A stretch of DNA of 64,000 nt, from contig JANQSA010000001.1 of assembly GCA_028284285.1 (NCBI GenBank), positions 310,001-374,000 on the forward strand. The letters run 5' to 3'. The notes beneath the pieces are model-generated. The model was not told where the DNA came from, did no database searches, and was given only the letters and a program-made list of their open reading frames with translations. Shown here piece after piece: positions 1 to 64,000 of this stretch. A program made the translations under genes and the position numbers. Position 1 is the first letter of the stretch; every line of letters starts with the position of its first letter. The DNA comes from Croceivirga sp. (GTDB lineage Bacteria > Bacteroidota > Bacteroidia > Flavobacteriales > Flavobacteriaceae).

Positions 1-849
1 TACGATCAACTCAATTTCTGCCTGTTCCACGTTTCCTTTTATGCTATGGATATGAAAAAAACCTTCCATTTCCTCCGTGTGCTCGGGAACCTCATGTTTC
101 GGCAGCAAGCTGATAAAAGTGTTGGCCAAACCAATAGCGTTGACCATTTTTCCTTTGGCATATCCGGGATGTACACTTCTTCCCTGAATACGGACCTTGG
201 CTGAAGCGGCGTTAAAATTTTCGTATTCAAGTTCTCCGATTGCGCCTCCATCTACCGTGTAGGCCCAATCCGCGCCAAATTTTTTGACACTGAACTTATG
301 CGCCCCTCTCCCGATTTCCTCGTCCGGAGTAAAGGCGATCCGTATCTTCCCACGAGGGATTTCCGGATGTTGGATCAGATACTCCATCGCCGTGATAATT
401 TCTGCCACACCGGCTTTATCATCTGCCCCAAGCAGGGTAGTACCATCGGTAGTAATTAAGGTTTGGCTTTCGTATTGTGCTACTTCCGGGAAATATGCCG
501 GAGACAAAACGACATTCCTGGAGCTATTCAGGACGATATCCCCTCCGTCATAGTCTTTAACGATCTTAGGTCGAACATTATCCCCTGTAAAATCCGGGGT
601 GGTGTCAAAATGGGCAATAAACCCGATGGTGGGCAAATCCTTTTCGGTGTTCCCGGGTAAGGTGGCCATAATATAGGCGTTTTCATCTATGGCTACCTCC
701 TGCATCCCGATCTGATGCAGTTCCAGGACCAGTTTTTTGGCCAAAACCCATTGTTTTTCCGTACTGGGAGTAGTGTTTGTGTTGGGATCGCTTTGGGTAT
801 CGACGGCGACGTATTCTAAAAAACGGGGTAAAAGTTTATCCATTTCCAT
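1..849 (-). CDS. pepT: Peptidase T (tripeptide aminopeptidase), 3' part outside window
   Basis: Cytosolic M20B zinc peptidase that removes the N-terminal residue of tripeptides. 283 codons are present and the frame is open to base 1, so about one third (the C-terminus) lies outside the window. The N-terminus reads [19 protein letters not shown], typical of PepT. The metal-binding segment HFDTTPD, the bridging-aspartate motif GADDKAGVA and the catalytic-glutamate segment [10 protein letters not shown] are all visible, followed by the start of the dimerisation (lid) domain (VHPGYAKGK). Two in-frame ATGs lie at 849 and 843; the family start favours the second. No Shine-Dalgarno is seen, as usual for the phylum. 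It is divergent from the small exported protein at 939. Confidence 0.93.
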
Positions 850-938
850 GCTTTTTATCAAAAATACCGTTTATTCATCCATTTTATTCCGGCTTACAGG
901 GATTCCAGGGTATCTTCTCCTGCTATTAAATTTACGAT

Positions 939-1355
939 TTGCATAAAAACTTACTTTGGTTACTTTTTTTACCGGGTTTGCTTTCTGCACAAGAGGACTG
1001 CTATCTTGGCATTGGAGGGCGGGATGACGAACGCATTGTCCAGGTGTTTCAGCTCACTGAGCAACAAATAGAACAGCTGCGCAATTGGGGAGCAGAATTG
1101 CATGTGAGAAATGAATTTCTGGAAAACAGAGCCCGGTGGCTGCTGAAAAACCACCCGCAAAGTACTACGGAAGATATCGTAAAGATGTCTGACGAATACA
1201 AAGCTGTGTTGGACAGCATGCGCAGTAATATGCGGATGCTGGACCGGCGTTTGTTGAGCACCTTCAACGAGAAGCAATACAACCTTTATGTTATGCTCTG
1301 CAATGAAGTACTGAGAAACCCCATTTATGCGAATCGGTCGGTGAACGAAAAATAG
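939..1355 (+). CDS. Small exported helical protein, Spy/CpxP-like in appearance
   Basis: 138 residues starting at TTG. A short signal peptide (HKNLLWLLFLPGLLSAQ) would be cut after SAQ, placing the mature protein in the periplasm. The mature part is almost wholly helical and charged, with an LTEQQIEQLRNW segment that recalls the LTxxQ repeats of Spy/CpxP chaperones, and two cysteines (CYLG near the mature N-terminus and MLCNEV near the C-terminus) that could pair. No family is recognised with confidence. It ends 57 bases before the pyrD start and could be co-transcribed with it. TTG is the only start that gives a complete signal peptide. Confidence 0.6.
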   Translation: MHKNLLWLLFLPGLLSAQEDCYLGIGGRDDERIVQVFQLTEQQIEQLRNWGAELHVRNEFLENRARWLLKNHPQSTTEDIVKMSDEYKAVLDSMRSNMRMLDRRLLSTFNEKQYNLYVMLCNEVLRNPIYANRSVNEK

Positions 1356-1411
1356 GGGATTTTATAAGGTACTGTTCCCAGAGTTCCTATTTTTACCGAA
1401 AATAAGTGTTA

Positions 1412-2449
1412 ATGTACAAGCTAATAATCCGCCCCCTATTATTTTTGCTTGATGCGGAAACTGCCCACCACTTTTCCTTTTCCCTACTGGGACTCCTCTC
1501 AAAACTAGGACTATCCCCGTTGTGCCGGAAACTCTTTCTCATAGAGGACGAACGTCTGGAGCGCACCGTATTTGGGGTAAAGTTTAAAAACCCGGTAGGT
1601 TTGGCCGCCGGATTTGATAAGGATGCTCAATTGTACAACGAGTTTTCCGATTTTGGTTTTGGATTTGTCGAGATCGGTACCCTTACCCCTAAACCGCAAC
1701 CGGGAAACCCCAAAAAACGTTTGTTCCGACTTAAAGGGGATGAAGCCATCATTAACCGGATGGGTTTCAATAATCTGGGTGTTTTTGATGCTGTAGAGCG
1801 ACTCAAAAAAGAACACCGTGTTATTGTGGGAGGTAATATTGGTAAAAACAAGGCCACGGCCAATAAAGATGCGGTAAAGGATTACCTGATCTGTTTTGAC
1901 GCCTTGTTTGAATATGTGGATTACTTTGTGGTTAATGTCAGCTCTCCCAATACACCCGGATTGCGAGAACTTCAGGATAAGAAACCGCTAACAGAGCTAT
2001 TGAAAAAGTTGAAACGTGAGAACGCGAAGTACGCCGAAAAGCTAAAGGTTCCCGAAAAGCCTATTTTGCTAAAAATAGCACCGGACCTTACCAATGCCCA
2101 GCTCCAGGATATAGTTAGTATCATCCGGACCACCAGGATTGCCGGGGTCATTGCTACCAATACCACCATCTCCCGAAAAGGGCTACAACACGATCTTATC
2201 CTGGCAGAAGAAAAAGGAGGATTAAGTGGAAAACCATTGGCGAAAAGAAGCACTGAAGTCATTCGATTCCTCGCTGAGAAGGGTAAGAAGTCCTTTGCGA
2301 TCATAGGAGTAGGAGGGATCCATACTCCGGAAGATGCATTGGAGAAATTGGAGGCCGGGGCCGATCTGGTTCAATTGTATACCGGTTTTGTTTATGAAGG
2401 CCCGGGTTTGATAAAGCGCATCAATGCCGCTATTTTAGAGCAAGAATAG
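1412..2449 (+). CDS. pyrD: Dihydroorotate dehydrogenase (quinone), class 2
   Basis: Membrane-associated FMN enzyme oxidising dihydroorotate to orotate with quinone, fourth step of de novo pyrimidine synthesis. 345 residues, the class 2 length. The N-terminal amphipathic helix ([23 protein letters not shown]) that docks the membrane is present. FMN/substrate motifs visible: [32 protein letters not shown] (with the catalytic Ser of class 2), KIAPDLT, ATNTT and [13 protein letters not shown]. The longer ORF begins with GTG at 1406, but ATG at 1412 matches the family N-terminus. Confidence 0.95.
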
Positions 2450-2518
2450 TACGTTTTTGATGAGGAAGAACCCGTGCGGGCGTAGGAATTACAAATAAGA
2501 ATTTAGGGGAGGCATTTT

Positions 2519-2543
2519 GTCATTCCTGCGTAGGCAGGAATCT
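2519..2543 (+). repeat. REP-like palindrome, left of GIY-YIG gene
   Basis: GTCATTCC leads into the perfect 8-bp palindrome ATTCCTGC-GTAG-GCAGGAAT (2522-2541), a form widespread between genes in Flavobacteriia. A related element in opposite orientation lies at 2868-2913, so the two bracket the GIY-YIG gene. Confidence 0.7.
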
Positions 2544-2556
2544 ATTATTACTCATA

Positions 2557-2853
2557 TCATTCCTTTGCCAAATCTTCCCAGGAAGGATTATCTTGAAGTA
2601 TTAGGTTAATTTTCTACTGTCGTTTCCATTTTTTTATCCGCTTTTCCCTGAGAATGGCCTTATTTACGTCCTGGAATTGCTCAAAATAGACCAATATTTT
2701 GAGGTTATACTTTTTGCTAAAGCCCTCAACTAATTTGTTTTTATGTTCAAAAACTCTCCTTTCCAGATTGTTGGTCATACCGGTGTACAGAGTTCCATTC
2801 TTTTTGTTGGTGAGGATATAGACATAGTATTGGTGAGAAGTTTTAAACATCAT
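2557..2853 (-). pseudogene. GIY-YIG endonuclease-like gene interrupted by an amber codon
   Basis: Small UvrC-N-terminal-like nuclease (UPF0213/YhbQ-type). The first 79 codons carry YYVYILTNKKNGTLYTGMTNNLERRVFEHK, which holds the GIY-YIG signature (YVYIL...LYTGMT), and the conserved KAILREKRIKKWKRQ end. Codon 80 is TAG (2616-2614), where the family has Trp (KRQWKINLI). Beyond it the same frame continues KINLILQDNPSWEDLAKE and stops at TGA (2559-2557), the normal family C-terminus. One TGG-to-TAG change therefore explains the break. The first 79 residues retain the catalytic core, so a truncated product may still fold. Confidence 0.8.
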
Positions 2854-2867
2854 TTGAAATGGAAAAT

Positions 2868-2913
2868 GGATTCCGCAATGAACCTGCCTGTCGGCAGACA
2901 GGTGCGGAATGAC
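2868..2913 (-). repeat. REP-like element, right of GIY-YIG gene
   Basis: GGATTCCGCA...GTGCGGAATGAC surrounds an imperfect inner palindrome CCTGCCTGTCGGCAGACAGG. It has the same GTCATTCC/GGAATCC outer arms as the element at 2519-2543 but in inverted orientation, placing the GIY-YIG gene between two inverted copies. Confidence 0.65.
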
Positions 2914-2938
2914 AACCCATTCAACTTCGAAGCTGCCG

Positions 2939-3403
2939 TTATTCCGTCCAGTAATCCACTACTAAAACATCTTCAATGTGAGGCGTAGCGATTTCCCCAA
3001 AGGCCTTGTGGTCAGGGTGTGGCAGGTAGGTATCCCGGTCCGCTTCACTGTTAAAGCTAAGGAAAAAACAATGGGTAAACCCTTGGTCGAGGCCTTCCGG
3101 GCTGTTGTTGATGCCCCATTCAAAACCCGCGATCTCTGGTATTTTAGCAGGTAGAGCGGCAAAGGCGGCTTCCACAGCTTTTTGTTCTGCTGCAGTGGTA
3201 CCTTCTTTAAATTTGAAAAGCACTACATGGCGTAAAGTTTTCGCGTTTTCTGCCATAGGTGGTGGTGTTGCTGTGGTGTTATTTTCCGGGATCAATTTCA
3301 TGGTAAAAACAATGACCAAACCTACCCCGATGATGCCCAAATAGGCCAGAAAATTGTTTTGCGTAATGCCTAACCGCATGGTTTTTGTTTTCAAGGTAAG
3401 CAT
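2939..3403 (-). CDS. Membrane-anchored Dabb (stress-responsive A/B barrel) protein
   Basis: 154 residues. After a hydrophobic N-terminal segment (about residues 17-37, FLAYLGIIGVGLVIVF) comes a Pro/Ala-rich linker and one Dabb domain beginning LRHVVLFKFKEGTTA, with the typical FEWGINNSPEGLDQGFTHCFFLSF and YLPHPDHKAFGE segments. Dabb domains form dimeric ferredoxin-like barrels; many are enzymatically uncharacterised. The ATG at residue 9 (base 3379, MRLGITQNN) is an equally good start. Divergent from the LysE-type gene at 3451. Confidence 0.85.
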   Translation of the reverse strand: MLTLKTKTMRLGITQNNFLAYLGIIGVGLVIVFTMKLIPENNTTATPPPMAENAKTLRHVVLFKFKEGTTAAEQKAVEAAFAALPAKIPEIAGFEWGINNSPEGLDQGFTHCFFLSFNSEADRDTYLPHPDHKAFGEIATPHIEDVLVVDYWTE

Positions 3404-3450
3404 TTAGGGCTGAGGAATTTGTATTTTGCCCGTCAAAATTCGACGGTTTT

Positions 3451-4071
3451 TTGGAGTATGAAGTGCTTATAGGATTCATTCTGGCCACAGCAGCCTTGGC
3501 CATTTCTCCGGGACCGGACAATATTTTTGTGCTTACGCTTAGTATGGCCAACGGGAAGCAATACGGTTTTGCTACGGTAGCAGGTCTGATGACGGGCTGC
3601 CTGGTGCATACCACCTTACTGGCTTTTGGGGTATCTGAGGTGATCAAACGAAGTCCAACTATATTTTGGTTCATAAAGTTATTTGGCGCCCTTTACCTGC
3701 TCTATCTCGCGGTTTTGGTCTACCGAGAGGGATCGGGCATTGCCCTCTCCCGGGGGCCACAAACTACGTTGCGTTTACGGGGGTTGTTTAAAAAAGGCTT
3801 TTGGATGAATGTGCTTAACCCCAAGGTGACCATATTCTTTCTGGCCTTTTTCCCCGGCTTTTTATTCAGTGAAACCCTAAATACGGTGGTGCAATTTTAT
3901 GTTCTGGGCTTATTGTTTATCCTGGTGTCTTCCCTGATCTTCGGAACCATAGCCCTCCTGGCCGGGAGCATTTCCAGCTATCTGGAGAAAACCCCGGGAA
4001 TTGCGGTATTCTTTAAGTGGCTACAGATCGTGGTCTTTGTGGGAATTGCGGTGTATTTGTTGATGGGATAA
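3451..4071 (+). CDS. LysE/RhtB-family amino-acid exporter
   Basis: 206-residue inner-membrane protein of the LysE superfamily, which exports amino acids or related metabolites. The diagnostic N-terminal segment LAISPGPDNIFV is at residues 17-28, and NPKVTIFFLAFFPGF is in the central part. About six hydrophobic segments are visible. The start must be TTG at 3451: no in-frame ATG precedes the first membrane segment, and the ATG at 3458 is in another frame. Substrate cannot be told from sequence. The repeat block at 4072 follows directly. Confidence 0.85.
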   Translation: MEYEVLIGFILATAALAISPGPDNIFVLTLSMANGKQYGFATVAGLMTGCLVHTTLLAFGVSEVIKRSPTIFWFIKLFGALYLLYLAVLVYREGSGIALSRGPQTTLRLRGLFKKGFWMNVLNPKVTIFFLAFFPGFLFSETLNTVVQFYVLGLLFILVSSLIFGTIALLAGSISSYLEKTPGIAVFFKWLQIVVFVGIAVYLLMG

Positions 4072-4433
4072 AAAAGGGAAATCTCAAATTTCAAATCTCA
4101 AATTCCAGGATTCAAATGGGAAATTGGAAATGGGAAATTCTTACTTCGTATTTCCAACTTTGTACTTCCAAATTCTTCCTTCACATTTCCTCATTCATAA
4201 TTTGTACTTCCCACTTCATACTTCCAAATCTCAAATTCCAAATTTCAGGATTCAAATGGGAAATTGGAAATGGGAAATCGGAAATGAGAAATTCTTACTT
4301 CGTACTTCCCACTTTGTACTTCCAAATTCGTCATTCGTAAATCGTCATTCGTAAACCGTCATTCAAAATTCGTACTTCCAACTTCGCACTTCTAACTTCC
4401 CACTTTCAACTTCTTACTTCGTATTTTTACCAC
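4072..4433. repeat. Low-complexity direct-repeat block before HMG-CoA lyase
   Basis: A 362-base stretch built almost entirely from degenerate variants of AAATCTCAAATTCC, GGGAAATTGGAAATGGG and TACTTCC(A/C)ACTTCG. A longer unit beginning AGGATTCAAATGGGAAATTG occurs twice (4107 and 4247, 140 bases apart), then decays into ATTCGTCATTCGTAAA-type short repeats up to the start codon at 4434. ORFs across it are artefacts of the repeat. No promoter element is clear. Confidence 0.8.
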
Positions 4434-5303
4434 ATGGCCCAGGAAAAAGTGAAAATCATAGAATGCCCCAGAGACGCCATGCAGGGGATAAAAACATTCA
4501 TTCCCACCGATGCCAAAGCAAAATACATTCAGGCCTTACTGGGTTGCGGTTTTGATACTATCGATTTTGGCAGCTTTGTTTCTCCCAAAGCCATTCCACA
4601 GATGCGGGACACGGCCGAAGTGCTTTCCCAGTTAGATCTCACCCGAACGTCCAGTAAGTTATTAGCGATTGTGGCCAACGTACGTGGTGCCCAGGATGCG
4701 AGCCTACATCCGGAAATCACCTATTTGGGGTATCCGTTTTCGATCTCGGAGAACTTTCAGATGCGAAACACCCATAAGACCATCGGCCAGTCTGTGGAGA
4801 CGTTAAAAGCTATCCTGGACATTGCCCATAGTACAGGCAAGAAGGTGGTTACCTATATCTCCATGGGCTTTGGGAACCCTTACGGCGATCCCTGGGATGT
4901 GGATATTGTAGCTGACTGGACCGAAAAGCTAAATGCTATGGGGGTAAGCATTTTATCCTTATCTGACACTGTGGGGAGTTCCACTCCGGAAGTGATTGAC
5001 TATCTCTTTTCTAATTTGATCCCCAAATATCCCAATATTGAATTTGGCGCCCATTTGCACACCACTCCTTCCAAATGGCACGAAAAAGTAGAGGCGGCCT
5101 ATCAAGCGGGTTGTCGGCGATTTGATGGCGCTGTACAAGGTTTTGGTGGCTGCCCTATGGCGAAAGACGAGCTGACCGGCAACATGCCCACGGAAAAAAT
5201 GTTATCCTATTTCACCGAACAAAAAGCGGATACCGGGGTAAACTGGATGGTCTTTGAGGCGGCCTATAACAAGGCGACGGAGTTGTTTTCGGTCTTTCAT
5301 TAG
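4434..5303 (+). CDS. mvaB: Hydroxymethylglutaryl-CoA lyase
   Basis: Cleaves HMG-CoA to acetoacetate and acetyl-CoA, the last step of leucine degradation. 289 residues, DRE-TIM metallolyase fold. The first motif reads ECPRDAMQG, the TIM-barrel segments GFDTIDFGSFVSP, TYISMGFGNPYGDPW and LSDTVGSSTPE are conserved, the metal-binding HLHTT is present, and the C-terminal signature FGGCPMAKDELTGNMPTE contains the active-site Cys of HMG-CoA lyases. Its upstream region is the repeat block, so its promoter is unclear. Confidence 0.93.
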   Translation: MAQEKVKIIECPRDAMQGIKTFIPTDAKAKYIQALLGCGFDTIDFGSFVSPKAIPQMRDTAEVLSQLDLTRTSSKLLAIVANVRGAQDASLHPEITYLGYPFSISENFQMRNTHKTIGQSVETLKAILDIAHSTGKKVVTYISMGFGNPYGDPWDVDIVADWTEKLNAMGVSILSLSDTVGSSTPEVIDYLFSNLIPKYPNIEFGAHLHTTPSKWHEKVEAAYQAGCRRFDGAVQGFGGCPMAKDELTGNMPTEKMLSYFTEQKADTGVNWMVFEAAYNKATELFSVFH

Positions 5304-5408
5304 TGAGGCGTTCCGGGTGGCGAAGTGACATTTACCTGCTATCCATAGGCTAGCATACTTCTGGAGGGGACTTCGTACTTTGTCGCTTTTCATCCATACT
5401 TTTTTTGC

Positions 5409-5429
5409 TGCGAAGTGGCACACTTCGCA
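5409..5429. repeat. Short perfect hairpin downstream of HMG-CoA lyase
   Basis: TGCGAAGTG-GCA-CACTTCGCA, 9-bp arms and 3-base loop. It lacks a clean T-tract on either side, so it is recorded as a hairpin rather than a terminator. It lies in the 243-base gap between the converging genes at 4434 and 5547; the rest of the gap shows nothing recognisable. Confidence 0.5.
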
Positions 5430-5546
5430 GAGCAGGCTTTTGTGATTTATACTTAATTTTTGTTTGGCTTATTTTGCATTGAACGGCTTGTGTATGGCAC
5501 GTATCCCGAAGAGTGCGCACTACATACCTTATTGTAGCACTTTTTT

Positions 5547-6662
5547 TTAATTTTTTAATAAGTTCCAATTTGAAGGATAACAGTCGTAACAGGAAATGGA
5601 ATCATAGCAAGTATTCAACTCACCTGAAAGACATTTCCATCGCTTATGGTAATTAATAGAATCAATTTTATATGCTTCATAACAATCTGAACATTTACCG
5701 CAAATTGCTGGGTCAAAGAATTTTGATTTAGGTTTTACTCTGAAAAACCCTTTTACCCTTGGGTCATTATCATCTGTGCTCAAATAATAGGAATCAGATT
5801 CTTTGGAATCTTGCAAGATGAGGAATCCGAGATCATTTCTGCCATTCTTGGTTAAAATAATCTCCTCAATTTTATTTGAAGTATCCGCTCCAATATATGT
5901 GGCCGCATGAACTTCTCCGTTATATAAAATAATGGATTCGTCATAGTAAGTAGAGTCTGAATAATATCTAAGGATATCACCATATTTAGGAGCATCCACT
6001 TTTTCAAATTTATCCATATAGCATCGGAATTCGGTTGCCCCCATAAACCTAGGTCTATTCCAATCTGATGCTCTAAGTTGTTTCGATTTTGAATACTGTG
6101 ATTTACTGCCAACTATTGATGATATTGCATTATACCAACAGTTTGGTCCATATGCGTTCTTACCATTACCTCCCTTTAAATACTCACTTTTTGAAAAGTT
6201 CATAAACATTTCTTTTGAAGAAGGGTTTAAGAGTTCCAAAGGAGAAGAGTTATTTTGGGTTGTAACTACTAGTGGACTGTATTTATTTTTCTTATGTCCC
6301 CATGTGTAGTAAATAATTTCGTTTAGAATTTCATCCTTAAGTTGGTCAGGATATTCACTCCATTCGTCATTTGATATAGTTATAAAGAACCTTTCATCCT
6401 TCTTTGTTACTTTGGAGTAGCTGAGGGATTCACAACGCTCAGGCTTATCAACGCATAAATCTACTTTATAACCATTATAAACCCCTTCATTGATTCTATT
6501 TATAATCAGAGCGGCTACTTTCTTAGAGTTATACTCTCTGGAGTTTATATATTTTTCAGTACCCTTAATGTTGGGAGAGTCAATTTTTTCACGTACTTCC
6601 TTGGATTCATTACAAGCAATTATTCCAATCGCTAGAATGCAAACTGTTATAATCTTTTTCAT
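5547..6662 (-). CDS. Lipoprotein with papain/NlpC-like Cys-His dyad and Cys-rich tail
   Basis: 371 residues; signal peptide with lipobox AIGIIAC (lipidated Cys17). No family recognised. The middle contains GPNCWYNAI (Cys175) then KYGDILRYY and GEVHAATYIGAD (His252). The order Cys ... GD-hydrophobic ... His-hydrophobic-YIG is that of NlpC/P60 and related papain-like enzymes, so a cysteine hydrolase acting in the envelope is a reasonable guess only. The last about 50 residues hold seven cysteines, including C-x2-C-x2-C and C-x2-C, possibly metal-binding. The gene is visibly more AT-rich than its neighbours and may be acquired. A palindrome at 6691-6718 sits upstream. Confidence 0.65.
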   Translation of the reverse strand: MKKIITVCILAIGIIACNESKEVREKIDSPNIKGTEKYINSREYNSKKVAALIINRINEGVYNGYKVDLCVDKPERCESLSYSKVTKKDERFFITISNDEWSEYPDQLKDEILNEIIYYTWGHKKNKYSPLVVTTQNNSSPLELLNPSSKEMFMNFSKSEYLKGGNGKNAYGPNCWYNAISSIVGSKSQYSKSKQLRASDWNRPRFMGATEFRCYMDKFEKVDAPKYGDILRYYSDSTYYDESIILYNGEVHAATYIGADTSNKIEEIILTKNGRNDLGFLILQDSKESDSYYLSTDDNDPRVKGFFRVKPKSKFFDPAICGKCSDCYEAYKIDSINYHKRWKCLSGELNTCYDSISCYDCYPSNWNLLKN

Positions 6663-6690
6663 ATTATACTGGTGTTAATGTGCAACAACA

Positions 6691-6718
6691 GTGGTATATG
6701 ATTATTAATCATATCCAC
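6691..6718. promoter_or_regulatory. Operator-like palindrome upstream of the Cys-His lipoprotein
   Basis: The core ATATGATTA-T-TAATCATAT is a perfect 9-1-9 inverted repeat (6696-6714), extended by GTGG and CCAC with a one-base bulge. It is 30-56 bases before the ATG of the lipoprotein at 6662, a position expected for a repressor site. No regulator gene lies next to it. Confidence 0.4.
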
Positions 6719-6847
6719 ACTATATTCTTAATTACTTTTGGGGGAGTAGGTTAGGGCTTCCCAATATAAGGGACTTCACCTAAAATGCATTACAGGAAAC
6801 CCGTAAAAAAACTGGGGGTTTTCCTCAAGTATGCCTTGTGCTTCCGG

Positions 6848-6966
6848 GATGAGATTTCTCACTCCCGACTATTGTCGGGAGGTTCGAAATGACTAATGAA
6901 ATACGTTCAGTCATTTCGACATGAGGAATCCCGATAACTATCGGGAGACGATTGAGAAATCTCATC
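6848..6966. repeat. 119-base inverted-repeat element with two inner hairpins
   Basis: Outer arms GATGAGATTTCTC (6848-6860) and GAGAAATCTCATC (6954-6966) are exact inverted copies. Inside, CGAAATGACT (6885-6894) pairs with AGTCATTTCG (6909-6918), and each half contains its own hairpin: CTCCCGAC-TATT-GTCGGGAG and TCCCGATAACTATCGGGA. A partial third copy (AGATTTCTCAC...TTCGAAATGGCT) follows near 6984-7012. It looks like a paired REP (REPIN-type) element. The remaining bases of 6663-7020 hold nothing else recognisable apart from the palindrome noted upstream. Confidence 0.75.
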
Positions 6967-7020
6967 ACTTTACAATAGTTTTTAGATTTCTCACATGCGT
7001 TCGAAATGGCTAGAGGGATA

Positions 7021-7052
7021 AAAAAACCGAGGCAGTCTGCCTCGGTTTTTTT
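7021..7052 (-). terminator. Intrinsic terminator of the FecA-like receptor
   Basis: Perfect 14-bp stem AAAAAACCGAGGCA / TGCCTCGGTTTTTT with a 3-base loop. The T-run on the minus strand follows 28 bases after the receptor stop; its symmetry makes it usable from both sides. Confidence 0.9.
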
Positions 7053-7079
7053 GTTTTTGTTCTAGGTGTTCTTTTTACC

Positions 7080-9296
7080 CTAATACCGTAATTCCAGGCC
7101 GCCAAAGATCCCAAAGGGATGCCCGGGACGTAGGCCTGCGGGTACGCGGGCCACGGCATAGGTCTCGTCAAACAAATTGATCACATTAGCGGTAACCCTC
7201 AGGTGTTTGCCCACACGGTATTTTCCGGCGAGATCAAAGATAAAGTTGGAATCTACCCGTTCGGCATCAGGGATGGACCCGCTACCTGCCAGGGTGCGGA
7301 ACTCGCCATTATAGCGTGCACTCAGGTTGATCTCGTATTTGTCGTGCTCCAGGGAAAAAGTGCCGTTAAATTGGTGTTGCGCAATGTAAGGCAGTTCGTC
7401 ACCGGCCGTGACTTCCCCCCAAATATCATTCTCACTACCAAAACTGTTCAGGAATTCGGTATCCGTTAGCGTATACCCCAGGGTAATGGGTAAGACAAAC
7501 TTTTCGGAATTGGGTAAGAGATTGTAATTCAACAGGACCTCCAGTCCCTGTACATTCACCTCTCCCGCATTGAACTGGTCCAGGGTGCCTGTGCCCCCGG
7601 TAGCGGCCAGATCGCTGCCCAGCAAATTGCTGTAATCGTTAAAGAAGCCCACCACTTCCCCGCTGAATTCCCCAAAGGAAAAACGGGTGCCCAATTCGTA
7701 GTTCACACTTTGTTCCGGATCTTCCCCGGGTTGGTTACTGGGAGGTGAGAACCCTCGGTGCACCCCTCCGAAAACCGAAAACCTTTCAAAATTGTAGTTC
7801 AATCCTATGCCGGGGATAAAGACGTCTACCGGGTTCTCCCGTATTGCCACATCTGCTCCTGTGCGTTCCACATCATTCGTGCCGTAATCGGTGCGTCGCA
7901 GCGTGATATTCTCATAGCGGATACCGGGATGTATGGTAAGATTCTTCCATTTGAGTTTATAATGCACATAGCCGGCAAAGGCATTGGCATCGCTAATTCT
8001 ATTGGCGTTGGTACCCGGGATGCCGGCATTCACCAGTTCCATGATGCCGTTGGTGATAGCATAGTCATCGATCCACTGAAAACGGTCTTCCTCATCATAA
8101 TGATACCGGAAACCTACTTCCAGGTCATGAAAGGTGTTTTCTCCCTCCCAATGATAGTCCAACCTGGTCTGCACCCCGGCGGCGTAATATTCGCGGTTAT
8201 TGGCACGGGCATTCAAAAAATCGTCGGCATCACTGTTTACGGTCCCACGCACCAGGTCGTAATAGGCGCCAAAGGTTTCAGGATCGTCCAAAACATTTGA
8301 AATGCCTTCCCGTTCCCCGTCAACGGTGATAAAATCTACCTTATACCAGTTGCGTTCAAAGCCGTTGTAGTAGCCCGTAGTGGTGATCCGGAAGTAATCC
8401 GAGAACTTCAGGGTGTGGGTGCCTGTAAACTGCAGGTGCTCGGCATTCATTTGATCGCGCTGTGAACCCGCATAGCGACTAAAAGGATCGGCGGCAAAAT
8501 CTTCCTCGGTCAAACCCAGATAGGTCTCATTGGAGGTCTCGTCGGAGTATTGGAACTTAAGCTCAAAGGCCTAGGCAACTTTCGCATTAGGGCCGGTATT
8601 TACCCGAAACTTGGCGACAAGATCGTTTTTGTCAAAACCGGTATTGTCAAAATTTTCCAGGTCCTTAAAGCCGTTGGAATTATAATTTAAGTACTCAATG
8701 GCATACCCAAAATTTTTCCGGCTATCCCCCAGTAAGGCATGTATCCGACCACTTTGAAAACTTCCATAGCTGGTGTTCAAAAAAGCGCCAAAGGTCTCCG
8801 GGACCTCAGTGGACAGCATATTAATGGCGCCCCCTGTGGTATAGGGTCCGTATTGGATCTGACTGCTTCCTTTCAGGATCTCTACGGATTGCATGCGCGC
8901 AATGGTAGGGAAATAATAAGCAGAAGGCGCACTGTAGGGTGCGGGGGCAATTAACACCCCATCTTCCATAATGGTGATCTTGGCACTGCGCTCGGGAGAA
9001 GTCCCTCGCAAGCTGATGTTGGGCCGAAGGCCAAAACCATCCTCTTCATAGACGTTCACTCCGGGCACTTGTCGAAGGGTGCGATTAACATCAGTATAGC
9101 CGAATTTTTGAATTTCTTCGGGAGAAATGTAATAGGACGAACCCGTTCTGTTTTTGGCCACAAACTTGGATCCGAAGATCTTTTTTGCTGAAACGGTGAC
9201 TTCTTTCAAACGAATGGAGTCCATATTAGCAGAGGGTTGTTGTGCAAGAAGGGCCAGGTTAAATAGTAACAGGAAAATCGTAAAGGTAGACTTCAT
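7080..9296 (-). pseudogene. FecA-like TonB-dependent receptor split by one in-frame amber codon
   Basis: Outer-membrane receptor of the ferric-citrate/siderophore type. Signal peptide (cut after LLAQQ), TonB box LKEVTVSA, plug domain with RGTSPERSAKITIMEDGV and ILKGSSQIQYGPYTTGGAINM, then the 22-strand barrel ending with the aromatic GGLELRY terminus. Codon 242 (8573-8571) is TAG; translation in the same frame resumes with AFELKFQYSDETSNETYLGL and continues to the stop at 7080 without another lesion (738 codons in all). A CAG-to-TAG change is the simplest origin. A plug without barrel cannot insert, so without read-through the gene is inactive. Box 1 at 9357 lies upstream. Confidence 0.85.
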
Positions 9297-9324
9297 CTTA
9301 TTTAGACTGTTTTAAAATAAACCG

Positions 9325-9379
9325 CAAAAGTAATTCTTAAATTTGAGTTAAAAAACTTATTTGGAATAAATAAAAATAA
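9325..9379 (-). promoter_or_regulatory. Fur-type box 1 and -7 element of the FecA-like receptor
   Basis: The 23-bp inverted repeat occupies 9357-9379 (TTATTTGGAAT-A-AATAAAAATAA on the plus strand). On the minus strand the Bacteroidota -7 element TACTTTTG lies at 9332-9325, so the box covers the -33 region. Start codon is 29 bases further on. Confidence 0.7.
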
Positions 9380-9386
9380 TCCGAGT

Positions 9387-9479
9387 TTATCTTTTTCCGG
9401 GTACCCTGGTTCTTCCGACAGGGCGCACAGGTCCACCTAAGGCGGATAAATCCACCCGATCCCAGAGCCCTTCCATCAT
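9387..9479 (-). CDS. Possible 30-residue peptide gene
   Basis: An ORF of 30 codons (ATG ATG GAA ... AGA TAA) starts 6 bases after the stop of the membrane-protein gene at 9486 and in line with that operon. It is GC-rich relative to the flanking AT-rich promoter region and rich in Gly, Pro, Val and Arg (ends RPVGRTRVPGKR). No hydrophobic segment. It could be a real small operon member or the remnant of a longer gene; the evidence is only position and an open frame. Confidence 0.3.
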   Translation of the reverse strand: MMEGLWDRVDLSALGGPVRPVGRTRVPGKR

Positions 9480-9485
9480 CGGATG

Positions 9486-9839
9486 TTAAACGGGAGATTT
9501 AAAGTTTAGCAATCCCGGGAGATAGACAAATAACAACAGGTTTGCACCGATCAGGAGCAGATACAACCACCGTTTTTTAAGGCGTATCGACCAGGATTGA
9601 AGGCTTAAAATGGTTACCGTGGCCACAATATAAATTATAAGCTGATCCCTGTAGAGGGAATAGGTGGTGGTATCCCATTGGTAATACTGTTGTACTTCAA
9701 AAGGGGATTTGGCTAACTCGCTTAAAAGATACAGAAGGCATATAGAAGAAGCCAGGGCCAGGCACAGCATCAATGGCAAAAGGTAATACTCGTCCAATGG
9801 GTTCAGGGTTTTGGCCTCTTTGTTTTTTTTATCAGGCAT
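9486..9839 (-). CDS. Small inner-membrane protein of the PepSY operon
   Basis: 117 residues with a charged N-terminus (PDKKNKEAK) and three hydrophobic segments (about residues 20-40, 68-85 and 90-108). No family recognised. Its ATG overlaps the end of the PepSY gene (stop at 9832), indicating translational coupling. As last membrane member of a five-gene iron-regulated operon it may assist the PepSY reductases; this is inferred from context only. Confidence 0.6.
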   Translation of the reverse strand: MPDKKNKEAKTLNPLDEYYLLPLMLCLALASSICLLYLLSELAKSPFEVQQYYQWDTTTYSLYRDQLIIYIVATVTILSLQSWSIRLKKRWLYLLLIGANLLLFVYLPGLLNFKSPV

Positions 9840-11163
9840 TTGTAGTTAGTTTGATGTTCCGATTAAAGAAGCGTTTTTTGATAAAAAGCACCAGGGCACG
9901 TAGCAACAAAAAGATAAGGGACAGGTATAGCAGTACAATAGTTAATACCGTGGGGACCACCATCCCAAAGAGGCTATGAAGAACATACAATAGCCCGATA
10001 TAGGCTAATATCCCGTACGACCAGCGAAGAAGCAGCGGTTTCAATTCCAAAAACCTGGGTTTTTCTTTTCTGCCTCTTTCCGTTCTTTTTAAATAGACGA
10101 TAAAACCGGTTAAGGCCAGGAAGCCTGAAGTAGTGCCAAAAAAGGCGTAGAGTATTTTTAGAGGTAACCCGCCAAAATCCCCAAAGTGTAGGGATTCCTG
10201 GATGTAAAACAGCTTATCGCCCGTAGAGGCCTTGCGGATATCATAACGATGCACTTCCTGTAGTCCTTCTTTGTCAAAGGTTATGGAATAGGAATCGCGT
10301 TCAAATGCGGTCCGGGCCACATCCCCCTTAAGCGTTACCGTTCTGCTGCCATCCGTGGAAGGTTGTATGTAGGCGGGGATAAGTTCCGGGAAGCGCTCGC
10401 GACCTTTTTGATACACCCTATCGTAGTTTACCGGATAGGCCACATCTTCTTCCGGTGTTAACGGCTTTTCGTCTACCTTGTAAACCCCGGGGCGATCCCC
10501 AACAATTGGAGGTTGAAGATAGGCTTGCAGGCCTAACCATGCGCCGGTAATAGCGATCATAAGATTGAATACCAGGGTGGAGATCCCTATTAACTTGTGG
10601 TAATCCGCCATAGTGATCCTAAGATTCTTCTTCCGGATCGCTCCAAAAAACTGCCGCTTCATAAATCCGCCATAGATCCAGAATCCGGTGATGGTGGAGA
10701 TTAATAGCGCCAATCCGGCCAGTCCTACGATCTGCCTTCCCAAAAGGCCGTCAAACAGCCGTACATGAATATTGCGGAGAAAAAAGCCTACGGATTTATA
10801 GATATCCCGCTGCCCCACTACGTTACCGGTGTGCGGATCGATAAAGACCTCCAATTGTTTGAGAGATAGGGTGCTTTTGCGCATAAAAAAGAATGTCGCC
10901 CAGGTGTCGCCCGGTTCCTTGGGTACTCTTATCGAAAACAGGTTTTCCGCACCATGCACTGTTTTTAAGCTGTCAATAATGGGGGTTAGGGCAACGGTAG
11001 TGGTCTGCGAGCTTACCTTAAAAAGTTTCTGATTTAACGCTTCATCTATTTCTATTTTGAACAACGCAGCCACTCCGGTAATACTGAGCACTGCAATGAC
11101 TACCCCGGCATATAGCCCGATCCAATTATGTACCGCCCACATTTTCTTATTGATCTTTTTCAC
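9832..11163 (-). CDS. PepSY-associated membrane protein (ferrisiderophore-reductase type)
   Basis: 443 residues. N-terminal helix with the family motif VHNWIGLYAGVVIAVLSITG (first His likely haem or metal ligand), two PepSY-like periplasmic parts (about residues 45-120 and 240-310), further helices with ADYHKLIGISTLVFNLMIAITG and SLHFGDFGG, and three C-terminal helices. Relatives such as FoxB, PiuB and the VciB/FsrB groups are inner-membrane proteins linked to reduction or uptake of iron from siderophores. It overlaps the next PepSY gene by 4 bases (ATGA). Box 2 at 13495 controls the operon start. Confidence 0.8.
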   Translation of the reverse strand: MKKINKKMWAVHNWIGLYAGVVIAVLSITGVAALFKIEIDEALNQKLFKVSSQTTTVALTPIIDSLKTVHGAENLFSIRVPKEPGDTWATFFFMRKSTLSLKQLEVFIDPHTGNVVGQRDIYKSVGFFLRNIHVRLFDGLLGRQIVGLAGLALLISTITGFWIYGGFMKRQFFGAIRKKNLRITMADYHKLIGISTLVFNLMIAITGAWLGLQAYLQPPIVGDRPGVYKVDEKPLTPEEDVAYPVNYDRVYQKGRERFPELIPAYIQPSTDGSRTVTLKGDVARTAFERDSYSITFDKEGLQEVHRYDIRKASTGDKLFYIQESLHFGDFGGLPLKILYAFFGTTSGFLALTGFIVYLKRTERGRKEKPRFLELKPLLLRWSYGILAYIGLLYVLHSLFGMVVPTVLTIVLLYLSLIFLLLRALVLFIKKRFFNRNIKLTTNA

Positions 11164-12830
11164 AACGCGTTGTTATCAGAAAAGTTTTGTAGGGCAGGCG
11201 TGGGTTCTTTGGATCGTATGGGTTGCCTTTGGATTTCTTTGACCCGTACACCTTTCCTATCTTTTTGGTTCTCCTTTTGCTTTAAGTAGAAGATGCCGAT
11301 GGCCAAACCGAAAGCCCCGATGATCAGCCAGGTCATATCCACACTAAACACATAAAACTCCTGTTTCATTAGGGTCTTCCAGATCCAATCACCGGTCACC
11401 AGACCATTTACCAGGGGAATAAGCAATCCCAAAACACTGCCGATAAGGATATAATTGCGGTTTAATTTGCGGTAGTTATTCCAAAACAATCCCACTAAAA
11501 CGAGTATCAACCAACTCAAGAAGAAAACAGCATTCACATAGGACACCCTCCCCGGCAGGTCCATCGGCACCAGTTTATTGCCTATAAAGATCATGGCAAA
11601 GGCGGGGTACATGGAGAGACAAATGGCCAGATAGCCCTTGGTCACTTTATGGTGGAACCTTCGTTGCTTGTCCGTATATTTTTTGTTATCCCTGGCCGTG
11701 CGCCAGATCATTACCCCACTTATAATGATATAACAGGTGATCATGGCCAAAATAAAATAAATGATCTTTAGAAAAATACCCCCAAAAGTGGCATAGTGCA
11801 ATTTTATCAGTACCCCATAAGCCCCCCTGGCGTAGGATTTTTGGTCAGGTTCAATGGCTTCTAACAATGTACCATCCTTGTAACTGTACATAAAAATGCC
11901 ATCGCCGGCAATCCCCGTTTTATCGTCCACCCTAACGTTGACCGTACCATCCTCTTTGCCATTATTGGCCGTGTACAGAATGGTGATCTCTTTGTTCGGA
12001 TAGGCGGTACTCACCCTATGATAAATAGTATTGAAACTTACTCCATTTTCAACGACTTTGGCATTCTGGTCATAGGTCCTTCCCGCATCCGGCCGAATCG
12101 TTTTGACAATCTCGTTCCTATCGCCGTCAAACATTAAAAAAGCGCTTGGCGCCAATAAAAGAATGGAGAGTCCCAATAAGGCTCCGGTTACCGCATAGAT
12201 GATTTGAAAGGGCAAAGTGATCATGCCCAGGGAAATATGGCCATTGGTCCAGATCTGTTTCCATTTGCCCTTGACGGTGAAGGCGTAAAACTTATTGACT
12301 ATATTTTTCCAGTGCGTTAGTACTCCCGTGATAATGGCAAACAAAAAGAAGAAAGCCACAAGTCCGGATAAATACAGTCCTATTACAGGGATTTGATGAA
12401 AGAAATGCAACTCATACAGGGTAAGTGCCATATGGGTTTTGGGCTCCTCAAAGGGAATAATCTCATAGGTTATGGGGTGAATGGAGGTGCTAAAGCGTTT
12501 TGTTTTTCCATCTTCCGTATTGATGCTGCCGTATAACCATACAAAAGGATTCATTTTGTTAGGGGGCACCATACTGAACTGCTTATCCGGATTAAAATCC
12601 GGTATTTCCGTCTTTACGAGTTGCACGATCTTGTCATAATCGACCGCTGATGGAACCGGTGCTTCAAAACGCGCCTCCGGATTTTCCCAACGGTACAATT
12701 CGTCCATAAACAAGGCCACAGCACCGGCATAAAAGCATACAAACAAGGCGAAACTGATCACGATACCCGAAACCGTATGGGTATGAAACATGATATTATG
12801 TAATCGTGGTTTTAACGCGTTCAGTTTCAT
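11160..12830 (-). CDS. PepSY-associated membrane protein, larger paralogue
   Basis: 556 residues, same architecture as its downstream neighbour but longer: N-terminal HNIMFHTHTVSGIVISFALFVCFYAGA, periplasmic PepSY region, LHFFHQIPVIGLYLSG, GHISLGMITLPFQIIYAVTGALLG, LHYATFGGIFLKIIYF, then extra C-terminal helices (8 or so membrane segments in total). The regularly placed membrane His residues are as in FoxB/PiuB-type proteins, which pass electrons from the cytoplasmic side to ferrisiderophores in the periplasm. A charged cytoplasmic tail (about residues 510-556) is unusual. Two different PepSY proteins in one operon may form a heterodimer. Confidence 0.8.
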   Translation of the reverse strand: MKLNALKPRLHNIMFHTHTVSGIVISFALFVCFYAGAVALFMDELYRWENPEARFEAPVPSAVDYDKIVQLVKTEIPDFNPDKQFSMVPPNKMNPFVWLYGSINTEDGKTKRFSTSIHPITYEIIPFEEPKTHMALTLYELHFFHQIPVIGLYLSGLVAFFFLFAIITGVLTHWKNIVNKFYAFTVKGKWKQIWTNGHISLGMITLPFQIIYAVTGALLGLSILLLAPSAFLMFDGDRNEIVKTIRPDAGRTYDQNAKVVENGVSFNTIYHRVSTAYPNKEITILYTANNGKEDGTVNVRVDDKTGIAGDGIFMYSYKDGTLLEAIEPDQKSYARGAYGVLIKLHYATFGGIFLKIIYFILAMITCYIIISGVMIWRTARDNKKYTDKQRRFHHKVTKGYLAICLSMYPAFAMIFIGNKLVPMDLPGRVSYVNAVFFLSWLILVLVGLFWNNYRKLNRNYILIGSVLGLLIPLVNGLVTGDWIWKTLMKQEFYVFSVDMTWLIIGAFGLAIGIFYLKQKENQKDRKGVRVKEIQRQPIRSKEPTPALQNFSDNNAL

Positions 12831-12859
12831 TGTTTTTGTTTTAGGGTTACCGTATTACA

Positions 12860-13141
12860 TTATTTATTGAGAAAAATAATGGTTGCGAAAAGAACAATTA
12901 ACACAAGGTAGATGCCCCATACCTTCCACCCGTTTTTCATCAAAAAAGCAATAACCAACAGGGCGGCCCAAAGAAAGAAGGAGCTGTACGCAGAGGTAAT
13001 AATAAGTCCTCCTTTTTCTACCAATAGACTTCCCAGGGCATTGTGGAAGAGAATGGTAACTAAAAATCCTCCCAATATCCCGGCGGTAATTTTAAGTAGC
13101 CGTTGGCCCGGATTGGACAGGTGTTTTGGATTTGCTGGCAT
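12860..13141 (-). CDS. Small membrane protein resembling DUF3649 iron-uptake proteins
   Basis: 93 residues with three hydrophobic segments (about 17-38, 48-66, 72-90). The pattern TAYSSFFLWAALLVIAFLMKN followed by W resembles DUF3649, a small protein encoded beside PepSY and TonB-receptor genes in proteobacterial siderophore loci. The family call rests on pattern and context, not on an alignment. Its ATG abuts the stop of the gene at 13142. Confidence 0.55.
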   Translation of the reverse strand: MPANPKHLSNPGQRLLKITAGILGGFLVTILFHNALGSLLVEKGGLIITSAYSSFFLWAALLVIAFLMKNGWKVWGIYLVLIVLFATIIFLNK

Positions 13142-13459
13142 TTAAATAAAATATTCTGTTAATAAGGCTGCGACACTCATTCCGAATAAGAGGTAGGCAT
13201 ATTTTTTATTTAGGGGAAGCAGTATTATAATTAATGTTAAAGCAAACATCAAAGTGATCATAAAAATCACTAATCCTGTCCAAAAACCATAGCTTTTGGT
13301 CAATAGGATAATGGCAACGAAAAAGAAGAGGTACCCTCCCCATCTGGTGATAGCAGGTTTCGCTTTGGCTATTTCACCTATCCATCCCAAAAATACAGGG
13401 ACATGCTTTGATTTGACATACAACAAAAAGCTTCCAAGCAAAACCAGCAGGATCCCCAT
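13142..13459 (-). CDS. Small membrane protein resembling DUF3325
   Basis: 105 residues from ATG at 13459 (MGILLVLLGSFLLYVKSK). An upstream TTG-started reading of the same frame would run through the operator and -7 element, so it is rejected. Three hydrophobic segments; RWGGYLFFFVAIILLTKSYGFWTGLVIF is like DUF3325 proteins, the usual first gene of DUF3325-DUF3649-PepSY iron operons in Proteobacteria. First gene of the five- or six-gene operon ending near 9387. Confidence 0.55.
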   Translation of the reverse strand: MGILLVLLGSFLLYVKSKHVPVFLGWIGEIAKAKPAITRWGGYLFFFVAIILLTKSYGFWTGLVIFMITLMFALTLIIILLPLNKKYAYLLFGMSVAALLTEYFI

Positions 13460-13482
13460 AGCGACCAGGTTGACATTTTTTA

Positions 13483-13517
13483 CAAATTTAATGCTTAAAT
13501 TTAATAATTCTAAATAA
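13483..13517 (-). promoter_or_regulatory. Fur-type box 2 and -7 element of the PepSY operon
   Basis: On the minus strand TTATTTAGAAT-T-ATTAAATTTAA (13517-13495) is followed 4 bases later by the -7 element TAAATTTG (13490-13483); the ATG is 24 bases beyond. Binding here would cover the promoter. Confidence 0.75.
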
Positions 13518-13673
13518 AAATAAAGTGCTTTTGGGGCCAAGCAAAGGAGGAATCGCTAACCTGGAATATCCTAAAATTGTACTACCGGAGTATTCCATCC
13601 GATTACGTATTGGCAACAACAAGCTGCTTCCTGCCTCATCTGGGATAACCGGTTCTGATTGTTCGATACCCAT

Positions 13674-16031
13674 TTAAAACGAATAGCCTACAGTTAACAG
13701 ATAATTACGTGGCGCTCCGGGAAAAACACGGCCAGCGTTGAGTCCCCCTATAAAATAGCGCTCATCAAAAATATTGTTGAAGTTTGCTGCTATGTCAAAG
13801 TTTTTATACCTGTAAAAAATACCCGCTCTTGCGGTAAAATAATCGGGGAATTCGATGATTGGATGTATGGCGTTGGGTACGGCCGATGGGATTCTACTTA
13901 CACCTACATAGCGCCCTCCCAAACCTAAGCCCAGGTTTTTAAGGAACCCATGGGTAAAGGTATATTTTCCCCAAAAGCCGGCAGTATGTTGTGGATTATT
14001 GGCCTCTAATTCCAATCCTTGTAGTTCAATGTCCTCTCCCACATCAATTTCGTTGAATGCATAATTTGCCGTAAGCGTAAAATTACTGCTGATTCTACCC
14101 TGAACTTCAAATTCTGCACCACGGCTAACCTCTTCTTCCAACTGTATAAATTGGGGAATGGGACCGGCAAAATTGGGATCTTCAATAATACGACCGGTTC
14201 TGTTTATGGTGTAGAGGCTTAGTTGCGCCAACAAGCGCTCCTGAAAAAAGGTGGCTTTGGTTCCAATTTCAAATTGATTACTTTCCAGGGGATCAAAGGT
14301 AGTTGTGCCATCCGGGGTCAGACCAAATGGCAGGGCCTGTGGGCTAAAAGCTTGTGTGTAACTTCCAAAGAAGTTGAAATTATCATTAAGCGCAAAGGTT
14401 ACCCCAAAACGGGGTAGTAACACATCATTATCAATAAGTCCGTCTGTTTGCGTACCACCTGACCCTACCAGAGACGCCTGGTCTAAATTTTCGTAGCGTA
14501 ACCCTAACAAGAACTTAAATTTACCTGTTGTAATCAGATCTTGCACATATAAACCCCTGTAGCGTTCTTCAAATTCAAAAGGAGATACGAGATTGTTAAA
14601 ATTAACATCCAATTGGGCCAGAGAGGAAAAGATCTGCCTGTTGTTAAAACGGAGGTTGGGCACTCCATTTTCTTCTCCTTGTGCATTTCTTGAGAATTGC
14701 TCGCGAAATGTTTCGTAGTAATCCCAGCCCAAAACGGCCTCGTGTTTTACAGATCCCGTATTGAATTTCCCAACGAAATACGCTGTTACAAATTCCGATC
14801 CCCCATTGGTTTGTCTGTCTATGATAGTACGTATCAACTCCGTACCGTCCGATGTAAACTGGTTGGATGATCTGGTTTCCAGAAAATTTTGGTCAAATTC
14901 AGACCGGGTATACGATACATTGAACGATAGATTATCATTGAACCTATGGGTGCCGGAAACCGTAAAGAACACCTGACTGTTCTGACGATTGTCATAGGGT
15001 TCCGCCGTGCTGAAGCTTATGGGCAACGCAAATAGATCCTCTTGTAAAACGGGCATACCACGGTCTACACCAGACTGGTCATTATTGATAACCCCAACGA
15101 TATCTACATTGATACGTGTTTTTTCCGTTGGCAGATAAGAAATGGAAGGGGCAAAAAGAAGGCTTCGAAATTTAATGAAGTCGCGAAAAGTTTCGGAATT
15201 TTCGTGGCTTAGGTTTAAGCGATATAACAGGGTTTTGTCTTTGGTAAGGGGGCCTGTGAGATCTGCCGTGGCCCGTTTGGTCTCAAAACTTCCGTAGGTA
15301 TAACTGGCCGCGGCCCTGTTCACATCCAATGGTTTTTTGGTTACGGCATTGACCACCCCACCAGGAGAACTATTTCCGAATAGCGCCGCAGCGGGTCCTT
15401 TAATGAATTCTATTCGCTCATATTGTGTTGCTATGGTAGAGCTGGCAAAATCAGGAGATACCAGAGCACGGTTGCCGTTAATATAATCATGACTGACCCT
15501 GAATCCACGAGAGGTGAAATTATCACCGGTTCTGGTTTGGGTAACACCTGCTATGTTCTCCGTTACTTCATTGAGGCGGAACAATGCCTGGTCCTTTATA
15601 ATTTCCTTATTGAGAATGGATATGGCCTGGGGAACATCTTTTATTTTTGCCCCGGTTCGCGTTCCTGCAAAGGTAACATCGGGACGATACCCTGTATTTT
15701 TTCGCCCTATGATCTCAACTTCCTGTAGTTGCTCGGCACGATTTATCAATTGTGCATCCACGATCAAATCATTACCGGTTGGGGTTATCCGGGTACTGAA
15801 TTCGGTATAGCCTATGTAAATAAATTCAAGGGTGTAGGTACCATCCGTCACATTAGCAATTAAGTATTTGCCATTTTTGTCGGTTGTCGTGCCTTTTGTA
15901 GTGCCCAACAGATACACCTGTGCAAATTCCAGGGCTTCGCCTTTTTCATTGGTTACGGTGCCTGTAATGTCTGTTTGTGCCTGGGCAAAGCCAAACCCTA
16001 GCACGATTAGGGCTATTAAAATATTTTTCAT
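13674..16031 (-). CDS. TonB-dependent siderophore receptor with carboxypeptidase-regulatory domain
   Basis: 785 residues from ATG at 16031 (a TTG two codons earlier is less likely). Signal peptide ending FAQAQ; CarboxypepD-regulatory-like domain (about 20-105, TDITGTVTNEKGEALEFAQVYLLGT); TonB box LQEVEIIGR; plug with the siderophore-receptor features VPQAISILNKEIIKDQ, SRGFRVSHDYINGNR and IKGPAAALFGNSSPGGVVNAVTKKP; barrel ending YLLTVGYSF. The plug resembles FhuE/FpvA hydroxamate or catecholate receptors. It is preceded in its operon by a surface lipoprotein gene (stop 16043). Confidence 0.9.
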   Translation of the reverse strand: MKNILIALIVLGFGFAQAQTDITGTVTNEKGEALEFAQVYLLGTTKGTTTDKNGKYLIANVTDGTYTLEFIYIGYTEFSTRITPTGNDLIVDAQLINRAEQLQEVEIIGRKNTGYRPDVTFAGTRTGAKIKDVPQAISILNKEIIKDQALFRLNEVTENIAGVTQTRTGDNFTSRGFRVSHDYINGNRALVSPDFASSTIATQYERIEFIKGPAAALFGNSSPGGVVNAVTKKPLDVNRAAASYTYGSFETKRATADLTGPLTKDKTLLYRLNLSHENSETFRDFIKFRSLLFAPSISYLPTEKTRINVDIVGVINNDQSGVDRGMPVLQEDLFALPISFSTAEPYDNRQNSQVFFTVSGTHRFNDNLSFNVSYTRSEFDQNFLETRSSNQFTSDGTELIRTIIDRQTNGGSEFVTAYFVGKFNTGSVKHEAVLGWDYYETFREQFSRNAQGEENGVPNLRFNNRQIFSSLAQLDVNFNNLVSPFEFEERYRGLYVQDLITTGKFKFLLGLRYENLDQASLVGSGGTQTDGLIDNDVLLPRFGVTFALNDNFNFFGSYTQAFSPQALPFGLTPDGTTTFDPLESNQFEIGTKATFFQERLLAQLSLYTINRTGRIIEDPNFAGPIPQFIQLEEEVSRGAEFEVQGRISSNFTLTANYAFNEIDVGEDIELQGLELEANNPQHTAGFWGKYTFTHGFLKNLGLGLGGRYVGVSRIPSAVPNAIHPIIEFPDYFTARAGIFYRYKNFDIAANFNNIFDERYFIGGLNAGRVFPGAPRNYLLTVGYSF

Positions 16032-16042
16032 CTTCAAAGTGG

Positions 16043-17095
16043 TTATTGAGGTAATAATGCTGAGTTGTTGATAAAGGTTAGGGTATTTCCGAATTCCGAG
16101 CTGGAATCAGGGACCAAAATAAAGGTGCCAAAATTACCTTCTACTCCATTGGGTACACCAATTACCGCATCATTGCTTATACGCTCCCCGTTTACCGTAG
16201 CCCAAATGGGCAATGGTAGTATGGATTGGAACGGGAAGATAATTTCCTTGTTTTCCTGATAGTTCAATACTCCAAAGGAGTCCGGCAACCCTAAACCAAC
16301 AAAAAGCGTATCAACGGGTAAAATCCCAAAATTGATTCCGGTGGCGTCAATGAACAATTGCACATTGTCCACGCCAGGGCTAAGCATTATGGCATCCAAC
16401 CCAACAAAGGTGGCCGGTATGGTATTTTGGTTGAGTACTTTTTCAACCAAAAATAACTCAGGTGTAGCTGCATCGCCAATCACATAAAGGGTATAGGATC
16501 TTAATGCTTCCAGGTTGGCATTCAATGTCAAGGTCTGGCCGCCGTAAAGTACCACTAGATCAACGGTGCCATTATCTTCCTGGGCAATATTCAAATCAAT
16601 ATTGTAGTAGATGGTATCTGTAAATCCGGAACTCACGGGATCACCCGCTATTTCCACAGCTGCTACGTTTAGCGATGCAGTATCAGCACCATCTACCGCA
16701 TTCACCAATACAACCTGAGCGTTGGCAGGGTTTACATCAACACGAGTAACATCCTGGGTTACCTGATCGCCACGGGTCAATATTAATCGCCATACAAAGC
16801 GACCGGCCGTTTCATTGGTGACTTCAAAAGTTGGTGTTAAGCTATTCGGGTCACTTAAGGTAACCGAGGTGCCGGATGGTGCTTCGTCCAGTACCCATTG
16901 CTGTTCGAAGTCTTCTAAACCATTAACATCTTCTGAATCACTTCCATCCAATTGAATGGTGGTGCCCGATTCTTCGGTGAAAATCACTTGATCTTCTCCG
17001 GCGTCGGGAAGGAGCACCGTAAATTCTTGCTCATCATAGTCGCTGCACGCCAAAGATGCTAAAGCGGTGATAAGTAATACAGCTGTTTTTCTCAT
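16043..17095 (-). CDS. Surface lipoprotein with PKD-like and DUF4397-like parts, receptor partner
   Basis: 350 residues; lipobox ALASLAC (Cys17) followed by acidic residues (SDYDEQE), fitting the lipoprotein export signal of Bacteroidota for surface display. Residues about 30-125 look PKD/Ig-like (AGEDQVIF...TIQLDGSDSEDVNG, GRFVWRLILTRGD). Residues about 130-260 contain VVLVNAVDGADTASLNVAAVEI, as in DUF4397 domains. First gene of the receptor operon; its stop is 11 bases before the receptor ATG. By analogy with SusD-type partners it may bind the iron chelate at the surface, which is inference. Confidence 0.7.
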   Translation of the reverse strand: MRKTAVLLITALASLACSDYDEQEFTVLLPDAGEDQVIFTEESGTTIQLDGSDSEDVNGLEDFEQQWVLDEAPSGTSVTLSDPNSLTPTFEVTNETAGRFVWRLILTRGDQVTQDVTRVDVNPANAQVVLVNAVDGADTASLNVAAVEIAGDPVSSGFTDTIYYNIDLNIAQEDNGTVDLVVLYGGQTLTLNANLEALRSYTLYVIGDAATPELFLVEKVLNQNTIPATFVGLDAIMLSPGVDNVQLFIDATGINFGILPVDTLFVGLGLPDSFGVLNYQENKEIIFPFQSILPLPIWATVNGERISNDAVIGVPNGVEGNFGTFILVPDSSSEFGNTLTFINNSALLPQ

Positions 17096-17114
17096 TCTTT
17101 TCGATTCAAGAGGG

Positions 17115-17149
17115 CAAACCTATTAATTATTTTTAATAATTCTAAATAA
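17115..17149 (-). promoter_or_regulatory. Fur-type box 3 and -7 element of the lipoprotein-receptor operon
   Basis: Minus strand TTATTTAGAAT-T-ATTAAAAATAA (17149-17127), the exact consensus, followed 4 bases later by -7 element TAGGTTTG (17122-17115). ATG at 17095. Confidence 0.8.
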
Positions 17150-17184
17150 AAATAAGATTTTAAAAGGTAGTATGGGATTACGTA

Positions 17185-17907
17185 TTAGACCGAAGTTCTT
17201 GTCTTGCTTTCGCTGTTTTTTTGAAGCATACGGCAAACTGGTTTTTTATGAGTGTGGTGGCCAGATAGATACGCGCTATACACTTCCCGAGTTGGTTTTT
17301 TGATGAACTCTTTTTTACGTTTAATCCGAAGGATTTTAAAATGGGTTTGCCCTATAAGTTTTTTAAAATCTGCCCGGTGGTACATGGTAAATCCGTATTT
17401 TGGAAAAGACAGGTCGTACAGAAATTCTTTGACTGCAAATACCACTACCGTTTTTCCTCCGGGCTTTAAAACCCGATACAATTCCCGCAGAAACGCGACG
17501 GGATCTTGCCAAAAATAAATAGTGTTCACAGTTAGTATTTTGTCAAATTGTTGATCCGGGTAAGGGATGTGAACCCCGTCATACCATTGAAATACCGCTC
17601 GTTCTTGTTGTACATAGGTCGCATTAGTCTTTTGTGATTCTTCTACCATCAGGCGGGAGATTTCCAAACCAAAATAGTTAAGGCTTTCATGTATTTCCAG
17701 GAGTTTTGGTAAATGTTTGCAGTTGCCGTGACCCAGTTCTAAAATGGTATTGTTTGGGGATAAACTCAAAGCAGCAATCCCTTCAACAATCATGCTGATG
17801 TTGGAAGAATTCATTACATAGGCAATGTCCAGGCCCATTTGTCCCCTGGGACACCTCAATTGTGAAGCAAGTTGTCTTAATTCTCTTTTTGTAGGCTCTT
17901 TTTGCAT
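17185..17907 (-). CDS. Class I SAM-dependent methyltransferase
   Basis: 240 residues, Rossmann methyltransferase of the Methyltransf_11 type. Motif I is ILELGHGNCKHLPKL (Gly-rich loop, unusually GHGN instead of GCGTG), the SAM-ribose acidic residue is in YFGLEIS, motif II region FDKILTVNTIYFW and post-motif LYRVLKPGGKTVVVFA are clear. The basic C-terminus (HHTHKKPVCRMLQ) is unlike housekeeping enzymes. Substrate unknown. It follows the DUF6686 gene by 9 bases and shares its Fur-type box, so it is probably made under iron limitation. Confidence 0.8.
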   Translation of the reverse strand: MQKEPTKRELRQLASQLRCPRGQMGLDIAYVMNSSNISMIVEGIAALSLSPNNTILELGHGNCKHLPKLLEIHESLNYFGLEISRLMVEESQKTNATYVQQERAVFQWYDGVHIPYPDQQFDKILTVNTIYFWQDPVAFLRELYRVLKPGGKTVVVFAVKEFLYDLSFPKYGFTMYHRADFKKLIGQTHFKILRIKRKKEFIKKPTREVYSAYLSGHHTHKKPVCRMLQKNSESKTRTSV

Positions 17908-17916
17908 TCAGGAATT

Positions 17917-18297
17917 TTAATTGAGCACTACGGTATAGTCAACATTTTCTGCAGTAATCAATTCAGAAGAATCGGTAAGCCTGTTATTGAGCAAATTCTT
18001 CAACTCTTCCAGTTCTGCCCTGTTTAGCATAATCTGAAGATTGGATTGTAAGGTGGGAATCGGTATTTTACGTTTTATGTTACAACTGCAATACACCCTT
18101 TCCCAGTGGTCCGGATTCAATTGTTCTAAAAACCCTTGAAAATGGGTGAACTCTTTTTGGGTTAGTTCGAAGAAAATGTTACCGAAAGAAACCTGATACG
18201 ATTTACATACTTTGCATTGCAAAAGGAGTCCGTTCTTAGTATGATTAATGACCGTGGTATTATGGCACATATGACAATGGGATTTATAGTGTAGCAA
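17917..18297 (-). CDS. DUF6686-type zinc-ribbon-like protein
   Basis: 126 residues. N-terminal CHMCHNT...CKVCKSYQVSFGNIFFELT forms a four-Cys ribbon (C9-x2-C and C-x2-C), followed by a helical part and a second short CSC motif. This arrangement fits the small Bacteroidota family DUF6686; family name given from memory. Likely a metal-binding cytosolic protein without known activity. First gene of a two-gene operon with the methyltransferase; box 4 lies 28 bases before its ATG. Confidence 0.65.
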   Translation of the reverse strand: MLHYKSHCHMCHNTTVINHTKNGLLLQCKVCKSYQVSFGNIFFELTQKEFTHFQGFLEQLNPDHWERVYCSCNIKRKIPIPTLQSNLQIMLNRAELEELKNLLNNRLTDSSELITAENVDYTVVLN

Positions 18298-18324
18298 AAA
18301 ATTTACAAAGTGAAACTAATAATT

Positions 18325-18347
18325 TTATTTAGATTAATTAAAAATAA
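18325..18347 (-). promoter_or_regulatory. Fur-type box 4 upstream of DUF6686/methyltransferase
   Basis: Plus strand TTATTTAGATT-A-ATTAAAAATAA. It lies between the converging end of nothing and the ATG at 18297; a consensus -7 element is not clear on the minus strand (closest CACTTTG at about 18305-18311). Confidence 0.65.
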
Positions 18348-18396
18348 TAGTTTAAGGGAATTTCCCCTCAACCTAAAAAATTGGGTTGCTTAAAAT

Positions 18397-21300
18397 TTAG
18401 ATTGAGGTAACCCTCTCAAACCATTCTCTTACTTCCCCTCTTTTGGATATCGGTACTTCTTTTAATAGTTTTTGATATAGATCGAGAAACACTTTGGGGT
18501 GATCCGGGCGTTCCTTGATAAACTCAAGGATCAGTCGGTTAAATTTCTCCTTTCCAATTAATTCCTGTACCAGGTTCAAAGCGATAGCACCTTTGTTTTC
18601 TTCCATATAATCCGTGCCATCAGCATAAATTAGGGAAGGTTCGGTATTGGGTTCATTGTTTTTGTCCTTGGCATACTTGTCGGTTTTCTTTTCAGTAAGC
18701 AAATCAACCGCTTCGTCGCCTAAGTTCTCTTTTACAAATTGTAGACCCAAGGCTTCCGGTAAGCCCAGCATAAACATATCCGCACCTTGTACATTGGCAA
18801 TGGTCAGATTTTTTTGCAACCATAGTTTGGCCAATTCACTACCAATGGTTTGGTAGATATACGCTTTTTCTGGTAAGCCTTCGGTATTGGCTACCCAACC
18901 TTCCTTTTCAGAAAGTGCGATGGTGTTGGCAAATGTATACCGGTCTTCTTGCCAACGGTGTATTTCTATCAATTGAAGGTTATTGTCCACCGAATTTGTA
19001 CCAAAATTGGTTTCCATGAAAGCGGCTGCATTTTTAATGGCTTCTTGGTAAAGAGCCAGATTAAAAGTGTGAGTTGGTTTATGCAAAATGGAGTAAGCTA
19101 TCGTACCGGTATTACCTTTTACAACGGCATAATCTGAGGAACCTACATGCCAATTGAACACTTGGGGACTATCTACAGTATACGTTGCTACTGTACGACC
19201 GTCTTTGGTTTCCATTTTCCTTAAGTTTCCCCCTGTAAACGGTATTTGTCCTTCTTCCGTGCTAATGGTTAAGTTGCCCTTGACCCTATCGGCATCTGTA
19301 GCATGAACATTCTGAGTGAGCGCAAAAGTATCGTCTATGGGCGCCATTCTGGAATCTAAGCGGTTAAGGCCTTGTTCCTGACGTTTACGGTTTTCTAACA
19401 ATTCCCTGTCCCTGTCATAACCAATTACGGGCAAAAATTCTTGCACACTGCCAAAGCTTCCTTTGTTGGTTAAATCTGCCTGAAACTCATTCTGTACAAA
19501 ACCGACATATTGCTTGTTGCCTTCCAATGAAAGCTGCAATAAGCTATCTTTCTGTAAAGCTTTTGGGATAAGATAACCTGTTAGATTTTGCTCGGTATCC
19601 CCTTTTACTATTTTTAGCGTTTGCTCATTCAGCTTAACGTCGGTCAATTGGGCAAAATCTTTAGTATTTAAAAATAAGGTATCCACTCCTTTTTGATTGT
19701 TCAACGTGATATTCGCAGAAAACTCTGCCTTCCTTTCCGAAGGAAAAAGGTCAAGCTTTACATCCAAGGTTTGGTATTTGGGCTGCGGTTTGGTTTCCAA
19801 ATACTTGTATTTCTTTTCATACTCTGCATCTAATCGTTCTTCTTCTGCCTCTGGGATAAAGTTTCCGTTGTCATACACATTTTTGGTAATAAAGGACATC
19901 AAAAACCAGAACAGTCCAAAAAACACCACCATCACAACTTTGGAAACTGAACCAAGTTGCCTGTTTTTTAGAGAGAGTCGGTTTTTCCATTTTTTGTCGG
20001 CGCCGCGCTTCCATAGCCAAATCCCGGCCATAACCAAGGCCATTGCCAGTGCCAACCACAATAAGAAAAACCAAATAGCCGACTGTTGAAATATCCCATA
20101 GCCGCTTATTTCTGAATAATCTTCTATTCCAGGGGTAAAACCATATCCCACCCTAAGGTCTTCAATAATACCCATATCAAAGGAAATAATTAGGAAAATA
20201 AAAAAGCCAACACAAAGAATATGGGTAAATACCCGATGACTAGTTAACGCCCCAACAAAAAACACTAAGGATACCCATAGCACAAAATTTAAGAAGGCCC
20301 AGCGGTAGAGTAGAATGTCTTCTACAAACCTTCCCAAATCAATATAAGAAGCACCACCCAACAATACCTGGGTAAATAAGGAAACCAAAATAAAGCTTAG
20401 GCTCAAGATAAAGGATAGTCCTATAACGGCTGCCAATCTTGAAAGTTGGGTTACCCAAACAGGTATGGGTAAAGAATCCGTTATTTGCCAGATATTCACG
20501 GTTTTATCTTTGAAAAACAGCTCGCCTGCCCAAATCATGATCAACATGGTAACAAAAACACCCCATTGCAATCTGAAATAGGTCATGTTGCTACTTATGG
20601 GATGTTCATTACCGATGTAATAGGTCGCATTCCAGGTAACATTTTGCATAAAGACCATCAATAAAATAATACCTAGAACAATCTTAAAGGAGACAGGACG
20701 AACAATGTTCATGAACTCTAATTTTGATAGCGACCATAATTTGGTCAGAAAATTGGAAACCTGATATTGTTTCACCACCTCTGGTAATTTTATGGATGCA
20801 GCGGAAAACTCGCCTTTCTTGAGTTCTCTAATTTTTTTGGATTTATCGGTACCCGCCTGTATAAAGTATTTAAAGGAAAACCTCATATAGGAGGCAACGG
20901 CAAGAATAAGGGCCAGACCCATCCAAGCCAGCCTGTTCTGCAAAATATACCCCGAAAGCGCAAACAAGGCGGTGTTTTTCTCTTCAGGCGTCAATAACTC
21001 TGTATAGTGTTGGGCAGCCACAAACCCTCCGGAGTCCGCCAAGATGTAAGCCATTAAATTATCACCCCCACCGGTCTCATAAGAAGTCTGTGCAATTAAA
21101 AATAGAATAACCACCAAAAAAACGGCTAAGTAGCTGGTTGCAATTTTTCTGGTAAATACTATAGAAAAGAATACCAGGGTCACATAAAAAAAGAGATTGG
21201 GAATGGTAAACATCACCCAACCGTGAAATAGGGGAGCCCATTGTACAGGACCAAAACGACTTGCCTCGCCAATACCGGAATAAGGTACTAGCAAATGCCC

Positions 21301-21666
21301 TAAAATCATACCTGTACTTAGGATAACGAGATACAAGAAAGCGGCCAAAAACCGACCGACAAAAAACTGTTTGTCATTAATGGGCATGGCATACGTCCAC
21401 TCAGCAGATTTATAGCGGATTTCTTTGTAAAGTACTCCGCCCGTTGCTATAGCGATTATGATAATCATAAGCATACCCATACCGGCGTAGTTACGGTATA
21501 CTATACTGGAAGCATTCATGAGTACACCTTCATTGGCAAAAAAATCGAAAGTACCCTTGGTGTACCATATCATCTGAAACGCCAACATGATGAAGAAAAT
21601 AAGGGTTACCCAACTAAATATTCGCTGTTTAAGCTCGTTTTTTACTATGGATGCTATCGTTTTCAT
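18397..21666 (-). CDS. ABC-2 permease fused to a degenerate M1 peptidase domain
   Basis: 1089 residues. About twelve membrane helices in two ABC-2-type halves (residues 1-270 and about 310-590) precede an extracytoplasmic region with an M1-aminopeptidase-like beta domain (about 640-860) and catalytic-like domain (860-1089). In active M1 enzymes the zinc site is HExxH-x18-E; here the aligned segment is GSELAKLWL (about 942-950) followed by ANVQGADMFMLGLPEAL, so both His ligands and the distal Glu are replaced. ANVQGA itself is conserved, which fixes the alignment. The domain is therefore probably a binding module. Partner ATPase gene ends one base upstream. Last gene of the eight-gene operon. 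Confidence 0.8.
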   Translation of the reverse strand: MKTIASIVKNELKQRIFSWVTLIFFIMLAFQMIWYTKGTFDFFANEGVLMNASSIVYRNYAGMGMLMIIIIAIATGGVLYKEIRYKSAEWTYAMPINDKQFFVGRFLAAFLYLVILSTGMILGHLLVPYSGIGEASRFGPVQWAPLFHGWVMFTIPNLFFYVTLVFFSIVFTRKIATSYLAVFLVVILFLIAQTSYETGGGDNLMAYILADSGGFVAAQHYTELLTPEEKNTALFALSGYILQNRLAWMGLALILAVASYMRFSFKYFIQAGTDKSKKIRELKKGEFSAASIKLPEVVKQYQVSNFLTKLWSLSKLEFMNIVRPVSFKIVLGIILLMVFMQNVTWNATYYIGNEHPISSNMTYFRLQWGVFVTMLIMIWAGELFFKDKTVNIWQITDSLPIPVWVTQLSRLAAVIGLSFILSLSFILVSLFTQVLLGGASYIDLGRFVEDILLYRWAFLNFVLWVSLVFFVGALTSHRVFTHILCVGFFIFLIISFDMGIIEDLRVGYGFTPGIEDYSEISGYGIFQQSAIWFFLLWLALAMALVMAGIWLWKRGADKKWKNRLSLKNRQLGSVSKVVMVVFFGLFWFLMSFITKNVYDNGNFIPEAEEERLDAEYEKKYKYLETKPQPKYQTLDVKLDLFPSERKAEFSANITLNNQKGVDTLFLNTKDFAQLTDVKLNEQTLKIVKGDTEQNLTGYLIPKALQKDSLLQLSLEGNKQYVGFVQNEFQADLTNKGSFGSVQEFLPVIGYDRDRELLENRKRQEQGLNRLDSRMAPIDDTFALTQNVHATDADRVKGNLTISTEEGQIPFTGGNLRKMETKDGRTVATYTVDSPQVFNWHVGSSDYAVVKGNTGTIAYSILHKPTHTFNLALYQEAIKNAAAFMETNFGTNSVDNNLQLIEIHRWQEDRYTFANTIALSEKEGWVANTEGLPEKAYIYQTIGSELAKLWLQKNLTIANVQGADMFMLGLPEALGLQFVKENLGDEAVDLLTEKKTDKYAKDKNNEPNTEPSLIYADGTDYMEENKGAIALNLVQELIGKEKFNRLILEFIKERPDHPKVFLDLYQKLLKEVPISKRGEVREWFERVTSI

Positions 21667-21667
21667 A

Positions 21668-22537
21668 TCAATTTTCGCTTAAGATTTTAAAGTAGGCATC
21701 TTCCAATGATGGTGCTTTGATATCAAATCCTCCAGGAGGCATGTCATCTGACATAACCGTAATCATCAATTTACCGGCAAAAAAACGTTGGGAAATGACC
21801 TTAAATTTTTCCTGATAGTGTGCCAGTTTATTTTTTGGAATGGGCATCTCATAGAGTTTCCCCCGCATGGCCTCTTCTACTTCATCCGGTTTACCGGTCA
21901 GTACTACCTTACCATTCCCAATAATGGCCATGTCTGAACAAAGGGTACTAACATCTTCCACAATGTGGGTAGAAAGAATGACCACGGCATTTTCGCCCAA
22001 TTCAGACAATAAATTATAGAAACGGTTACGTTCCATCGGGTCCAAACCCGCGGTAGGTTCATCAACAATAATCAACTCCGGATCCCCCAATAAGGCCTGA
22101 GCAATACCAAATCGTTGCTTCATCCCTCCAGAATAGCCATCCAACTTTTTATTTCGAACATCATAAAGGTTTACTTTTTGCAAAAGGGCTTCCACCGTTT
22201 CTTTTCGTTCCCCTTTATGTACAATACCCTTCATGTCGGCAATATGTATCAGCAACTCCTCTGCCGTTACATTGGGATATACCCCAAATTCCTGAGGCAG
22301 ATATCCAAGCGTTTTTCTCAATGCCTCAGGTTGTTTTAACACATTAATCCCATTAAAATCAATTTCACCGGTATCGGGATCCTGTAACGTTGCTATAATG
22401 CGCATTAGGGTTGATTTTCCGGCTCCATTCTGGCCCAAAAGGCCAAACATCCCTTTGCCAATGGTCAGGGAAACATTTTTTAAGGCCTGTACTCCATTAG
22501 GATAGGTTTTGGATAGATTTTCTATTTTTAGTTTCAT
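21668..22537 (-). CDS. ABC transporter ATP-binding protein
   Basis: 289 residues. Walker A GLLGQNGAGKST, Q-loop YLPQEFG, signature YSGGMKQR, Walker B LIIVDEPTAGLDP and switch His STHIVEDV are all intact, followed by an about 80-residue C-terminal extension. It energises the permease encoded next to it, moving an unknown substrate, most likely outward given the ABC-2 class. Translationally close (1-base gap) to the permease gene and 7 bases after the MATE gene. Confidence 0.9.
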   Translation of the reverse strand: MKLKIENLSKTYPNGVQALKNVSLTIGKGMFGLLGQNGAGKSTLMRIIATLQDPDTGEIDFNGINVLKQPEALRKTLGYLPQEFGVYPNVTAEELLIHIADMKGIVHKGERKETVEALLQKVNLYDVRNKKLDGYSGGMKQRFGIAQALLGDPELIIVDEPTAGLDPMERNRFYNLLSELGENAVVILSTHIVEDVSTLCSDMAIIGNGKVVLTGKPDEVEEAMRGKLYEMPIPKNKLAHYQEKFKVISQRFFAGKLMITVMSDDMPPGGFDIKAPSLEDAYFKILSEN

Positions 22538-22544
22538 AGTGTTT

Positions 22545-23918
22545 TCATTTTTCTGTTATTTCTATAGTTGGATGGTTCTCTAACGCTTTAAAGCTTTTAA
22601 AAACTACATATCCTAACCAGAGCGTTACCACAATGTCTATAATGGTGGAGCCATAATACACACCACCAATGCCCATCAATCTGGGTAGAAAAATCATGGC
22701 CGGGACGTAGAATACTAGCTGTCTGGCCAGGCCGATTATGCTGGCGTATTTGGGTTGTTCAATAGCTGGTAAATGGGTGAGCGCCATAAATACAAAGGGT
22801 AAAAAGGGAATAATGGCCATGTATACTCTAAAGTGTACTACCTCGGAAGGGGTCATTATCTTTTCCGGTAACACCATTTGTACTCCTGTTGAGGGGAAAA
22901 GCATCAGGAAGAGCCAGAACGGTAGGACTAACCAAAACCCGGTCTTACAAAAGAGAATGAAACTATGTTTGACCCTATGGTATTGGCCGGCTCCAAAATT
23001 GACACCTTCAACAGGCTGTAATGCCCGCATTAGGCCAAATAGCGGTGTCATTAGAAAAAGTAGAATTCTATTAGCTGCTGCAAAAAATGCCAAATCCTCA
23101 TCAGTACCGTAATTCACCACTGCATTGAAGACCACAATAGCCTGAATAAGTCCCATTAGACTCAATATAAACCCTGGAAAACCCAACTTCACTATGGAAT
23201 GAAATACCGGTTTATCATAAAAAATAGCGTTGATATTACCTGCAAAAGAAGCGCTTCCCCGGGCAAAGTAGGTATAACCCACGATGCAGTAGACCAACAT
23301 TCCAATGTTTGTGGCCCAGGCAGCGCCGTCAACATCCATGTCCAAATACAGAATAGCCAAAGGGGTAAGAATTAGATTTACTATTAGGCCGTATGCCATA
23401 AAAATAGCAGCGGTCATCATCTTTCCTTCAGCGCGAATAATCATATTGAGTTGCAGGCCGTATACCCATAAGGGGAATGCCAGTAACGTAATCCTAAAGT
23501 AGCGAACACCATAGTCCAAAATTTCTCCTGAACCTCCCATCATCTGTATCAGCGGTGTTGCTAAAAAGTAAGAGGGAATGGCAAATAGCAAACTGCCAAG
23601 GATGGTGAATAAGGTGGAATTGGGAATAACTTTTTGCAAAGCTTCCACATCGTTCTTTCCCAATAACACACTCAGGTGATTTCCCGCTCCCGTACCCACC
23701 CATGAGCCTATACCCAACGCCATGGAAGTAAGGGGATAAGCAAGGGCGACTCCCGATAATGCGGTTTCATTCAGTAATTGACCAATGTAAATCGTGTCCA
23801 TAAAGGCATTGAGACCATATAGGACCATGGCGAAAATAGCGGGTAAAGACAAGGTCCACATCACCTTGTTAAGGTTGGCGGTCAGTATGAACTTTTTTTG
23901 GTCTTTATCTATTTCCAA
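22545..23918 (-). CDS. MATE-family efflux transporter
   Basis: 457 residues with twelve predicted helices. The first helix reads LNKVMWTLSLPAIFAMVLYGLNAFMDTIYIGQL, the standard MatE start, and the second repeat begins KLGFPGFILSLMGLIQAIVVFNAVVNYG. NorM/DinF-like exporters expel drugs or secondary metabolites against Na+ or H+. Within an iron-controlled operon with methyltransferases and a TonB receptor it could export a metallophore or its breakdown product; that is inference. Confidence 0.9.
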   Translation of the reverse strand: MEIDKDQKKFILTANLNKVMWTLSLPAIFAMVLYGLNAFMDTIYIGQLLNETALSGVALAYPLTSMALGIGSWVGTGAGNHLSVLLGKNDVEALQKVIPNSTLFTILGSLLFAIPSYFLATPLIQMMGGSGEILDYGVRYFRITLLAFPLWVYGLQLNMIIRAEGKMMTAAIFMAYGLIVNLILTPLAILYLDMDVDGAAWATNIGMLVYCIVGYTYFARGSASFAGNINAIFYDKPVFHSIVKLGFPGFILSLMGLIQAIVVFNAVVNYGTDEDLAFFAAANRILLFLMTPLFGLMRALQPVEGVNFGAGQYHRVKHSFILFCKTGFWLVLPFWLFLMLFPSTGVQMVLPEKIMTPSEVVHFRVYMAIIPFLPFVFMALTHLPAIEQPKYASIIGLARQLVFYVPAMIFLPRLMGIGGVYYGSTIIDIVVTLWLGYVVFKSFKALENHPTIEITEK

Positions 23919-23968
23919 AATCAGATTTTTAGTGTTCCTGGTTTAATCATGGGAATGCAGTTTAAGAT

Positions 23969-24649
23969 TTATGTAGGTTTTTGTGTTATCCATGCACTGT
24001 AAATTGAAGCTTGAAAAAAACGGGTAGGCGGCTTGAAACCAGCGCGAACCAGGAGTTTACTCAATTCCTCTTCCGAGGTACGATATAATTGTTTTATTCG
24101 CTCTAATCGTTCATCAATCTCTCTATGGGTCAAATAGTTGGGTAATAAACTCCGGAGAACTTCCAGATTGCCCCGCAGTTGTTCTTTATTGCCAAATATT
24201 CCCATGATGATGAAGGGCGCACCAGGTTGCAGTCGTTTTCGGATTGCTGTGAGAAGCCCCAGTTTTTCATTGGGGTATTGAATAAAGTGCAGCACCAGGA
24301 TAAGGGTAGCGGCACCAAATTGATTGTGATTTTTAAGCTGGGCTACTTTGCCCGTAAAGAATTCGATATTTTCATGTAAAGCCAACTTTTCTTGGGCAAC
24401 GTGTATCATTTCCGGAGAGGGGTCTACTCCTGTAATTGACCATGCTTCATCAGCTTTTTTTAATGCCAGTATTTCATTACCGGTACCACATCCAACAGCA
24501 AGCATTGTTTTTTCAACAGTATTCTCGAGGAGTTTGGGCAAAATGGTCATGAAATAATCATAATTCGGAATCCATTGTTGTACGAACTCATCGTAGTTGT
24601 TAGCGCGCTCCCCTTCAAATACGGCGTGATTGTTTGCTGCTGTTTCCAT
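23969..24649 (-). CDS. Class I SAM-dependent methyltransferase
   Basis: 226 residues. N-terminal FEGERANNYDEFVQQWIPNYDYF resembles CmoA/small-molecule methyltransferases; motif I MLAVGCGTGNEILAL, acidic residue GVDPSPEMIH, motif II FGAATLILVLHFI, post-motif I RLQPGAPFIIMG. Substrate unknown. Its start abuts the end of the ICMT-like gene at 24650, and a 50-base gap separates it from the MATE gene, the largest gap of the operon. Confidence 0.85.
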   Translation of the reverse strand: METAANNHAVFEGERANNYDEFVQQWIPNYDYFMTILPKLLENTVEKTMLAVGCGTGNEILALKKADEAWSITGVDPSPEMIHVAQEKLALHENIEFFTGKVAQLKNHNQFGAATLILVLHFIQYPNEKLGLLTAIRKRLQPGAPFIIMGIFGNKEQLRGNLEVLRSLLPNYLTHREIDERLERIKQLYRTSEEELSKLLVRAGFKPPTRFFQASIYSAWITQKPT

Positions 24650-25240
24650 TTAAAATAGTCTGGGGATTAATCGTTTTGTTTTTTGTTTGTAGGCGATATA
24701 CGCCTCGCCAAATTTCGTTTGCATCATTTGTTCCTCTTTGCCTACCCGTAAAAAATACAAAAGCCCAAAACTGACGAATCCCGATAATCCGGCGATATAG
24801 TTTTGTAGCAATAGAGCCTGGCAGATTACCCAGAGCCAAATAGCGGTGTACATAGGGTGTCGTATGTATTTATAAACGCCTGTGTTCACCAGGCTATGCT
24901 GTTCGCGAATTTCCAGACTGGCAGACCAGTTGCGCCCAAGATCACGATGTGAGCGATAGAATAGAATACTTGCCGGCGACAATAGCACCATACCTATTAC
25001 GCCTAAAATATCGGGCAGATGGTAATCGGCAAAGTCAAACCATGGTGTGGCAACATAAACTGCCGGCAAAAGTATCATGCCTAGTGCTGTACATCCCAAT
25101 AACCATTTTTCCTGAGTGCTTTTTTGATTAACCTGAATTACATTGGACTTGTTACGTTGCGCATAGGGGTAGCGGATAATGAACATGCTTACCCAAAAGA
25201 CCATAAACGATATTTCAAATACCAATTGTATCATATCCAT
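24650..25240 (-). CDS. ICMT/PEMT-family membrane methyltransferase
   Basis: 196 residues with about five membrane helices. The isoprenylcysteine carboxyl methyltransferase-like signature LVNTGVYKYIRHPMYTAIWLW carries the SAM-binding RHP-x-Y, and the C-terminal GKEEQMMQTKFGEAYIAYKQKTKRLIP is typical of the family. Bacterial members methylate lipids or small hydrophobic compounds; substrate unknown. It overlaps the preceding gene by 10 bases. Confidence 0.85.
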   Translation of the reverse strand: MDMIQLVFEISFMVFWVSMFIIRYPYAQRNKSNVIQVNQKSTQEKWLLGCTALGMILLPAVYVATPWFDFADYHLPDILGVIGMVLLSPASILFYRSHRDLGRNWSASLEIREQHSLVNTGVYKYIRHPMYTAIWLWVICQALLLQNYIAGLSGFVSFGLLYFLRVGKEEQMMQTKFGEAYIAYKQKTKRLIPRLF

Positions 25241-25647
25241 GAACTTTGTTTTTTAAAGAGGGCAGGTTGCCAATCCTTGAATCGATAAAAAAGCAATACC
25301 AAATTCAGACTGAACATTACAGTATCAAAAATGATGAATACATGATATCTTGAAAAGAACACATGGGACATTAGCAGACAGAGCATTAACGGTACTAACA
25401 TGATGCTTCCGAAAAGATACGTTCGCTTAAATACCAATAAAGTGCCGCAGAGCAATTGAAAAAAGCCTACAAAATAGAGGTAGCCCGAACCCTGTAACAG
25501 CTCATAGTAGGTAAAAAAAATAGCGTCTGCTTCAGCAGCATCTGTTCTGAATACTGAAGGATCGTAGGGTAAAAACAGTTTTTCGATGCCTGCGTAGATA
25601 AACAGGAAAGCCAACAAAAAACGGATAATGTACACAACAATGCGCAT
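25231..25647 (-). CDS. DoxX/MauE-like four-helix membrane protein
   Basis: 138 residues, four hydrophobic segments. The first, RIVVYIIRFLLAFLFIYAGIEKLF, is the DoxX-like start with the IEKL motif; VGFFQLLCGTLLVFKRTYLFGSIML follows. DoxX proteins are linked to respiratory chain or thiol stress functions, but this divergent member cannot be placed. Stop codon overlaps the ICMT-like gene. Confidence 0.65.
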   Translation of the reverse strand: MRIVVYIIRFLLAFLFIYAGIEKLFLPYDPSVFRTDAAEADAIFFTYYELLQGSGYLYFVGFFQLLCGTLLVFKRTYLFGSIMLVPLMLCLLMSHVFFSRYHVFIIFDTVMFSLNLVLLFYRFKDWQPALFKKQSSWI

Positions 25648-25649
25648 GG

Positions 25650-26024
25650 TTACTGATCAATTTTAGCTTGGTTCCCTTTTCTGTTTTTCCGGGCATCGAT
25701 AAAACTTTTTACAAAAAACACCAAGGCTATTACGGTACTCACAAGCATAATGATCACTCTGGCTACAGCAAGAAAGTCGTTCCTTCCTATGGCCCCTGTT
25801 AGGGGCTTAATAAGCCCTATGAGCATAAGTAATGTCAACACCACAGCAATATGGGCTATGAGTTTGTTTTCATTTTTTACACCATTATTGCAAAGCACTA
25901 GCAGCACTCCGATAAATGCTGGAATAAGTGCGGTCAGGGAAGGAGTTTCCGATGAAAAATAGCCCCAGGTTGAAAAGATTATCAAGAGGATCGCATTAAA
26001 AAAACTAGCTGTGTGTGCTTTCAT
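25650..26024 (-). CDS. Small four-helix membrane protein of unknown function
   Basis: 124 residues with hydrophobic segments at about 8-24, 31-46, 56-78 and 88-108 and a basic tail (DARKNRKGNQAKID). No family recognised. Second gene of the operon, 6 bases after the TonB receptor and 2 bases before the DoxX-like gene; membrane accessory role inferred from position. Confidence 0.6.
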   Translation of the reverse strand: MKAHTASFFNAILLIIFSTWGYFSSETPSLTALIPAFIGVLLVLCNNGVKNENKLIAHIAVVLTLLMLIGLIKPLTGAIGRNDFLAVARVIIMLVSTVIALVFFVKSFIDARKNRKGNQAKIDQ

Positions 26025-26030
26025 AATTCA

Positions 26031-28418
26031 TTAGAATTTTGCCGTCACCGTTGCCCCATAGGTTTGTGGCAAACCAAATGCTGCGGCATTGAAACTGCCA
26101 ACGCCATACCCGTAACTAAAATATACCTCGTCTGTAATATTCTTGCCCCAGACAAATACATCCAGATTCTTGGTCGTAATTCCAATTCTACCGTTCAATA
26201 GGCCATACGCCTCTTGAAGGAGTTGATTTTCTGAGGTAGGTAGCTGAGCTGTTGGAAACTGCCCAAAATCAAAAAACATGTCGGACTGGTAATTGTAATC
26301 CACACTGGCCTCAAGATTCATCTTTTTGTTTAAAGGTTGAATATAATTTACATTGAGATTGCCCGTAAATTCCGGGGAGTAGGCTAGTTCGTTGCCCGAA
26401 AAGTCCACTTCCTGTAAGGTATCTGGGTTAGGGGTAATATAGTCTGTGATTTCTGTGTTGAGGTAGCCTAGATTCAATGTGAAATTGAGCCCTTTTGTGG
26501 CCGCCCATTGACTTTCCAGTTCCAAACCATAACTTCGGGATTCCCCGATGTTGTCCGTGCCAAAATCAAATGTTTCCTGGTTCAGTAGTGTAAAGACTTG
26601 CTGATCGGTATAATTGATAAAAAATGCAGTTAGATTCAATTTCAATCGATTCTCCAACAGGTTGGTTTTGATTCCTCCTTCATAGTTCCAGGTGTTTTCC
26701 GGATCAAAGGGTGCATTATCCGGGTCTGTAACAAAAGTGTTTACCCCACCGGGACGGAATCCTCTCGCTGCATTAGCGAAAAGAAAGACATCCTCTGTAG
26801 CCTGAAAACTTAGGGCTACTTTTGGTGAAATAGCGTCAAAGGCGGCACTTTCGGAAAAGCTACCGTCCGGAAACACCGGGTTGGTAAACGTTCGGCCCAC
26901 ATCGGCATCCACTTCTTCATGGTCGTAACGAAGCCCTCCGGTTATCGTCAGTTTATCAGTTATCGCAAAGGAGGCCTGCCCGAAAACGGCAACCCCTTGC
27001 TGCACTATTTTAGGTGTGTCAAATCGGTTGAAAGGAGCAAAAGGGGCCAAATCGGTATCTACCAAACCAATATCGGTACCTACACGTAAATTGTCTAGGT
27101 TTTCACGTTCCGTCCTATACAGGAAAACACCCGTTGTCCATTGAAATTTGGTGTCTCCCAAAGAGGCCAATCGTACTTCCTGGGTAATGTTTTCAAGATC
27201 CAACGTTCTTCCGGCAGATTGGATGTCAAATGCCGTGTAATCGAATTCATCCACCGAAAATTGATCGGTTTTTTGGTAGGAGGTAATGGAGTTCAGGCTA
27301 AACGCTTCAAAATCATATTTTAGATTAAAGGCCACATTTTGTGTAAGGGCCCGTCGCAAAACATCTTCATTAAAATTGACCTCATAAGGGTTATTTTCCA
27401 GGACATCTTGGAAGGTAAGGTCCGGAGGACTGACCAATACAAAAGCATAGGCATTGGATTCTCTTCGCTGGAGACTGTACAACAAAGACATATTTAACCG
27501 GTCATTGGCATAGTATTTCAACCTGAAATTCGCATCCATTGCCTGCCTGTTTTGTAGATTTTTACCGTTAAATAGGTTTCGGACAAAACCGTCTCGATCA
27601 GTAATGTTGGCGTTGGCCCTGAAGAAGAGCTTGTCCTTCACCACAGGGGTATTTATGCCAAAGCCAATTTCTTTGGAATCCAGATTTCCAAAGCCAACCG
27701 TTGCATAGCCCGATAATTCGTTCGTGGGTCTTTTAGAGGTAACTTTGATCACTCCTGCCAATGCATTCCTTCCATAAAGAGTACCCTGTGGCCCCCTTAG
27801 GATTTCTATCTGCTCCACGTCGCTAAGGGAAAGGGGAAAGGCAGTTGTGGTGAAATATGGAACTTCATCCACATAAAGGCCAATTGTCGGCACAAAGTCT
27901 ATAGTAGAGATACCACGACTGGCAATCAAGGTAAAGGCCCCGGTTGCTCCATCATCATATGAACGAAAATTTGGGGCAATACTGTTAAGTTCGTTAAACT
28001 GTTTTACTTGCAGTTGTTCCACCTGCTTTACCCCAATGGCCGAAACCGATGCAGCCGTTTTCTGGATATCCTGTAACCTTCTGTTGGCCGTAACTATAAC
28101 TTCACCCAATTGATCGGGGTTTTGGGAAAGCACAAAGTCAACGGTATTGTTTTCTTCAACCTGTACACTTTTGGTAACCGTCTGAAAGCCCAAATAGCTT
28201 ACCTGAAGGAAGTAACTGCGTTGTTTTAATCCTGGAATAGTGTAAAGGCCATCGGTATTTGTAGAAGCCCCCTGGCCGGTTCCCAAGATATAAACGTTTG
28301 CACCGGCAATGGGTGTTCCGTCCATATTCGTTACAGTTCCCGTAATTGTGCTTTCCTGCCCCATAGCTACTATGGAAACCAGTAATAGCCCTAAACCGAT
28401 GAGATTTTTGAAATTCAT
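26031..28418 (-). CDS. TonB-dependent receptor with carboxypeptidase-regulatory domain
   Basis: 795 residues. Signal peptide ending VAMGQ; CarboxypepD-like domain about 22-105 (STITGTVTNMDGTPIAGANVYILGT); TonB box GEVIVTANRR; plug with SRGISTIDFVPTIGLYVDEVPYF and ILRGPQGTLYGRNALAGVIKVTSKRP; barrel ending YGATVTAKF. The plug resembles the FyuA-like and similar iron-complex receptors. It leads an eight-gene operon with gaps of -10 to 50 bases and is divergent from a PchR-type AraC regulator, the usual arrangement for a receptor induced by its own ligand under iron limitation. Confidence 0.9.
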   Translation of the reverse strand: MNFKNLIGLGLLLVSIVAMGQESTITGTVTNMDGTPIAGANVYILGTGQGASTNTDGLYTIPGLKQRSYFLQVSYLGFQTVTKSVQVEENNTVDFVLSQNPDQLGEVIVTANRRLQDIQKTAASVSAIGVKQVEQLQVKQFNELNSIAPNFRSYDDGATGAFTLIASRGISTIDFVPTIGLYVDEVPYFTTTAFPLSLSDVEQIEILRGPQGTLYGRNALAGVIKVTSKRPTNELSGYATVGFGNLDSKEIGFGINTPVVKDKLFFRANANITDRDGFVRNLFNGKNLQNRQAMDANFRLKYYANDRLNMSLLYSLQRRESNAYAFVLVSPPDLTFQDVLENNPYEVNFNEDVLRRALTQNVAFNLKYDFEAFSLNSITSYQKTDQFSVDEFDYTAFDIQSAGRTLDLENITQEVRLASLGDTKFQWTTGVFLYRTERENLDNLRVGTDIGLVDTDLAPFAPFNRFDTPKIVQQGVAVFGQASFAITDKLTITGGLRYDHEEVDADVGRTFTNPVFPDGSFSESAAFDAISPKVALSFQATEDVFLFANAARGFRPGGVNTFVTDPDNAPFDPENTWNYEGGIKTNLLENRLKLNLTAFFINYTDQQVFTLLNQETFDFGTDNIGESRSYGLELESQWAATKGLNFTLNLGYLNTEITDYITPNPDTLQEVDFSGNELAYSPEFTGNLNVNYIQPLNKKMNLEASVDYNYQSDMFFDFGQFPTAQLPTSENQLLQEAYGLLNGRIGITTKNLDVFVWGKNITDEVYFSYGYGVGSFNAAAFGLPQTYGATVTAKF

Positions 28419-28438
28419 AGGTAATAAGTTGGTAATTG

Positions 28439-28461
28439 TTATTTAGATCAATTATAAATAA
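28439..28461. promoter_or_regulatory. Fur-type box 5 between the receptor operon and the AraC gene
   Basis: Plus strand TTATTTAGATC-A-ATTATAAATAA. It starts 20 bases before the receptor ATG (minus strand). A -7 candidate TACATTTG on the minus strand lies upstream of it (28484-28477), so here the box would act just downstream of the start point. Confidence 0.7.
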
Positions 28462-28480
28462 TTAAATTTATCAGGCAAAT

Positions 28481-28509
28481 GTAGCTGCAGATCTTTTGTC
28501 TGCAGCTAC
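28481..28509. promoter_or_regulatory. Perfect 11-bp palindrome in the divergent promoter region
   Basis: GTAGCTGCAGA - 7 bases - TCTGCAGCTAC. It lies midway between the receptor operon and the AraC gene and overlaps the -7 candidate of the operon by a few bases. It may be a second regulator site, or a hairpin in the AraC-gene leader. Confidence 0.55.
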
Positions 28510-28542
28510 GCAAAACGGAATAAAACCTACGTAAAACGGAAT
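28507..28542. promoter_or_regulatory. Two 15-bp direct repeats before the AraC gene
   Basis: TACGCAAAACGGAAT at 28507-28521 and TACGTAAAACGGAAT at 28528-28542 differ in one base and are spaced 21 bases start to start, two helical turns. This is the classical layout of AraC-family half-sites. The second repeat ends one base before the ATG of the regulator, suggesting autoregulation. Confidence 0.65.
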
Positions 28543-28543
28543 T

Positions 28544-29539
28544 ATGAAGACCAGAATTTATGGGACCGATCTTAATGAGATGCTTCTGGAGGCAAACTAT
28601 CCCAGATGGTTTAAAGACGAAACGGAAACCCTGCTGGAACGCACTTTTTCCGCAGATATCTTTTTGGGTAGGGGAACGTACAAAGAGGTCTTTTTTGAAG
28701 GGGTTCATATAGGGTATGGGGACCTGGAGCTTTCCAGAAACACGATGGTCAATTTTGAAAGTGAATTTGAGACAGTAGAAATGCATTTTGCCCTCAACGG
28801 AACTACAGTTACTACCTCAGATTATTTCAACGATACTATTCGTTTCTCGCCGGGGAGCCATAATGTGTTTTACACCAAGGGTTTTCAGGGACTTTCGGAA
28901 TGGTCCTCGCGGTTTCCATTGCGGATTTTTGAAATTAACATGACACCTGATTTCTTCAAAAAGTACCTCCCGGAAGGCCATCGGCTTTTTGATGACTTCA
29001 GGAAAGCCATGTTTCAAAAGAGATCAGCGGTTTTAGGCCACCAAAACTATCCCATTACCCTGGAAATGTTCACCGTCATAAATGACATTATTCAATGTCA
29101 ACGTCAAGGTATTTTTAAACGGATATTCCTTGAGTCCAAGGTGATCTCCCTCTTATTATTACAATTGGAACAAATCACTTTGCTTACAGCCAAAAACACC
29201 CATAAAAGCCTTAAAAAAGAAGACGTGGAGAAGATGTATGCCGTTAAAGAATTGTTGGATATGAATTTTAAAAAAGCGAATACCCTCATTGATTTGGCAA
29301 GAAAAGTAGGAACCAACGAGTATACGCTTAAAAAAGGTTTTAAAGAGTTGTTTGGAACCTCGGTGTTCCAGTACTGGAAAGGGCTACGTCTTGAGACCGC
29401 AAAAAATATGCTGGTTGAAGAGGGATTAAGTGTACAGGAGGTTTCCAGAAAAATAGGATATAAAAACCCACAACACTTCACTGCTGCTTTTAAACGACAA
29501 TTTGGGATTGTACCGAGTTCCCTTAAAAGCCAGAAATAA
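28544..29539 (+). CDS. AraC-family regulator, PchR type
   Basis: 331 residues. The N-terminal about 220 residues form the sensor (VHIGYGDLELSRN, VEMHFALNGTTVT, FSPGSHNVFYTKGFQGLSEW). The C-terminal about 105 residues are a double helix-turn-helix: NEYTLKKGFKELFGTSVFQYWKGLRL then VQEVSRKIGYKNPQHFTAAFKRQFG. The LKKGFKELFGTSVF segment is typical of PchR/YbtA-like regulators, which activate receptor genes when they bind the imported ferrisiderophore. Divergent from the eight-gene operon, with Fur-type box 5 and two direct repeats in between. Confidence 0.85.
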   Translation: MKTRIYGTDLNEMLLEANYPRWFKDETETLLERTFSADIFLGRGTYKEVFFEGVHIGYGDLELSRNTMVNFESEFETVEMHFALNGTTVTTSDYFNDTIRFSPGSHNVFYTKGFQGLSEWSSRFPLRIFEINMTPDFFKKYLPEGHRLFDDFRKAMFQKRSAVLGHQNYPITLEMFTVINDIIQCQRQGIFKRIFLESKVISLLLLQLEQITLLTAKNTHKSLKKEDVEKMYAVKELLDMNFKKANTLIDLARKVGTNEYTLKKGFKELFGTSVFQYWKGLRLETAKNMLVEEGLSVQEVSRKIGYKNPQHFTAAFKRQFGIVPSSLKSQK

Positions 29540-29551
29540 TTACTCCGGGAC

Positions 29552-29559
29552 TATATTTG
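29552..29559 (+). promoter_or_regulatory. -7 element of the phosphatase gene
   Basis: TATATTTG, a perfect TAnnTTTG, 17 bases before the ATG at 29577. It supports the shorter start of that gene. Confidence 0.6.
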
Positions 29560-29576
29560 TATATAATTTAAGGGAC

Positions 29577-30236
29577 ATGAAAATAATGTACATTGTTATC
29601 GTTTTCTTTACGAATACGGTAAGTTTTAGCCAGGAACCGCCCTCCGAAGTAAAACCAATGCTTTTACATCAACCGGAGAGCACCCATAGCGCCTACCATG
29701 CGGGACAAATTGTCTATATCCGCAAACCAAAAGGAGGGTGGGGGCAAAGCTCGATTTCTCCATTGGAAAAAGTACCCTCCAAACGTTTCAAAAGATTGTA
29801 CCGCCTCAACGACTCGGTATATCGATCCGAACAACCCAGTAGAAAAGGATTTCAGGAATTGGAAGCCCTGGGCGTAAAAACAGCGATCACGTTTCGGAGG
29901 AATAAAGACGATACCAAAAAGGCTAAAGGGAGGGCACTGGAGCTGATCCATATGCCTTTGAAAACAGCGGAACTTACGTATGCTCAGATTACTGAAGCGG
30001 TACGGGCGATTGTTGAGGCTGAAAAGCCAGTACTGGTGCATTGTTGGCACGGTTCCGATCGTACCGGAGCCATTATGGCGGCGTATCGGGTTATTGTGGA
30101 AAATTGGTCAAAGGAGGATGCTATTAAGGAGTTGAGATTACCAGATTTGGGATATCATGAAAACTGGTATCCGAATGTGGTGGAACTCATTTCTAATTTG
30201 GATACTGAAAGGATACGGAAAGAATTGGGTTTGTAG
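29577..30236 (+). CDS. Exported dual-specificity/tyrosine phosphatase-like protein
   Basis: 219 residues from ATG at 29577; an upstream reading would overlap the AraC gene and destroy the signal peptide MKIMYIVIVFFTNTVSFSQ. The phosphatase loop HCWHGSDRTG is at 155-164 (Cys156, Arg162), the C-x5-R signature of cysteine phosphatases, and the general-acid region precedes it (HMPLKTAELTYAQ). RSEQPSRKGFQELEALGVKTAI is typical of the DSP/DUF442 group. Periplasmic location is inferred from the signal peptide. Own promoter at 29552. Confidence 0.85.
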   Translation: MKIMYIVIVFFTNTVSFSQEPPSEVKPMLLHQPESTHSAYHAGQIVYIRKPKGGWGQSSISPLEKVPSKRFKRLYRLNDSVYRSEQPSRKGFQELEALGVKTAITFRRNKDDTKKAKGRALELIHMPLKTAELTYAQITEAVRAIVEAEKPVLVHCWHGSDRTGAIMAAYRVIVENWSKEDAIKELRLPDLGYHENWYPNVVELISNLDTERIRKELGL

Positions 30237-30453
30237 ATCTGTTCCTGTTAGAATGATAAGTGCAATTGGAAAAATGATCGGAAAAAAGATCCATATTCCT
30301 TGACAGTATTCATTGACCCTGTTACACTTACATTGAAGTTAGTAAAAGCCTTTGATTATTTTGAGTCTTGCTAGTTTAAAGGCAGGATATTGACCCGGGT
30401 GAATCCTATCTTTTGAAGCCCAAAGAGATCACACTATCAGTATACAATTAGAA
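30237..30453. other. Intergenic region upstream of fur
   Basis: No ORF, hairpin or repeat worth reporting. The functional part of the 301-base gap is the operator-promoter segment that follows. Confidence 0.6.
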
Positions 30454-30485
30454 TTATTTAGAATCATTAAAAATAACTAAATTTG
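30454..30485 (+). promoter_or_regulatory. Fur-type box 6 and -7 element of fur
   Basis: Plus strand TTATTTAGAAT-C-ATTAAAAATAA (30454-30476) followed directly by the -7 element TAAATTTG (30478-30485); the ATG is 52 bases downstream. A consensus-grade box on the regulator gene itself indicates autoregulation and links the motif to this protein. Confidence 0.8.
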
Positions 30486-30537
30486 ATATCTAAGAGATCC
30501 CTGTTTAAGGATTCCAGTAATAAAAAAAGAAGAAGAG

Positions 30538-30990
30538 ATGGCTTGCGTAAGTAGTTTAGAAATTATAAAAGGGGTTTTTACGGAATTTCTTGAAAAGAAT
30601 GGGCATCGCAAAACCCCTGAACGATTTACTATTCTGGAAGTAATCTACAACAGCGACGAACACCTGGATATTGATTCGCTTTATATTCGAATGAAGCAAA
30701 AGAATTACAGAGTGAGTCGGGCGACTTTGTACAATACCATGGAGCTTTTAAAAGAATCGCACCTGGTGCGCAAACATCAGTTTGGAGATGGGGTAGCCAA
30801 ATACGAAAAATCGTTTTTAAGCAAAAAACATGATCATGTTATTTTAACGGATACCGGGGAAGTACTCGAGTTTACGGATCCTCGTATTCAACATATTAAG
30901 GAGACCATTGAAGAAGTTTTTGACATCAATATAGACGAGCATACCTTGTATTTTTATGGTGTTAGAAACGAAAAAATAAAAGCGGATTGA
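30538..30990 (+). CDS. fur: Fur-family ferric uptake regulator
   Basis: 150 residues. Winged helix: [56 protein letters not shown], with the Fur recognition helix [12 protein letters not shown]. The dimerisation/metal part has [15 protein letters not shown] (Fur 'HHDH' region, here KKHDH) and DEHTLYFYG. The C-x2-C structural zinc motifs of many Fur/PerR proteins are absent; the only Cys is at position 3. Fur versus PerR cannot be decided from motifs, but the iron genes carrying the shared box favour Fur. Controlled by box 6. Confidence 0.88.
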
Positions 30991-31051
30991 ACTGAAAACG
31001 TCTAGAATTAATTCCGTCAGGGTACTCCCAAGTCCAACATTCGTTTCCCTA

Positions 31052-33277
31052 ATGTTCAAAAAAAAAACGGGGTATTGTGTTTTGGGCGTCGTATTTCTAG
31101 CATTTGCGGTCTCCCTCCATGCCCAGGAAACCTTTCCCCCACCGGAACAACCTTTGGAGATTCGGGCTACAAAAGTAGCTGATGATGCGATCAGTTTAAA
31201 TGGCGATCTCAATGAACCGTTGTGGCAAAGCGCCCAGGTGGTCTCGGGTTTTACCCAGAGAGAACCGGTTCAGGGGAGTCCAGCCAGTCATGACACGGAA
31301 GTGCGGATACTCTTTGATTCCCGGTTTTTGTATGTAGGCGCCATCTGCCATGACAGTCTTTCCGAACGCAAGCGGCTTCGTGTACGGAATTTGCAACGCG
31401 ACTTCAATCGTTTTGGTAACGACCGTTTTAGTGTTGCTTTGGACGGGTTGATGGACAAGCGTAATGCGGTAGGCTTTGAAGTGACCCCCTATGGCTCGCA
31501 ACGCGAACTGCAAGTTATTGATGGGGATGAATCCGGGGGAAATGTGGACTGGGACGCCCTGTGGTATGTGCGTACCCGGGTGACCGATACCGCATGGACC
31601 GTAGAAATGGCCATTCCCTGGAAAACCTTACGGTACAAAGAAGGTAGCAATGCCATGTTGATCTCCTTTAACCGTAATATCCGCCGCTATAATGAGATTA
31701 CCACCTGGCCGGCATTTCCCCGGGTGTTTTCACATTTCAGAATGGCGTACGCTGCCGTGTTAAAAGACCTGGAACCCCCGCCTCCGTCTGCCAATATTCA
31801 AATCAACCCCTATCTCCTGGGAGATACCGGGAGAACACAAGAAGGGGATTCCCCCGAAGAACGTAAAGACAATGTGGAAGTGGGAGGGGAATTCAAATGG
31901 GCCATCACCCCAAATTCCATATTGGATGTGACGGTAAATACGGATTTTGCCCAAGCCGATGTAGATCAGCAAGTGCAAAACCTGACCCGTTTTTCGGTTT
32001 TGTTTCCTGAGCGTCGGCAGTTTTTTTTGGAGAACGCCAATATTTTCAGGACCAGCGAGGTGGATAACATCCAGCCTTTTTTTAGTCGCCAAATTGGCCT
32101 GGATGGCAGTGGGCAGCCTATTCCACTGGATGGGGGGTTACGATTCACCAGTCGTACGAGTACACAGACTTCCGGTGTGCTGGCCATCCGGCAACGCGAA
32201 ACCGAAATTAGTCCGGCGGCTTACTTTGGCGTGGGTCGGTATGTACACAATTTTTCAGGGCAGAATCGGTTGGGGGCATTGGTTACCCATCGGAATGATA
32301 ACTCCTTCACGGATCCAAGCGGGCAAAGTGTCGCTTCGCAACAAAATACAACAGCCACTTTGAATGCCTTTTTCAGACCAAAACAATCACTTTCATTAGA
32401 TGCTATGGTGTCCTATTCCAACGATTCCGAACAGGGGGAAGGTGTCGCCCTCCACAGCTGGGTCTATCAAGAGAAGAACTGGGGGTATCTGGGACTGATA
32501 GGGCAGTACGTAACGGAAAATTACCTGCCCCGGATGGGTTTTTTGGCCTTCAATGATTATATTCTGGTCTCGCCTGCCATTGATTTGGATATACGGCCCA
32601 AGTGGTTGCCCAAATTCGTCCGCAGTTATGGACCGGATGCCTTTGCCGATGTTTTTTGGAGGGCTTCGGATGGGGCGTTTCAGCAGGGCATTCTCAATTT
32701 TTCCCCGTTTGATTTGGTGTGGGAGACCGGGGGACAGTTTGAGGTGCGGTTCCGGCAGGAATGGCAGCAGTTGGATGCAGCATTTACGCCCTTGGGTATT
32801 GAAATTGCACCCGGGTACTACCAGTTTGGACAATATGAATTGAGTTTTGACTCGGATTTTTCAAGAAAATTGGCGGGTGGCGTTACCTACGGAAACGGGA
32901 CGTTTTACGATGGGAACCTGCAAAGCTGGGATTTTGATGCGCGTATTTCCCCTACGCCTTACATTGAATTTGTGGGATCCTACTCCATCAACGACTTTAA
33001 CGGTTTAGGTATTGCGGAAAGCGATTTAACAGCCAACTTATTGTCCACCACCGCCCGACTGGCATTAAATCCGAGGGTGCGGTTGGATGGTTCCTATCAG
33101 TGGAACAGCGCTAATGAGGCCAATATCTGGAACGTCCGTTTTACCTGGGAGTACAGGCCGCTATCGTTTATTTTTATTGTTTTTAACAACAATGAAAGCG
33201 AAGGCTTCCCTTCCCAACCCAATTTGTTCTCCCAACAGGAGGTGATCGGTAAGATCACATTTCTAAAGCAGTTTTAA
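31052..33277 (+). CDS. DUF5916 outer-membrane barrel protein with CBM9-like N-terminus
   Basis: 741 residues. Signal peptide ending SLHAQ; residues about 35-235 form a carbohydrate-binding-module-9-like domain (ISLNGDLNEPLWQSAQ, VRILFDSRFLYVGAICHDS, WTVEMAIPWKTLRY); the rest matches DUF5916 with FAQADVDQQVQNLTRFSVLFPERRQFFLENANIF and alternating strands ending IGKITFLKQF, an aromatic barrel terminus. Function unknown in the family. 61 bases after fur, same strand; co-transcription possible, but no box of its own is seen. Confidence 0.85.
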   Translation: MFKKKTGYCVLGVVFLAFAVSLHAQETFPPPEQPLEIRATKVADDAISLNGDLNEPLWQSAQVVSGFTQREPVQGSPASHDTEVRILFDSRFLYVGAICHDSLSERKRLRVRNLQRDFNRFGNDRFSVALDGLMDKRNAVGFEVTPYGSQRELQVIDGDESGGNVDWDALWYVRTRVTDTAWTVEMAIPWKTLRYKEGSNAMLISFNRNIRRYNEITTWPAFPRVFSHFRMAYAAVLKDLEPPPPSANIQINPYLLGDTGRTQEGDSPEERKDNVEVGGEFKWAITPNSILDVTVNTDFAQADVDQQVQNLTRFSVLFPERRQFFLENANIFRTSEVDNIQPFFSRQIGLDGSGQPIPLDGGLRFTSRTSTQTSGVLAIRQRETEISPAAYFGVGRYVHNFSGQNRLGALVTHRNDNSFTDPSGQSVASQQNTTATLNAFFRPKQSLSLDAMVSYSNDSEQGEGVALHSWVYQEKNWGYLGLIGQYVTENYLPRMGFLAFNDYILVSPAIDLDIRPKWLPKFVRSYGPDAFADVFWRASDGAFQQGILNFSPFDLVWETGGQFEVRFRQEWQQLDAAFTPLGIEIAPGYYQFGQYELSFDSDFSRKLAGGVTYGNGTFYDGNLQSWDFDARISPTPYIEFVGSYSINDFNGLGIAESDLTANLLSTTARLALNPRVRLDGSYQWNSANEANIWNVRFTWEYRPLSFIFIVFNNNESEGFPSQPNLFSQQEVIGKITFLKQF

Positions 33278-33345
33278 GGAAAACAGGAAAGGGGTTTTTA
33301 ATGCGTGAAGTGGTATCCTTGAACAAAAGGCATTAACCAAAACGT

Positions 33346-33372
33346 AAAAAGGGAGGCACTGCCTCCCTTTAC
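33346..33372. terminator. Bidirectional intrinsic terminator
   Basis: Stem AAAGGGAGGC / GCCTCCCTTT with loop ACT, flanked by A and T tracts; lies between the converging DUF5916 and cysteine-rich protein genes and can serve both. Confidence 0.85.
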
Positions 33373-33388
33373 TGTAATTTGTAGTTGC

Positions 33389-33634
33389 TTAGGCTACCGC
33401 ACGCGGTGCCCAGCTGGAACACAGCATTTCAGGTGCTGCTTGTGTCGGATGTGGGCAAGTGGCGGTTTGGTAACGCACGCAGGTACCGCAATTTAAATTG
33501 TTTTTTAAAGTGGCTTTCATGTCAAAGCTGTCACAGGTATGACGTTCAGTGACTTTGATGTTGTGCTGCGCACAAGTGCTGTCGTTGTTAAAATTGTTAC
33601 AGTTCGTACAATTTGTGGCTAATCGAATAGGCAT
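33389..33634 (-). CDS. Small cysteine-rich protein with duplicated C-x2-C modules
   Basis: 81 residues, eight cysteines in two tandem modules: C9-x2-C12-x8-C21-x12-C34 and C49-x2-C52-x7-C60-x11-C72. Both modules share NCxxC...TCxxH/P...C-S-F/W, so the protein arose by internal duplication. Each module could hold one Zn or Fe. No signal peptide, so cytosolic. No family recognised. Box 7 lies 82 bases before its ATG and a -7-like TAACTTTA about 30 bases before it (near 33661-33668). Either a metal buffer or an iron-sulfur/zinc regulatory protein would fit. Confidence 0.75.
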   Translation of the reverse strand: MPIRLATNCTNCNNFNNDSTCAQHNIKVTERHTCDSFDMKATLKNNLNCGTCVRYQTATCPHPTQAAPEMLCSSWAPRAVA

Positions 33635-33715
33635 GGCAATCTCTTTTTGTTTTATTTATAAAGTTACGTACCACCCGTATTAGAACCAATTTAAATAACT
33701 GTCTTTCAGAAATTT

Positions 33716-33738
33716 ATATTTAGATTCATTAAAAAAGA
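33716..33738 (-). promoter_or_regulatory. Fur-type box 7 upstream of the cysteine-rich protein
   Basis: Plus strand ATATTTAGATT-C-ATTAAAAAAGA, the weakest of the eight (right arm degenerate). It overlaps the T-tract of the small-RNA terminator at 33731-33766. Confidence 0.5.
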
Positions 33739-33766
33739 AAGCGGCTGAATCCTAACGCCGCTTTCT
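33731..33766 (-). terminator. Intrinsic terminator of the candidate small RNA
   Basis: Minus strand stem AGAAAGCGGC / GCCGCTTTCT (10 bp, 11-base loop) followed immediately by TTTTTT. On the plus strand the A-run precedes it and no T-run follows, so it is directional for minus-strand transcription. Confidence 0.85.
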
Positions 33767-33812
33767 AAACCTAAATTCCTGAGAACACTTAGGAATCTAG
33801 TAAATTTTACCT
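33731..33812 (-). ncRNA. Candidate Fur-controlled small RNA, about 80 nt
   Basis: Minus strand: the -7 element TAACTTTG (33824-33817), overlapped by Fur-type box 8, is followed by about 80 bases containing no ATG and ending at a perfect intrinsic terminator. The predicted start is near 33812. Two hairpins are visible: CCTAAG-TGTT-CTCAGG (one mismatch, flanked by pairing ATT/AAT) and the terminator stem. Between them is an unpaired TTTAGGTTTAG stretch. Size, promoter, operator and terminator mirror RyhB-type iron-stress RNAs, although no sequence similarity is claimed. Alternatively it is an attenuated leader of the cysteine-rich gene downstream. Confidence 0.6.
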
Positions 33813-33816
33813 ATTC

Positions 33817-33844
33817 CAAAGTTATATAGAATAATTCTAAATAA
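33817..33844 (-). promoter_or_regulatory. Fur-type box 8 and -7 element of the candidate small RNA
   Basis: Plus strand TTATATAGAAT-A-ATTCTAAATAA at 33822-33844; its core TAGAAT-A-ATTCTA is perfectly symmetric, the best dyad of the set. On the minus strand the -7 element TAACTTTG (33824-33817) abuts it. guaB, 94 bases away on the other strand, has its own promoter at 33907. Confidence 0.75.
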
Positions 33845-33906
33845 AAATATAAAACTTGCTTTTCCAGGCTAAAATAGGTAAAAGTAACGAATGGCGTATT
33901 TTGTGG

Positions 33907-33914
33907 TATATTTG
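33907..33914 (+). promoter_or_regulatory. -7 element of guaB
   Basis: TATATTTG, 23 bases before the ATG at 33938. Confidence 0.65.
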
Positions 33915-33937
33915 CACGCAATTAATCCGTAATTGCA

Positions 33938-35410
33938 ATGGAATTCCACCAAAATAAGATTGTAGGAGAAGGGTTGACCTATGACGACGTACTTTTGGTC
34001 CCCGGTTTCTCGGAAGTGCTTCCCAGAGAAGTGAATATCACCTCCAGATTCACCCGTAACATAACCATTAACGTGCCCGTAGTTTCTGCGGCTATGGATA
34101 CCGTTACAGAATCCCAGATGGCCATTGCCATGGCCAGGGAAGGGGGCATTGGGGTGTTACACAAAAATATGACCATTGAGCAGCAGGCCAACAAGGTGCG
34201 AAAGGTAAAACGAGCCGAAAGCGGGATGATCATGGATCCGGTTACCCTGCCTTTGGATGCGATTGTACGGGATGCCAAGGCCAGTATGAAAGAGCACAGC
34301 ATTGGAGGAATACCCATTGTGAATGGCAGCGGAAAGCTCAAAGGCATTGTCACCAATCGCGACCTTCGGTTTGAGCGAAACAATGACCGCCCCATCACAG
34401 AGGTAATGACTTCTGAACATTTGGTCACGGCAGGAGTAGGGACTACCCTTGCGGAAGCAGAAGACATCTTACAAGCCAACAAGATTGAAAAACTACCGGT
34501 AGTGGATGAGGACTACAAATTAGTAGGGCTCATTACTTTCAGGGATATCACCAAATTAACACAAAAGCCCATTGCTAACAAGGACCGATACGGACGCCTG
34601 CGGGTGGCTGCTGCCATAGGCGTAACACGGGATGGCGTGGAGCGAGCCGGTGCGTTGGTAAAAGCCGGGGTAGATGCCATTGTGATTGATACGGCGCATG
34701 GCCATACGAAGGGTGTGGTCAATGCCTTGAAAGAAGTGAAGGCAGCCTATTCGGATTTAGACGTTATTGTGGGCAATATTGCTACGGCCGCTGCCGCCCG
34801 ATATCTGGTAGAAGCCGGTGCTGATGCCGTAAAGGTAGGTATTGGTCCGGGCTCTATTTGTACAACACGGGTAGTAGCGGGAGTAGGGTTTCCCCAGTTT
34901 TCCGCTGTTTTGGAGGTGGCTTCCGCGATAAAAGGAAGCAACGTGCCGGTAATTGCCGACGGTGGAGTCCGGTATACCGGGGATATTCCTAAAGCCATCG
35001 CTGCAGGCGCAGATACTGTGATGTTGGGCTCCCTCCTTGCTGGTACCAAAGAATCCCCGGGAGAAACGATCATTTATGAAGGTCGGAAGTTTAAAAGCTA
35101 TCGTGGCATGGGTTCCGTAGAAGCCATGAAAGAAGGCAGTAAAGACCGCTACTTCCAGGATGTGGAAGACGATATTAAAAAGCTGGTGCCCGAGGGTATT
35201 GTAGGGCGTGTCCCATACAAGGGGGATCTGTATGAGAGTATGCATCAGTTTATCGGGGGCTTGCGCGCCGGTATGGGATACTGCGGGGCAAAAGATATTG
35301 CGACCTTACAGGAGACAGGACGGTTTGTCAAAATCACCTCCAGCGGGATCCATGAAAGCCACCCCCATAATGTAACGATTACTAAGGAAAGCCCGAATTA
35401 TAGTCGGTAA
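33938..35410 (+). CDS. guaB: IMP dehydrogenase
   Basis: Oxidises IMP to XMP with NAD+, the committed step of GMP synthesis. 490 residues, full length. N-terminal [21 protein letters not shown], two CBS domains (about residues 95-210, [15 protein letters not shown] and [11 protein letters not shown]), [10 protein letters not shown], and the catalytic loop [17 protein letters not shown] with the active-site Cys; the flap region has [10 protein letters not shown] and the [10 protein letters not shown] end of the family. Promoter at 33907. Confidence 0.96.
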
Positions 35411-35413
35411 TTA

Positions 35414-36166
35414 ATGCCTTTAGAAAAACCATTTAAGCGTACGGTTCGCCAATTAGTTGACGGCTCCTATGCAAACAGCGGAAATGGACAATACGTTCAG
35501 CATCATCTCTACTGTTCAAATCCTGCTAATCATCTAAGAGCTTTTGAAATTCTGATAAAAGACTTTATAAATCTCTTAGATTATGTTGAACCAAGTGATA
35601 CTAATTTAAATACCTACTCTTTTAGAATTCATGAGTTGTTAATAAGAACTTGTGTGGAAATAGAGTCTAGTTTTTATGCGATATTATCTGAAAATGGATA
35701 TGTCAAAAACGGAAATTGGACAATTATCGATTACAGGAAAATTGAAGCTAGCCACCACCTTTCTTCATATGAAGTCAGAATCCCTCTTTGGAAAGGAGAT
35801 TTTTGGCTGAGAAAACCGTTTGAAAATTGGAAAAAAAATGAAAGCCTGACATGGTTTAATGCTTATAACAAAGCAAAACATGAAAGGCATAGAAATTTTC
35901 AATTATCGAATTTTAAAAATTTAACAGATTCCATATGTGGATTAGCAGCTGTAATTGCCTCTCAGTTTATGGGATATAGCGCAAATGCCCAAGATGTTTT
36001 CTTAAGTCTTGGTGGTCCGAAAGACGGGATGGACGAAATTATTGGAAATTTTTTTAGAGTAAAGTATCCGCGAGACTGGGAGGATCATGAAAAATACTCT
36101 TTCACTTGGGAAAACCTAAAGTTAACAGAACTGCCGGTTGCCAACTTTGATTATAACTCACTTTAA
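35414..36166 (+). CDS. AT-rich hypothetical protein
   Basis: 250 residues, mostly helical and aromatic-rich, no signal peptide or membrane segment. Not recognised. WFNAYNKAKHERHRNF (about 155-170) has the Asn-x2-Lys-His-x-Arg character seen in some HEPN-like and abortive-infection accessory proteins, and RTCVEIESSFYAILSENGY also looks like that group; this is a weak resemblance. Base composition is clearly more AT-rich than guaB, 3 bases upstream. A likely recent insertion behind guaB; it has no partner toxin or nuclease gene beside it. Confidence 0.55.
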   Translation: MPLEKPFKRTVRQLVDGSYANSGNGQYVQHHLYCSNPANHLRAFEILIKDFINLLDYVEPSDTNLNTYSFRIHELLIRTCVEIESSFYAILSENGYVKNGNWTIIDYRKIEASHHLSSYEVRIPLWKGDFWLRKPFENWKKNESLTWFNAYNKAKHERHRNFQLSNFKNLTDSICGLAAVIASQFMGYSANAQDVFLSLGGPKDGMDEIIGNFFRVKYPRDWEDHEKYSFTWENLKLTELPVANFDYNSL

Positions 36167-36177
36167 GGTATTAGTAA

Positions 36178-36687
36178 TCACTTCCCTGCGCCGGAATAAC
36201 TATTCCAATCCTGATTCTCATAAATATCATCCCCAAAATAACGGGCGATCTTCAGGAAAGGCTTTGCTTTTTGATAGCCCGGAACAGGAGACAACATTTT
36301 CAGGTTTTCATCCAGAAATACCACGGTCGGATAGCTTAATCTATTCTGCAATAGTGCAGCGGCTAACTCGTGATAGCCTCTGCGCCCGGAGGGCACAAAT
36401 TTGAAGGTTCGTCCGTCAAACTCTATGGGGTCTTTGCCCTCGGCATCAAATTTTACCATGTAAAAGTTTTCCTGCATGTATTGCGCCACCTCCGGATTTT
36501 GAAAAGTATCCTTGTCCATTTTCTTACACCAGCCACACCAATCCGTGTACACATCCACAAATACCTTCTTGGTATTGCCTTCGTTTTTGGTCAGGGCAAC
36601 GGCCTCTTCCCAGCTGAGCCATTGAATATCCTGTGCACTGATGGAAAGCGTAAAGAGCAGGCAAATGGAAAGTAGTAACGTTCGCAT
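36178..36687 (-). CDS. Exported thioredoxin-fold protein
   Basis: 169 residues. Signal peptide ending SISAQ, then a thioredoxin domain with VFVDVYTDWCGWCKKMDKDTF (redox motif C-G-W-C), YMVKFDAEGKDP and cis-Pro segment YPTVVFLDE. Periplasmic disulfide reductase of the DUF255/thioredoxin_7 kind. Substrate unknown; own unit, 61 bases from lysA. Confidence 0.85.
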   Translation of the reverse strand: MRTLLLSICLLFTLSISAQDIQWLSWEEAVALTKNEGNTKKVFVDVYTDWCGWCKKMDKDTFQNPEVAQYMQENFYMVKFDAEGKDPIEFDGRTFKFVPSGRRGYHELAAALLQNRLSYPTVVFLDENLKMLSPVPGYQKAKPFLKIARYFGDDIYENQDWNSYSGAGK

Positions 36688-36748
36688 GATATGAGTTTTG
36701 AGGTTTTAGTCCTAAGACTACTTCAAAACTAACGAAAATTATGCCATT

Positions 36749-37990
36749 TTATTTCCCGGTAACCGATTCCGGAACCGCTTCAAACAAAGCGGAGGTGTCC
36801 ACTTGATTTTTCAGGATGTCATCAAAGGTCTCCCGTTCACGGATCAAATGTGCTTTCCCTTTATACCAAAGTACTTCTGCCGGGCGATAGCGGGAATTGT
36901 AGTTACTGGCCATGGTAAAACAGTAAGCGCCTGCATTCCTGAAGGTAAGGATATCCCCCTCGGTGATTTCTCGTATACGTCGGTTACTGCCAAAAGTATC
37001 CGTTTCGCAGATATAACCTACAATGGAATAATAGCGTTCCCTGCCGGTGGGATTGGAGATATTTATAATTTCATGTTTGGCTCCATACAACATCGGTCGT
37101 ATCAAATGATTGAAACCGGAATCTACCTGGGCAAAAACCGTAGAGGTGGTTTGCTTTACCACATTTACTTTAGTTAGGAAATATCCGGCTTCACTCACTA
37201 GAAATTTGCCGGGTTCAAAAGTCAGGGTTAGGGATTTACCGTACTCTTTACAAAAGGCGTTAAACCGTTTTGAAAGCTTTTTACCCAGCTCTTCCACATT
37301 GGTTTGGATATCTCCCTTTTTGTAAGGGACCTTAAAACCACTGCCAAAATCAATGAACTCCAGGTGCTTAAAGTGCTTTGCAGTCTCAAAAAGGATCTCG
37401 GAGGCATAGAGAAAAACATCAATATCCAAAATGTCGCTCCCCGTATGCATATGAATGCCGTTTACCCGCATATCTGTTAGTTCGACAATACGCAGCAAAT
37501 GGGGGATTTGGTGAATACTAATGCCAAATTTGGAATCAATATGACCTACGGAAATATTGGAATTCCCCCCAGCCATTACGTGTGGATTAATTCGGATACA
37601 AACCGGAATATCCGGATGTTTGTTGCCAAATTGCTCCAAGATGGAAAGATTATCAATATTGATTTGTACACCCAGGGCAGCCGCTTCTTCAATTTCCTCC
37701 AAAGAGACCCCGTTGGGGGTATAAATAATGGATTCAGGTGAAAACCCGGCCAACAATCCCAGTTTTACCTCTTGTATGGATACGGTATCCAAACCGCTTC
37801 CCAGACTGTTCATCAAACGAAGAATGGAAAGATTGGAAAGCGCTTTGGCGGCATAGTTGAGCCTTAGATGCTCCACCTGGTCGAAGGCCCGGGTCAACTT
37901 GTGATATTGGGAGGTAATTTTATCCGCGTCGTAGACATAGACCGGAGCTCCAAAAGTGTTTGCAATTTCTAGTAAAGAGGTGGCTTCCAT
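36749..37990 (-). CDS. lysA: Diaminopimelate decarboxylase
   Basis: PLP enzyme making L-lysine from meso-diaminopimelate. 413 residues, alanine-racemase-like barrel. PLP lysine in LNYAAKALSN (about residue 48), HMHTGSDI, FIDFGSGF, FEPGKFLVSEAG with the phosphate loop, and GYICETDTFG containing the Cys-Glu-x-Asp substrate motif (usually CESGD). A -7 element TAGCTTTG lies at 38013-38006 on its strand. dapD of the same pathway is at 59644, not linked. Confidence 0.93.
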   Translation of the reverse strand: MEATSLLEIANTFGAPVYVYDADKITSQYHKLTRAFDQVEHLRLNYAAKALSNLSILRLMNSLGSGLDTVSIQEVKLGLLAGFSPESIIYTPNGVSLEEIEEAAALGVQINIDNLSILEQFGNKHPDIPVCIRINPHVMAGGNSNISVGHIDSKFGISIHQIPHLLRIVELTDMRVNGIHMHTGSDILDIDVFLYASEILFETAKHFKHLEFIDFGSGFKVPYKKGDIQTNVEELGKKLSKRFNAFCKEYGKSLTLTFEPGKFLVSEAGYFLTKVNVVKQTTSTVFAQVDSGFNHLIRPMLYGAKHEIINISNPTGRERYYSIVGYICETDTFGSNRRIREITEGDILTFRNAGAYCFTMASNYNSRYRPAEVLWYKGKAHLIRERETFDDILKNQVDTSALFEAVPESVTGK

Positions 37991-38005
37991 ACCTTATTTT
38001 TTTAC

Positions 38006-38013
38006 CAAAGCTA
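38006..38013 (-). promoter_or_regulatory. -7 element of lysA
   Basis: Minus strand TAGCTTTG, 15 bases before the ATG at 37990. Confidence 0.6.
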
Positions 38014-38144
38014 AAAGAATGGGCCGTGGTGCACAAGATTTGGCCTGCAAATTATATAATTACAACATAATGTTACAAAAATAACAATTGAATTCAGTTG
38101 TACGGTATTACTTCTGGCCGTATTTTTAACGAAAATCGCATGCT

Positions 38145-38786
38145 ATGAAATTACCTTTGTTTCCCCTGCGAACGGTTTTTTTTCCCGGAGAAACCGTTCC
38201 ACTTCACATTTTTGAGGAACGTTACAAGCAGCTTATCCAGGATTGTCGGGATGATGCCATTACCTTTGGGATCCCGGTTTACATTAATGATACCATAGAA
38301 TATGGCACCGAAGTACAGTTGGTAGAGGTGGTGAATACCTATGAAAGCGGTGAAATGGACGTGGTTTGTATAGCCCGGCAAGTCTTTAAGGTGCTTACTT
38401 TTGATAATGAAATGGAAGGTAAGCTATACGCAGGAGGTATTGTTGAATTCCTGGAGTCCGATAACGATGCTGATCTCACATTCCGAAAAGAAGTATTCCA
38501 AAAACTAAAAGAATTGTACGATCTAATGGCGGTACAGTTCCCGCCGACCACTTTGGATCAGTTTAACAGTTACGCCTTTGCCCATAAGATGGGACTTTCT
38601 TTTGAACAGGAATACGATTTGTTGCAGCTCACTAACGAAACGGAACGGCTGGGCTATATTGCGGAGCATTTGGATACCACCATAGCCGTACTGAAACAAA
38701 TTAACAAAACGAAAGCGGTTATTGAAATGAATGGCCACTTTAAGAATTTTGATCCTCTGGATTTCAAGGATTTTAAGGTGAATTAA
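38145..38786 (+). CDS. Lon N-terminal (substrate-binding) domain protein
   Basis: 213 residues consisting of a stand-alone LON-N domain: LPLFPLRTVFFPGETVPLHIFEERYKQLI, then VQLVEVVNTYESGEMDVVCIARQVFKV, followed by a helical part. No AAA+ or Ser-Lys protease domain. Stand-alone members may deliver or bind substrates; exact role unknown. Its own unit, 95 bases before sucC. Confidence 0.88.
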   Translation: MKLPLFPLRTVFFPGETVPLHIFEERYKQLIQDCRDDAITFGIPVYINDTIEYGTEVQLVEVVNTYESGEMDVVCIARQVFKVLTFDNEMEGKLYAGGIVEFLESDNDADLTFRKEVFQKLKELYDLMAVQFPPTTLDQFNSYAFAHKMGLSFEQEYDLLQLTNETERLGYIAEHLDTTIAVLKQINKTKAVIEMNGHFKNFDPLDFKDFKVN

Positions 38787-38848
38787 TGTGTTTTGGAAGA
38801 CCTGCCGCAAATCTTTGTCTATAATTATTATTTGAAGAGGCGGTTTTC

Positions 38849-38856
38849 TATTTTTG
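38849..38856 (+). promoter_or_regulatory. -7 element of sucC
   Basis: TATTTTTG with an upstream TTTG (38831-38834) at plausible -33 distance; 25 bases before the ATG. Confidence 0.6.
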
Positions 38857-38881
38857 TGGGCAAAATTAACGGAACATACTT

Positions 38882-40075
38882 ATGAATCTTCACGAATATC
38901 AGGGAAAAGAGATATTGGCAAGTTTTGGAGTGCGGGTGCAGCGCGGAATTGTTGCGCACAACGCCAAGGAAGCAGTAGAAGCTGCTAAACAATTGACACA
39001 GGAAACAGGAACGGGTTGGCATGTCATAAAAGCGCAGATTCATGCCGGTGGTCGCGGAAAAGGCGGAGGCGTTAAATTGGCCAAAAACCTCAAGGAGGTA
39101 GAAGAACTTGCCGGAAGTATCATTGGAATGCACCTGGTAACCCCGCAAACCCCTGCGGAGGGTAAAAAGGTACATCAGGTTTTGGTGACAGAGGATGTCT
39201 ATTATCCCGGGGATACTGAAACCAGTGAGTTTTACATGTCTGTTTTGTTGAATCGGGCCAAAGGTCGAAATATGATCATGTATTCTACTGAGGGAGGAAT
39301 GGATATTGAAGAAGTAGCGGAGAAAACCCCTGATTTAATTTTTACCGAAGAGATCAATCCTGCTACAGGGTTATTGCCTTTTCAGGCCCGTAAAATTGCT
39401 TTTAACCTGGGATTATCAGGAACAGCTTTTAAGGAAATGGTGCGATTTGTATCGGCCTTGTACAAGGCCTACGAGGGAAGTGATGCCAACCTTTTTGAAA
39501 TTAACCCGGTGTTAAAAACTTCTGACGACAAAATCATGGCGGTAGACGCCAAGGTAACTATAGATGATAACGCTTTATATCGCAGAAAATCCTATGCTGA
39601 GATGCGGGATCTTAGAGAAGAGAGCCCTATTGAAGTGGAAGCCAGAGCGGTAGGGCTTAACTATGTAGATCTGGACGGAAATGTAGGTTGCATGGTGAAC
39701 GGAGCAGGTTTGGCTATGGCTACCATGGATCTGATCAAAATGGCCGGGGGAGAACCTGCCAACTTTCTGGATGTAGGAGGAACTGCGGATGCAAAAAGGG
39801 TAGAAGAGGCCTTCAGGATTATTTTAAAAGATCCCAATGTAAAAGCCATATTGGTGAATATTTTTGGTGGAATTGTACGCTGCGATCGGGTGGCCCAGGG
39901 AATTGTGGATGCCTATAAGAATATGGGCGATGCTATCCAGGTGCCCATAATTGTAAGATTACAGGGAACCAATGCCGAGTTGGCCAAAGAGATCATTGAT
40001 AGTTCAGGCCTTGCGGTCCATTCTGCAGTGCTGTTTCAAGAGGCAGCGGACAAAGTAAAAGAGTTGGTCGGATAA
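38882..40075 (+). CDS. sucC: Succinyl-CoA ligase (ADP-forming), beta subunit
   Basis: TCA-cycle enzyme converting succinyl-CoA to succinate with ATP formation, together with SucD, which is not in this window. 397 residues, full length. ATP-grasp start MNLHEYQGKEILASFGV, KAQIHAGGRGKGGGVKLAK nucleotide loop, LFEINPVLKTSDDKIMAVDAKV metal site, and the C-terminal VNGAGLAMATMDLIKMAGGEPANFLDVGG and VNIFGGIVRCD. A terminator follows at 40097. Confidence 0.96.
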   Translation: MNLHEYQGKEILASFGVRVQRGIVAHNAKEAVEAAKQLTQETGTGWHVIKAQIHAGGRGKGGGVKLAKNLKEVEELAGSIIGMHLVTPQTPAEGKKVHQVLVTEDVYYPGDTETSEFYMSVLLNRAKGRNMIMYSTEGGMDIEEVAEKTPDLIFTEEINPATGLLPFQARKIAFNLGLSGTAFKEMVRFVSALYKAYEGSDANLFEINPVLKTSDDKIMAVDAKVTIDDNALYRRKSYAEMRDLREESPIEVEARAVGLNYVDLDGNVGCMVNGAGLAMATMDLIKMAGGEPANFLDVGGTADAKRVEEAFRIILKDPNVKAILVNIFGGIVRCDRVAQGIVDAYKNMGDAIQVPIIVRLQGTNAELAKEIIDSSGLAVHSAVLFQEAADKVKELVG

Positions 40076-40096
40076 TTTTTCCAAAAGAAACAAAGC

Positions 40097-40124
40097 AAAA
40101 AGGGGCTCCAGGGACCCCTTTTTT
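40097..40124 (+). terminator. Intrinsic terminator of sucC
   Basis: AAAAAGGGG / CCCCTTTTTT around a 9-base loop, 21 bases after the sucC stop. Confidence 0.85.
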
Positions 40125-40269
40125 ATTTCCTTACCGGAGACATCATATTGCAGCGCAAAGACATATTAAAAATGCGTTAAAAAAGTACTATAGGTGTAAC
40201 CTCTTGTCACCTGCTACCGTCCTTAGAGAAAATCATCAATCAGAGTATTCATCTTTAAAACAGACAGTC

Positions 40270-40605
40270 ATGACAAGAAAAAGCATGTTAACATTATGTG
40301 CCGCGTTATTTTCAGTCGCGGTAATGGTCGCTAATGTACCGGTAGAAAAGCGTTCGGAATCCACTATCACGGAGCAACTTCGGAAATTACTATCGCACAA
40401 TTCCATTTCTGTGGATAAGCTTGATGTAAAGGCAAGGGTTTTATTTAGGGTCAATGCACAAGGGCGTATCGAAATCCTTAAGGTCGCTTCCGAAAGAAGG
40501 GATTTAAAATGGTTCATTAAAAGAAAGCTGGAGGGCAAGAGGATTGCCGTGAGAGATGAGGTTTTCGGAGAAGAATTTGTTTTTAATGTGAGGGTGACCT
40601 CATGA
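40270..40605 (+). CDS. Small exported protein, paralogue of the gene at 41008
   Basis: 111 residues from ATG at 40270 (MTRKSMLTLCAALFSVAVMVANVP, signal peptide). The mature part has ITEQLRKLLSHNSISV then ARVLFRVNAQGRIEILKV, a charged helix and FVFNVRVTS. The beta-turn-beta strand pattern with N-G-x-I resembles the TonB C-terminal fold, but it is too short and divergent to assign. Same layout as the gene 400 bases downstream. Upstream ATG of the open frame (40204) would bury the signal peptide. Terminator at 40625. Confidence 0.7.
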   Translation: MTRKSMLTLCAALFSVAVMVANVPVEKRSESTITEQLRKLLSHNSISVDKLDVKARVLFRVNAQGRIEILKVASERRDLKWFIKRKLEGKRIAVRDEVFGEEFVFNVRVTS

Positions 40606-40624
40606 ACACGTTTTTTGGGTTAGG

Positions 40625-40657
40625 GAAAAGGGTAATGTTTTACTAACATTGCCCTTT
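40625..40657 (+). terminator. Intrinsic terminator after the first small exported protein
   Basis: AAAAGGGTAATGTT / AACATTGCCCTTTTTT, a long stem with one mismatch and a T-run. Confidence 0.85.
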
Positions 40658-41007
40658 TTTACTTTCTTCACGGAATTCCTTTAGCCAATGGGAATCCTGG
40701 ATTTTTTCCTTTCGATTGATACCGTTTGGCTTAGCCTTAGGGTAATCTACAAGAATATCCTCAAAAGCGGGAGTACAGTTTTAACGATCGGCAGGTTTTA
40801 GGAAAAAGTTATCAATCTTAAATCTGGATTAAATTCCCGGCAAGGGGTTTTAGATACCCGTATTCCATAATAGTTTTGCACTGACAAATGAAAAGAGGAA
40901 GGTTCCTTAAATAATGTTAAAACCCATATTTGATGTAACATTCTCAATTTTCATGCGTCTTTTAGGCATATTCATCAATTTCATCAATCTCAAAAAACGA
41001 ATGTATC
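40658..41007. other. 350-base intergenic region
   Basis: No ORF, no strong hairpin and no known motif found. The distal part presumably holds the promoter of the gene at 41008; no clear TAnnTTTG was located. Confidence 0.5.
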
Positions 41008-41340
41008 ATGAGAAAAATTAGTTTAGTTTTCATGGCTGCGGCTTTGCTGGTAGCCGGAACAGTTACCGCCAACACCATTGAACCTGCCAACCCCGCAAAG
41101 ACCCTTTCCAGCCAAATTCACAAAATGTTGGATAAAAATTCCTTTAATGTGGAGGACGATATTATCGCGGAGGTCAGATTTACTATTAACAAAGAAAGCG
41201 AGATTGTAGTGCTATCCGTAGATACGGAAAACGCAGTTTTAGAAGTTTTCGTAAAACAAAGACTGAACTATAAGCATGTAGAACTGGAAAACGTAAAAGA
41301 AGGGAAGCTTTACACCATCCCTGTACGAATTACAGCGTAA
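41008..41340 (+). CDS. Small exported protein, paralogue of the gene at 40270
   Basis: 110 residues; signal peptide MRKISLVFMAAALLVAGTVTA. The mature part aligns by eye to the upstream paralogue: TLSSQIHKMLDKNSFNV, AEVRFTINKESEIVVLSV, a helix (VKQRLNYKHVEL) and YTIPVRITA. Function unknown; likely periplasmic. Monocistronic: its own terminator follows at 41367. Confidence 0.72.
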   Translation: MRKISLVFMAAALLVAGTVTANTIEPANPAKTLSSQIHKMLDKNSFNVEDDIIAEVRFTINKESEIVVLSVDTENAVLEVFVKQRLNYKHVELENVKEGKLYTIPVRITA

Positions 41341-41366
41341 AAAACTGTAGTTATTTGAATTAGTCC

Positions 41367-41397
41367 AAAATCCTGGAAAAACCTTCCAGGATTTTTT
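41367..41397 (+). terminator. Intrinsic terminator after the second small exported protein
   Basis: AAAATCCTGGAA / TTCCAGGATTTTTT, 12-bp stem, T-run. Confidence 0.88.
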
Positions 41398-41494
41398 GTT
41401 TTCTATTCTTATCTACTTCAAGAAAACCCATTGGAAACAAGGGACAAAGTACTTTTTTGTCACCAACCCCGTTGGGAAATACTAAAAACAAGAC

Positions 41495-41515
41495 ATTTAG
41501 TCAGTATTACTAAAT
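41495..41515. promoter_or_regulatory. Inverted repeat upstream of hsp20
   Basis: ATTTAGT - 7 bases - ACTAAAT, perfect 7-bp arms, 85-105 bases before the hsp20 ATG. Position fits an activator or repressor site; it differs from the Fur-type box in its core and spacer. Confidence 0.4.
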
Positions 41516-41599
41516 AAAAAAGCGCCAAAAAGGCATATTTTTATAATGGTACATATTTTGTCTGATGTATGGTGAGTTTAACATAAAAAATTAATCACC

Positions 41600-42022
41600 A
41601 TGTTAGTAAAAAGAAACAATTTTATACTTCCCAATGTAATGGACGAGTTCTTCAAGCCGGATTGGTTTGGTGGAATGAACACTTCTCTTGCTACTCTTCC
41701 CAAAGTAAACATCAAGGAAGGCGAAAAAGATTTTTCACTGGAATTGGCCATCCCTGGTTTTAAAAAAGAAGATTTTAACATAGAAATAGACAACGATGTC
41801 CTTACTATTTCATCTGAAGTAAAAAGGGAGGAAGAAACGGAAAAAGAAAATTATACCCGCAGGGAGTTCTCAATGTCTTCTTTTAAAAGAGCTTTCACTT
41901 TACCGGAAACAGTGGATGCAGATAGCATTAACGCCGTTTACGAGGGGGGCATTTTAAAGTTGACCCTTCCCAAAAGGGAAGAAGCGTTACCAAAACCCAA
42001 ACGTTTAATTGAGATTGGATAA
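41600..42022 (+). CDS. Small heat-shock protein (Hsp20/alpha-crystallin)
   Basis: 140 residues; ATP-independent holdase chaperone of the cytosol. Alpha-crystallin domain from about residue 35: PKVNIKEGEKDFSLELAIPGFKKEDFNIEI, DVLTISSEVKREEE, RREFSMSSFKRAFTLPETVDAD, closing with the A-x-x-x-n-G-I-L-x-x-x-L-P motif YEGGILKLTLPK, then a short C-terminal tail. Single-gene unit with a shared terminator at 42092. Confidence 0.93.
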   Translation: MLVKRNNFILPNVMDEFFKPDWFGGMNTSLATLPKVNIKEGEKDFSLELAIPGFKKEDFNIEIDNDVLTISSEVKREEETEKENYTRREFSMSSFKRAFTLPETVDADSINAVYEGGILKLTLPKREEALPKPKRLIEIG

Positions 42023-42091
42023 TATATGAAGATATCATGGAGTCGTTCTGACTCATTTCATGATGGTTGGTTTGTTTAGTTGGTTAGTTAG

Positions 42092-42119
42092 AAAAGCCCC
42101 GCATCTTTGCGGGGCTTTT
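42092..42119. terminator. Bidirectional terminator between hsp20 and uvrB
   Basis: AAAAGCCCCGC-ATCTTT-GCGGGGCTTTT, 11-bp perfect stem, directly before the end of uvrB and after hsp20. Confidence 0.9.
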
Positions 42120-42120
42120 C

Positions 42121-44109
42121 TCATTCCTGCTCCTGAAGCATTTTAATCTCATCCCGTAGTTTAGCAGCCTCCATAAAGTTGAGATCTTTAGCTGCTTTTT
42201 CCATGGCTTTGCGCTTTTCCCGGATGAGCTTTTCTTTTTGCGCTGGAGTAAGATAGTCCAAATCCGGTTCTGCAGCCCGTAAGGCCTCCTTCTCAAAGTG
42301 ATAGGTAGAGACTGAGTTTTTGGCCAAGGCATTATCCAGGCTTTTATTCAAAGCTTTGGGAGTGATATGGTTTTCGGTGTTGTAAGCCGTTTGCTTTTCC
42401 CTCCTGTAATTGGTCTCATCTATGGTTTTTTGCATACTGTCCGTTATGGTATCTGCATACATGATCGCCTTCCCGTTAAGGTTTCGAGCGGCTCTACCTA
42501 CCGTTTGGGTCAACGAACGATTACTGCGTAAAAACCCTTCCTTATCCGCATCCAAAATAGCTACCAAAGAAACCTCCGGTAAATCCAGGCCTTCCCGTAA
42601 CAAATTTACACCCACCAAAACATCAAATAATCCCTTTCTCAGGTCTTGCATGATCTCTACCCGTTCCAGCGTATCCACATCGCTGTGGATGTAACGGCAG
42701 CGCACATCAATTCGGGCCAGATATTTGGTCAATTCTTCTGCCATTCGCTTTGTCAGGGTGGTAACTAAGGTGCGCTCGTCCAGTTCTACCCGTTTTTGAA
42801 TTTCTTCCACCAAATCATCAATTTGGTTGATGCTGGGACGCACTTCAATTTCCGGATCTAAAAGGCCGGTAGGTCGTATTACCTGTTCTACATACACGCC
42901 TTCGCTCAACTGCAATTCATATTCCGCCGGAGTAGCACTAACGTAGATCACCTGATTTTGCAGGGTTTCAAATTCCTCAAACTTTAGCGGCCTGTTGTCC
43001 AAAGCCGCTGGTAAACGGAATCCGTATTCCACCAAATTCTCCTTCCTGGAACGGTCACCACCGTACATGGCGTGGACCTGGGGGATGGTTACATGGCTCT
43101 CATCTACTACCATCAGGTAGTCCTCAGGAAAGTAATCCAACAAGCAAAAAGGGCGGGTGCCGGGAGCCCGGCCGTCCAGGTAACGGGAGTAATTCTCTAT
43201 ACCCGAGCAATAGCCCAGTTCCCGAATCATTTCAAGATCAAAATTTGTCCTTTCTTCAAGTCGTTTGGCTTCAAGTGGTCTTCCAATTTCCTTGAAGTAG
43301 GCCACCTGTTTTACCAGATCATCCTGGATTTCATGTATTGCATTTTGTAACACATCGGGAGAAGTGACAAAAATATTCGCCGGATAAATATTGAGATTTT
43401 CGTAGACCTCAATAACGCTATTGTTATGGGGGTTCAAAGCTTCAATTTCCTCAATTTCATCCCCGAAAAAATGGATCCTAAACGCATGGTCCGCATAGCC
43501 CGGGAAAACATCCACCACATCCCCTTTTACCCTAAAATTGCCATTCCTAAAATCAGCGGTGGTTCTTGAATACAGGCTCTGCACCAATTGATGTAGAAAT
43601 TTGGTTCGCGACAGTACCTGATCCCTATGGATGGGTATTACATTTTTTTGAAATTCTATTGGATTTCCAATTCCGTATAAACAGGAGACCGAAGCCACCA
43701 CCAAAACATCCCTTCGCCCGGAGAGCAAAGAGGAAGTGGTGCTTAAACGGAGCTTTTCAATGTCCTCATTTATGGAAAGGTCCTTCTCAATATACGTTCC
43801 GCTGGTAGGAATATAGGCTTCCGGTTGATAGTAATCGTAATAGGACACAAAATACTCAATAGCATTCTCAGGGAAAAACTGCTTGAACTCCGAATAGAGT
43901 TGTGCGGCCAGGGTTTTATTATGGGCCAGGACCAGAGTGGGGCGTTGCACTTTTTCCACTACATTAGCTACGGTAAAGGTCTTCCCCGAGCCCGTTACTC
44001 CAAGTAGCGTCTGATGCGGGTCGCCTTCCAGAATTCCCTTGGCCAACTGGGCAATAGCCTGCGGTTGATCTCCCGTAGGATCAAATTCGGAAACGACTTT
44101 AAATTTCAT
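42121..44109 (-). CDS. uvrB: Excinuclease ABC subunit B
   Basis: Damage-verifying helicase-like subunit of nucleotide excision repair. 662 residues, full length. Walker A GVTGSGKT at 37-44, the DNA-clamping beta-hairpin YYDYYQPEAYIP, helicase motif DESH, VGVNLLREGLDLPEVSLVAILDADKEGFLRS (motifs V/VI region with QTVGRAARN) and a C-terminal UVR domain (about 625-660, MEKAAKDLNFMEAAKLRDEI) that contacts UvrC. UvrA and UvrC genes are not in the window. Confidence 0.96.
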   Translation of the reverse strand: MKFKVVSEFDPTGDQPQAIAQLAKGILEGDPHQTLLGVTGSGKTFTVANVVEKVQRPTLVLAHNKTLAAQLYSEFKQFFPENAIEYFVSYYDYYQPEAYIPTSGTYIEKDLSINEDIEKLRLSTTSSLLSGRRDVLVVASVSCLYGIGNPIEFQKNVIPIHRDQVLSRTKFLHQLVQSLYSRTTADFRNGNFRVKGDVVDVFPGYADHAFRIHFFGDEIEEIEALNPHNNSVIEVYENLNIYPANIFVTSPDVLQNAIHEIQDDLVKQVAYFKEIGRPLEAKRLEERTNFDLEMIRELGYCSGIENYSRYLDGRAPGTRPFCLLDYFPEDYLMVVDESHVTIPQVHAMYGGDRSRKENLVEYGFRLPAALDNRPLKFEEFETLQNQVIYVSATPAEYELQLSEGVYVEQVIRPTGLLDPEIEVRPSINQIDDLVEEIQKRVELDERTLVTTLTKRMAEELTKYLARIDVRCRYIHSDVDTLERVEIMQDLRKGLFDVLVGVNLLREGLDLPEVSLVAILDADKEGFLRSNRSLTQTVGRAARNLNGKAIMYADTITDSMQKTIDETNYRREKQTAYNTENHITPKALNKSLDNALAKNSVSTYHFEKEALRAAEPDLDYLTPAQKEKLIREKRKAMEKAAKDLNFMEAAKLRDEIKMLQEQE

Positions 44110-44160
44110 GGATTAAAGTTACTAAAGCAGGTGGCCAAAAGAAAGCCCTTGCTCAACAGA

Positions 44161-45891
44161 TTACCGTTTCAAGGCAAAAAAGCCCTGAATCATACGGTTT
44201 TGATCATCAATTGCTTTGTACCAATAACTTCCGGCAGGCAATTGCCTGCCGTTAAAGGTGCCATCCCATCCTTGAGAATTCTGATCAATTTCCCGTAGGA
44301 ATTGGCCAAAACGATCATAAATCCGAATACTTTGTAAGCTTATAGCTTCTCCTTCCCGAGGCTGAACAAACTGCCAAAAATCGTTCACATTATCGCCATT
44401 AGGGGTGAAAAAATTAGGAAAACCTTCCACCGTCAAATCCTGTTCAAAAGTCTCCTGAGCAATGCCACAACCATTCTTGTCCCGAACATATATGGTACGA
44501 GTTCCCGGCGCAATACCACTAAAAACATTACTGTCTTGATAAGGGCCATCGCTATCATCAATGGCATATTCATACTCCCCGACCCCGGAGACCTGAACGG
44601 TAATTTCAAGCCCAAGTGCGGTATCCCTGATGTCAAGGTTGTCTATTGTCGGTAGAGCAGAAGAAACTACTTCAAAATTTAACACTGTAGGGCATTCAAG
44701 GAGGATTCCCGACAGAGAAATTAAAGTATAGGCTTCCAGAAAATAACTCCCCGTTTGATTTAAGGTCACTTCTGCCGTTTCCGAAATGATAAAATCATTT
44801 CCAAATTGGTCTATTTGGCCCCAGCGATAGCCATCGGCTCCCGGAGGAGCTGTTAGGGATAACGGTTCAAGGTTTTCGCAAAAAGAAAAGGTATTGTCCA
44901 ACGCAATCTCGGGGTTTAGGGTAATGAATTCCCCTGAATCCGGATTCAGAAAAGGGCCGCATCCCTGTATGGTAGAAAAGCTCTCCTGACCGCATCCTAT
45001 TGCCTGGCCTCCATCATTAAAAGGAACAATGGTAATAAAAAATGTTCGGTTAGGCTCAAAATCAATAACAAATGTGGAGGTTGCAAAAAAGGTGGCATTA
45101 TCCAATATATCCGCACCACCCGGAGAGGTTCCTATAGTGATACGATATCCATTTGCCCCGGGAACGGGTGCCCATTCCAGAAAAGGAGTTAAGGAAACAC
45201 CGACATCGCCGTTTGAAGGGCTAACCAGCGTGGTACAGCCTGGTAAGGGAGAAACGTCTCCCGTTGTAAAACTGAATGGGGTACAGCTATTTGCCGTGCC
45301 GTTCTCATTCCTTGGAATGATACTAACATAAATAAGGGTATTTGGCGGTAGTTCACCCGGGGGATTAAAAGATAGGGTTTGAACGTTATCTGTGGTAATA
45401 TTCCCACTCCCCGGAGCGGTACCCACCAGGATATCATAACTGGTAGCCGTTGGGGCATAATTCCAGAAAAAGCTTGTAAAAACACTAATGTCCTGAGCAC
45501 CATCTTCAGGAATCACCGGACTAGTGCAGCCAGGGACAGTGGTAACATCTTCTGTTGTAAAAGACTGTGAGCCACATACGATGTCCTCATTGCTTTGAAA
45601 TAAAAAGTCCAGGATGATAGTAACAAAAATCTCTGTGTTTTCAGGGAGTCCCAGAGGTGGAGTGTAAGAGGTGGCATTACCTACTGAGGTCTCTGAAATC
45701 TCTGCCCCCCCAGGGGTCGTGCCTAAACGGACCCGATATCCCGGGACACCATCAGATTCCGCCCAGGCTATTATGGTGCTTACGGGGACATCGGTTGCTC
45801 CGACTAGCGGGCTGGTCAGAGGTGGGCAGCTTTGGGAATAGGTGGTTAGACCTGCCAAAGTGGCCAAGAGAAATAGCAATTTTTTAAGCAT
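44161..45891 (-). CDS. Secreted protein with T9SS type-B C-terminal domain
   Basis: 576 residues. Signal peptide ending TYSQS; three Ig/fibronectin-like repeats of about 95 residues (each beginning C-P/T-x-L/P-x-S-P and containing GYRVRLGTTPGG, SYDILVGTAPGSG or GYRITIGTSPGG); a linker domain with CGIAQETFEQ; and the type-B sorting domain from about residue 490 (VEGFPNFFTPNGDNVNDFW, SIRIYDRFGQFLREI, GWDGTFNGRQLPAGSYWY, GFFALKR). Exported by the gliding-associated type IX system and anchored or released at the cell surface. Ligand unknown; adhesion is plausible. Confidence 0.88.
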   Translation of the reverse strand: MLKKLLFLLATLAGLTTYSQSCPPLTSPLVGATDVPVSTIIAWAESDGVPGYRVRLGTTPGGAEISETSVGNATSYTPPLGLPENTEIFVTIILDFLFQSNEDIVCGSQSFTTEDVTTVPGCTSPVIPEDGAQDISVFTSFFWNYAPTATSYDILVGTAPGSGNITTDNVQTLSFNPPGELPPNTLIYVSIIPRNENGTANSCTPFSFTTGDVSPLPGCTTLVSPSNGDVGVSLTPFLEWAPVPGANGYRITIGTSPGGADILDNATFFATSTFVIDFEPNRTFFITIVPFNDGGQAIGCGQESFSTIQGCGPFLNPDSGEFITLNPEIALDNTFSFCENLEPLSLTAPPGADGYRWGQIDQFGNDFIISETAEVTLNQTGSYFLEAYTLISLSGILLECPTVLNFEVVSSALPTIDNLDIRDTALGLEITVQVSGVGEYEYAIDDSDGPYQDSNVFSGIAPGTRTIYVRDKNGCGIAQETFEQDLTVEGFPNFFTPNGDNVNDFWQFVQPREGEAISLQSIRIYDRFGQFLREIDQNSQGWDGTFNGRQLPAGSYWYKAIDDQNRMIQGFFALKR

Positions 45892-45918
45892 TTGACATCA
45901 GGCAAACACTGTAAGATA

Positions 45919-46752
45919 CTATAAATCCCGCTTTTTTAATAATACGTAAGACAAATAGATAAAAATTGCCGTCCATCCGAGAACGATCAGAATTTCGTAC
46001 CAATGCACATGGTAATTTAATTCAAAATCCTCACCAATTTGATTGGCTACATTTTGTACCGCACTTAAACGTGTGAAAGGTTCTTTGATGAGGTTAAACA
46101 TTGCATTCAAGGGAAAGAAGCCCATTACCGCATCAGTGCCGTCACCATCCAAAACCTTCCAGCGTAGCATTCCCCTGACGAAGCCTTCAAATATCTGCCA
46201 TAGGATCAGGAAACCAAGTGCAAAGGCAGATCGTTTTACAAGGATGCCCAGGAACAGGCAAAATGCGAAGAAACCTACAAGCTTGACGAAAAAGGCAAGC
46301 AAGAATTCCAAATCAGAAAAAATAATGGAAAGTTCATTATAATCCGAATACGCCAATCCCAGTATCATAGAAACCACAAAGACAAACCCTGTAGAAATGG
46401 CCGCAAAGGAAATGACCGTAAGAAATTTGGAAAAAATAAACTCTTTCTTGGAAAGACCATCGATCAAATTTTGTTTTATGGTCTTGTTGCTGTACTCATT
46501 GGCCATCATGGACACAATGACAATGGCTAAAAACAGCTTAAAAATCGCCGTGACAAAGGTGTTAAAGTGCCAGATGTAGGGAAAATTGAAGATCCCTTGT
46601 TCTGCCAAATGAAACTGGACCGGACCAATGTCAAATTTAATCGCCGCAATTAGGGCAATTGATGTTAATAATACAAAATAGGAGGTGATCAGGATCCTGC
46701 TGGCCCTGTTATTCCAGAGTTTTATAAATTCTATTTGCAGTAATCGCACCAT
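45919..46752 (-). CDS. ABC-2 type transporter permease
   Basis: 277 residues with six hydrophobic segments; N-terminal LLQIEFIKLWNNRASRILI and ANEYSNKTIKQNLIDGLSKKEFIFSKF are typical of the ABC2_membrane family that pairs with the adjacent ATPase (gap 3 bases). Probably an exporter; substrate unknown. Confidence 0.87.
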   Translation of the reverse strand: MVRLLQIEFIKLWNNRASRILITSYFVLLTSIALIAAIKFDIGPVQFHLAEQGIFNFPYIWHFNTFVTAIFKLFLAIVIVSMMANEYSNKTIKQNLIDGLSKKEFIFSKFLTVISFAAISTGFVFVVSMILGLAYSDYNELSIIFSDLEFLLAFFVKLVGFFAFCLFLGILVKRSAFALGFLILWQIFEGFVRGMLRWKVLDGDGTDAVMGFFPLNAMFNLIKEPFTRLSAVQNVANQIGEDFELNYHVHWYEILIVLGWTAIFIYLSYVLLKKRDL

Positions 46753-46755
46753 GGC

Positions 46756-47658
46756 TTAGTTGTTTTTGGTCAGCGTCAAAAATTGTTCTTCCAGACTTTC
46801 CTTACGTTTCACTAAATGAGACAGTACAATACCGTTCTCAAATAGCATTTTATTCAGCTCATCGGCATCCATTTCTTCCTTCAGGTAAGCGGTAATGGTT
46901 CCATTTTCGCCACTTATTTTTCCAAAACCGGCGTGTTTGGATAACAGGTCTTTAAGCAGTCCCATATTTTCGGTACGCAGTTCAAAAAAGCCATGACTGG
47001 ACAGCATACCATCCACCGGGCCGGAATACAATTTTTCTCCCTTTCTCAGAATAACCACATGAGAGCAGACTTTTTCCACTTCGTCCAAAAGATGAGAGGC
47101 GAGGAGTATGGTAGTCCCTTCGGAGGCTATTTTTTTAATGATTTCACGGATTTGGTGAATCCCAGCCGGATCCAAACCGTTAGTGGGTTCATCCAGGATT
47201 AAGATTTCCGGGTCATTAAGCAGGGCAGAGGCTATAGCCAATCGCTGTTTCATCCCCAGGCTATACGTGCGGAATTTACTATCTCTTCTCTCCCAAAGTC
47301 CTACTAATTTCAGCTTTTCTTCAATTCGGCTTTCAGGTACTTCTTTGATCTTACATACCAATTTCAGATTTTTAATCGCGGTCATATAGGGGTAAAAATT
47401 GGGGCGTTCAATGATAGCCCCTACTTTTTTTAAGGCCTCGTGGGTGGAAGTATTACCGTCAAACCAGCTAAACGTGCCGGAAGTCCTGTTTACCACGTTA
47501 AGGATAATTCCCAAAGTAGTGGATTTTCCACTGCCATTGGGGCCTAAAAGCCCATAGACGTTTCCTTTTTCTATAGTGAAAGAAAGTGCTTTAACGGCGG
47601 TAAGGTGACCAAACTTTTTAGTGAGGTTATTTACTGTTAGAATCGTTTTCAAGGGCAC
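46756..47658 (-). CDS. ABC transporter ATP-binding protein
   Basis: 300 residues. Walker A GLLGPNGSGKST, Q-loop region IIERPNFYPYMT, signature YSLGMKQRLAIASALL, Walker B ILILDEPTNGLDP, switch His LLASHLLDEV; a C-terminal domain of about 75 residues follows. Similar to bacitracin/antibiotic-exporter ATPases (BcrA/CcmA-like). Forms a two-gene unit with the permease gene. Confidence 0.9.
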   Translation of the reverse strand: MPLKTILTVNNLTKKFGHLTAVKALSFTIEKGNVYGLLGPNGSGKSTTLGIILNVVNRTSGTFSWFDGNTSTHEALKKVGAIIERPNFYPYMTAIKNLKLVCKIKEVPESRIEEKLKLVGLWERRDSKFRTYSLGMKQRLAIASALLNDPEILILDEPTNGLDPAGIHQIREIIKKIASEGTTILLASHLLDEVEKVCSHVVILRKGEKLYSGPVDGMLSSHGFFELRTENMGLLKDLLSKHAGFGKISGENGTITAYLKEEMDADELNKMLFENGIVLSHLVKRKESLEEQFLTLTKNN

Positions 47659-47722
47659 TACTTGTTTTGTTTATAGTAACTTGACGAAGATTTCGGAGGT
47701 TTGTTACAAAAAATTATCAGGA

Positions 47723-48802
47723 ATGTCCAAAGAAGAAAAGCTAATGTCCAAAAAGAAACCGGCTTATCCCATACGGGAAAGGTTGGACAAGTATTTAGAA
47801 AAATATAACCGAAAAATTGAGATCCCTATTTTTTATGAAGATCTCCTTAGATTTTCAGGATCTATTGCCGTGGAGGATAAGGACGGGGAGGACACCTTGT
47901 GGGTACGGGTCTATTATCCGGATCACGAACGGAATGAAATTGACCTTAGCCTGAAAAAAGTGTATTCCATTTTACATTCCGACGGGAGTGATCGTATTTT
48001 AGAGTACTTAAATGTGGATGCCGTAGACTACTGCACTTTTGGTAATTCCAAACCCTTCCGGATTAAAGTGCGTAATATTCTAAACGACAACTACACCTAT
48101 TTTTACGTAAAAAAAACAGATGCCTCCAGGGTGTATGGTTTGGAGTTAGAACATCTTTTATCCCCGTATCACCTTAATTTTTTGGTGTATAAGAATACCC
48201 TTATTGAAGAACATATTCCCGGCATCCCTGGAGATGTATTTATAAAAGATGCCTTACCCAACCTATTGGCATCTGAAAAAGCTCAGCTGGCCAAGGAATT
48301 TGTAAAATTTAACGAGCGCTGTATGATCCGTTTATTAGGCGATATGCGATCCTATAATTATGTGATCATCCCGGTTCACGATTTTGATCATTTGGTGTAC
48401 CGTATAAGGGCCATAGACTTTGATCAGCAGTGTTTTGAGGGAAATTTTAAAGTGTATTTACCTCAGTTTTTTAAAGAAAACTATCAGATGGTCGCTATGG
48501 TCTCTCAAAAGCTGTTGGAGCACTCTGTCAATCAATATAAAATTGAAGAGCGCTCTATTGTGGCCAAAAGGATCATTAGTTCCGGTACCCGCATAAAACG
48601 CCTGGTGAGTTGTGCCAAAACCGATGCTATTTCGCTGCCCGAAAATGTAGAACGTTTGAAAAAGGAACTACACGAGTACACCTCGGATGTGGCTTTTAAA
48701 AAAAGTGAGACCATGGGACAGATCTTATCCACGGCCCTGGATTTCGTACGGCGTAATTATGAAGATGTAAGTACAAAACAGATTATTGAGAAAAAGTTTT
48801 AA
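47723..48802 (+). CDS. Conserved hypothetical cytosolic protein
   Basis: 359 residues from ATG at 47723; the open frame extends upstream to 47621 but would overlap the divergent ABC ATPase gene. Start region is basic (MSKEEKLMSKKKPAYPIRERL). No signal peptide, membrane segment or recognised domain. Features: an N-terminal mixed alpha/beta part, NVDAVDYCTFGNSKPFRIKVRNILNDNY, a conserved-looking DFDHLVYRIRAIDFDQQCFEG patch, and a helical C-terminus with RSIVAKRIISSGTRIKRL. The DFD...DFDQ pattern slightly recalls kinase-like folds; not enough to assign. Confidence 0.6.
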   Translation: MSKEEKLMSKKKPAYPIRERLDKYLEKYNRKIEIPIFYEDLLRFSGSIAVEDKDGEDTLWVRVYYPDHERNEIDLSLKKVYSILHSDGSDRILEYLNVDAVDYCTFGNSKPFRIKVRNILNDNYTYFYVKKTDASRVYGLELEHLLSPYHLNFLVYKNTLIEEHIPGIPGDVFIKDALPNLLASEKAQLAKEFVKFNERCMIRLLGDMRSYNYVIIPVHDFDHLVYRIRAIDFDQQCFEGNFKVYLPQFFKENYQMVAMVSQKLLEHSVNQYKIEERSIVAKRIISSGTRIKRLVSCAKTDAISLPENVERLKKELHEYTSDVAFKKSETMGQILSTALDFVRRNYEDVSTKQIIEKKF

Positions 48803-48822
48803 ATTCTTTCCAAACGAAACGG

Positions 48823-49233
48823 CTAAACCTCACCACGACTGTACTTTTTTGTTTCTGATATCAGGTGTTGCCGTTGTAGCGAAAAAACGGAGGATTCTCG
48901 ATTGACGTGTTCCAACATGTAAAGAATATTCCTGGCAAAATTCCTGGGATTTACGGTAACCCGCTGTTTCTTGAGAAGTTCAAATGCTACCTCCGCTAAT
49001 TTTTCGACGTGAACAAGAGGTAACGACATCATTTTCCTCTCCAGGTCCGGGGTATCCATATCACTTAAATCATGTAGAGAGAAATCAATCTGGGCTTGTA
49101 GTTCTTTTTCCAATTGATCGTATTCCGGACTAAAGTTTTCGTCTGTAAAGCCGGCCACCCTGCGCAATAGAGTTTTGAGGAACAACGTAATGCGTTCAAT
49201 CTCCCGTTGCAAATAATCCTTTTCTTCCTGCAT
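48823..49233 (-). CDS. Small helical hypothetical protein
   Basis: 136 residues, nearly all helical and charged (EEKDYLQREIERITLFLKTLLRRVAG). No motif recognised. 36 bases downstream of the nucleoid-associated protein gene and probably co-transcribed with it. Confidence 0.6.
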   Translation of the reverse strand: MQEEKDYLQREIERITLFLKTLLRRVAGFTDENFSPEYDQLEKELQAQIDFSLHDLSDMDTPDLERKMMSLPLVHVEKLAEVAFELLKKQRVTVNPRNFARNILYMLEHVNRESSVFSLQRQHLISETKKYSRGEV

Positions 49234-49269
49234 TTGGTAGTAATAGCCCCCCTGACTTCTGCAATACTG

Positions 49270-50328
49270 TTATGTTTTTTGTTCCTTATTAAAATACACC
49301 AAATAATAATACATCTGCCGTTCTTCATCCCACCCTTTTTCTACGAATTTTTCGGCAGATTCGGGGTTGATGAAATCCATCCGTATCTGAATATGGGTGT
49401 CCAGGCTAATGACGTTTTTGATTTTTTTTCGGGCTTCTGAAACCGCTTTATTGGCAATATCAAAGTTGGAAACATCCTCAATACTGAATTTTGGCCCTTT
49501 CTCGACTTTATAGTGTTTAAATTCGGGGATGAGATCGGGATTGTCCATGACCTCATTCAAAAACTGGGTTTCTTCAAAAGCGTCATTTTTGGCAAAATGG
49601 TTCACAGCGCGGTTCATAAAAAGCACTTCCTGCTGTTTGTCCTCAGCCGGTAAAACTACATCTTTGGCAAAACCCTGGCAGAACTTCAAATAGTTTTTTG
49701 TGTAGAAATTTTCGTCCGTAAGGGGTTCCAGGCCTAAGAAGTTTTCCAGCCAATATTTGGTATCATAGCGATTACTGTCTACGGACAGTACTTTGTACCC
49801 GTTTTCTTTTTCCAGGTTAAATATCAGGCAGCCTTTATCCAGTTTATTCACGTTCACCCCCTGACGAAGTATGATTTCCAAATTGTGGTTGTTTTCTTCA
49901 AACTCCAGGTAATCATGACGCAGCTCGCTTTTAAAAATACCCAAAGCCATGGTTTTCTGATTGTCTATTACCGCATCCGAGATCAGGACAACATAAACTT
50001 CACCGCTTTTTATATGGGGGTGGTTGGACTGCTCATAGAGATGGGTTGCAATTTTTTTGGAAACACGATGAATGCTGGAAGGATCATCAAAAATAGTAGT
50101 AGCCGAATCAAAAATGGTATTGAATTCCAGGTCTACCTCATGATGAAATTGAAAATAGTTTTCCTCCTTTTCCCGAAAAGGCCTGAAATAATAGTCTTTT
50201 AGCAAGGCGGCCATTTCATCATTCAGCGCATAGGGTGCCTCGGATAAAAATAAAGCCTCATTTTTATTCTTATTGCCTACGCGATGTAACGAGACATTTT
50301 CCAGTTGTGCAGGATACAGGTTAAGCAT
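49270..50328 (-). CDS. Nucleoid-associated protein (YejK/NdpA-like)
   Basis: 352 residues. Matches the 37-kDa nucleoid-associated family: N-terminal LENVSLHRVGNKNKNEALFLSEAPYALND, GEVYVVLISDAVIDNQKTMALGIFKSE, LDKGCLIFNLEKENGYKVLSVD and DTHIQIRMDF near the end. Cytosolic, binds DNA; role poorly known, distantly linked to phage resistance in E. coli. First gene of a two-gene unit. Confidence 0.83.
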   Translation of the reverse strand: MLNLYPAQLENVSLHRVGNKNKNEALFLSEAPYALNDEMAALLKDYYFRPFREKEENYFQFHHEVDLEFNTIFDSATTIFDDPSSIHRVSKKIATHLYEQSNHPHIKSGEVYVVLISDAVIDNQKTMALGIFKSELRHDYLEFEENNHNLEIILRQGVNVNKLDKGCLIFNLEKENGYKVLSVDSNRYDTKYWLENFLGLEPLTDENFYTKNYLKFCQGFAKDVVLPAEDKQQEVLFMNRAVNHFAKNDAFEETQFLNEVMDNPDLIPEFKHYKVEKGPKFSIEDVSNFDIANKAVSEARKKIKNVISLDTHIQIRMDFINPESAEKFVEKGWDEERQMYYYLVYFNKEQKT

Positions 50329-50426
50329 TTGTTGATGGTATTGGGTTTAACATTAGGATTAAGCGTTCGCCTGATTGGTGCTACTTTACTTTAAAGGGGG
50401 GTAATTGAACCACCCTAAAGCAGGGA

Positions 50427-50927
50427 CTAATTCCAGTTTTCATCAAAATCAAGGTCATCATAGCTGCCAATGGTATCGTCAAAATCTACGGATGATTCGG
50501 ATTCAAATGTTTTCTCCGGGGGGGCATCCGGAAGTTCTCCAAAACTGAAGAGTACGTTGGGATAGGTCCTTCCGTCTTCTTTTTCAACAATATCCGCCAG
50601 TTCTACAAAAAACGTCCACATACTTAAAAAGTCGTAGATGTAGATCATTTTCGGAGAGGCTTCCGTAAGGACGTCATTTAACAAGGTCTCATTCATCAAA
50701 CGCACTCCGCTTTCATTTTCGTCCATGGCAAAAAGTGGGATTTCCTCGTCCTGGTTCCATTCTTCGTCACAGGTGTAAAAAGCTGCCATTTCGGTGCCCA
50801 TAAAGCCAAAAGCCTGGGTAATGGCATTATGAAACTCCTCCAGCGAATTCTGTTCCTCTATTTCCAGATCCCTAAAAGTGTCCTCTTCAGCATCAAGAAT
50901 AATCCTGATCTTATAAATCATACACAA
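50427..50927 (-). CDS. pRiA4b ORF-3-like protein
   Basis: 166 residues, acidic. IYKIRIILDAEEDTFRDLEIEEQNSLEEFHNAITQAFGF is the start of the pRiA4b-ORF3-like domain (also called IS1096 TnpR-like); FYTCDEEW and YIYDFLSMWTFFVEL follow. The C-terminus is Asp/Glu-rich. No transposase nearby, so it is a stand-alone chromosomal member of unknown role. Start at residue 3 (MIYKIRI) is possible. Confidence 0.8.
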   Translation of the reverse strand: MCMIYKIRIILDAEEDTFRDLEIEEQNSLEEFHNAITQAFGFMGTEMAAFYTCDEEWNQDEEIPLFAMDENESGVRLMNETLLNDVLTEASPKMIYIYDFLSMWTFFVELADIVEKEDGRTYPNVLFSFGELPDAPPEKTFESESSVDFDDTIGSYDDLDFDENWN

Positions 50928-50947
50928 AAATTGAAAAGTGGGTAAAG

Positions 50948-51982
50948 TTACGAAGTTTTGCCTCGTTTTTCCCGTTCAAAAACTTCAAGTAACAGATAAA
51001 ACTGTATCCCGAAGAGCAGGCTGGCCAGTACCAAATGCAAAGGTTGGCTGCCAAACGGAAAATCCAAATAGTACATGGCTACACCGGTGGCTATTTCCAG
51101 AAGAAGAATTCCCATTATCCAATTGATCTTCCGTAGTTCCAGGGTACTTCTTCTAATCCACCAAAAGAGATACCCGTTGGTCAGTAATACCAGGATAGAA
51201 AGTGAACGATGCACATAAAACTGAACACCAGGATCATCAAGCCAAAGGTTTTTGGCATCCTCTCCCAGCAGGCTTGCCTGGTCATCTACAAATTGGCGTA
51301 CCTGTGTGCCCAAAACAATTTGTATTAGCGTGAGTGCAATAGTGGCCACCACCAATGTTCTTAAACCGGGGTGGATTCCCGTAGCATTGCCTTTAGGATG
51401 AAGTTGTTTGATAAGATAGATCAATAATCCCACTATAGCCAGAGCCATTAGCATGTGAAGTGTAATTTTAACCGGCGCTAAAACGGAGTAGACCACGGTA
51501 GCCCCTAACCAGGCCTGGAAGCCCATGGCAAATACGATAAACCAGGAAAACAAAACAATTCTTTTTTTCTTTTTCCAATAGCGAAGGGAAAGTAAAGCGA
51601 GGAGCAATGTGGCCAGGCCTGCCAATGCTCCTAACAGTCTATTGATGTATTCAATCCAGGTGTGCCAGACATTAAAAATGGCATAATCATGTTTGGTGTA
51701 AGGTTGCCAGTTTTCTGTATTGAACAGGGTGCCCGTGGTAAAATTTGTGTTGGCCACTAAAAGACCTTCGTTCCAAATAATGACCTGCCCTTTCTCAAAA
51801 GTTCGGTTGGGTTGCCATTGCAGGGTTTCCGCGTCCGTAGGAGGAATATAATACCCAAAACATTTGGGCCAGTCAGGACACCCCATTCCACTACCTGTCA
51901 TCCGTACCACAGCTCCCGCAACAATAACCAGATACACAAGTACCAGGGCTATTTTGGCTGTATTTATAAATCTTTTATCCAT
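50948..51982 (-). CDS. ctaA: Haem A synthase (COX15/CtaA family)
   Basis: Inner-membrane oxygenase converting haem O to haem A for cytochrome oxidase. 344 residues with eight helices. Family motifs: VVRMTGSGMGCPDWPKCFG at the N-terminus, the His-containing AIFNVWHTWIEYINRLLGA, ITLHMLMALAIVG and VQFYVHRSLSILVLL (haem ligands), and a C-terminal QPLHLVLASLLFG. The stop codon is immediately before the CCA gene end/start junction (51982/51983), suggesting co-transcription. Confidence 0.9.
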   Translation of the reverse strand: MDKRFINTAKIALVLVYLVIVAGAVVRMTGSGMGCPDWPKCFGYYIPPTDAETLQWQPNRTFEKGQVIIWNEGLLVANTNFTTGTLFNTENWQPYTKHDYAIFNVWHTWIEYINRLLGALAGLATLLLALLSLRYWKKKKRIVLFSWFIVFAMGFQAWLGATVVYSVLAPVKITLHMLMALAIVGLLIYLIKQLHPKGNATGIHPGLRTLVVATIALTLIQIVLGTQVRQFVDDQASLLGEDAKNLWLDDPGVQFYVHRSLSILVLLTNGYLFWWIRRSTLELRKINWIMGILLLEIATGVAMYYLDFPFGSQPLHLVLASLLFGIQFYLLLEVFEREKRGKTS

Positions 51983-53407
51983 TCAAATGTGTTGTTTAAG
52001 GCCAAGCTCCTTCCCTTTGATTAGCATAAATTCATGGGCAGCGTCATGTTCATTGGGAATTTCTCCTTCCAGGATAGCTTCTTTAATGGCGTCTTTGATG
52101 ATGCCGATTTCTTTTGAAGGTCTTAAATTGAAGGTATGCATGATCTCTTCACCACTAATGGGAGGTTGAAAGTTACGGATCCGATCCCGCTCTTCTACAG
52201 CCACGATTTTTTCCCGTACCCGTCTAAAATTGTTAAGGTATTTTCGCTGTTTTTTGGGGTTTTTGGTGGTAATGTCTGCTTCACAAAGTGTCATCAAATC
52301 ATCTATGTCTTCCCCGGCATCAAAAATCAGGCGCCGTACTGCAGAATCGGTAACATGGTTTTCCGAAAGAATGATGGGTCGGGAACTTAACAACACCATT
52401 TTTTGCACAAACTTCATCTTTTCATTCAGTGGCATCCGAAGTCGTTTGAATAGTTTGTACACCATTTTACTACCCACAAATTCATGTCCGTGAAAAGTCC
52501 ATCCGATTTTCTTGTGGAATTTTTTGGTAGGGGCTTTACCAATGTCATGCAACAGCGCCGCCCATCGCAACCATAGGTTATCTGTAGCCCGGGCGATATT
52601 GTCCACTACTTCAAGCGTATGCCAGAAATTGTCCTTGTGGCGTTGGCCTTCAATTTCTTCAATCCCCTGGAGGGCGACCAATTCGGGAAGTATAAAATGC
52701 AACAGATCGGTTTCATGCAGTAGTCTGAACCCTACCGATGGTTTTGGAGTCATTACTATTTTGTGGATCTCGTCAACAATTCGTTCTTTGGAGATAATGG
52801 AGATACGGTCTTTGTTTGCGGAAATGGCTTGCAATGACCTCAGTTCTATCTCAAAATTGAGCTGAGTGGCAAAACGAATGGCTCTCAGCATACGTAAGGG
52901 ATCATCCGAATAGGTGATAGAAGGTTCCAGTGGGGTGCGGATGATCTTAGCGCTTACATCCTTTAAACCGTTAAAAGGGTCCAAAAGCTCCCCAAAAATG
53001 TGTGCATTTAACCCAATGGCCAGGGCATTAATGGTAAAGTCCCTTCGGTTCTGATCGTCTTCCAGCGTTCCATTTTCTACTATGGGCTTTCGACTGTCCC
53101 TTTGATAACTTTCCTTTCGGGCACCCACAAACTCTACTTCCCATCCCTGATACTTTAACATGGCTGTCCCAAAATTCTTAAAAACCTTAACCCGTGGTTG
53201 GCCTTTTAGTTTGGAAGCCACCTTCTTTGCAAGGGTAATGCCGCTTCCCACAGCAACAATATCAATGTCTTTGGGGGTTCCCCTTCCTAAAAAGAAATCG
53301 CGTACAAAACCACCAATCACATAGGCATCTACCTGTAGCTCGTCTGCGGCCTGACCGATACACTTAAAAATAGGATCTGATAAGACTTTAGTATACAGTT
53401 CTTCCAT
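51983..53407 (-). CDS. cca: CCA tRNA nucleotidyltransferase-type protein with HD domain
   Basis: 474 residues. Class II nucleotidyltransferase head: [27 protein letters not shown] with the D-x-D metal site, [28 protein letters not shown]; then an HD domain with [13 protein letters not shown] and [10 protein letters not shown]. Adds or repairs the 3' CCA of tRNA. Poly(A) polymerase activity cannot be excluded from sequence. Start codon follows 38 bases after the glycosyltransferase stop at 53445. Confidence 0.88.
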
Positions 53408-53444
53408 AGGAACTGCAAAGATAAGGCTTGATAGGATTTAGATT

Positions 53445-54560
53445 TTATCGCGAGGATTGATCAAAGAAAACTGCCTCATAATTCTTCATCATCTGCGTTA
53501 GGCTAAAATGTTCGGCCATCCGTTTTCTCTGGAGTTGGGGATCAAAAACGACCTTTCCTGTAGCAATATCCAGAATGCCTTTTGCCATAGCTGCCACATC
53601 CTCCACCGGAGTCAGGATCCCGTACACACCATCGTCCAGCAATTCATCACTTCCGGGGGCCCTGGTAGCTACAATGGGTTTTCCGTGCCCCATGGCTTCA
53701 TTGAGGACATTGGCTAAACTCTCTGAACGGGAGCAGAGCAGAAAAACATCCAACCCCCTGAAAAAAGCATCCATATTACTTTGGTGCCCTAGAAAATGAA
53801 TGCGATGGGCCACCTCGGCATTTTGTTCCAGGAGTTGGTCAATATCCAAATCAAAGCCTCCCGTACCCGCATGCACAAAGTGAAAATTGTTGGGAAGTTG
53901 TCGCGCAATATCCGGTAATTGGTCAAACCCTTTTCTTAAATTGAGCCATCCCACACAACCGATAATAAAGGTATTTTTTTCTAATTGTAACTGCTCTCGG
54001 AAATCCATGACTTCTCCCTCCATTTCCGGAAGCGGGATCCCGGTATAGATCTGAAAAAGGTTTTTCTCGGTAAAATAATCGGTAGTTGAGGTCAAATGTC
54101 GCTTTAATGCCTGGCAATTCACTATCATCTTAGCTTTCAGTAGATTGAAGACCGTATGATATTTGAGCCCTTTCCGAATTTTTCTACGGTTACCCAAATA
54201 GAGCACAATATTGGGTACTCCGGAAAGGGAGGATGAAACGGTGACCAACCACCAATCCCTTTTAAGAGGAGAGAAGACCGTATGAGGTTTTACCCTGTTC
54301 AGGAAGCGGACATAGCGGATAATTACCATAAAGTTCAGATCGCCGCCTCTGGTGTTTATGCTTTTGATATGTACATTTTTAAGGCCTTCAAATCTTTCCC
54401 GAAATCGATTTTGAAGCAAAACAACATGGACTTCATGTCCTTGATTTCCAAAATATTCCGCGCGTAGCCTTACATTTTTTTCAATACCGCCCCAGGCCTT
54501 GGTGGGGCAAAAGAAGACGATGGCCTTTTTAGAGAGGGTATTGTTTTGATGTTTATCCAT
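53445..54560 (-). CDS. GT4-type glycosyltransferase
   Basis: 371 residues, GT-B fold. N-terminal KAWGGIEKNVRLRAEYFGNQGHEVHVVLL is an acceptor domain of WaaG-like transferases; the C-terminal nucleotide-sugar domain has IGCVGWLNLRKGFDQLPDIA and the E-x7-E motif region CSRSESLANVLNEAMGHGKPIVATRAPG. Likely acts on lipopolysaccharide core sugars. First-transcribed order within the glycosyltransferase cluster runs from 59560 down to 53445, so this is the last member. Confidence 0.85.
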   Translation of the reverse strand: MDKHQNNTLSKKAIVFFCPTKAWGGIEKNVRLRAEYFGNQGHEVHVVLLQNRFRERFEGLKNVHIKSINTRGGDLNFMVIIRYVRFLNRVKPHTVFSPLKRDWWLVTVSSSLSGVPNIVLYLGNRRKIRKGLKYHTVFNLLKAKMIVNCQALKRHLTSTTDYFTEKNLFQIYTGIPLPEMEGEVMDFREQLQLEKNTFIIGCVGWLNLRKGFDQLPDIARQLPNNFHFVHAGTGGFDLDIDQLLEQNAEVAHRIHFLGHQSNMDAFFRGLDVFLLCSRSESLANVLNEAMGHGKPIVATRAPGSDELLDDGVYGILTPVEDVAAMAKGILDIATGKVVFDPQLQRKRMAEHFSLTQMMKNYEAVFFDQSSR

Positions 54561-54561
54561 T

Positions 54562-55338
54562 TTATGCGGTGTTTCCTTGTGCTAACTTTTTGAGTTCTGT
54601 GTATCGCGACCATACTCCCAGCGCGTTGAGATAGCAAATGATCATTCCTTTTTTACCATCCAAAATACCCAAACGCAAAAAATAATGGTTGCAAAATTTG
54701 TAGAAAGGCCGAAAAAGGAAGTGGTACCAATACGCCCTATTTCCTTTCTCAAATTCCTCCTGTGCTTTCATTTTCCCGTATTTGATCATTTTGGATCTGT
54801 AATCCTTATAATTCTTGTAGGAATAATGAATAAGCTTGTTTTTAAGGGTTTCCGAGGGACCATCCACTATGAGGGTCTCATGCACGATTCTGTCTTCCAA
54901 AAACCTGACCCTATCTCTTTTGAACAGCCTGTAATTTTTATCGGTTTGCCAACCGCTAAACCGCAGGACTTCCTCTTTAAACATGAAGGTCCTAAGAAAA
55001 TAGTAAGCGGAAGCTGTGGCCTCCTCAGCGTTCACCACCTCCAGAATCTCTGTTTTTAGTGCTTGCGGCATGCGTTCATCAGCATCTAAAAAAAGCACCC
55101 ATTTATTGTTAGCCTGTTCCAGGGCGAATTGTTTTTGATCCGTGTAGTTTTTAAAGGTACGCTGAAGCAGGGTAACCTTTGGGATTTTCTTCACAAGGGC
55201 AACGGTATTATCCGTGCTAAAAGAATCTACAACAATGATCTCGTCCGCAAAAGAAAGGTTATCCAGTACTTCCGTAATGTTATCTTCTTCGTTGAAAACG
55301 ATCAACAAGGCTGATATTTTGTTTCTCCCATTACTCAT
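54562..55338 (-). CDS. GT2-type glycosyltransferase (WaaE/KdtX-like)
   Basis: 258 residues, GT-A fold. ALLIVFNEEDNITEVLDNLSFADEIIVVDSFSTDNTV, the D-x-D region VLFLDADERMPQAL, and RTFMFKEEVLRFSGWQTDKNYRLFKRDRVRFLEDRIVHETL are those of the LPS beta-1,4-glucosyltransferase (WaaE) group. Paralogue of the gene at 58748 over its full length. It overlaps the GT4 gene at 55331 by 8 bases. Confidence 0.87.
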   Translation of the reverse strand: MSNGRNKISALLIVFNEEDNITEVLDNLSFADEIIVVDSFSTDNTVALVKKIPKVTLLQRTFKNYTDQKQFALEQANNKWVLFLDADERMPQALKTEILEVVNAEEATASAYYFLRTFMFKEEVLRFSGWQTDKNYRLFKRDRVRFLEDRIVHETLIVDGPSETLKNKLIHYSYKNYKDYRSKMIKYGKMKAQEEFEKGNRAYWYHFLFRPFYKFCNHYFLRLGILDGKKGMIICYLNALGVWSRYTELKKLAQGNTA

Positions 55339-56416
55339 GTAATAAGTAGGCTTCTATTTTCAACAATTGTTTTTCTTTATCAAAATGCTCTTTGACATGG
55401 GCTAATCCGGATTCTCCCATTTTTTTAGCTTTTTTTGGATTGTGGTACAGCTCTTCCACCGCCTTGGCAAACGCCTCGATGTCATTTGGGGGCACCAGAA
55501 ATCCTGTTTTCTTATGCACCACCACTTCCGGATTGCTACTCACGTTAAAAGCAACAACAGGTTTTTGGCAGAATGCTGCCTCCGCCAGTACATAGCCAAA
55601 ACCTTCCCATAAAGAGGGCAGGACAAAAACATCCGCTTTTTGGATAAAATCAATAGGATCTTCTATAAAGCCGCACAATCGCACCACTTCTTCCAGTCCG
55701 GCCGCAGCTATGGACTGTTCCAGAGCCGGTCGTAAACGTCCTTCACCCCCTATTAGGATTTCAATGTGCAATCCCCGCTTTCTTAGGGCAATGGCCAATG
55801 GTATTAGGAAGTGTTGATTCTTTTGTTCCTCCAATCGTCCCAAATTCAATATCACGAAGGGATCTGAATGGCTTTGTGCCCTATTGGACTTACTTTTGGT
55901 CTTCTCGGTAAGTGGTACTCCGTTGTAAATGACCTCGATTTTTGCTTCCGGAAACAGATTGGGATTTTTCTTTAAAATAGTCTGCTTGGTCGCTTCTGAA
56001 TTGGCCAGCACCGCTGTGAGGATCTTCCCGAAATAAAAACGATTCAATAGGGAATTTTTAATGGGAATGGCACTGCCTCTTCTGTAAATAATGTTTTTTA
56101 CGCCTATGGCTTTGGCACATGGCCCCGCAATCTTGAGATCCCGGGAAAGATTCATCACTATGGTCTTAATCGGATATTTACCCAACTGCCTTTTAAGTCG
56201 TTTATACGTAAAGGGGTTGAGAAAACTAAGATTGGAGAGTTCCACAGGTTCCGAGGGAATTTTAGCCTGGGTCAACTTTTGCAATAACACACTTTTCTTA
56301 TGGGCAAATACCACCAAGGGATGCCCTTTTGCATGGAGGTGGGCGCTCACTTCAAAATGCCATTTTTCACCACCGCCCCAGGCAATGGCGGTATTAAAGA
56401 AACAGATGTGTTCCAT
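55331..56416 (-). CDS. GT4-type glycosyltransferase
   Basis: 361 residues, GT-B fold. FFNTAIAWGGGEKWHFEVSAHLHAKGH opens the acceptor domain; ILNLGRLEEQKNQHFLIPLAIAL and FVLPSLWEGFGYVLAEAAFCQKPVVAFNVSSNPEVV carry the donor-binding E-x7-E. Probably part of core or O-polysaccharide assembly. Start shares one base with the stop of the gene at 56416. Confidence 0.87.
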   Translation of the reverse strand: MEHICFFNTAIAWGGGEKWHFEVSAHLHAKGHPLVVFAHKKSVLLQKLTQAKIPSEPVELSNLSFLNPFTYKRLKRQLGKYPIKTIVMNLSRDLKIAGPCAKAIGVKNIIYRRGSAIPIKNSLLNRFYFGKILTAVLANSEATKQTILKKNPNLFPEAKIEVIYNGVPLTEKTKSKSNRAQSHSDPFVILNLGRLEEQKNQHFLIPLAIALRKRGLHIEILIGGEGRLRPALEQSIAAAGLEEVVRLCGFIEDPIDFIQKADVFVLPSLWEGFGYVLAEAAFCQKPVVAFNVSSNPEVVVHKKTGFLVPPNDIEAFAKAVEELYHNPKKAKKMGESGLAHVKEHFDKEKQLLKIEAYLLHE

Positions 56417-57528
56417 TAGACAATAGATTTATAGAGCGACAAGAGGTTTTTGGCAACATTTCTGTCTGAAAAACGCTGGACATAAGCATATCCTTTCTCC
56501 GCAATGGTCGATCTTTCCTTGGGATGGGTGAACAGCCAATTTAGTTTTTCCCGTATTTCCTCAGGACTATTGGGATTGATGTAGAGTGAATCCGGTCCTG
56601 CCGCCTCAGGAAAACAACCATCGCGGGTTACCACAACCGGAGTTTTACTGTAAAGTGCTTCTATGATAGGAATTCCAAAACCTTCACAAATGGAAGGATA
56701 ACAAAAAACAGTAGCCATTTGATAAATCATTGCCAATTCCTTTACGTCAACGTTCTTAATAAAAGTTACCTGGCGCTCCATTCTTTTATCAGTAATGTAG
56801 TCATGTAGTTGTTTCGCATACCCTTTTTCCTTGCCTACAAAGACAGCGTGGTATGGGGTCCCTTCAATAGCTTTGATGACAGCTAAGGCATTCTTTCGTT
56901 CCTGTAAGGTGCCCACATTCAGCACATATTCTTCCGGAAGTGCGAATTTTTTCCGGATCACTTCTTTCTCTCCGGGAGGATATTGCTTTTTATAAGCACT
57001 GTTGCACCCCTGGTAGATCACTGTGATTTTCTTTGGATCTACCTCTAAAAATTTTACAATATCTCTTTTTGTTTGTTCGCTTATGGCAATCACATGGTCG
57101 GCTATGTTTACGGCATATTGAAACTTAAGCTTATAGATAACCCGGTCCCAAATATTATAAAATCGGGGATGGCTTAGGAAAATGAGATCATGAATGGTTA
57201 CCATTTTAGGTATGGCATTGTCTCTAAACTGTATAGGAATTTCCCCGGAAAGTCCATGAAAACCATCCAGCCCTACCTTTTCTATTTGCTTCCATTGGCC
57301 TGTAAGTCGCCATACCGCAGGAAAGGTCTTCCAGAACCATCCATTGGGGTATACAATGGTAACCTTATCCCGAGGTACTAGTTCTTCCATTGTAGATTTT
57401 TTGGTATTGAACAGGAAGAATTCTTCTATGATGGCATATTCATTAAGAATACGAACAATATCCCTTCCGTAATTACCTAAGCCGGTACTGTTGTGAAAAA
57501 TTCGTTTGGCATCGTAGCCTATTCTCAT
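56416..57528 (-). CDS. GT4-type glycosyltransferase
   Basis: 370 residues. MRIGYDAKRIFHNSTGLGNYGRDIVRIL is the N-terminus of mannosyltransferase-like GT4 enzymes; VTIHDLIFLSHPRFYNIWDRVIYKLKF; donor domain YVLNVGTLQERKNALAVIKAIEG and FCYPSICEGFGIPIIEALYSKTPVVVTRDGCFPEAAG. Translationally coupled to the next gene (TAATG overlap). Confidence 0.88.
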   Translation of the reverse strand: MRIGYDAKRIFHNSTGLGNYGRDIVRILNEYAIIEEFFLFNTKKSTMEELVPRDKVTIVYPNGWFWKTFPAVWRLTGQWKQIEKVGLDGFHGLSGEIPIQFRDNAIPKMVTIHDLIFLSHPRFYNIWDRVIYKLKFQYAVNIADHVIAISEQTKRDIVKFLEVDPKKITVIYQGCNSAYKKQYPPGEKEVIRKKFALPEEYVLNVGTLQERKNALAVIKAIEGTPYHAVFVGKEKGYAKQLHDYITDKRMERQVTFIKNVDVKELAMIYQMATVFCYPSICEGFGIPIIEALYSKTPVVVTRDGCFPEAAGPDSLYINPNSPEEIREKLNWLFTHPKERSTIAEKGYAYVQRFSDRNVAKNLLSLYKSIV

Positions 57529-57593
57529 GGCTTTTGAAAAATCTCAATGCGTAAAACTACCATTTCTTTTGTAATTACTAACAGCATATGATA

Positions 57594-58652
57594 TCAGCTC
57601 TGGACAGGTACTACATTTAAAAAGTTGAGGTAACGATCCCTTTGAAAATCGAAATCCCACTTTGGATCAGTATACAATGCTTTAGGAACCGTCCTGGTGG
57701 AGCTTAAGGTTTGTACCACCTCTGATAATGAGTTGGAATTGTAAAAAACGGCGTTTTTCGCAATATCTGCAATGGGTTTAAAGAAATTGTGACACAGCAT
57801 TGGTTTTTTGTATGCAAAAGCTAAATTAAAGCTTCCCGATATTTTGTATTTCAAATACGCATCGTGGAGTACCAAAAGGGGGAGTATGAAATCTGCATTT
57901 TTAATGTAGGCATGAAACACGTGGTTGGGAATAAAGCTTTCAAACGTGATAAAGTAGTGCTGGAGATTATTCTTTGAAATGCTTTCAAGTAAGGTTTTAC
58001 CATCCTCAAACGCAATATTCAGCCTTCCCAGCAGTACAAATTTTAGATTTTTTGGAGGGGGTTTTTCTTTTAAGGCATGGATAAGTCGGCTATAGTCCCT
58101 TCTTTTGAAATCAATACTTCCTGGAATAACAAGCCAAACCTCATTCCCGGGCTTATGCAGGGGATCCGAAAATGTAGGAAAGTAAATGGGATAAAAGCTT
58201 TGCAAGCGAATTGTTTTATTTCTCGGGATTACCTGAAGGAGGTGGTCATTTAGAACATAATATTTCTTGATTTTAGTGGAGATTAGTCGTTGGGTAAAAC
58301 TGGATTCCAACTTTTTGGCGTTATGCACTACACCAAAGCATTCGACAGAGAAAAACTGTAATAGCAAAACCGTATTCCGCAATAGTTTGCTTGAACTGGC
58401 CGTATTGAAAATCACTTTGTCATATTGGGCCAAGGTCTGGGCAAAAGAGAAGGCGTAGGCTATTTTTTTTAGCAAGCCCAACCGTGCCGGGATGTAAAAA
58501 ATGCTTTTGCTGTAGTTGTGGTAAGGTGTGACCTGAGCTTTGTGCTTAGGATGCAGATAAAGGTCTACCGTAGCGCTTCCCGCAAGAAATTGCACCTGGC
58601 TATATAAACACTCTTCATGGCTTTGGCTTAGCTCAACTAAAGCTATTTTCAT
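57594..58652 (-). CDS. Divergent GT-B glycosyltransferase-like protein
   Basis: 352 residues. N-terminal MKIALVELSQSHEECLYSQVQFL and a C-terminal half with WLVIPGSIDFKRRDYSRLIHALKEK, KFVLLGRLN, ADFILPLLVLHDAYLKYKISGSFNLAFAYKKPMLCHNFF. The layout is GT-B, but the E-x7-E donor motif of GT4 enzymes is not evident. Assigned mainly by fold pattern and its place inside the cluster. Gap of 65 bases to the preceding gene and 95 to the next. Confidence 0.65.
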   Translation of the reverse strand: MKIALVELSQSHEECLYSQVQFLAGSATVDLYLHPKHKAQVTPYHNYSKSIFYIPARLGLLKKIAYAFSFAQTLAQYDKVIFNTASSSKLLRNTVLLLQFFSVECFGVVHNAKKLESSFTQRLISTKIKKYYVLNDHLLQVIPRNKTIRLQSFYPIYFPTFSDPLHKPGNEVWLVIPGSIDFKRRDYSRLIHALKEKPPPKNLKFVLLGRLNIAFEDGKTLLESISKNNLQHYFITFESFIPNHVFHAYIKNADFILPLLVLHDAYLKYKISGSFNLAFAYKKPMLCHNFFKPIADIAKNAVFYNSNSLSEVVQTLSSTRTVPKALYTDPKWDFDFQRDRYLNFLNVVPVQS

Positions 58653-58747
58653 GGTTACCGGAACTTCGTTAGGAAGTAGTTTCCTGTATTAGAAGGGATG
58701 AAAATAAACTATTTCCCGTTGGAGTTCTTCACACAACGGTTTTTCTA

Positions 58748-59560
58748 TCAGGCCAATTCGTGTTTGCGCGCCATTTTAGAGAATACCGGGGAACGCTGCA
58801 CCGTTTCCAATCTACGAAGCTCGTGGTAACGGGTATATACACTAAGCGCATTGAGATAGCAGACATTTATCCCCTTTTTCAGGTCTAAAAAGCCTAAACG
58901 TACCACGTAATTGTACACAAACTTCCATACCGGTTTAAGAATAAGTTTGGCATAGCTAAAACGCTTTCCTTTACGCAATTCTTCTTTAGCACGAAGCTTT
59001 CCGTAATGTACCATCTTGCCCTTGTAATCCGAATAATCCTTATAGCAGAAATGGATCAATTTCTCTTCAAATTTGCCGGATACTCCATTCACGGTAAGGG
59101 TTTCATGCACCATTTTGTCCTGGGAAAAGGCAGCTTTACTCTTCCGGAACAACCGATGATTTTTATCGGTTTGCCATCCGCTAAAATGCAAAGGGGTATT
59201 CCGAAACATAAACTTTCTGTAGAACCAATAGGCAGCGCAGGCATCCTTTCGCTGAATAGTTTGCTGAATTTCGGCGGCTAATGCAGGGGAGACTATCTCA
59301 TCGGCATCAATAAACAACACCCAATCATGAGAAGCTTGTTCCAATGCAAAACTTTTTTGATCCGTGAAGTTGACAAAAGTTCGTTGCATCACGTTTACCC
59401 TGGGATTTTCGCTAAGGTATTCATAAGTACCATCGGTACTATGTGAGTCAACTACAATAATCTCATCTGCAAATGAAACAGCCTCTATACATTTTTCAAT
59501 GTAACCCATTTCATTGTAGGTGATAATCAATGCTGACAATTTTTGCTTTGGGGTGCTCAA
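58748..59560 (-). CDS. GT2-type glycosyltransferase (WaaE/KdtX-like), paralogue
   Basis: 270 residues. ALIITYNEMGYIEKCIEAVSFADEIIVVDSHSTDGTY, VLFIDADEIVSPAL and RKFMFRNTPLHFSGWQTDKNHRLFRKSKAAFSQDKMVHETL align with its paralogue at 54562 with only small gaps. A basic C-terminal tail follows YHELRRLE. Promoter-proximal member of the cluster. Confidence 0.87.
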   Translation of the reverse strand: MSTPKQKLSALIITYNEMGYIEKCIEAVSFADEIIVVDSHSTDGTYEYLSENPRVNVMQRTFVNFTDQKSFALEQASHDWVLFIDADEIVSPALAAEIQQTIQRKDACAAYWFYRKFMFRNTPLHFSGWQTDKNHRLFRKSKAAFSQDKMVHETLTVNGVSGKFEEKLIHFCYKDYSDYKGKMVHYGKLRAKEELRKGKRFSYAKLILKPVWKFVYNYVVRLGFLDLKKGINVCYLNALSVYTRYHELRRLETVQRSPVFSKMARKHELA

Positions 59561-59643
59561 ATCAGCTTTTTTTAAGTTTCGTTTGTAAAGTTATAACATC
59601 AAAACGGTTATTAAATTGTTTTGACGGGTATTTTTCTTACAGC

Positions 59644-60459
59644 CTACACCGCAACATCGTACGTTCTTAGAGCATCATTCAGCGAGGTTTTTTTGTTGGT
59701 ACTTTCCTTACGCTGCCCAATGATCAATGCACAGGATACCTGAAAATCTCCCGCTTTAAAAGTCTTGGTGTAGCTCCCTGGTATAACAACTGAACGGGCC
59801 GGAACCCTACCTTTTATTTCAATAGCCTGCTCACCGGTGACATCAATTATTTTGGTAGAAGCGGTAAGGACTACGTTGGCCCCCAGCACGGCCTCCTGTT
59901 CTACGTGTACCCCTTCTACTACAATGGACCGGGAACCAATAAAGGCATTATCTTCAATGATTACCGGAGCGGCCTGAAGAGGTTCCAGTACACCACCAAT
60001 GCCCACACCACCGCTGAGGTGCACATTCTTCCCAATCTGGGCACAACTACCTACTGTAGCCCAGGTATCTACCATGGTACCTTCGTCTACATAGGCCCCG
60101 ATGTTCACATAACTGGGCATCAGAATAGTTCCCGGGGAAATGTATGCACCGTGCCGGGCAACAGCATGTGGTACCACACGAATCCCTCTTTCCTGATATC
60201 CTCTTTTCAGCGGTATCTTATCGTGATATTCAAAAATACCGGCTTCCAGAACTTCCATTTTCTGGATGGGGAAATACAACACCACTGCTTTTTTCACCCA
60301 TTCGTTAATTTTCCATCCTTCTTTTTCCGGGGAAGCACAGCGCAATTTTCCCTGGTCAATCAGGTCAATTACTTCACGGATAGCCATTTGGGTAGCTGTG
60401 TCTTTAAGCATTTCCCGGTTATCCCAGGCCTTTTCTATTACATTTCGTAGTTCGGTCAT
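59644..60459 (-). CDS. dapD: Tetrahydrodipicolinate N-succinyltransferase
   Basis: Succinylates tetrahydrodipicolinate in the lysine/diaminopimelate pathway. 271 residues from ATG at 60459 (MTELRNVIEKAWDNREML); the longer open frame to 60651 has no family support and would cross the promoter. Left-handed beta-helix hexapeptides: SPGTILMPSYVNIGAYVDEGTMVDTWATVGSCAQIGKNVHLSGGVGIGGVLEP, then ALIIGQRKESTNKKTSLND. A -7 element TATATTTG is at 60481-60474. Confidence 0.95.
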   Translation of the reverse strand: MTELRNVIEKAWDNREMLKDTATQMAIREVIDLIDQGKLRCASPEKEGWKINEWVKKAVVLYFPIQKMEVLEAGIFEYHDKIPLKRGYQERGIRVVPHAVARHGAYISPGTILMPSYVNIGAYVDEGTMVDTWATVGSCAQIGKNVHLSGGVGIGGVLEPLQAAPVIIEDNAFIGSRSIVVEGVHVEQEAVLGANVVLTASTKIIDVTGEQAIEIKGRVPARSVVIPGSYTKTFKAGDFQVSCALIIGQRKESTNKKTSLNDALRTYDVAV

Positions 60460-60473
60460 TGCTAAAATTTTGG

Positions 60474-60481
60474 CAAATATA
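60474..60481 (-). promoter_or_regulatory. -7 element of dapD
   Basis: Minus strand TATATTTG, 14 bases before the ATG at 60459; a very short leader follows. Confidence 0.65.
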
Positions 60482-60536
60482 GCCCTGCGGGGAACAATGT
60501 CTTCGTCAATTTTAAAAGGGATACTATTTTTAGAAG

Positions 60537-60544
60537 TATTTTTG
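60537..60544 (+). promoter_or_regulatory. -7 element of ruvX
   Basis: TATTTTTG, 15 bases before the TTG at 60560. Its position excludes upstream starts for ruvX. Confidence 0.6.
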
Positions 60545-60559
60545 GCAAAATTTTTATGC

Positions 60560-60970
60560 TTGGCACGAATTCTGGCACTGGATTTTGGAAAACTGCGTAC
60601 GGGAATAGCCGTAACAGATGAGCTACAGCTTATTGCTTCCGGTTTAACCACAGTGGATACGACAAGCTTGCCGGATTTTTTAAAACACTACCTTGCCAAA
60701 GAACAAGTAGAGCGCATAGTAGTTGGAGAACCCAAACAAATGGACGGTACTGCCTCTGAAGCCGAACAATGGATAGCACCCTTTATTCGAAAATTGCAAT
60801 TGCTCTTTCCTGCCATCCCCATTGAACGTCAGGATGAGCGCTTTACTTCCAAAATAGCCGTTAGGACCATGTTGGATAGCGGGTTGAAAAAGAAGCAAAG
60901 ACAAAATAAGGCGTTAGTGGATGAAATTAGTGCTACATTAATCCTCCAGGCTTACCTGGATAGAAAATGA
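60560..60970 (+). CDS. ruvX: Putative Holliday junction resolvase RuvX (YqgF)
   Basis: 136 residues from TTG (MARILALDFGKLRTGIAVTD), RNase H fold. IVVGEPKQMDGTASE, ERQDERFTSKIA and VDEISATLILQAYL complete the YqgF signature with the acidic residues D, E and D. Known to process 16S rRNA ends in some bacteria, Holliday cleavage in others. An ATG at 60556 is out of frame, and in-frame upstream starts lie before the promoter, so TTG is chosen. Begins a run with def and the DUF5606 gene. Confidence 0.9.
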   Translation: MARILALDFGKLRTGIAVTDELQLIASGLTTVDTTSLPDFLKHYLAKEQVERIVVGEPKQMDGTASEAEQWIAPFIRKLQLLFPAIPIERQDERFTSKIAVRTMLDSGLKKKQRQNKALVDEISATLILQAYLDRK

Positions 60971-60974
60971 ACCT

Positions 60975-61565
60975 ATGATATTACCAATAGTTGCTTACGG
61001 GGATCCCGTATTACGAAAGAAAGCTGTTGAAATCTCCAAAGACTACCCGGAACTTAAAACCCTTATAGACAATATGTGGGAGACCATGTACAATGCATCC
61101 GGTGTAGGTTTGGCGGCGCCACAGATAGGGTTAGCTATCCGACTTTTTGTAGTAGATACCACTCCCTTTTCGGATGACGATGAGTTGACAGAAGAAGAAC
61201 AACAGCAGTTAAAAGGGTTTAAAAAGGTGTTTATCAATGCAAAAATTGAGGAAGAACAGGGGGAGGAATGGACGTTTAATGAAGGTTGTTTGAGTATTCC
61301 TGATATTCGGGAAGATGTGGACCGTAAACCCAGGATCACTATTACCTATAGCGATGAAGGGTTTAATCAACATACGGAAACGTATGATGGGTTGTTAGCA
61401 AGGGTGATCCAACATGAATATGACCATATTGAAGGCATATTGTTTACGGATAAGCTCTCCTCCCTGAAAAAAAGGTTATTGAAAGGCCGGTTGGATAAGA
61501 TTACCAAAGGTAAGATACAGGTAGACTATAAAATGCGATTTCCCCAACTGAAACGAGGTCGATAA
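60975..61565 (+). CDS. def: Peptide deformylase
   Basis: Removes the N-formyl group from nascent proteins. 196 residues. Metal motifs: GVGLAAPQIG, EGCLSIP (zinc/iron ligand Cys) and QHEYDHIEG (two His ligands and catalytic Glu). An insertion DDDELTEEEQQQLKGF between the first two motifs is acidic and typical of flavobacterial enzymes. Four bases after ruvX. Confidence 0.95.
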   Translation: MILPIVAYGDPVLRKKAVEISKDYPELKTLIDNMWETMYNASGVGLAAPQIGLAIRLFVVDTTPFSDDDELTEEEQQQLKGFKKVFINAKIEEEQGEEWTFNEGCLSIPDIREDVDRKPRITITYSDEGFNQHTETYDGLLARVIQHEYDHIEGILFTDKLSSLKKRLLKGRLDKITKGKIQVDYKMRFPQLKRGR

Positions 61566-61605
61566 AGCGTAAAAAAGGCTATTTTTGAACGCAAAAATTG
61601 TAGCT

Positions 61606-62034
61606 ATGGCGTTGGATAAGATTTTATCAATAGGAGGCAAACCCGGACTTTATAAGCTGTTAGCCCAAACCCGAACCGGATTTGTAGGGGAATCGCTACT
61701 GGATGGGAAACGGGTATCCGTGGGGTTGCGGAATAATGTGAGTGTCCTGTCCGAAATTGCCGTGTACACCCTGGAGAAAGAGGTGCCGCTTCGGGAGGTC
61801 TTTCAAAAGATCAAGGAAAAAGAAGACGGCGGTAAGACTTCGGTGCATCACAAGGATGATAAGTTAACACTGGAAGAATATTTTTTTGAGGTCCTTCCCG
61901 ATTACGATGAGGACCGGGTATATCCCAGTGATATCAAAAAAATTGTACAGTGGTACAACATCTTACACGATAACGGCATACTGGATTTTTCGGAAGTTCA
62001 GGAAGAAGAGGAAGCCACCTCCGAAGAAGAATAA
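61606..62034 (+). CDS. DUF5606 domain protein
   Basis: 142 residues from ATG at 61606 (MALDKILSIGGKPGLYKLLAQTRTGFVGESLLDGKRVSVGL), the family start; a TTG frame start at 61585 is unlikely. Acidic C-terminal tail EVQEEEEATSEEE. Small cytosolic protein restricted to Bacteroidota as far as I recall, role unknown. Co-directional with def, 40 bases after it. Confidence 0.8.
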   Translation: MALDKILSIGGKPGLYKLLAQTRTGFVGESLLDGKRVSVGLRNNVSVLSEIAVYTLEKEVPLREVFQKIKEKEDGGKTSVHHKDDKLTLEEYFFEVLPDYDEDRVYPSDIKKIVQWYNILHDNGILDFSEVQEEEEATSEEE

Positions 62035-62053
62035 ATAGTATGCCAGGAGATAA

Positions 62054-63637
62054 CTATTGTCCCTCCCAATCTACCAGTTTTGTCCGGTAAAAGTTGACAT
62101 TTAGTCGTTCCAAATAAGCGAGTTGTTGTGCAAGGCGGCCCTTATAATCTTCCCAATCTCGTTGCTCCGAAGGGGTCCATCCTAGTTCGGCATAGCCAAT
62201 CGCCCGTGGAAAGGCAAGGTATTCCAATTCGGCACTATTGCTAATTGTCTCAGACCATAAGGGAGCCTCCAGGCCCAAAATGCTTTTACGGGGCAGGCCT
62301 TCCACATAGGTCTCCGGGTCCCAGTTGTAGGCGTCATCTACCGGGATGTAGGCTGCCCAATGCAGGCCATGCTTACTTAAAGAATCGTATTGCATATCCA
62401 GATAGGCCTTTTTAGCCGGCGAGAGAATTACCTTGCTTCCCTTCGCTGCAGCTTTTAAGGCATTGTGGGGTTCGTTCCATAATTGTGCTACAGTGGAGGA
62501 GTCAATATTTGCCTGGGCGATTTCGTTCCATCCAATCATCCGTTTTCCATGGCGCTGCACAATCTCTTCCACTTTCTCTACAAAGTAGATATAATTTTGC
62601 TTTTTTGTCACATGGCTTTCATCCCCTCCAATATGAAAAAAAGGACCGGGGGAGAGGGCGGTAATTTCCCGGATCACATCGTCCAGAAAGGCGTAAACCG
62701 TATCCTTTCGCGTAGCAAAAGTGCTGAAGCCTACCCGGGTACCGGTATAATTTTTAACCTGCTTTCCCGTGCCATTGAGAATGGGGTAACTAAAGCAAGC
62801 TGCATTGGTATGCCCCGGCATGTCTACCTCAGGAATGATTTGCATGTGGCGTTCCGCGGCATAGGCGACTAATTCCTTAAACTCCTCCTGGGTGTAAAAG
62901 CCGCCAGGGCCGCCTCCAACTTCGGTCTGGGCGCCCACCTCGGTAAGCTTGGGCCAGGACTTGATTTCCAAACGCCACCCCTGATCGTCGGTAAGGTGCA
63001 TATGGAAGGTGTTATACTTGTAATACGCAAGGATATCAATGTATTTTTTTACCTCTTCCACAGTAAAAAAGTGGCGCGCTACATCCAACATTGCCCCGCG
63101 ATACTCAAAATTAGGGGCATCGTTAATTTTTCCGGAGGGGATCAGCCACATGGGCTGTGGGGCCAAAGTATCATTGCTTTGCTCCGGGATAAGTTGTCGC
63201 AAAGTCTGGATACCTCTAAAAGCACCGGCAGCGGTTTTGGCATTGAGTAGGATGGAATCATTTTTAATGTAGAGCTGGTAGGCTTCGGGGGAATCATCCG
63301 GCAAACTATCGGTTTGATGGATGTAGATGATGCGCTCTATATCTGCTGCTGGAGTAGTGTTTACCGGAATATCCAGCGCCAAGCGGGACCTGATCTTCTC
63401 CGCCAAAAACTGCCCTACTTGCTCAAAGCCCTTATCCGTCGGGGTGGCGTAAATCATTGTTTTGCTGTCCAAACCAAAAGCAGAATGCGTGGGGACCACC
63501 TTAAGCGGTTTTGGAATGAGCGCCGCCCGGGACAGGTCGGTGGGCGGATATGTAATTTTTTGTTTTGGGGGTGTACATGCGGTTATACCGAGTACACCAA
63601 TTACCACCATTAGGCGTCCTACAAGGATTGTTTTCAT
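62054..63637 (-). CDS. Beta-N-acetylhexosaminidase, GH20, lipoprotein
   Basis: 527 residues. Lipobox LGITAC (Cys21), so anchored in the envelope. N-terminal GH20b-like domain (about 35-165), then the TIM barrel from FEYRGAMLDVARHFFTVEEVKKYIDILAYYKYNTFHMHLTDDQGWRLEIKSWP; catalytic acid pair in FFHIGGDESHV; IGWNEIAQANI and LGLEAPLWSETI complete the site. Substrate-assisted removal of terminal GlcNAc/GalNAc from chitin oligosaccharides, peptidoglycan fragments or glycans. Convergent with the DUF5606 gene. Confidence 0.92.
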   Translation of the reverse strand: MKTILVGRLMVVIGVLGITACTPPKQKITYPPTDLSRAALIPKPLKVVPTHSAFGLDSKTMIYATPTDKGFEQVGQFLAEKIRSRLALDIPVNTTPAADIERIIYIHQTDSLPDDSPEAYQLYIKNDSILLNAKTAAGAFRGIQTLRQLIPEQSNDTLAPQPMWLIPSGKINDAPNFEYRGAMLDVARHFFTVEEVKKYIDILAYYKYNTFHMHLTDDQGWRLEIKSWPKLTEVGAQTEVGGGPGGFYTQEEFKELVAYAAERHMQIIPEVDMPGHTNAACFSYPILNGTGKQVKNYTGTRVGFSTFATRKDTVYAFLDDVIREITALSPGPFFHIGGDESHVTKKQNYIYFVEKVEEIVQRHGKRMIGWNEIAQANIDSSTVAQLWNEPHNALKAAAKGSKVILSPAKKAYLDMQYDSLSKHGLHWAAYIPVDDAYNWDPETYVEGLPRKSILGLEAPLWSETISNSAELEYLAFPRAIGYAELGWTPSEQRDWEDYKGRLAQQLAYLERLNVNFYRTKLVDWEGQ

Positions 63638-63657
63638 ATCATGTGTGCTATTCTTCC

Positions 63658-64000
63658 TTACGGGTTTTCCACGTATTGTTTTATTGCCTGGTACCAGATC
63701 TCATAGCCGCGGTCGTTCATATGCAAGCCGTCTTCTACAAAAATGTCTTTCCGTAGCTTTCTTCCGTTAAGCATCGGATGCCAGACATCTACAAAAGCCA
63801 CCCCGGGCTGTTGTTCTGCCAGTTTCAGGAATTTCTTGTTCAACCGCTTGTATTTACCCCGCAATTTCCATCGGGATATGCTGGGTTTAGCGGAAATCAA
63901 TATCACCTCCATCATCGCATTTGATGCTTGTAACCGATCCACAATTTCAAGTACGGTTTGCAAGATCTTCCGGGGACGTTTTTTGGCAAAAATATCGTTG
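63658..64000 (-). CDS. SGNH/GDSL hydrolase, C-terminal part (start outside window)
   Basis: 114 codons are present and the frame is open to the window end, starting NDIFAKKRPRKIL. That N-D-I is the Asn-containing block III of SGNH hydrolases. The catalytic Asp-His pair sits in FVEDGLHMNDRGYEIWYQAI near the C-terminus. Likely an envelope esterase, possibly deacetylating sugars; it ends 20 bases before the hexosaminidase ATG, so the two form one unit. Confidence 0.85.
   Translation of the reverse strand, partial: NDIFAKKRPRKILQTVLEIVDRLQASNAMMEVILISAKPSISRWKLRGKYKRLNKKFLKLAEQQPGVAFVDVWHPMLNGRKLRKDIFVEDGLHMNDRGYEIWYQAIKQYVENP

Follow-up and report, generated by a model that had tools for sequence, protein, structure and literature searches.

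The minus strand beside guaB in a Croceivirga sp. genome probably encodes an iron-sparing small RNA that acts in trans under Fur control, derives from the 3′UTR of a DUF6686 gene, and pairs at the translation starts of a phoX-like gene and of phoD. The RNA lies in a stretch of 64,000 nucleotides, the whole of which is referred to as the window. In the proposed mechanism, iron-loaded Fur, or a different iron regulator that recognizes this box, would block the RNA promoter, and iron shortage would release it to give an RNA of ∼82 nt. This RNA would pair through its hairpin loop and the linker preceding its terminator with the phoX-like translation start and near the phoD start, and the pairing would block translation of both, such that scarce iron would not be spent on Fe3+/Ca2+ phosphatases. 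The RNA would have arisen as the 3′UTR of an iron-regulated DUF6686 mRNA, with a deletion of the reading frame in the window's clade joining the iron promoter directly to the RNA. The features of the unit and its surroundings are as follows.

33824..33842, minus strand: Fur box ATTTAGAATTATTCTATAT, one mismatch to the Riemerella consensus (18 of 19 bases)
33817..33824, minus strand: −7 promoter element TAACTTTG, read from the sequence and abutting the Fur box
33731..33812, minus strand: predicted small RNA of ∼82 nt, 5′ end placed from the −7 element
33771..33800, minus strand: hairpin 1, 10 pairs, homologous to the hairpin at the DUF6686 stop codon in relatives
33780..33791, minus strand: seed 1 (hairpin loop) UAAGUGUUCUCA, with its complement in the phoX-like start codon region and in the region 15 nt before the phoD start
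33761..33775, minus strand: seed 2 (linker) UUUAGGUUUAGAAAG, with its complement in 15 nt (CTTTCTAAACCTAAA) of the phoX-like 5′UTR and CTAAACC beside the phoD site
33731..33766, minus strand: intrinsic terminator with a perfect 10-bp stem, an 11-nt loop GUUAGGAUUCA and T6
33938..35410, plus strand: guaB, divergent neighbour of the RNA unit, also at the locus in relatives
33389..33634, minus strand: gene for an 81-aa cysteine-rich protein, downstream of the RNA and outside the RNA unit, with its own promoter-like TTGG-N19-TAACTTTA
30538..30990, plus strand: Fur-family regulator gene (PF01475), with an iron box at 30456-30474
17917..18297, minus strand: diverged copy of the DUF6686 gene, the sole DUF6686 match in the genome, with its own iron box at 18327-18345

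The anatomy of the unit largely follows the original prediction. The Fur-type box (33842-33824) overlaps the −7 element (33824-33817) as proposed, and the fold of 33813-33731 (−29.5 kcal/mol, z −5.4, a value that none of 200 shuffles reaches) consists of one 10-pair hairpin and a perfect 10-bp terminator stem, followed by six T. The minus strand contains no ATG from the −7 element through the end of the T run, in keeping with the claim of about 80 bases free of it. The stretch TTTAGGTTTAG, put forward as unpaired, is not so throughout, its first five bases being paired in the 3′ arm of the hairpin. The consensus of the −7 element is TAnnTTTG, and no clear −33 element is seen by eye upstream of the RNA; promoters of the −7/−33 type are used by this bacterial group, as the available text of PMC5609570 has it. 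A terminator scan limited to loops of at most 8 nt was blank at the RNA unit, where the loop measures 11 nt, and Rfam returned no family at gathering score, RyhB included, anywhere in the 64-kb window. At the level of sequence, the unit is organized as a free-standing transcript with its own terminator, and we infer that it is transcribed. The terminator loop (33746-33756, minus strand) has a core, GGAUUC, that is kept in 8 of 10 sequences, the exceptions being those of the relatives G007 and G010. Its complement TGAATCCTAAC occurs at 3, 3, and 1 places (the RNA itself included) in the window's genome, hereafter G000, and in the related genomes G001 and G006, none of them at a gene start. The terminator loop may therefore bind something else.

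Control by iron is suggested by the box at the head of the unit. For the flavobacterium Riemerella anatipestifer, the results section of one paper gives the predicted Fur box ATTTAGAATTATTCTAAAT, of the ATTTAGA type, and its abstract gives the classical box GATAATGATAATCATTATC instead; in the portions of the paper available, Riemerella Fur bound DNA with the putative Fur box in gel shifts, with four promoters selected (PMC5609570). Box patterns with up to 3 mismatches were searched in the genome (4.8 Mb, 82 contigs) and yielded 20 matches, representing 13 distinct sites, versus 4 matches for the reversed pattern used as control. The box at 33842-33824 is the single best in the genome and the sole site with one mismatch. 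The window holds 8 matches versus 0.05 expected, and five of the 13 sites, located at two TonB-dependent receptor loci (by eye), the Fur-family gene, the DUF6686 copy, and the RNA unit. Sites elsewhere in the genome accompany feoAB, a TonB-dependent receptor adjoining a DtxR-type regulator, and the sufB region (genes named by eye). The stretch 13674-33842 forms an iron island with five Fur-box-like sites, within which one receptor gene is oriented divergently from the gene of an AraC-type regulator (28544-29539, by eye). Of the 15 genomes or MAGs checked at the guaB locus (the window's included), 14 retain the box at 1-4 mismatches, G005 being the only one without it. On the evidence of its sequence, the promoter of the RNA unit would be bound and controlled by Fur, and the Fur-family protein of 30538-30990 is the obvious candidate repressor.

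Comparison with relatives suggests that the predicted RNA is what remains at the 3′ end of a gene that lost its protein-coding part by deletion. Between the iron box and the homologous hairpin-terminator, other Croceivirga and Allomuricauda genomes (G007, G009, G010, G119, and the MAGs L061, L088, and L097) carry a DUF6686 ORF, which measures 115-117 aa in G007, G009, and G010. The G007 ORF was assigned to DUF6686 (PF20391, E 1.7e-38), and the others were found with it by tblastn. The homologous hairpin begins at the DUF6686 stop codon in these seven relatives, which is the arrangement of a 3′UTR-derived RNA there and not in the window, where the ORF is lost; the CTAG at the foot of hairpin 1 occupies the position of this stop codon. 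The loop UGUUCUCA is identical in 9 of 10 sequences, with G119 differing. The three MAGs are no independent test of the loop since they come from a pattern scan (at least three loci) that required TGTTYTNA and a GCGG terminator, and hence most of the loop itself. In the ORF-less G000, G001, and G006, the iron promoter runs directly into the hairpin. In a guaB tree of 20 rows, these genomes group together as a single clade (97/94, 99% of bootstrap trees) surrounded by ORF-bearing lineages, which makes loss of the ORF the simpler history, a direction we infer from the tree. The genomes G002, G003, G004, and G008 have the DUF6686 ORF without the RNA and G005 has neither, the RNA being absent from 5 of the 11 congeners.

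Both G000 and G006 harbor the diverged DUF6686 gene ∼15 kb away with its own iron box, and no second DUF6686 gene was found in G001. Such a second copy may have made the loss of the ORF harmless. In the window, a methyltransferase-like gene (by eye) follows the copy. The G001 leader (L158) contains ATGTGCTCT, which resembles DUF6686 gene starts, and a 9-codon frame that ends in the hairpin; by eye, ATGTGCTCT looks like a remnant of the lost DUF6686 ORF. A family-wide search with the model R1 gave matches in 17 of 397 genomes at E ≤0.01, and only G000, G007, and G119 among the 17 display the guaB setting. The other 14 matches, including that of G003, are without guaB, DUF6686, and the loop; most resemble plain terminators, and they were set aside.

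The predicted RNA looks iron-sparing because PhoX and PhoD, the classes to which its main predicted targets are assigned, are Fe3+/Ca2+ phosphatases. As described in the available parts of PMC4223295, PhoX contains two Fe3+ and three Ca2+ and PhoD one Fe3+ and two Ca2+, an unusual combination found otherwise only in PhoX to the knowledge of its authors. The exact loop complement TGAGAACACTT occurs at 5, 4, and 6 places in G000, G001, and G006 (RNA included) versus 1, 1, and 2 for the reversed control, and 7 of the 12 places outside the RNA are at starts, namely those of phoX-like (3), phoD (2), and DUF4837 (2) genes. In all three genomes, a site lies over the AUG of a lipoprotein gene, the phoX-like gene. 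Its mRNA start in G000 is complementary to both the RNA loop (12 nt) and the linker (15 nt), the latter through CTTTCTAAACCTAAA in the untranslated leader, which is complementary to a 15-nt run extending from the linker into the first bases of the terminator. The linker-leader pairing extends over 17 nt in G006. In G009, which has a different linker, it covers 12 nt of the species' own phoX 5′UTR versus at most 8 nt with the other 12 tested (G-U allowed), and in G010 (7 nt) and G007 (6 nt) it is no better than background.

The phoX duplexes formed with the own RNA of G000, G001, G006, G009, G010, and G007 have predicted energies of −30.0, −31.2, −33.4, −25.0, −22.8, and −16.8 kcal/mol, with z of −5.7, −6.0, −7.6, −5.3, −4.7, and −2.8, respectively. 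The background of 57 window genes with the RNA has a mean of −13.2 (sd 2.7), the strongest being −22.8 kcal/mol, and the ten RNA-less phoX homologues computed range from −5.7 to −17.6 kcal/mol. The G007 phoX duplex with its own RNA is weaker than those with most other species' RNAs. Among all 18 matching genomes, the phoX start site is present in 6 of 6 RNA-bearing congeners versus 0 of 12 RNA-less homologues (5 congeners and 7 others). The site is borne by three phoX types that are 39-51% identical to each other, and it goes with the RNA in three different genes, as a closer RNA-less relative is without it each time: G009 phoX is 79-82% identical to those of G002-G005, that of G010 is 70% identical to that of G020, and that of G000 is 72% identical to that of G011. 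The complementarity at the phoX start predicts pairing with the mRNA of an iron-using enzyme, tied to the presence of the RNA. A pairing of the proposed unpaired stretch with iron-enzyme mRNAs had been suggested as a check, and the complementarity at the phosphatase starts includes this stretch. The lipoprotein of the window species is classed as PhoX-like through its homologues only: the G000 protein has no Pfam match even at E 10, and a profile of phoX-like proteins gave no PhoX match in the PDB. Pfam PhoX is matched by 4 of 15 homologues, of which those in G010 (40.2 bits) and G007 (38.2 bits) pass the family cut-off of 24 bits.

A gene for a Tat-type protein carries the exact loop complement 15 nt before its AUG in G001 and G006, and the same site in G000 has one change that pairs as G-U. 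The protein is PhoD (PF09423, 1.1e-83; match to PDB 2yeq), and the predicted duplexes amount to −27.3 in G000, −33.7 in G001, and −31.3 kcal/mol in G006. The G009 duplex is weak (−18.4 kcal/mol, z −2.2), and its site GAGAACACAT matches the loop AUGUGUUCUC of the same species. The site is absent from G010 phoD (−14.5 kcal/mol) and from three distant RNA-less homologues, and no phoD match was found in G007.

Conservation bears on what kind of element the unit is. The last 65 nt of the RNA are identical to G000 at 65 of 65 positions in G001 and 63 of 65 in G006. Among the same three genomes, the leader between promoter and hairpin is identical at 9/23 to 15/23 positions and the 61 nt downstream of the RNA at 33/61 to 38/61, and guaB fourfold sites match G000 at 85 of 231 in G001 and 94 of 232 in G006 (37-41%), with 140 of 248 shared between G001 and G006. 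The identity of the 65 nt against this drift indicates that selection keeps the RNA after ORF loss. A non-functional relic, in which the iron promoter and terminator of the deleted DUF6686 gene are transcribed with no role, would look much like this unit, which resembles the remains of such a gene; given the near-complete identity between drifted flanks and the target complementarity at phoX starts, this explanation is quite improbable. The original prediction also offered a fallback, a leader or attenuator of the 81-aa cysteine-rich gene, which lies on the same strand ∼100 nt downstream of the RNA and nearby in several genomes. RNA and gene, which are separated by a perfect terminator and a distinct promoter-like site, are not conserved jointly: the RNA is kept in G006 (63/65), where the gene is decayed, in G001 (65/65), where it is absent from 1.5 kb downstream, and in G009 and L061, where it is missing from the fetched downstream stretch. 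The RNA is thus not read as a leader of this gene, and the fallback is left with a negligible probability. The cysteine-rich protein has no Pfam or NCBIfam match at E 0.001, and its gene adjoins guaB in several relatives. Conservation of the hairpins and promoter in relatives had been named as a test of the small RNA itself, and it holds for the box (14 of 15 loci) and for hairpin 1, which all ten sequences are predicted to form, with stems that differ (z −1.4 to −5.6). The hairpin was judged sequence by sequence since MAFFT failed to line up its arms; RNAalifold on the alignment A5 found only the terminator and no compensatory change.

The range of targets is a further point on which readings differ. 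Allowing one mismatch, the seed screen gave 80 places in G000 versus 76 for the control, which is no enrichment, and 95 versus 66 in G006. Of these, 78 sites in G000 and 69 of the 95 places in G006 were read, with 13/78 and 16/69 being start-proximal. Five start genes with 85-96% identity are common to both lists, comprising phoX-like, phoD, and three others (L282/L381, L313/L380, and L319/L350) with weaker duplexes of −18.2 to −24.4 kcal/mol; one further shared start is a weak 33% match. The strongest of the 69 sites in G006 is phoX-like, followed by phoD and then by DUF4837, tied with a non-start site. Among the 78 sites of G000, phoX-like shares the top rank with a site antisense to an ORF; the exbD-like start follows in third place, and phoD falls outside the 12 strongest. 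The RNA could instead act in trans by activating or only tuning phoX and phoD, or mainly on other targets such as the DUF4837 lipoprotein or the exbD-like gene, iron sparing not being its main job. The DUF4837 lipoprotein gene has an exact seed complement at about codon 4 in both G001 and G006. The exbD-like gene of G000 (L307, G000:C39:187174-188784; by eye) has GAGAACATTTAGGAA near its start at a predicted −33.3 kcal/mol and is a possible further target, with no counterpart among the G006 start sites read (69 of 95 places). This alternative is rather unlikely, as the phoX-like site spans the AUG, in keeping with a block of translation, and the two top targets that are conserved represent the two Fe3+/Ca2+ phosphatase classes. 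It is hardly probable that the complementarity at phoX starts is a coding coincidence of an MRTLK leader and that the RNA acts by structure only, for example through 3′ end protection or protein binding. The sequence ATGAGAACA also codes for MRT, so a share of the start matches at +1 is to be expected; other genes begin with MRT as well, such starts making up 5 of the 78 G000 sites, and the hairpin persists in all ten sequences despite its differing stems. Against coincidence, part of the pairing falls within untranslated leader sequence, where the second stretch spans 15-17 nt in G000 and G006 and, with other bases in both RNA and leader, 12 nt in G009; the phoD site likewise precedes its start codon.

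Iron-sparing sRNAs are well studied in proteobacteria, where RyhB spares iron through other enzymes and PrrF is one of its functional analogues. Like RyhB and its functional analogues HrrF and BrrF, the window RNA is a small RNA under a Fur box, here with predicted silencing of iron-using enzymes at translation starts. It differs from RyhB in having no Rfam match, in belonging to another phylum, in its Fe3+/Ca2+ phosphatase targets, and in its 3′UTR origin by ORF loss; to our knowledge, Bacteroidota are without Hfq. The window RNA therefore looks like one that works as an iron-sparing sRNA, not like a member of the RyhB family. The original call of an iron-stress sRNA with RyhB-like organization draws support from the box, from the retention of the RNA after loss of the ORF and of the cysteine-rich gene, and from the conserved complementarity at phosphatase starts. 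In the 3′UTR-derived sRNAs of enterobacteria, the functional RNA shares the terminator of an mRNA. Relatives of the window species likewise retain a coding gene ahead of the RNA; the window's clade has lost this ORF, and the gene's former promoter now precedes the RNA. In the available text on Flavobacterium psychrophilum, Rfp18 is a structured sRNA whose deletion alters mRNA levels and which acts on metalloprotease mRNAs, with pairing predicted via its third stem-loop (PMC9723704). Compared by description only, Rfp18 and the window RNA are both structured flavobacterial small RNAs, the former acting on metalloproteases and not described as iron-controlled in that text.

No Fur-controlled iron-sparing sRNA of Flavobacteriia, and nothing alike on sRNAs born from coding genes, was found among the literature matches listed, a search with subscription titles mostly outside its reach for the former. 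The same holds for DUF6686, with no paper, and for Croceivirga together with sRNA. No such RNA is described in the titles and abstract openings of papers joining sRNA, iron, PhoX, Fur, and alkaline phosphatase. On balance, we favor a reading in which an sRNA gene was born by ORF deletion and serves as a post-transcriptional iron-to-phosphorus switch that silences PhoX and PhoD through two seeds and evolved in step with three phoX genes.

One genus holds all the states of this history, that is, ORF with RNA, ORF alone, and RNA alone, and offers a view of how a coding gene becomes an RNA gene. Both alkaline phosphatase classes that depend on iron are predicted targets, and in the Western North Atlantic, iron addition raised natural phosphatase activity, according to the available portion of PMC5454538. 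With a regulator that balances phosphorus scavenging against iron, this coupling of iron and phosphatases would become open to genetic tests.
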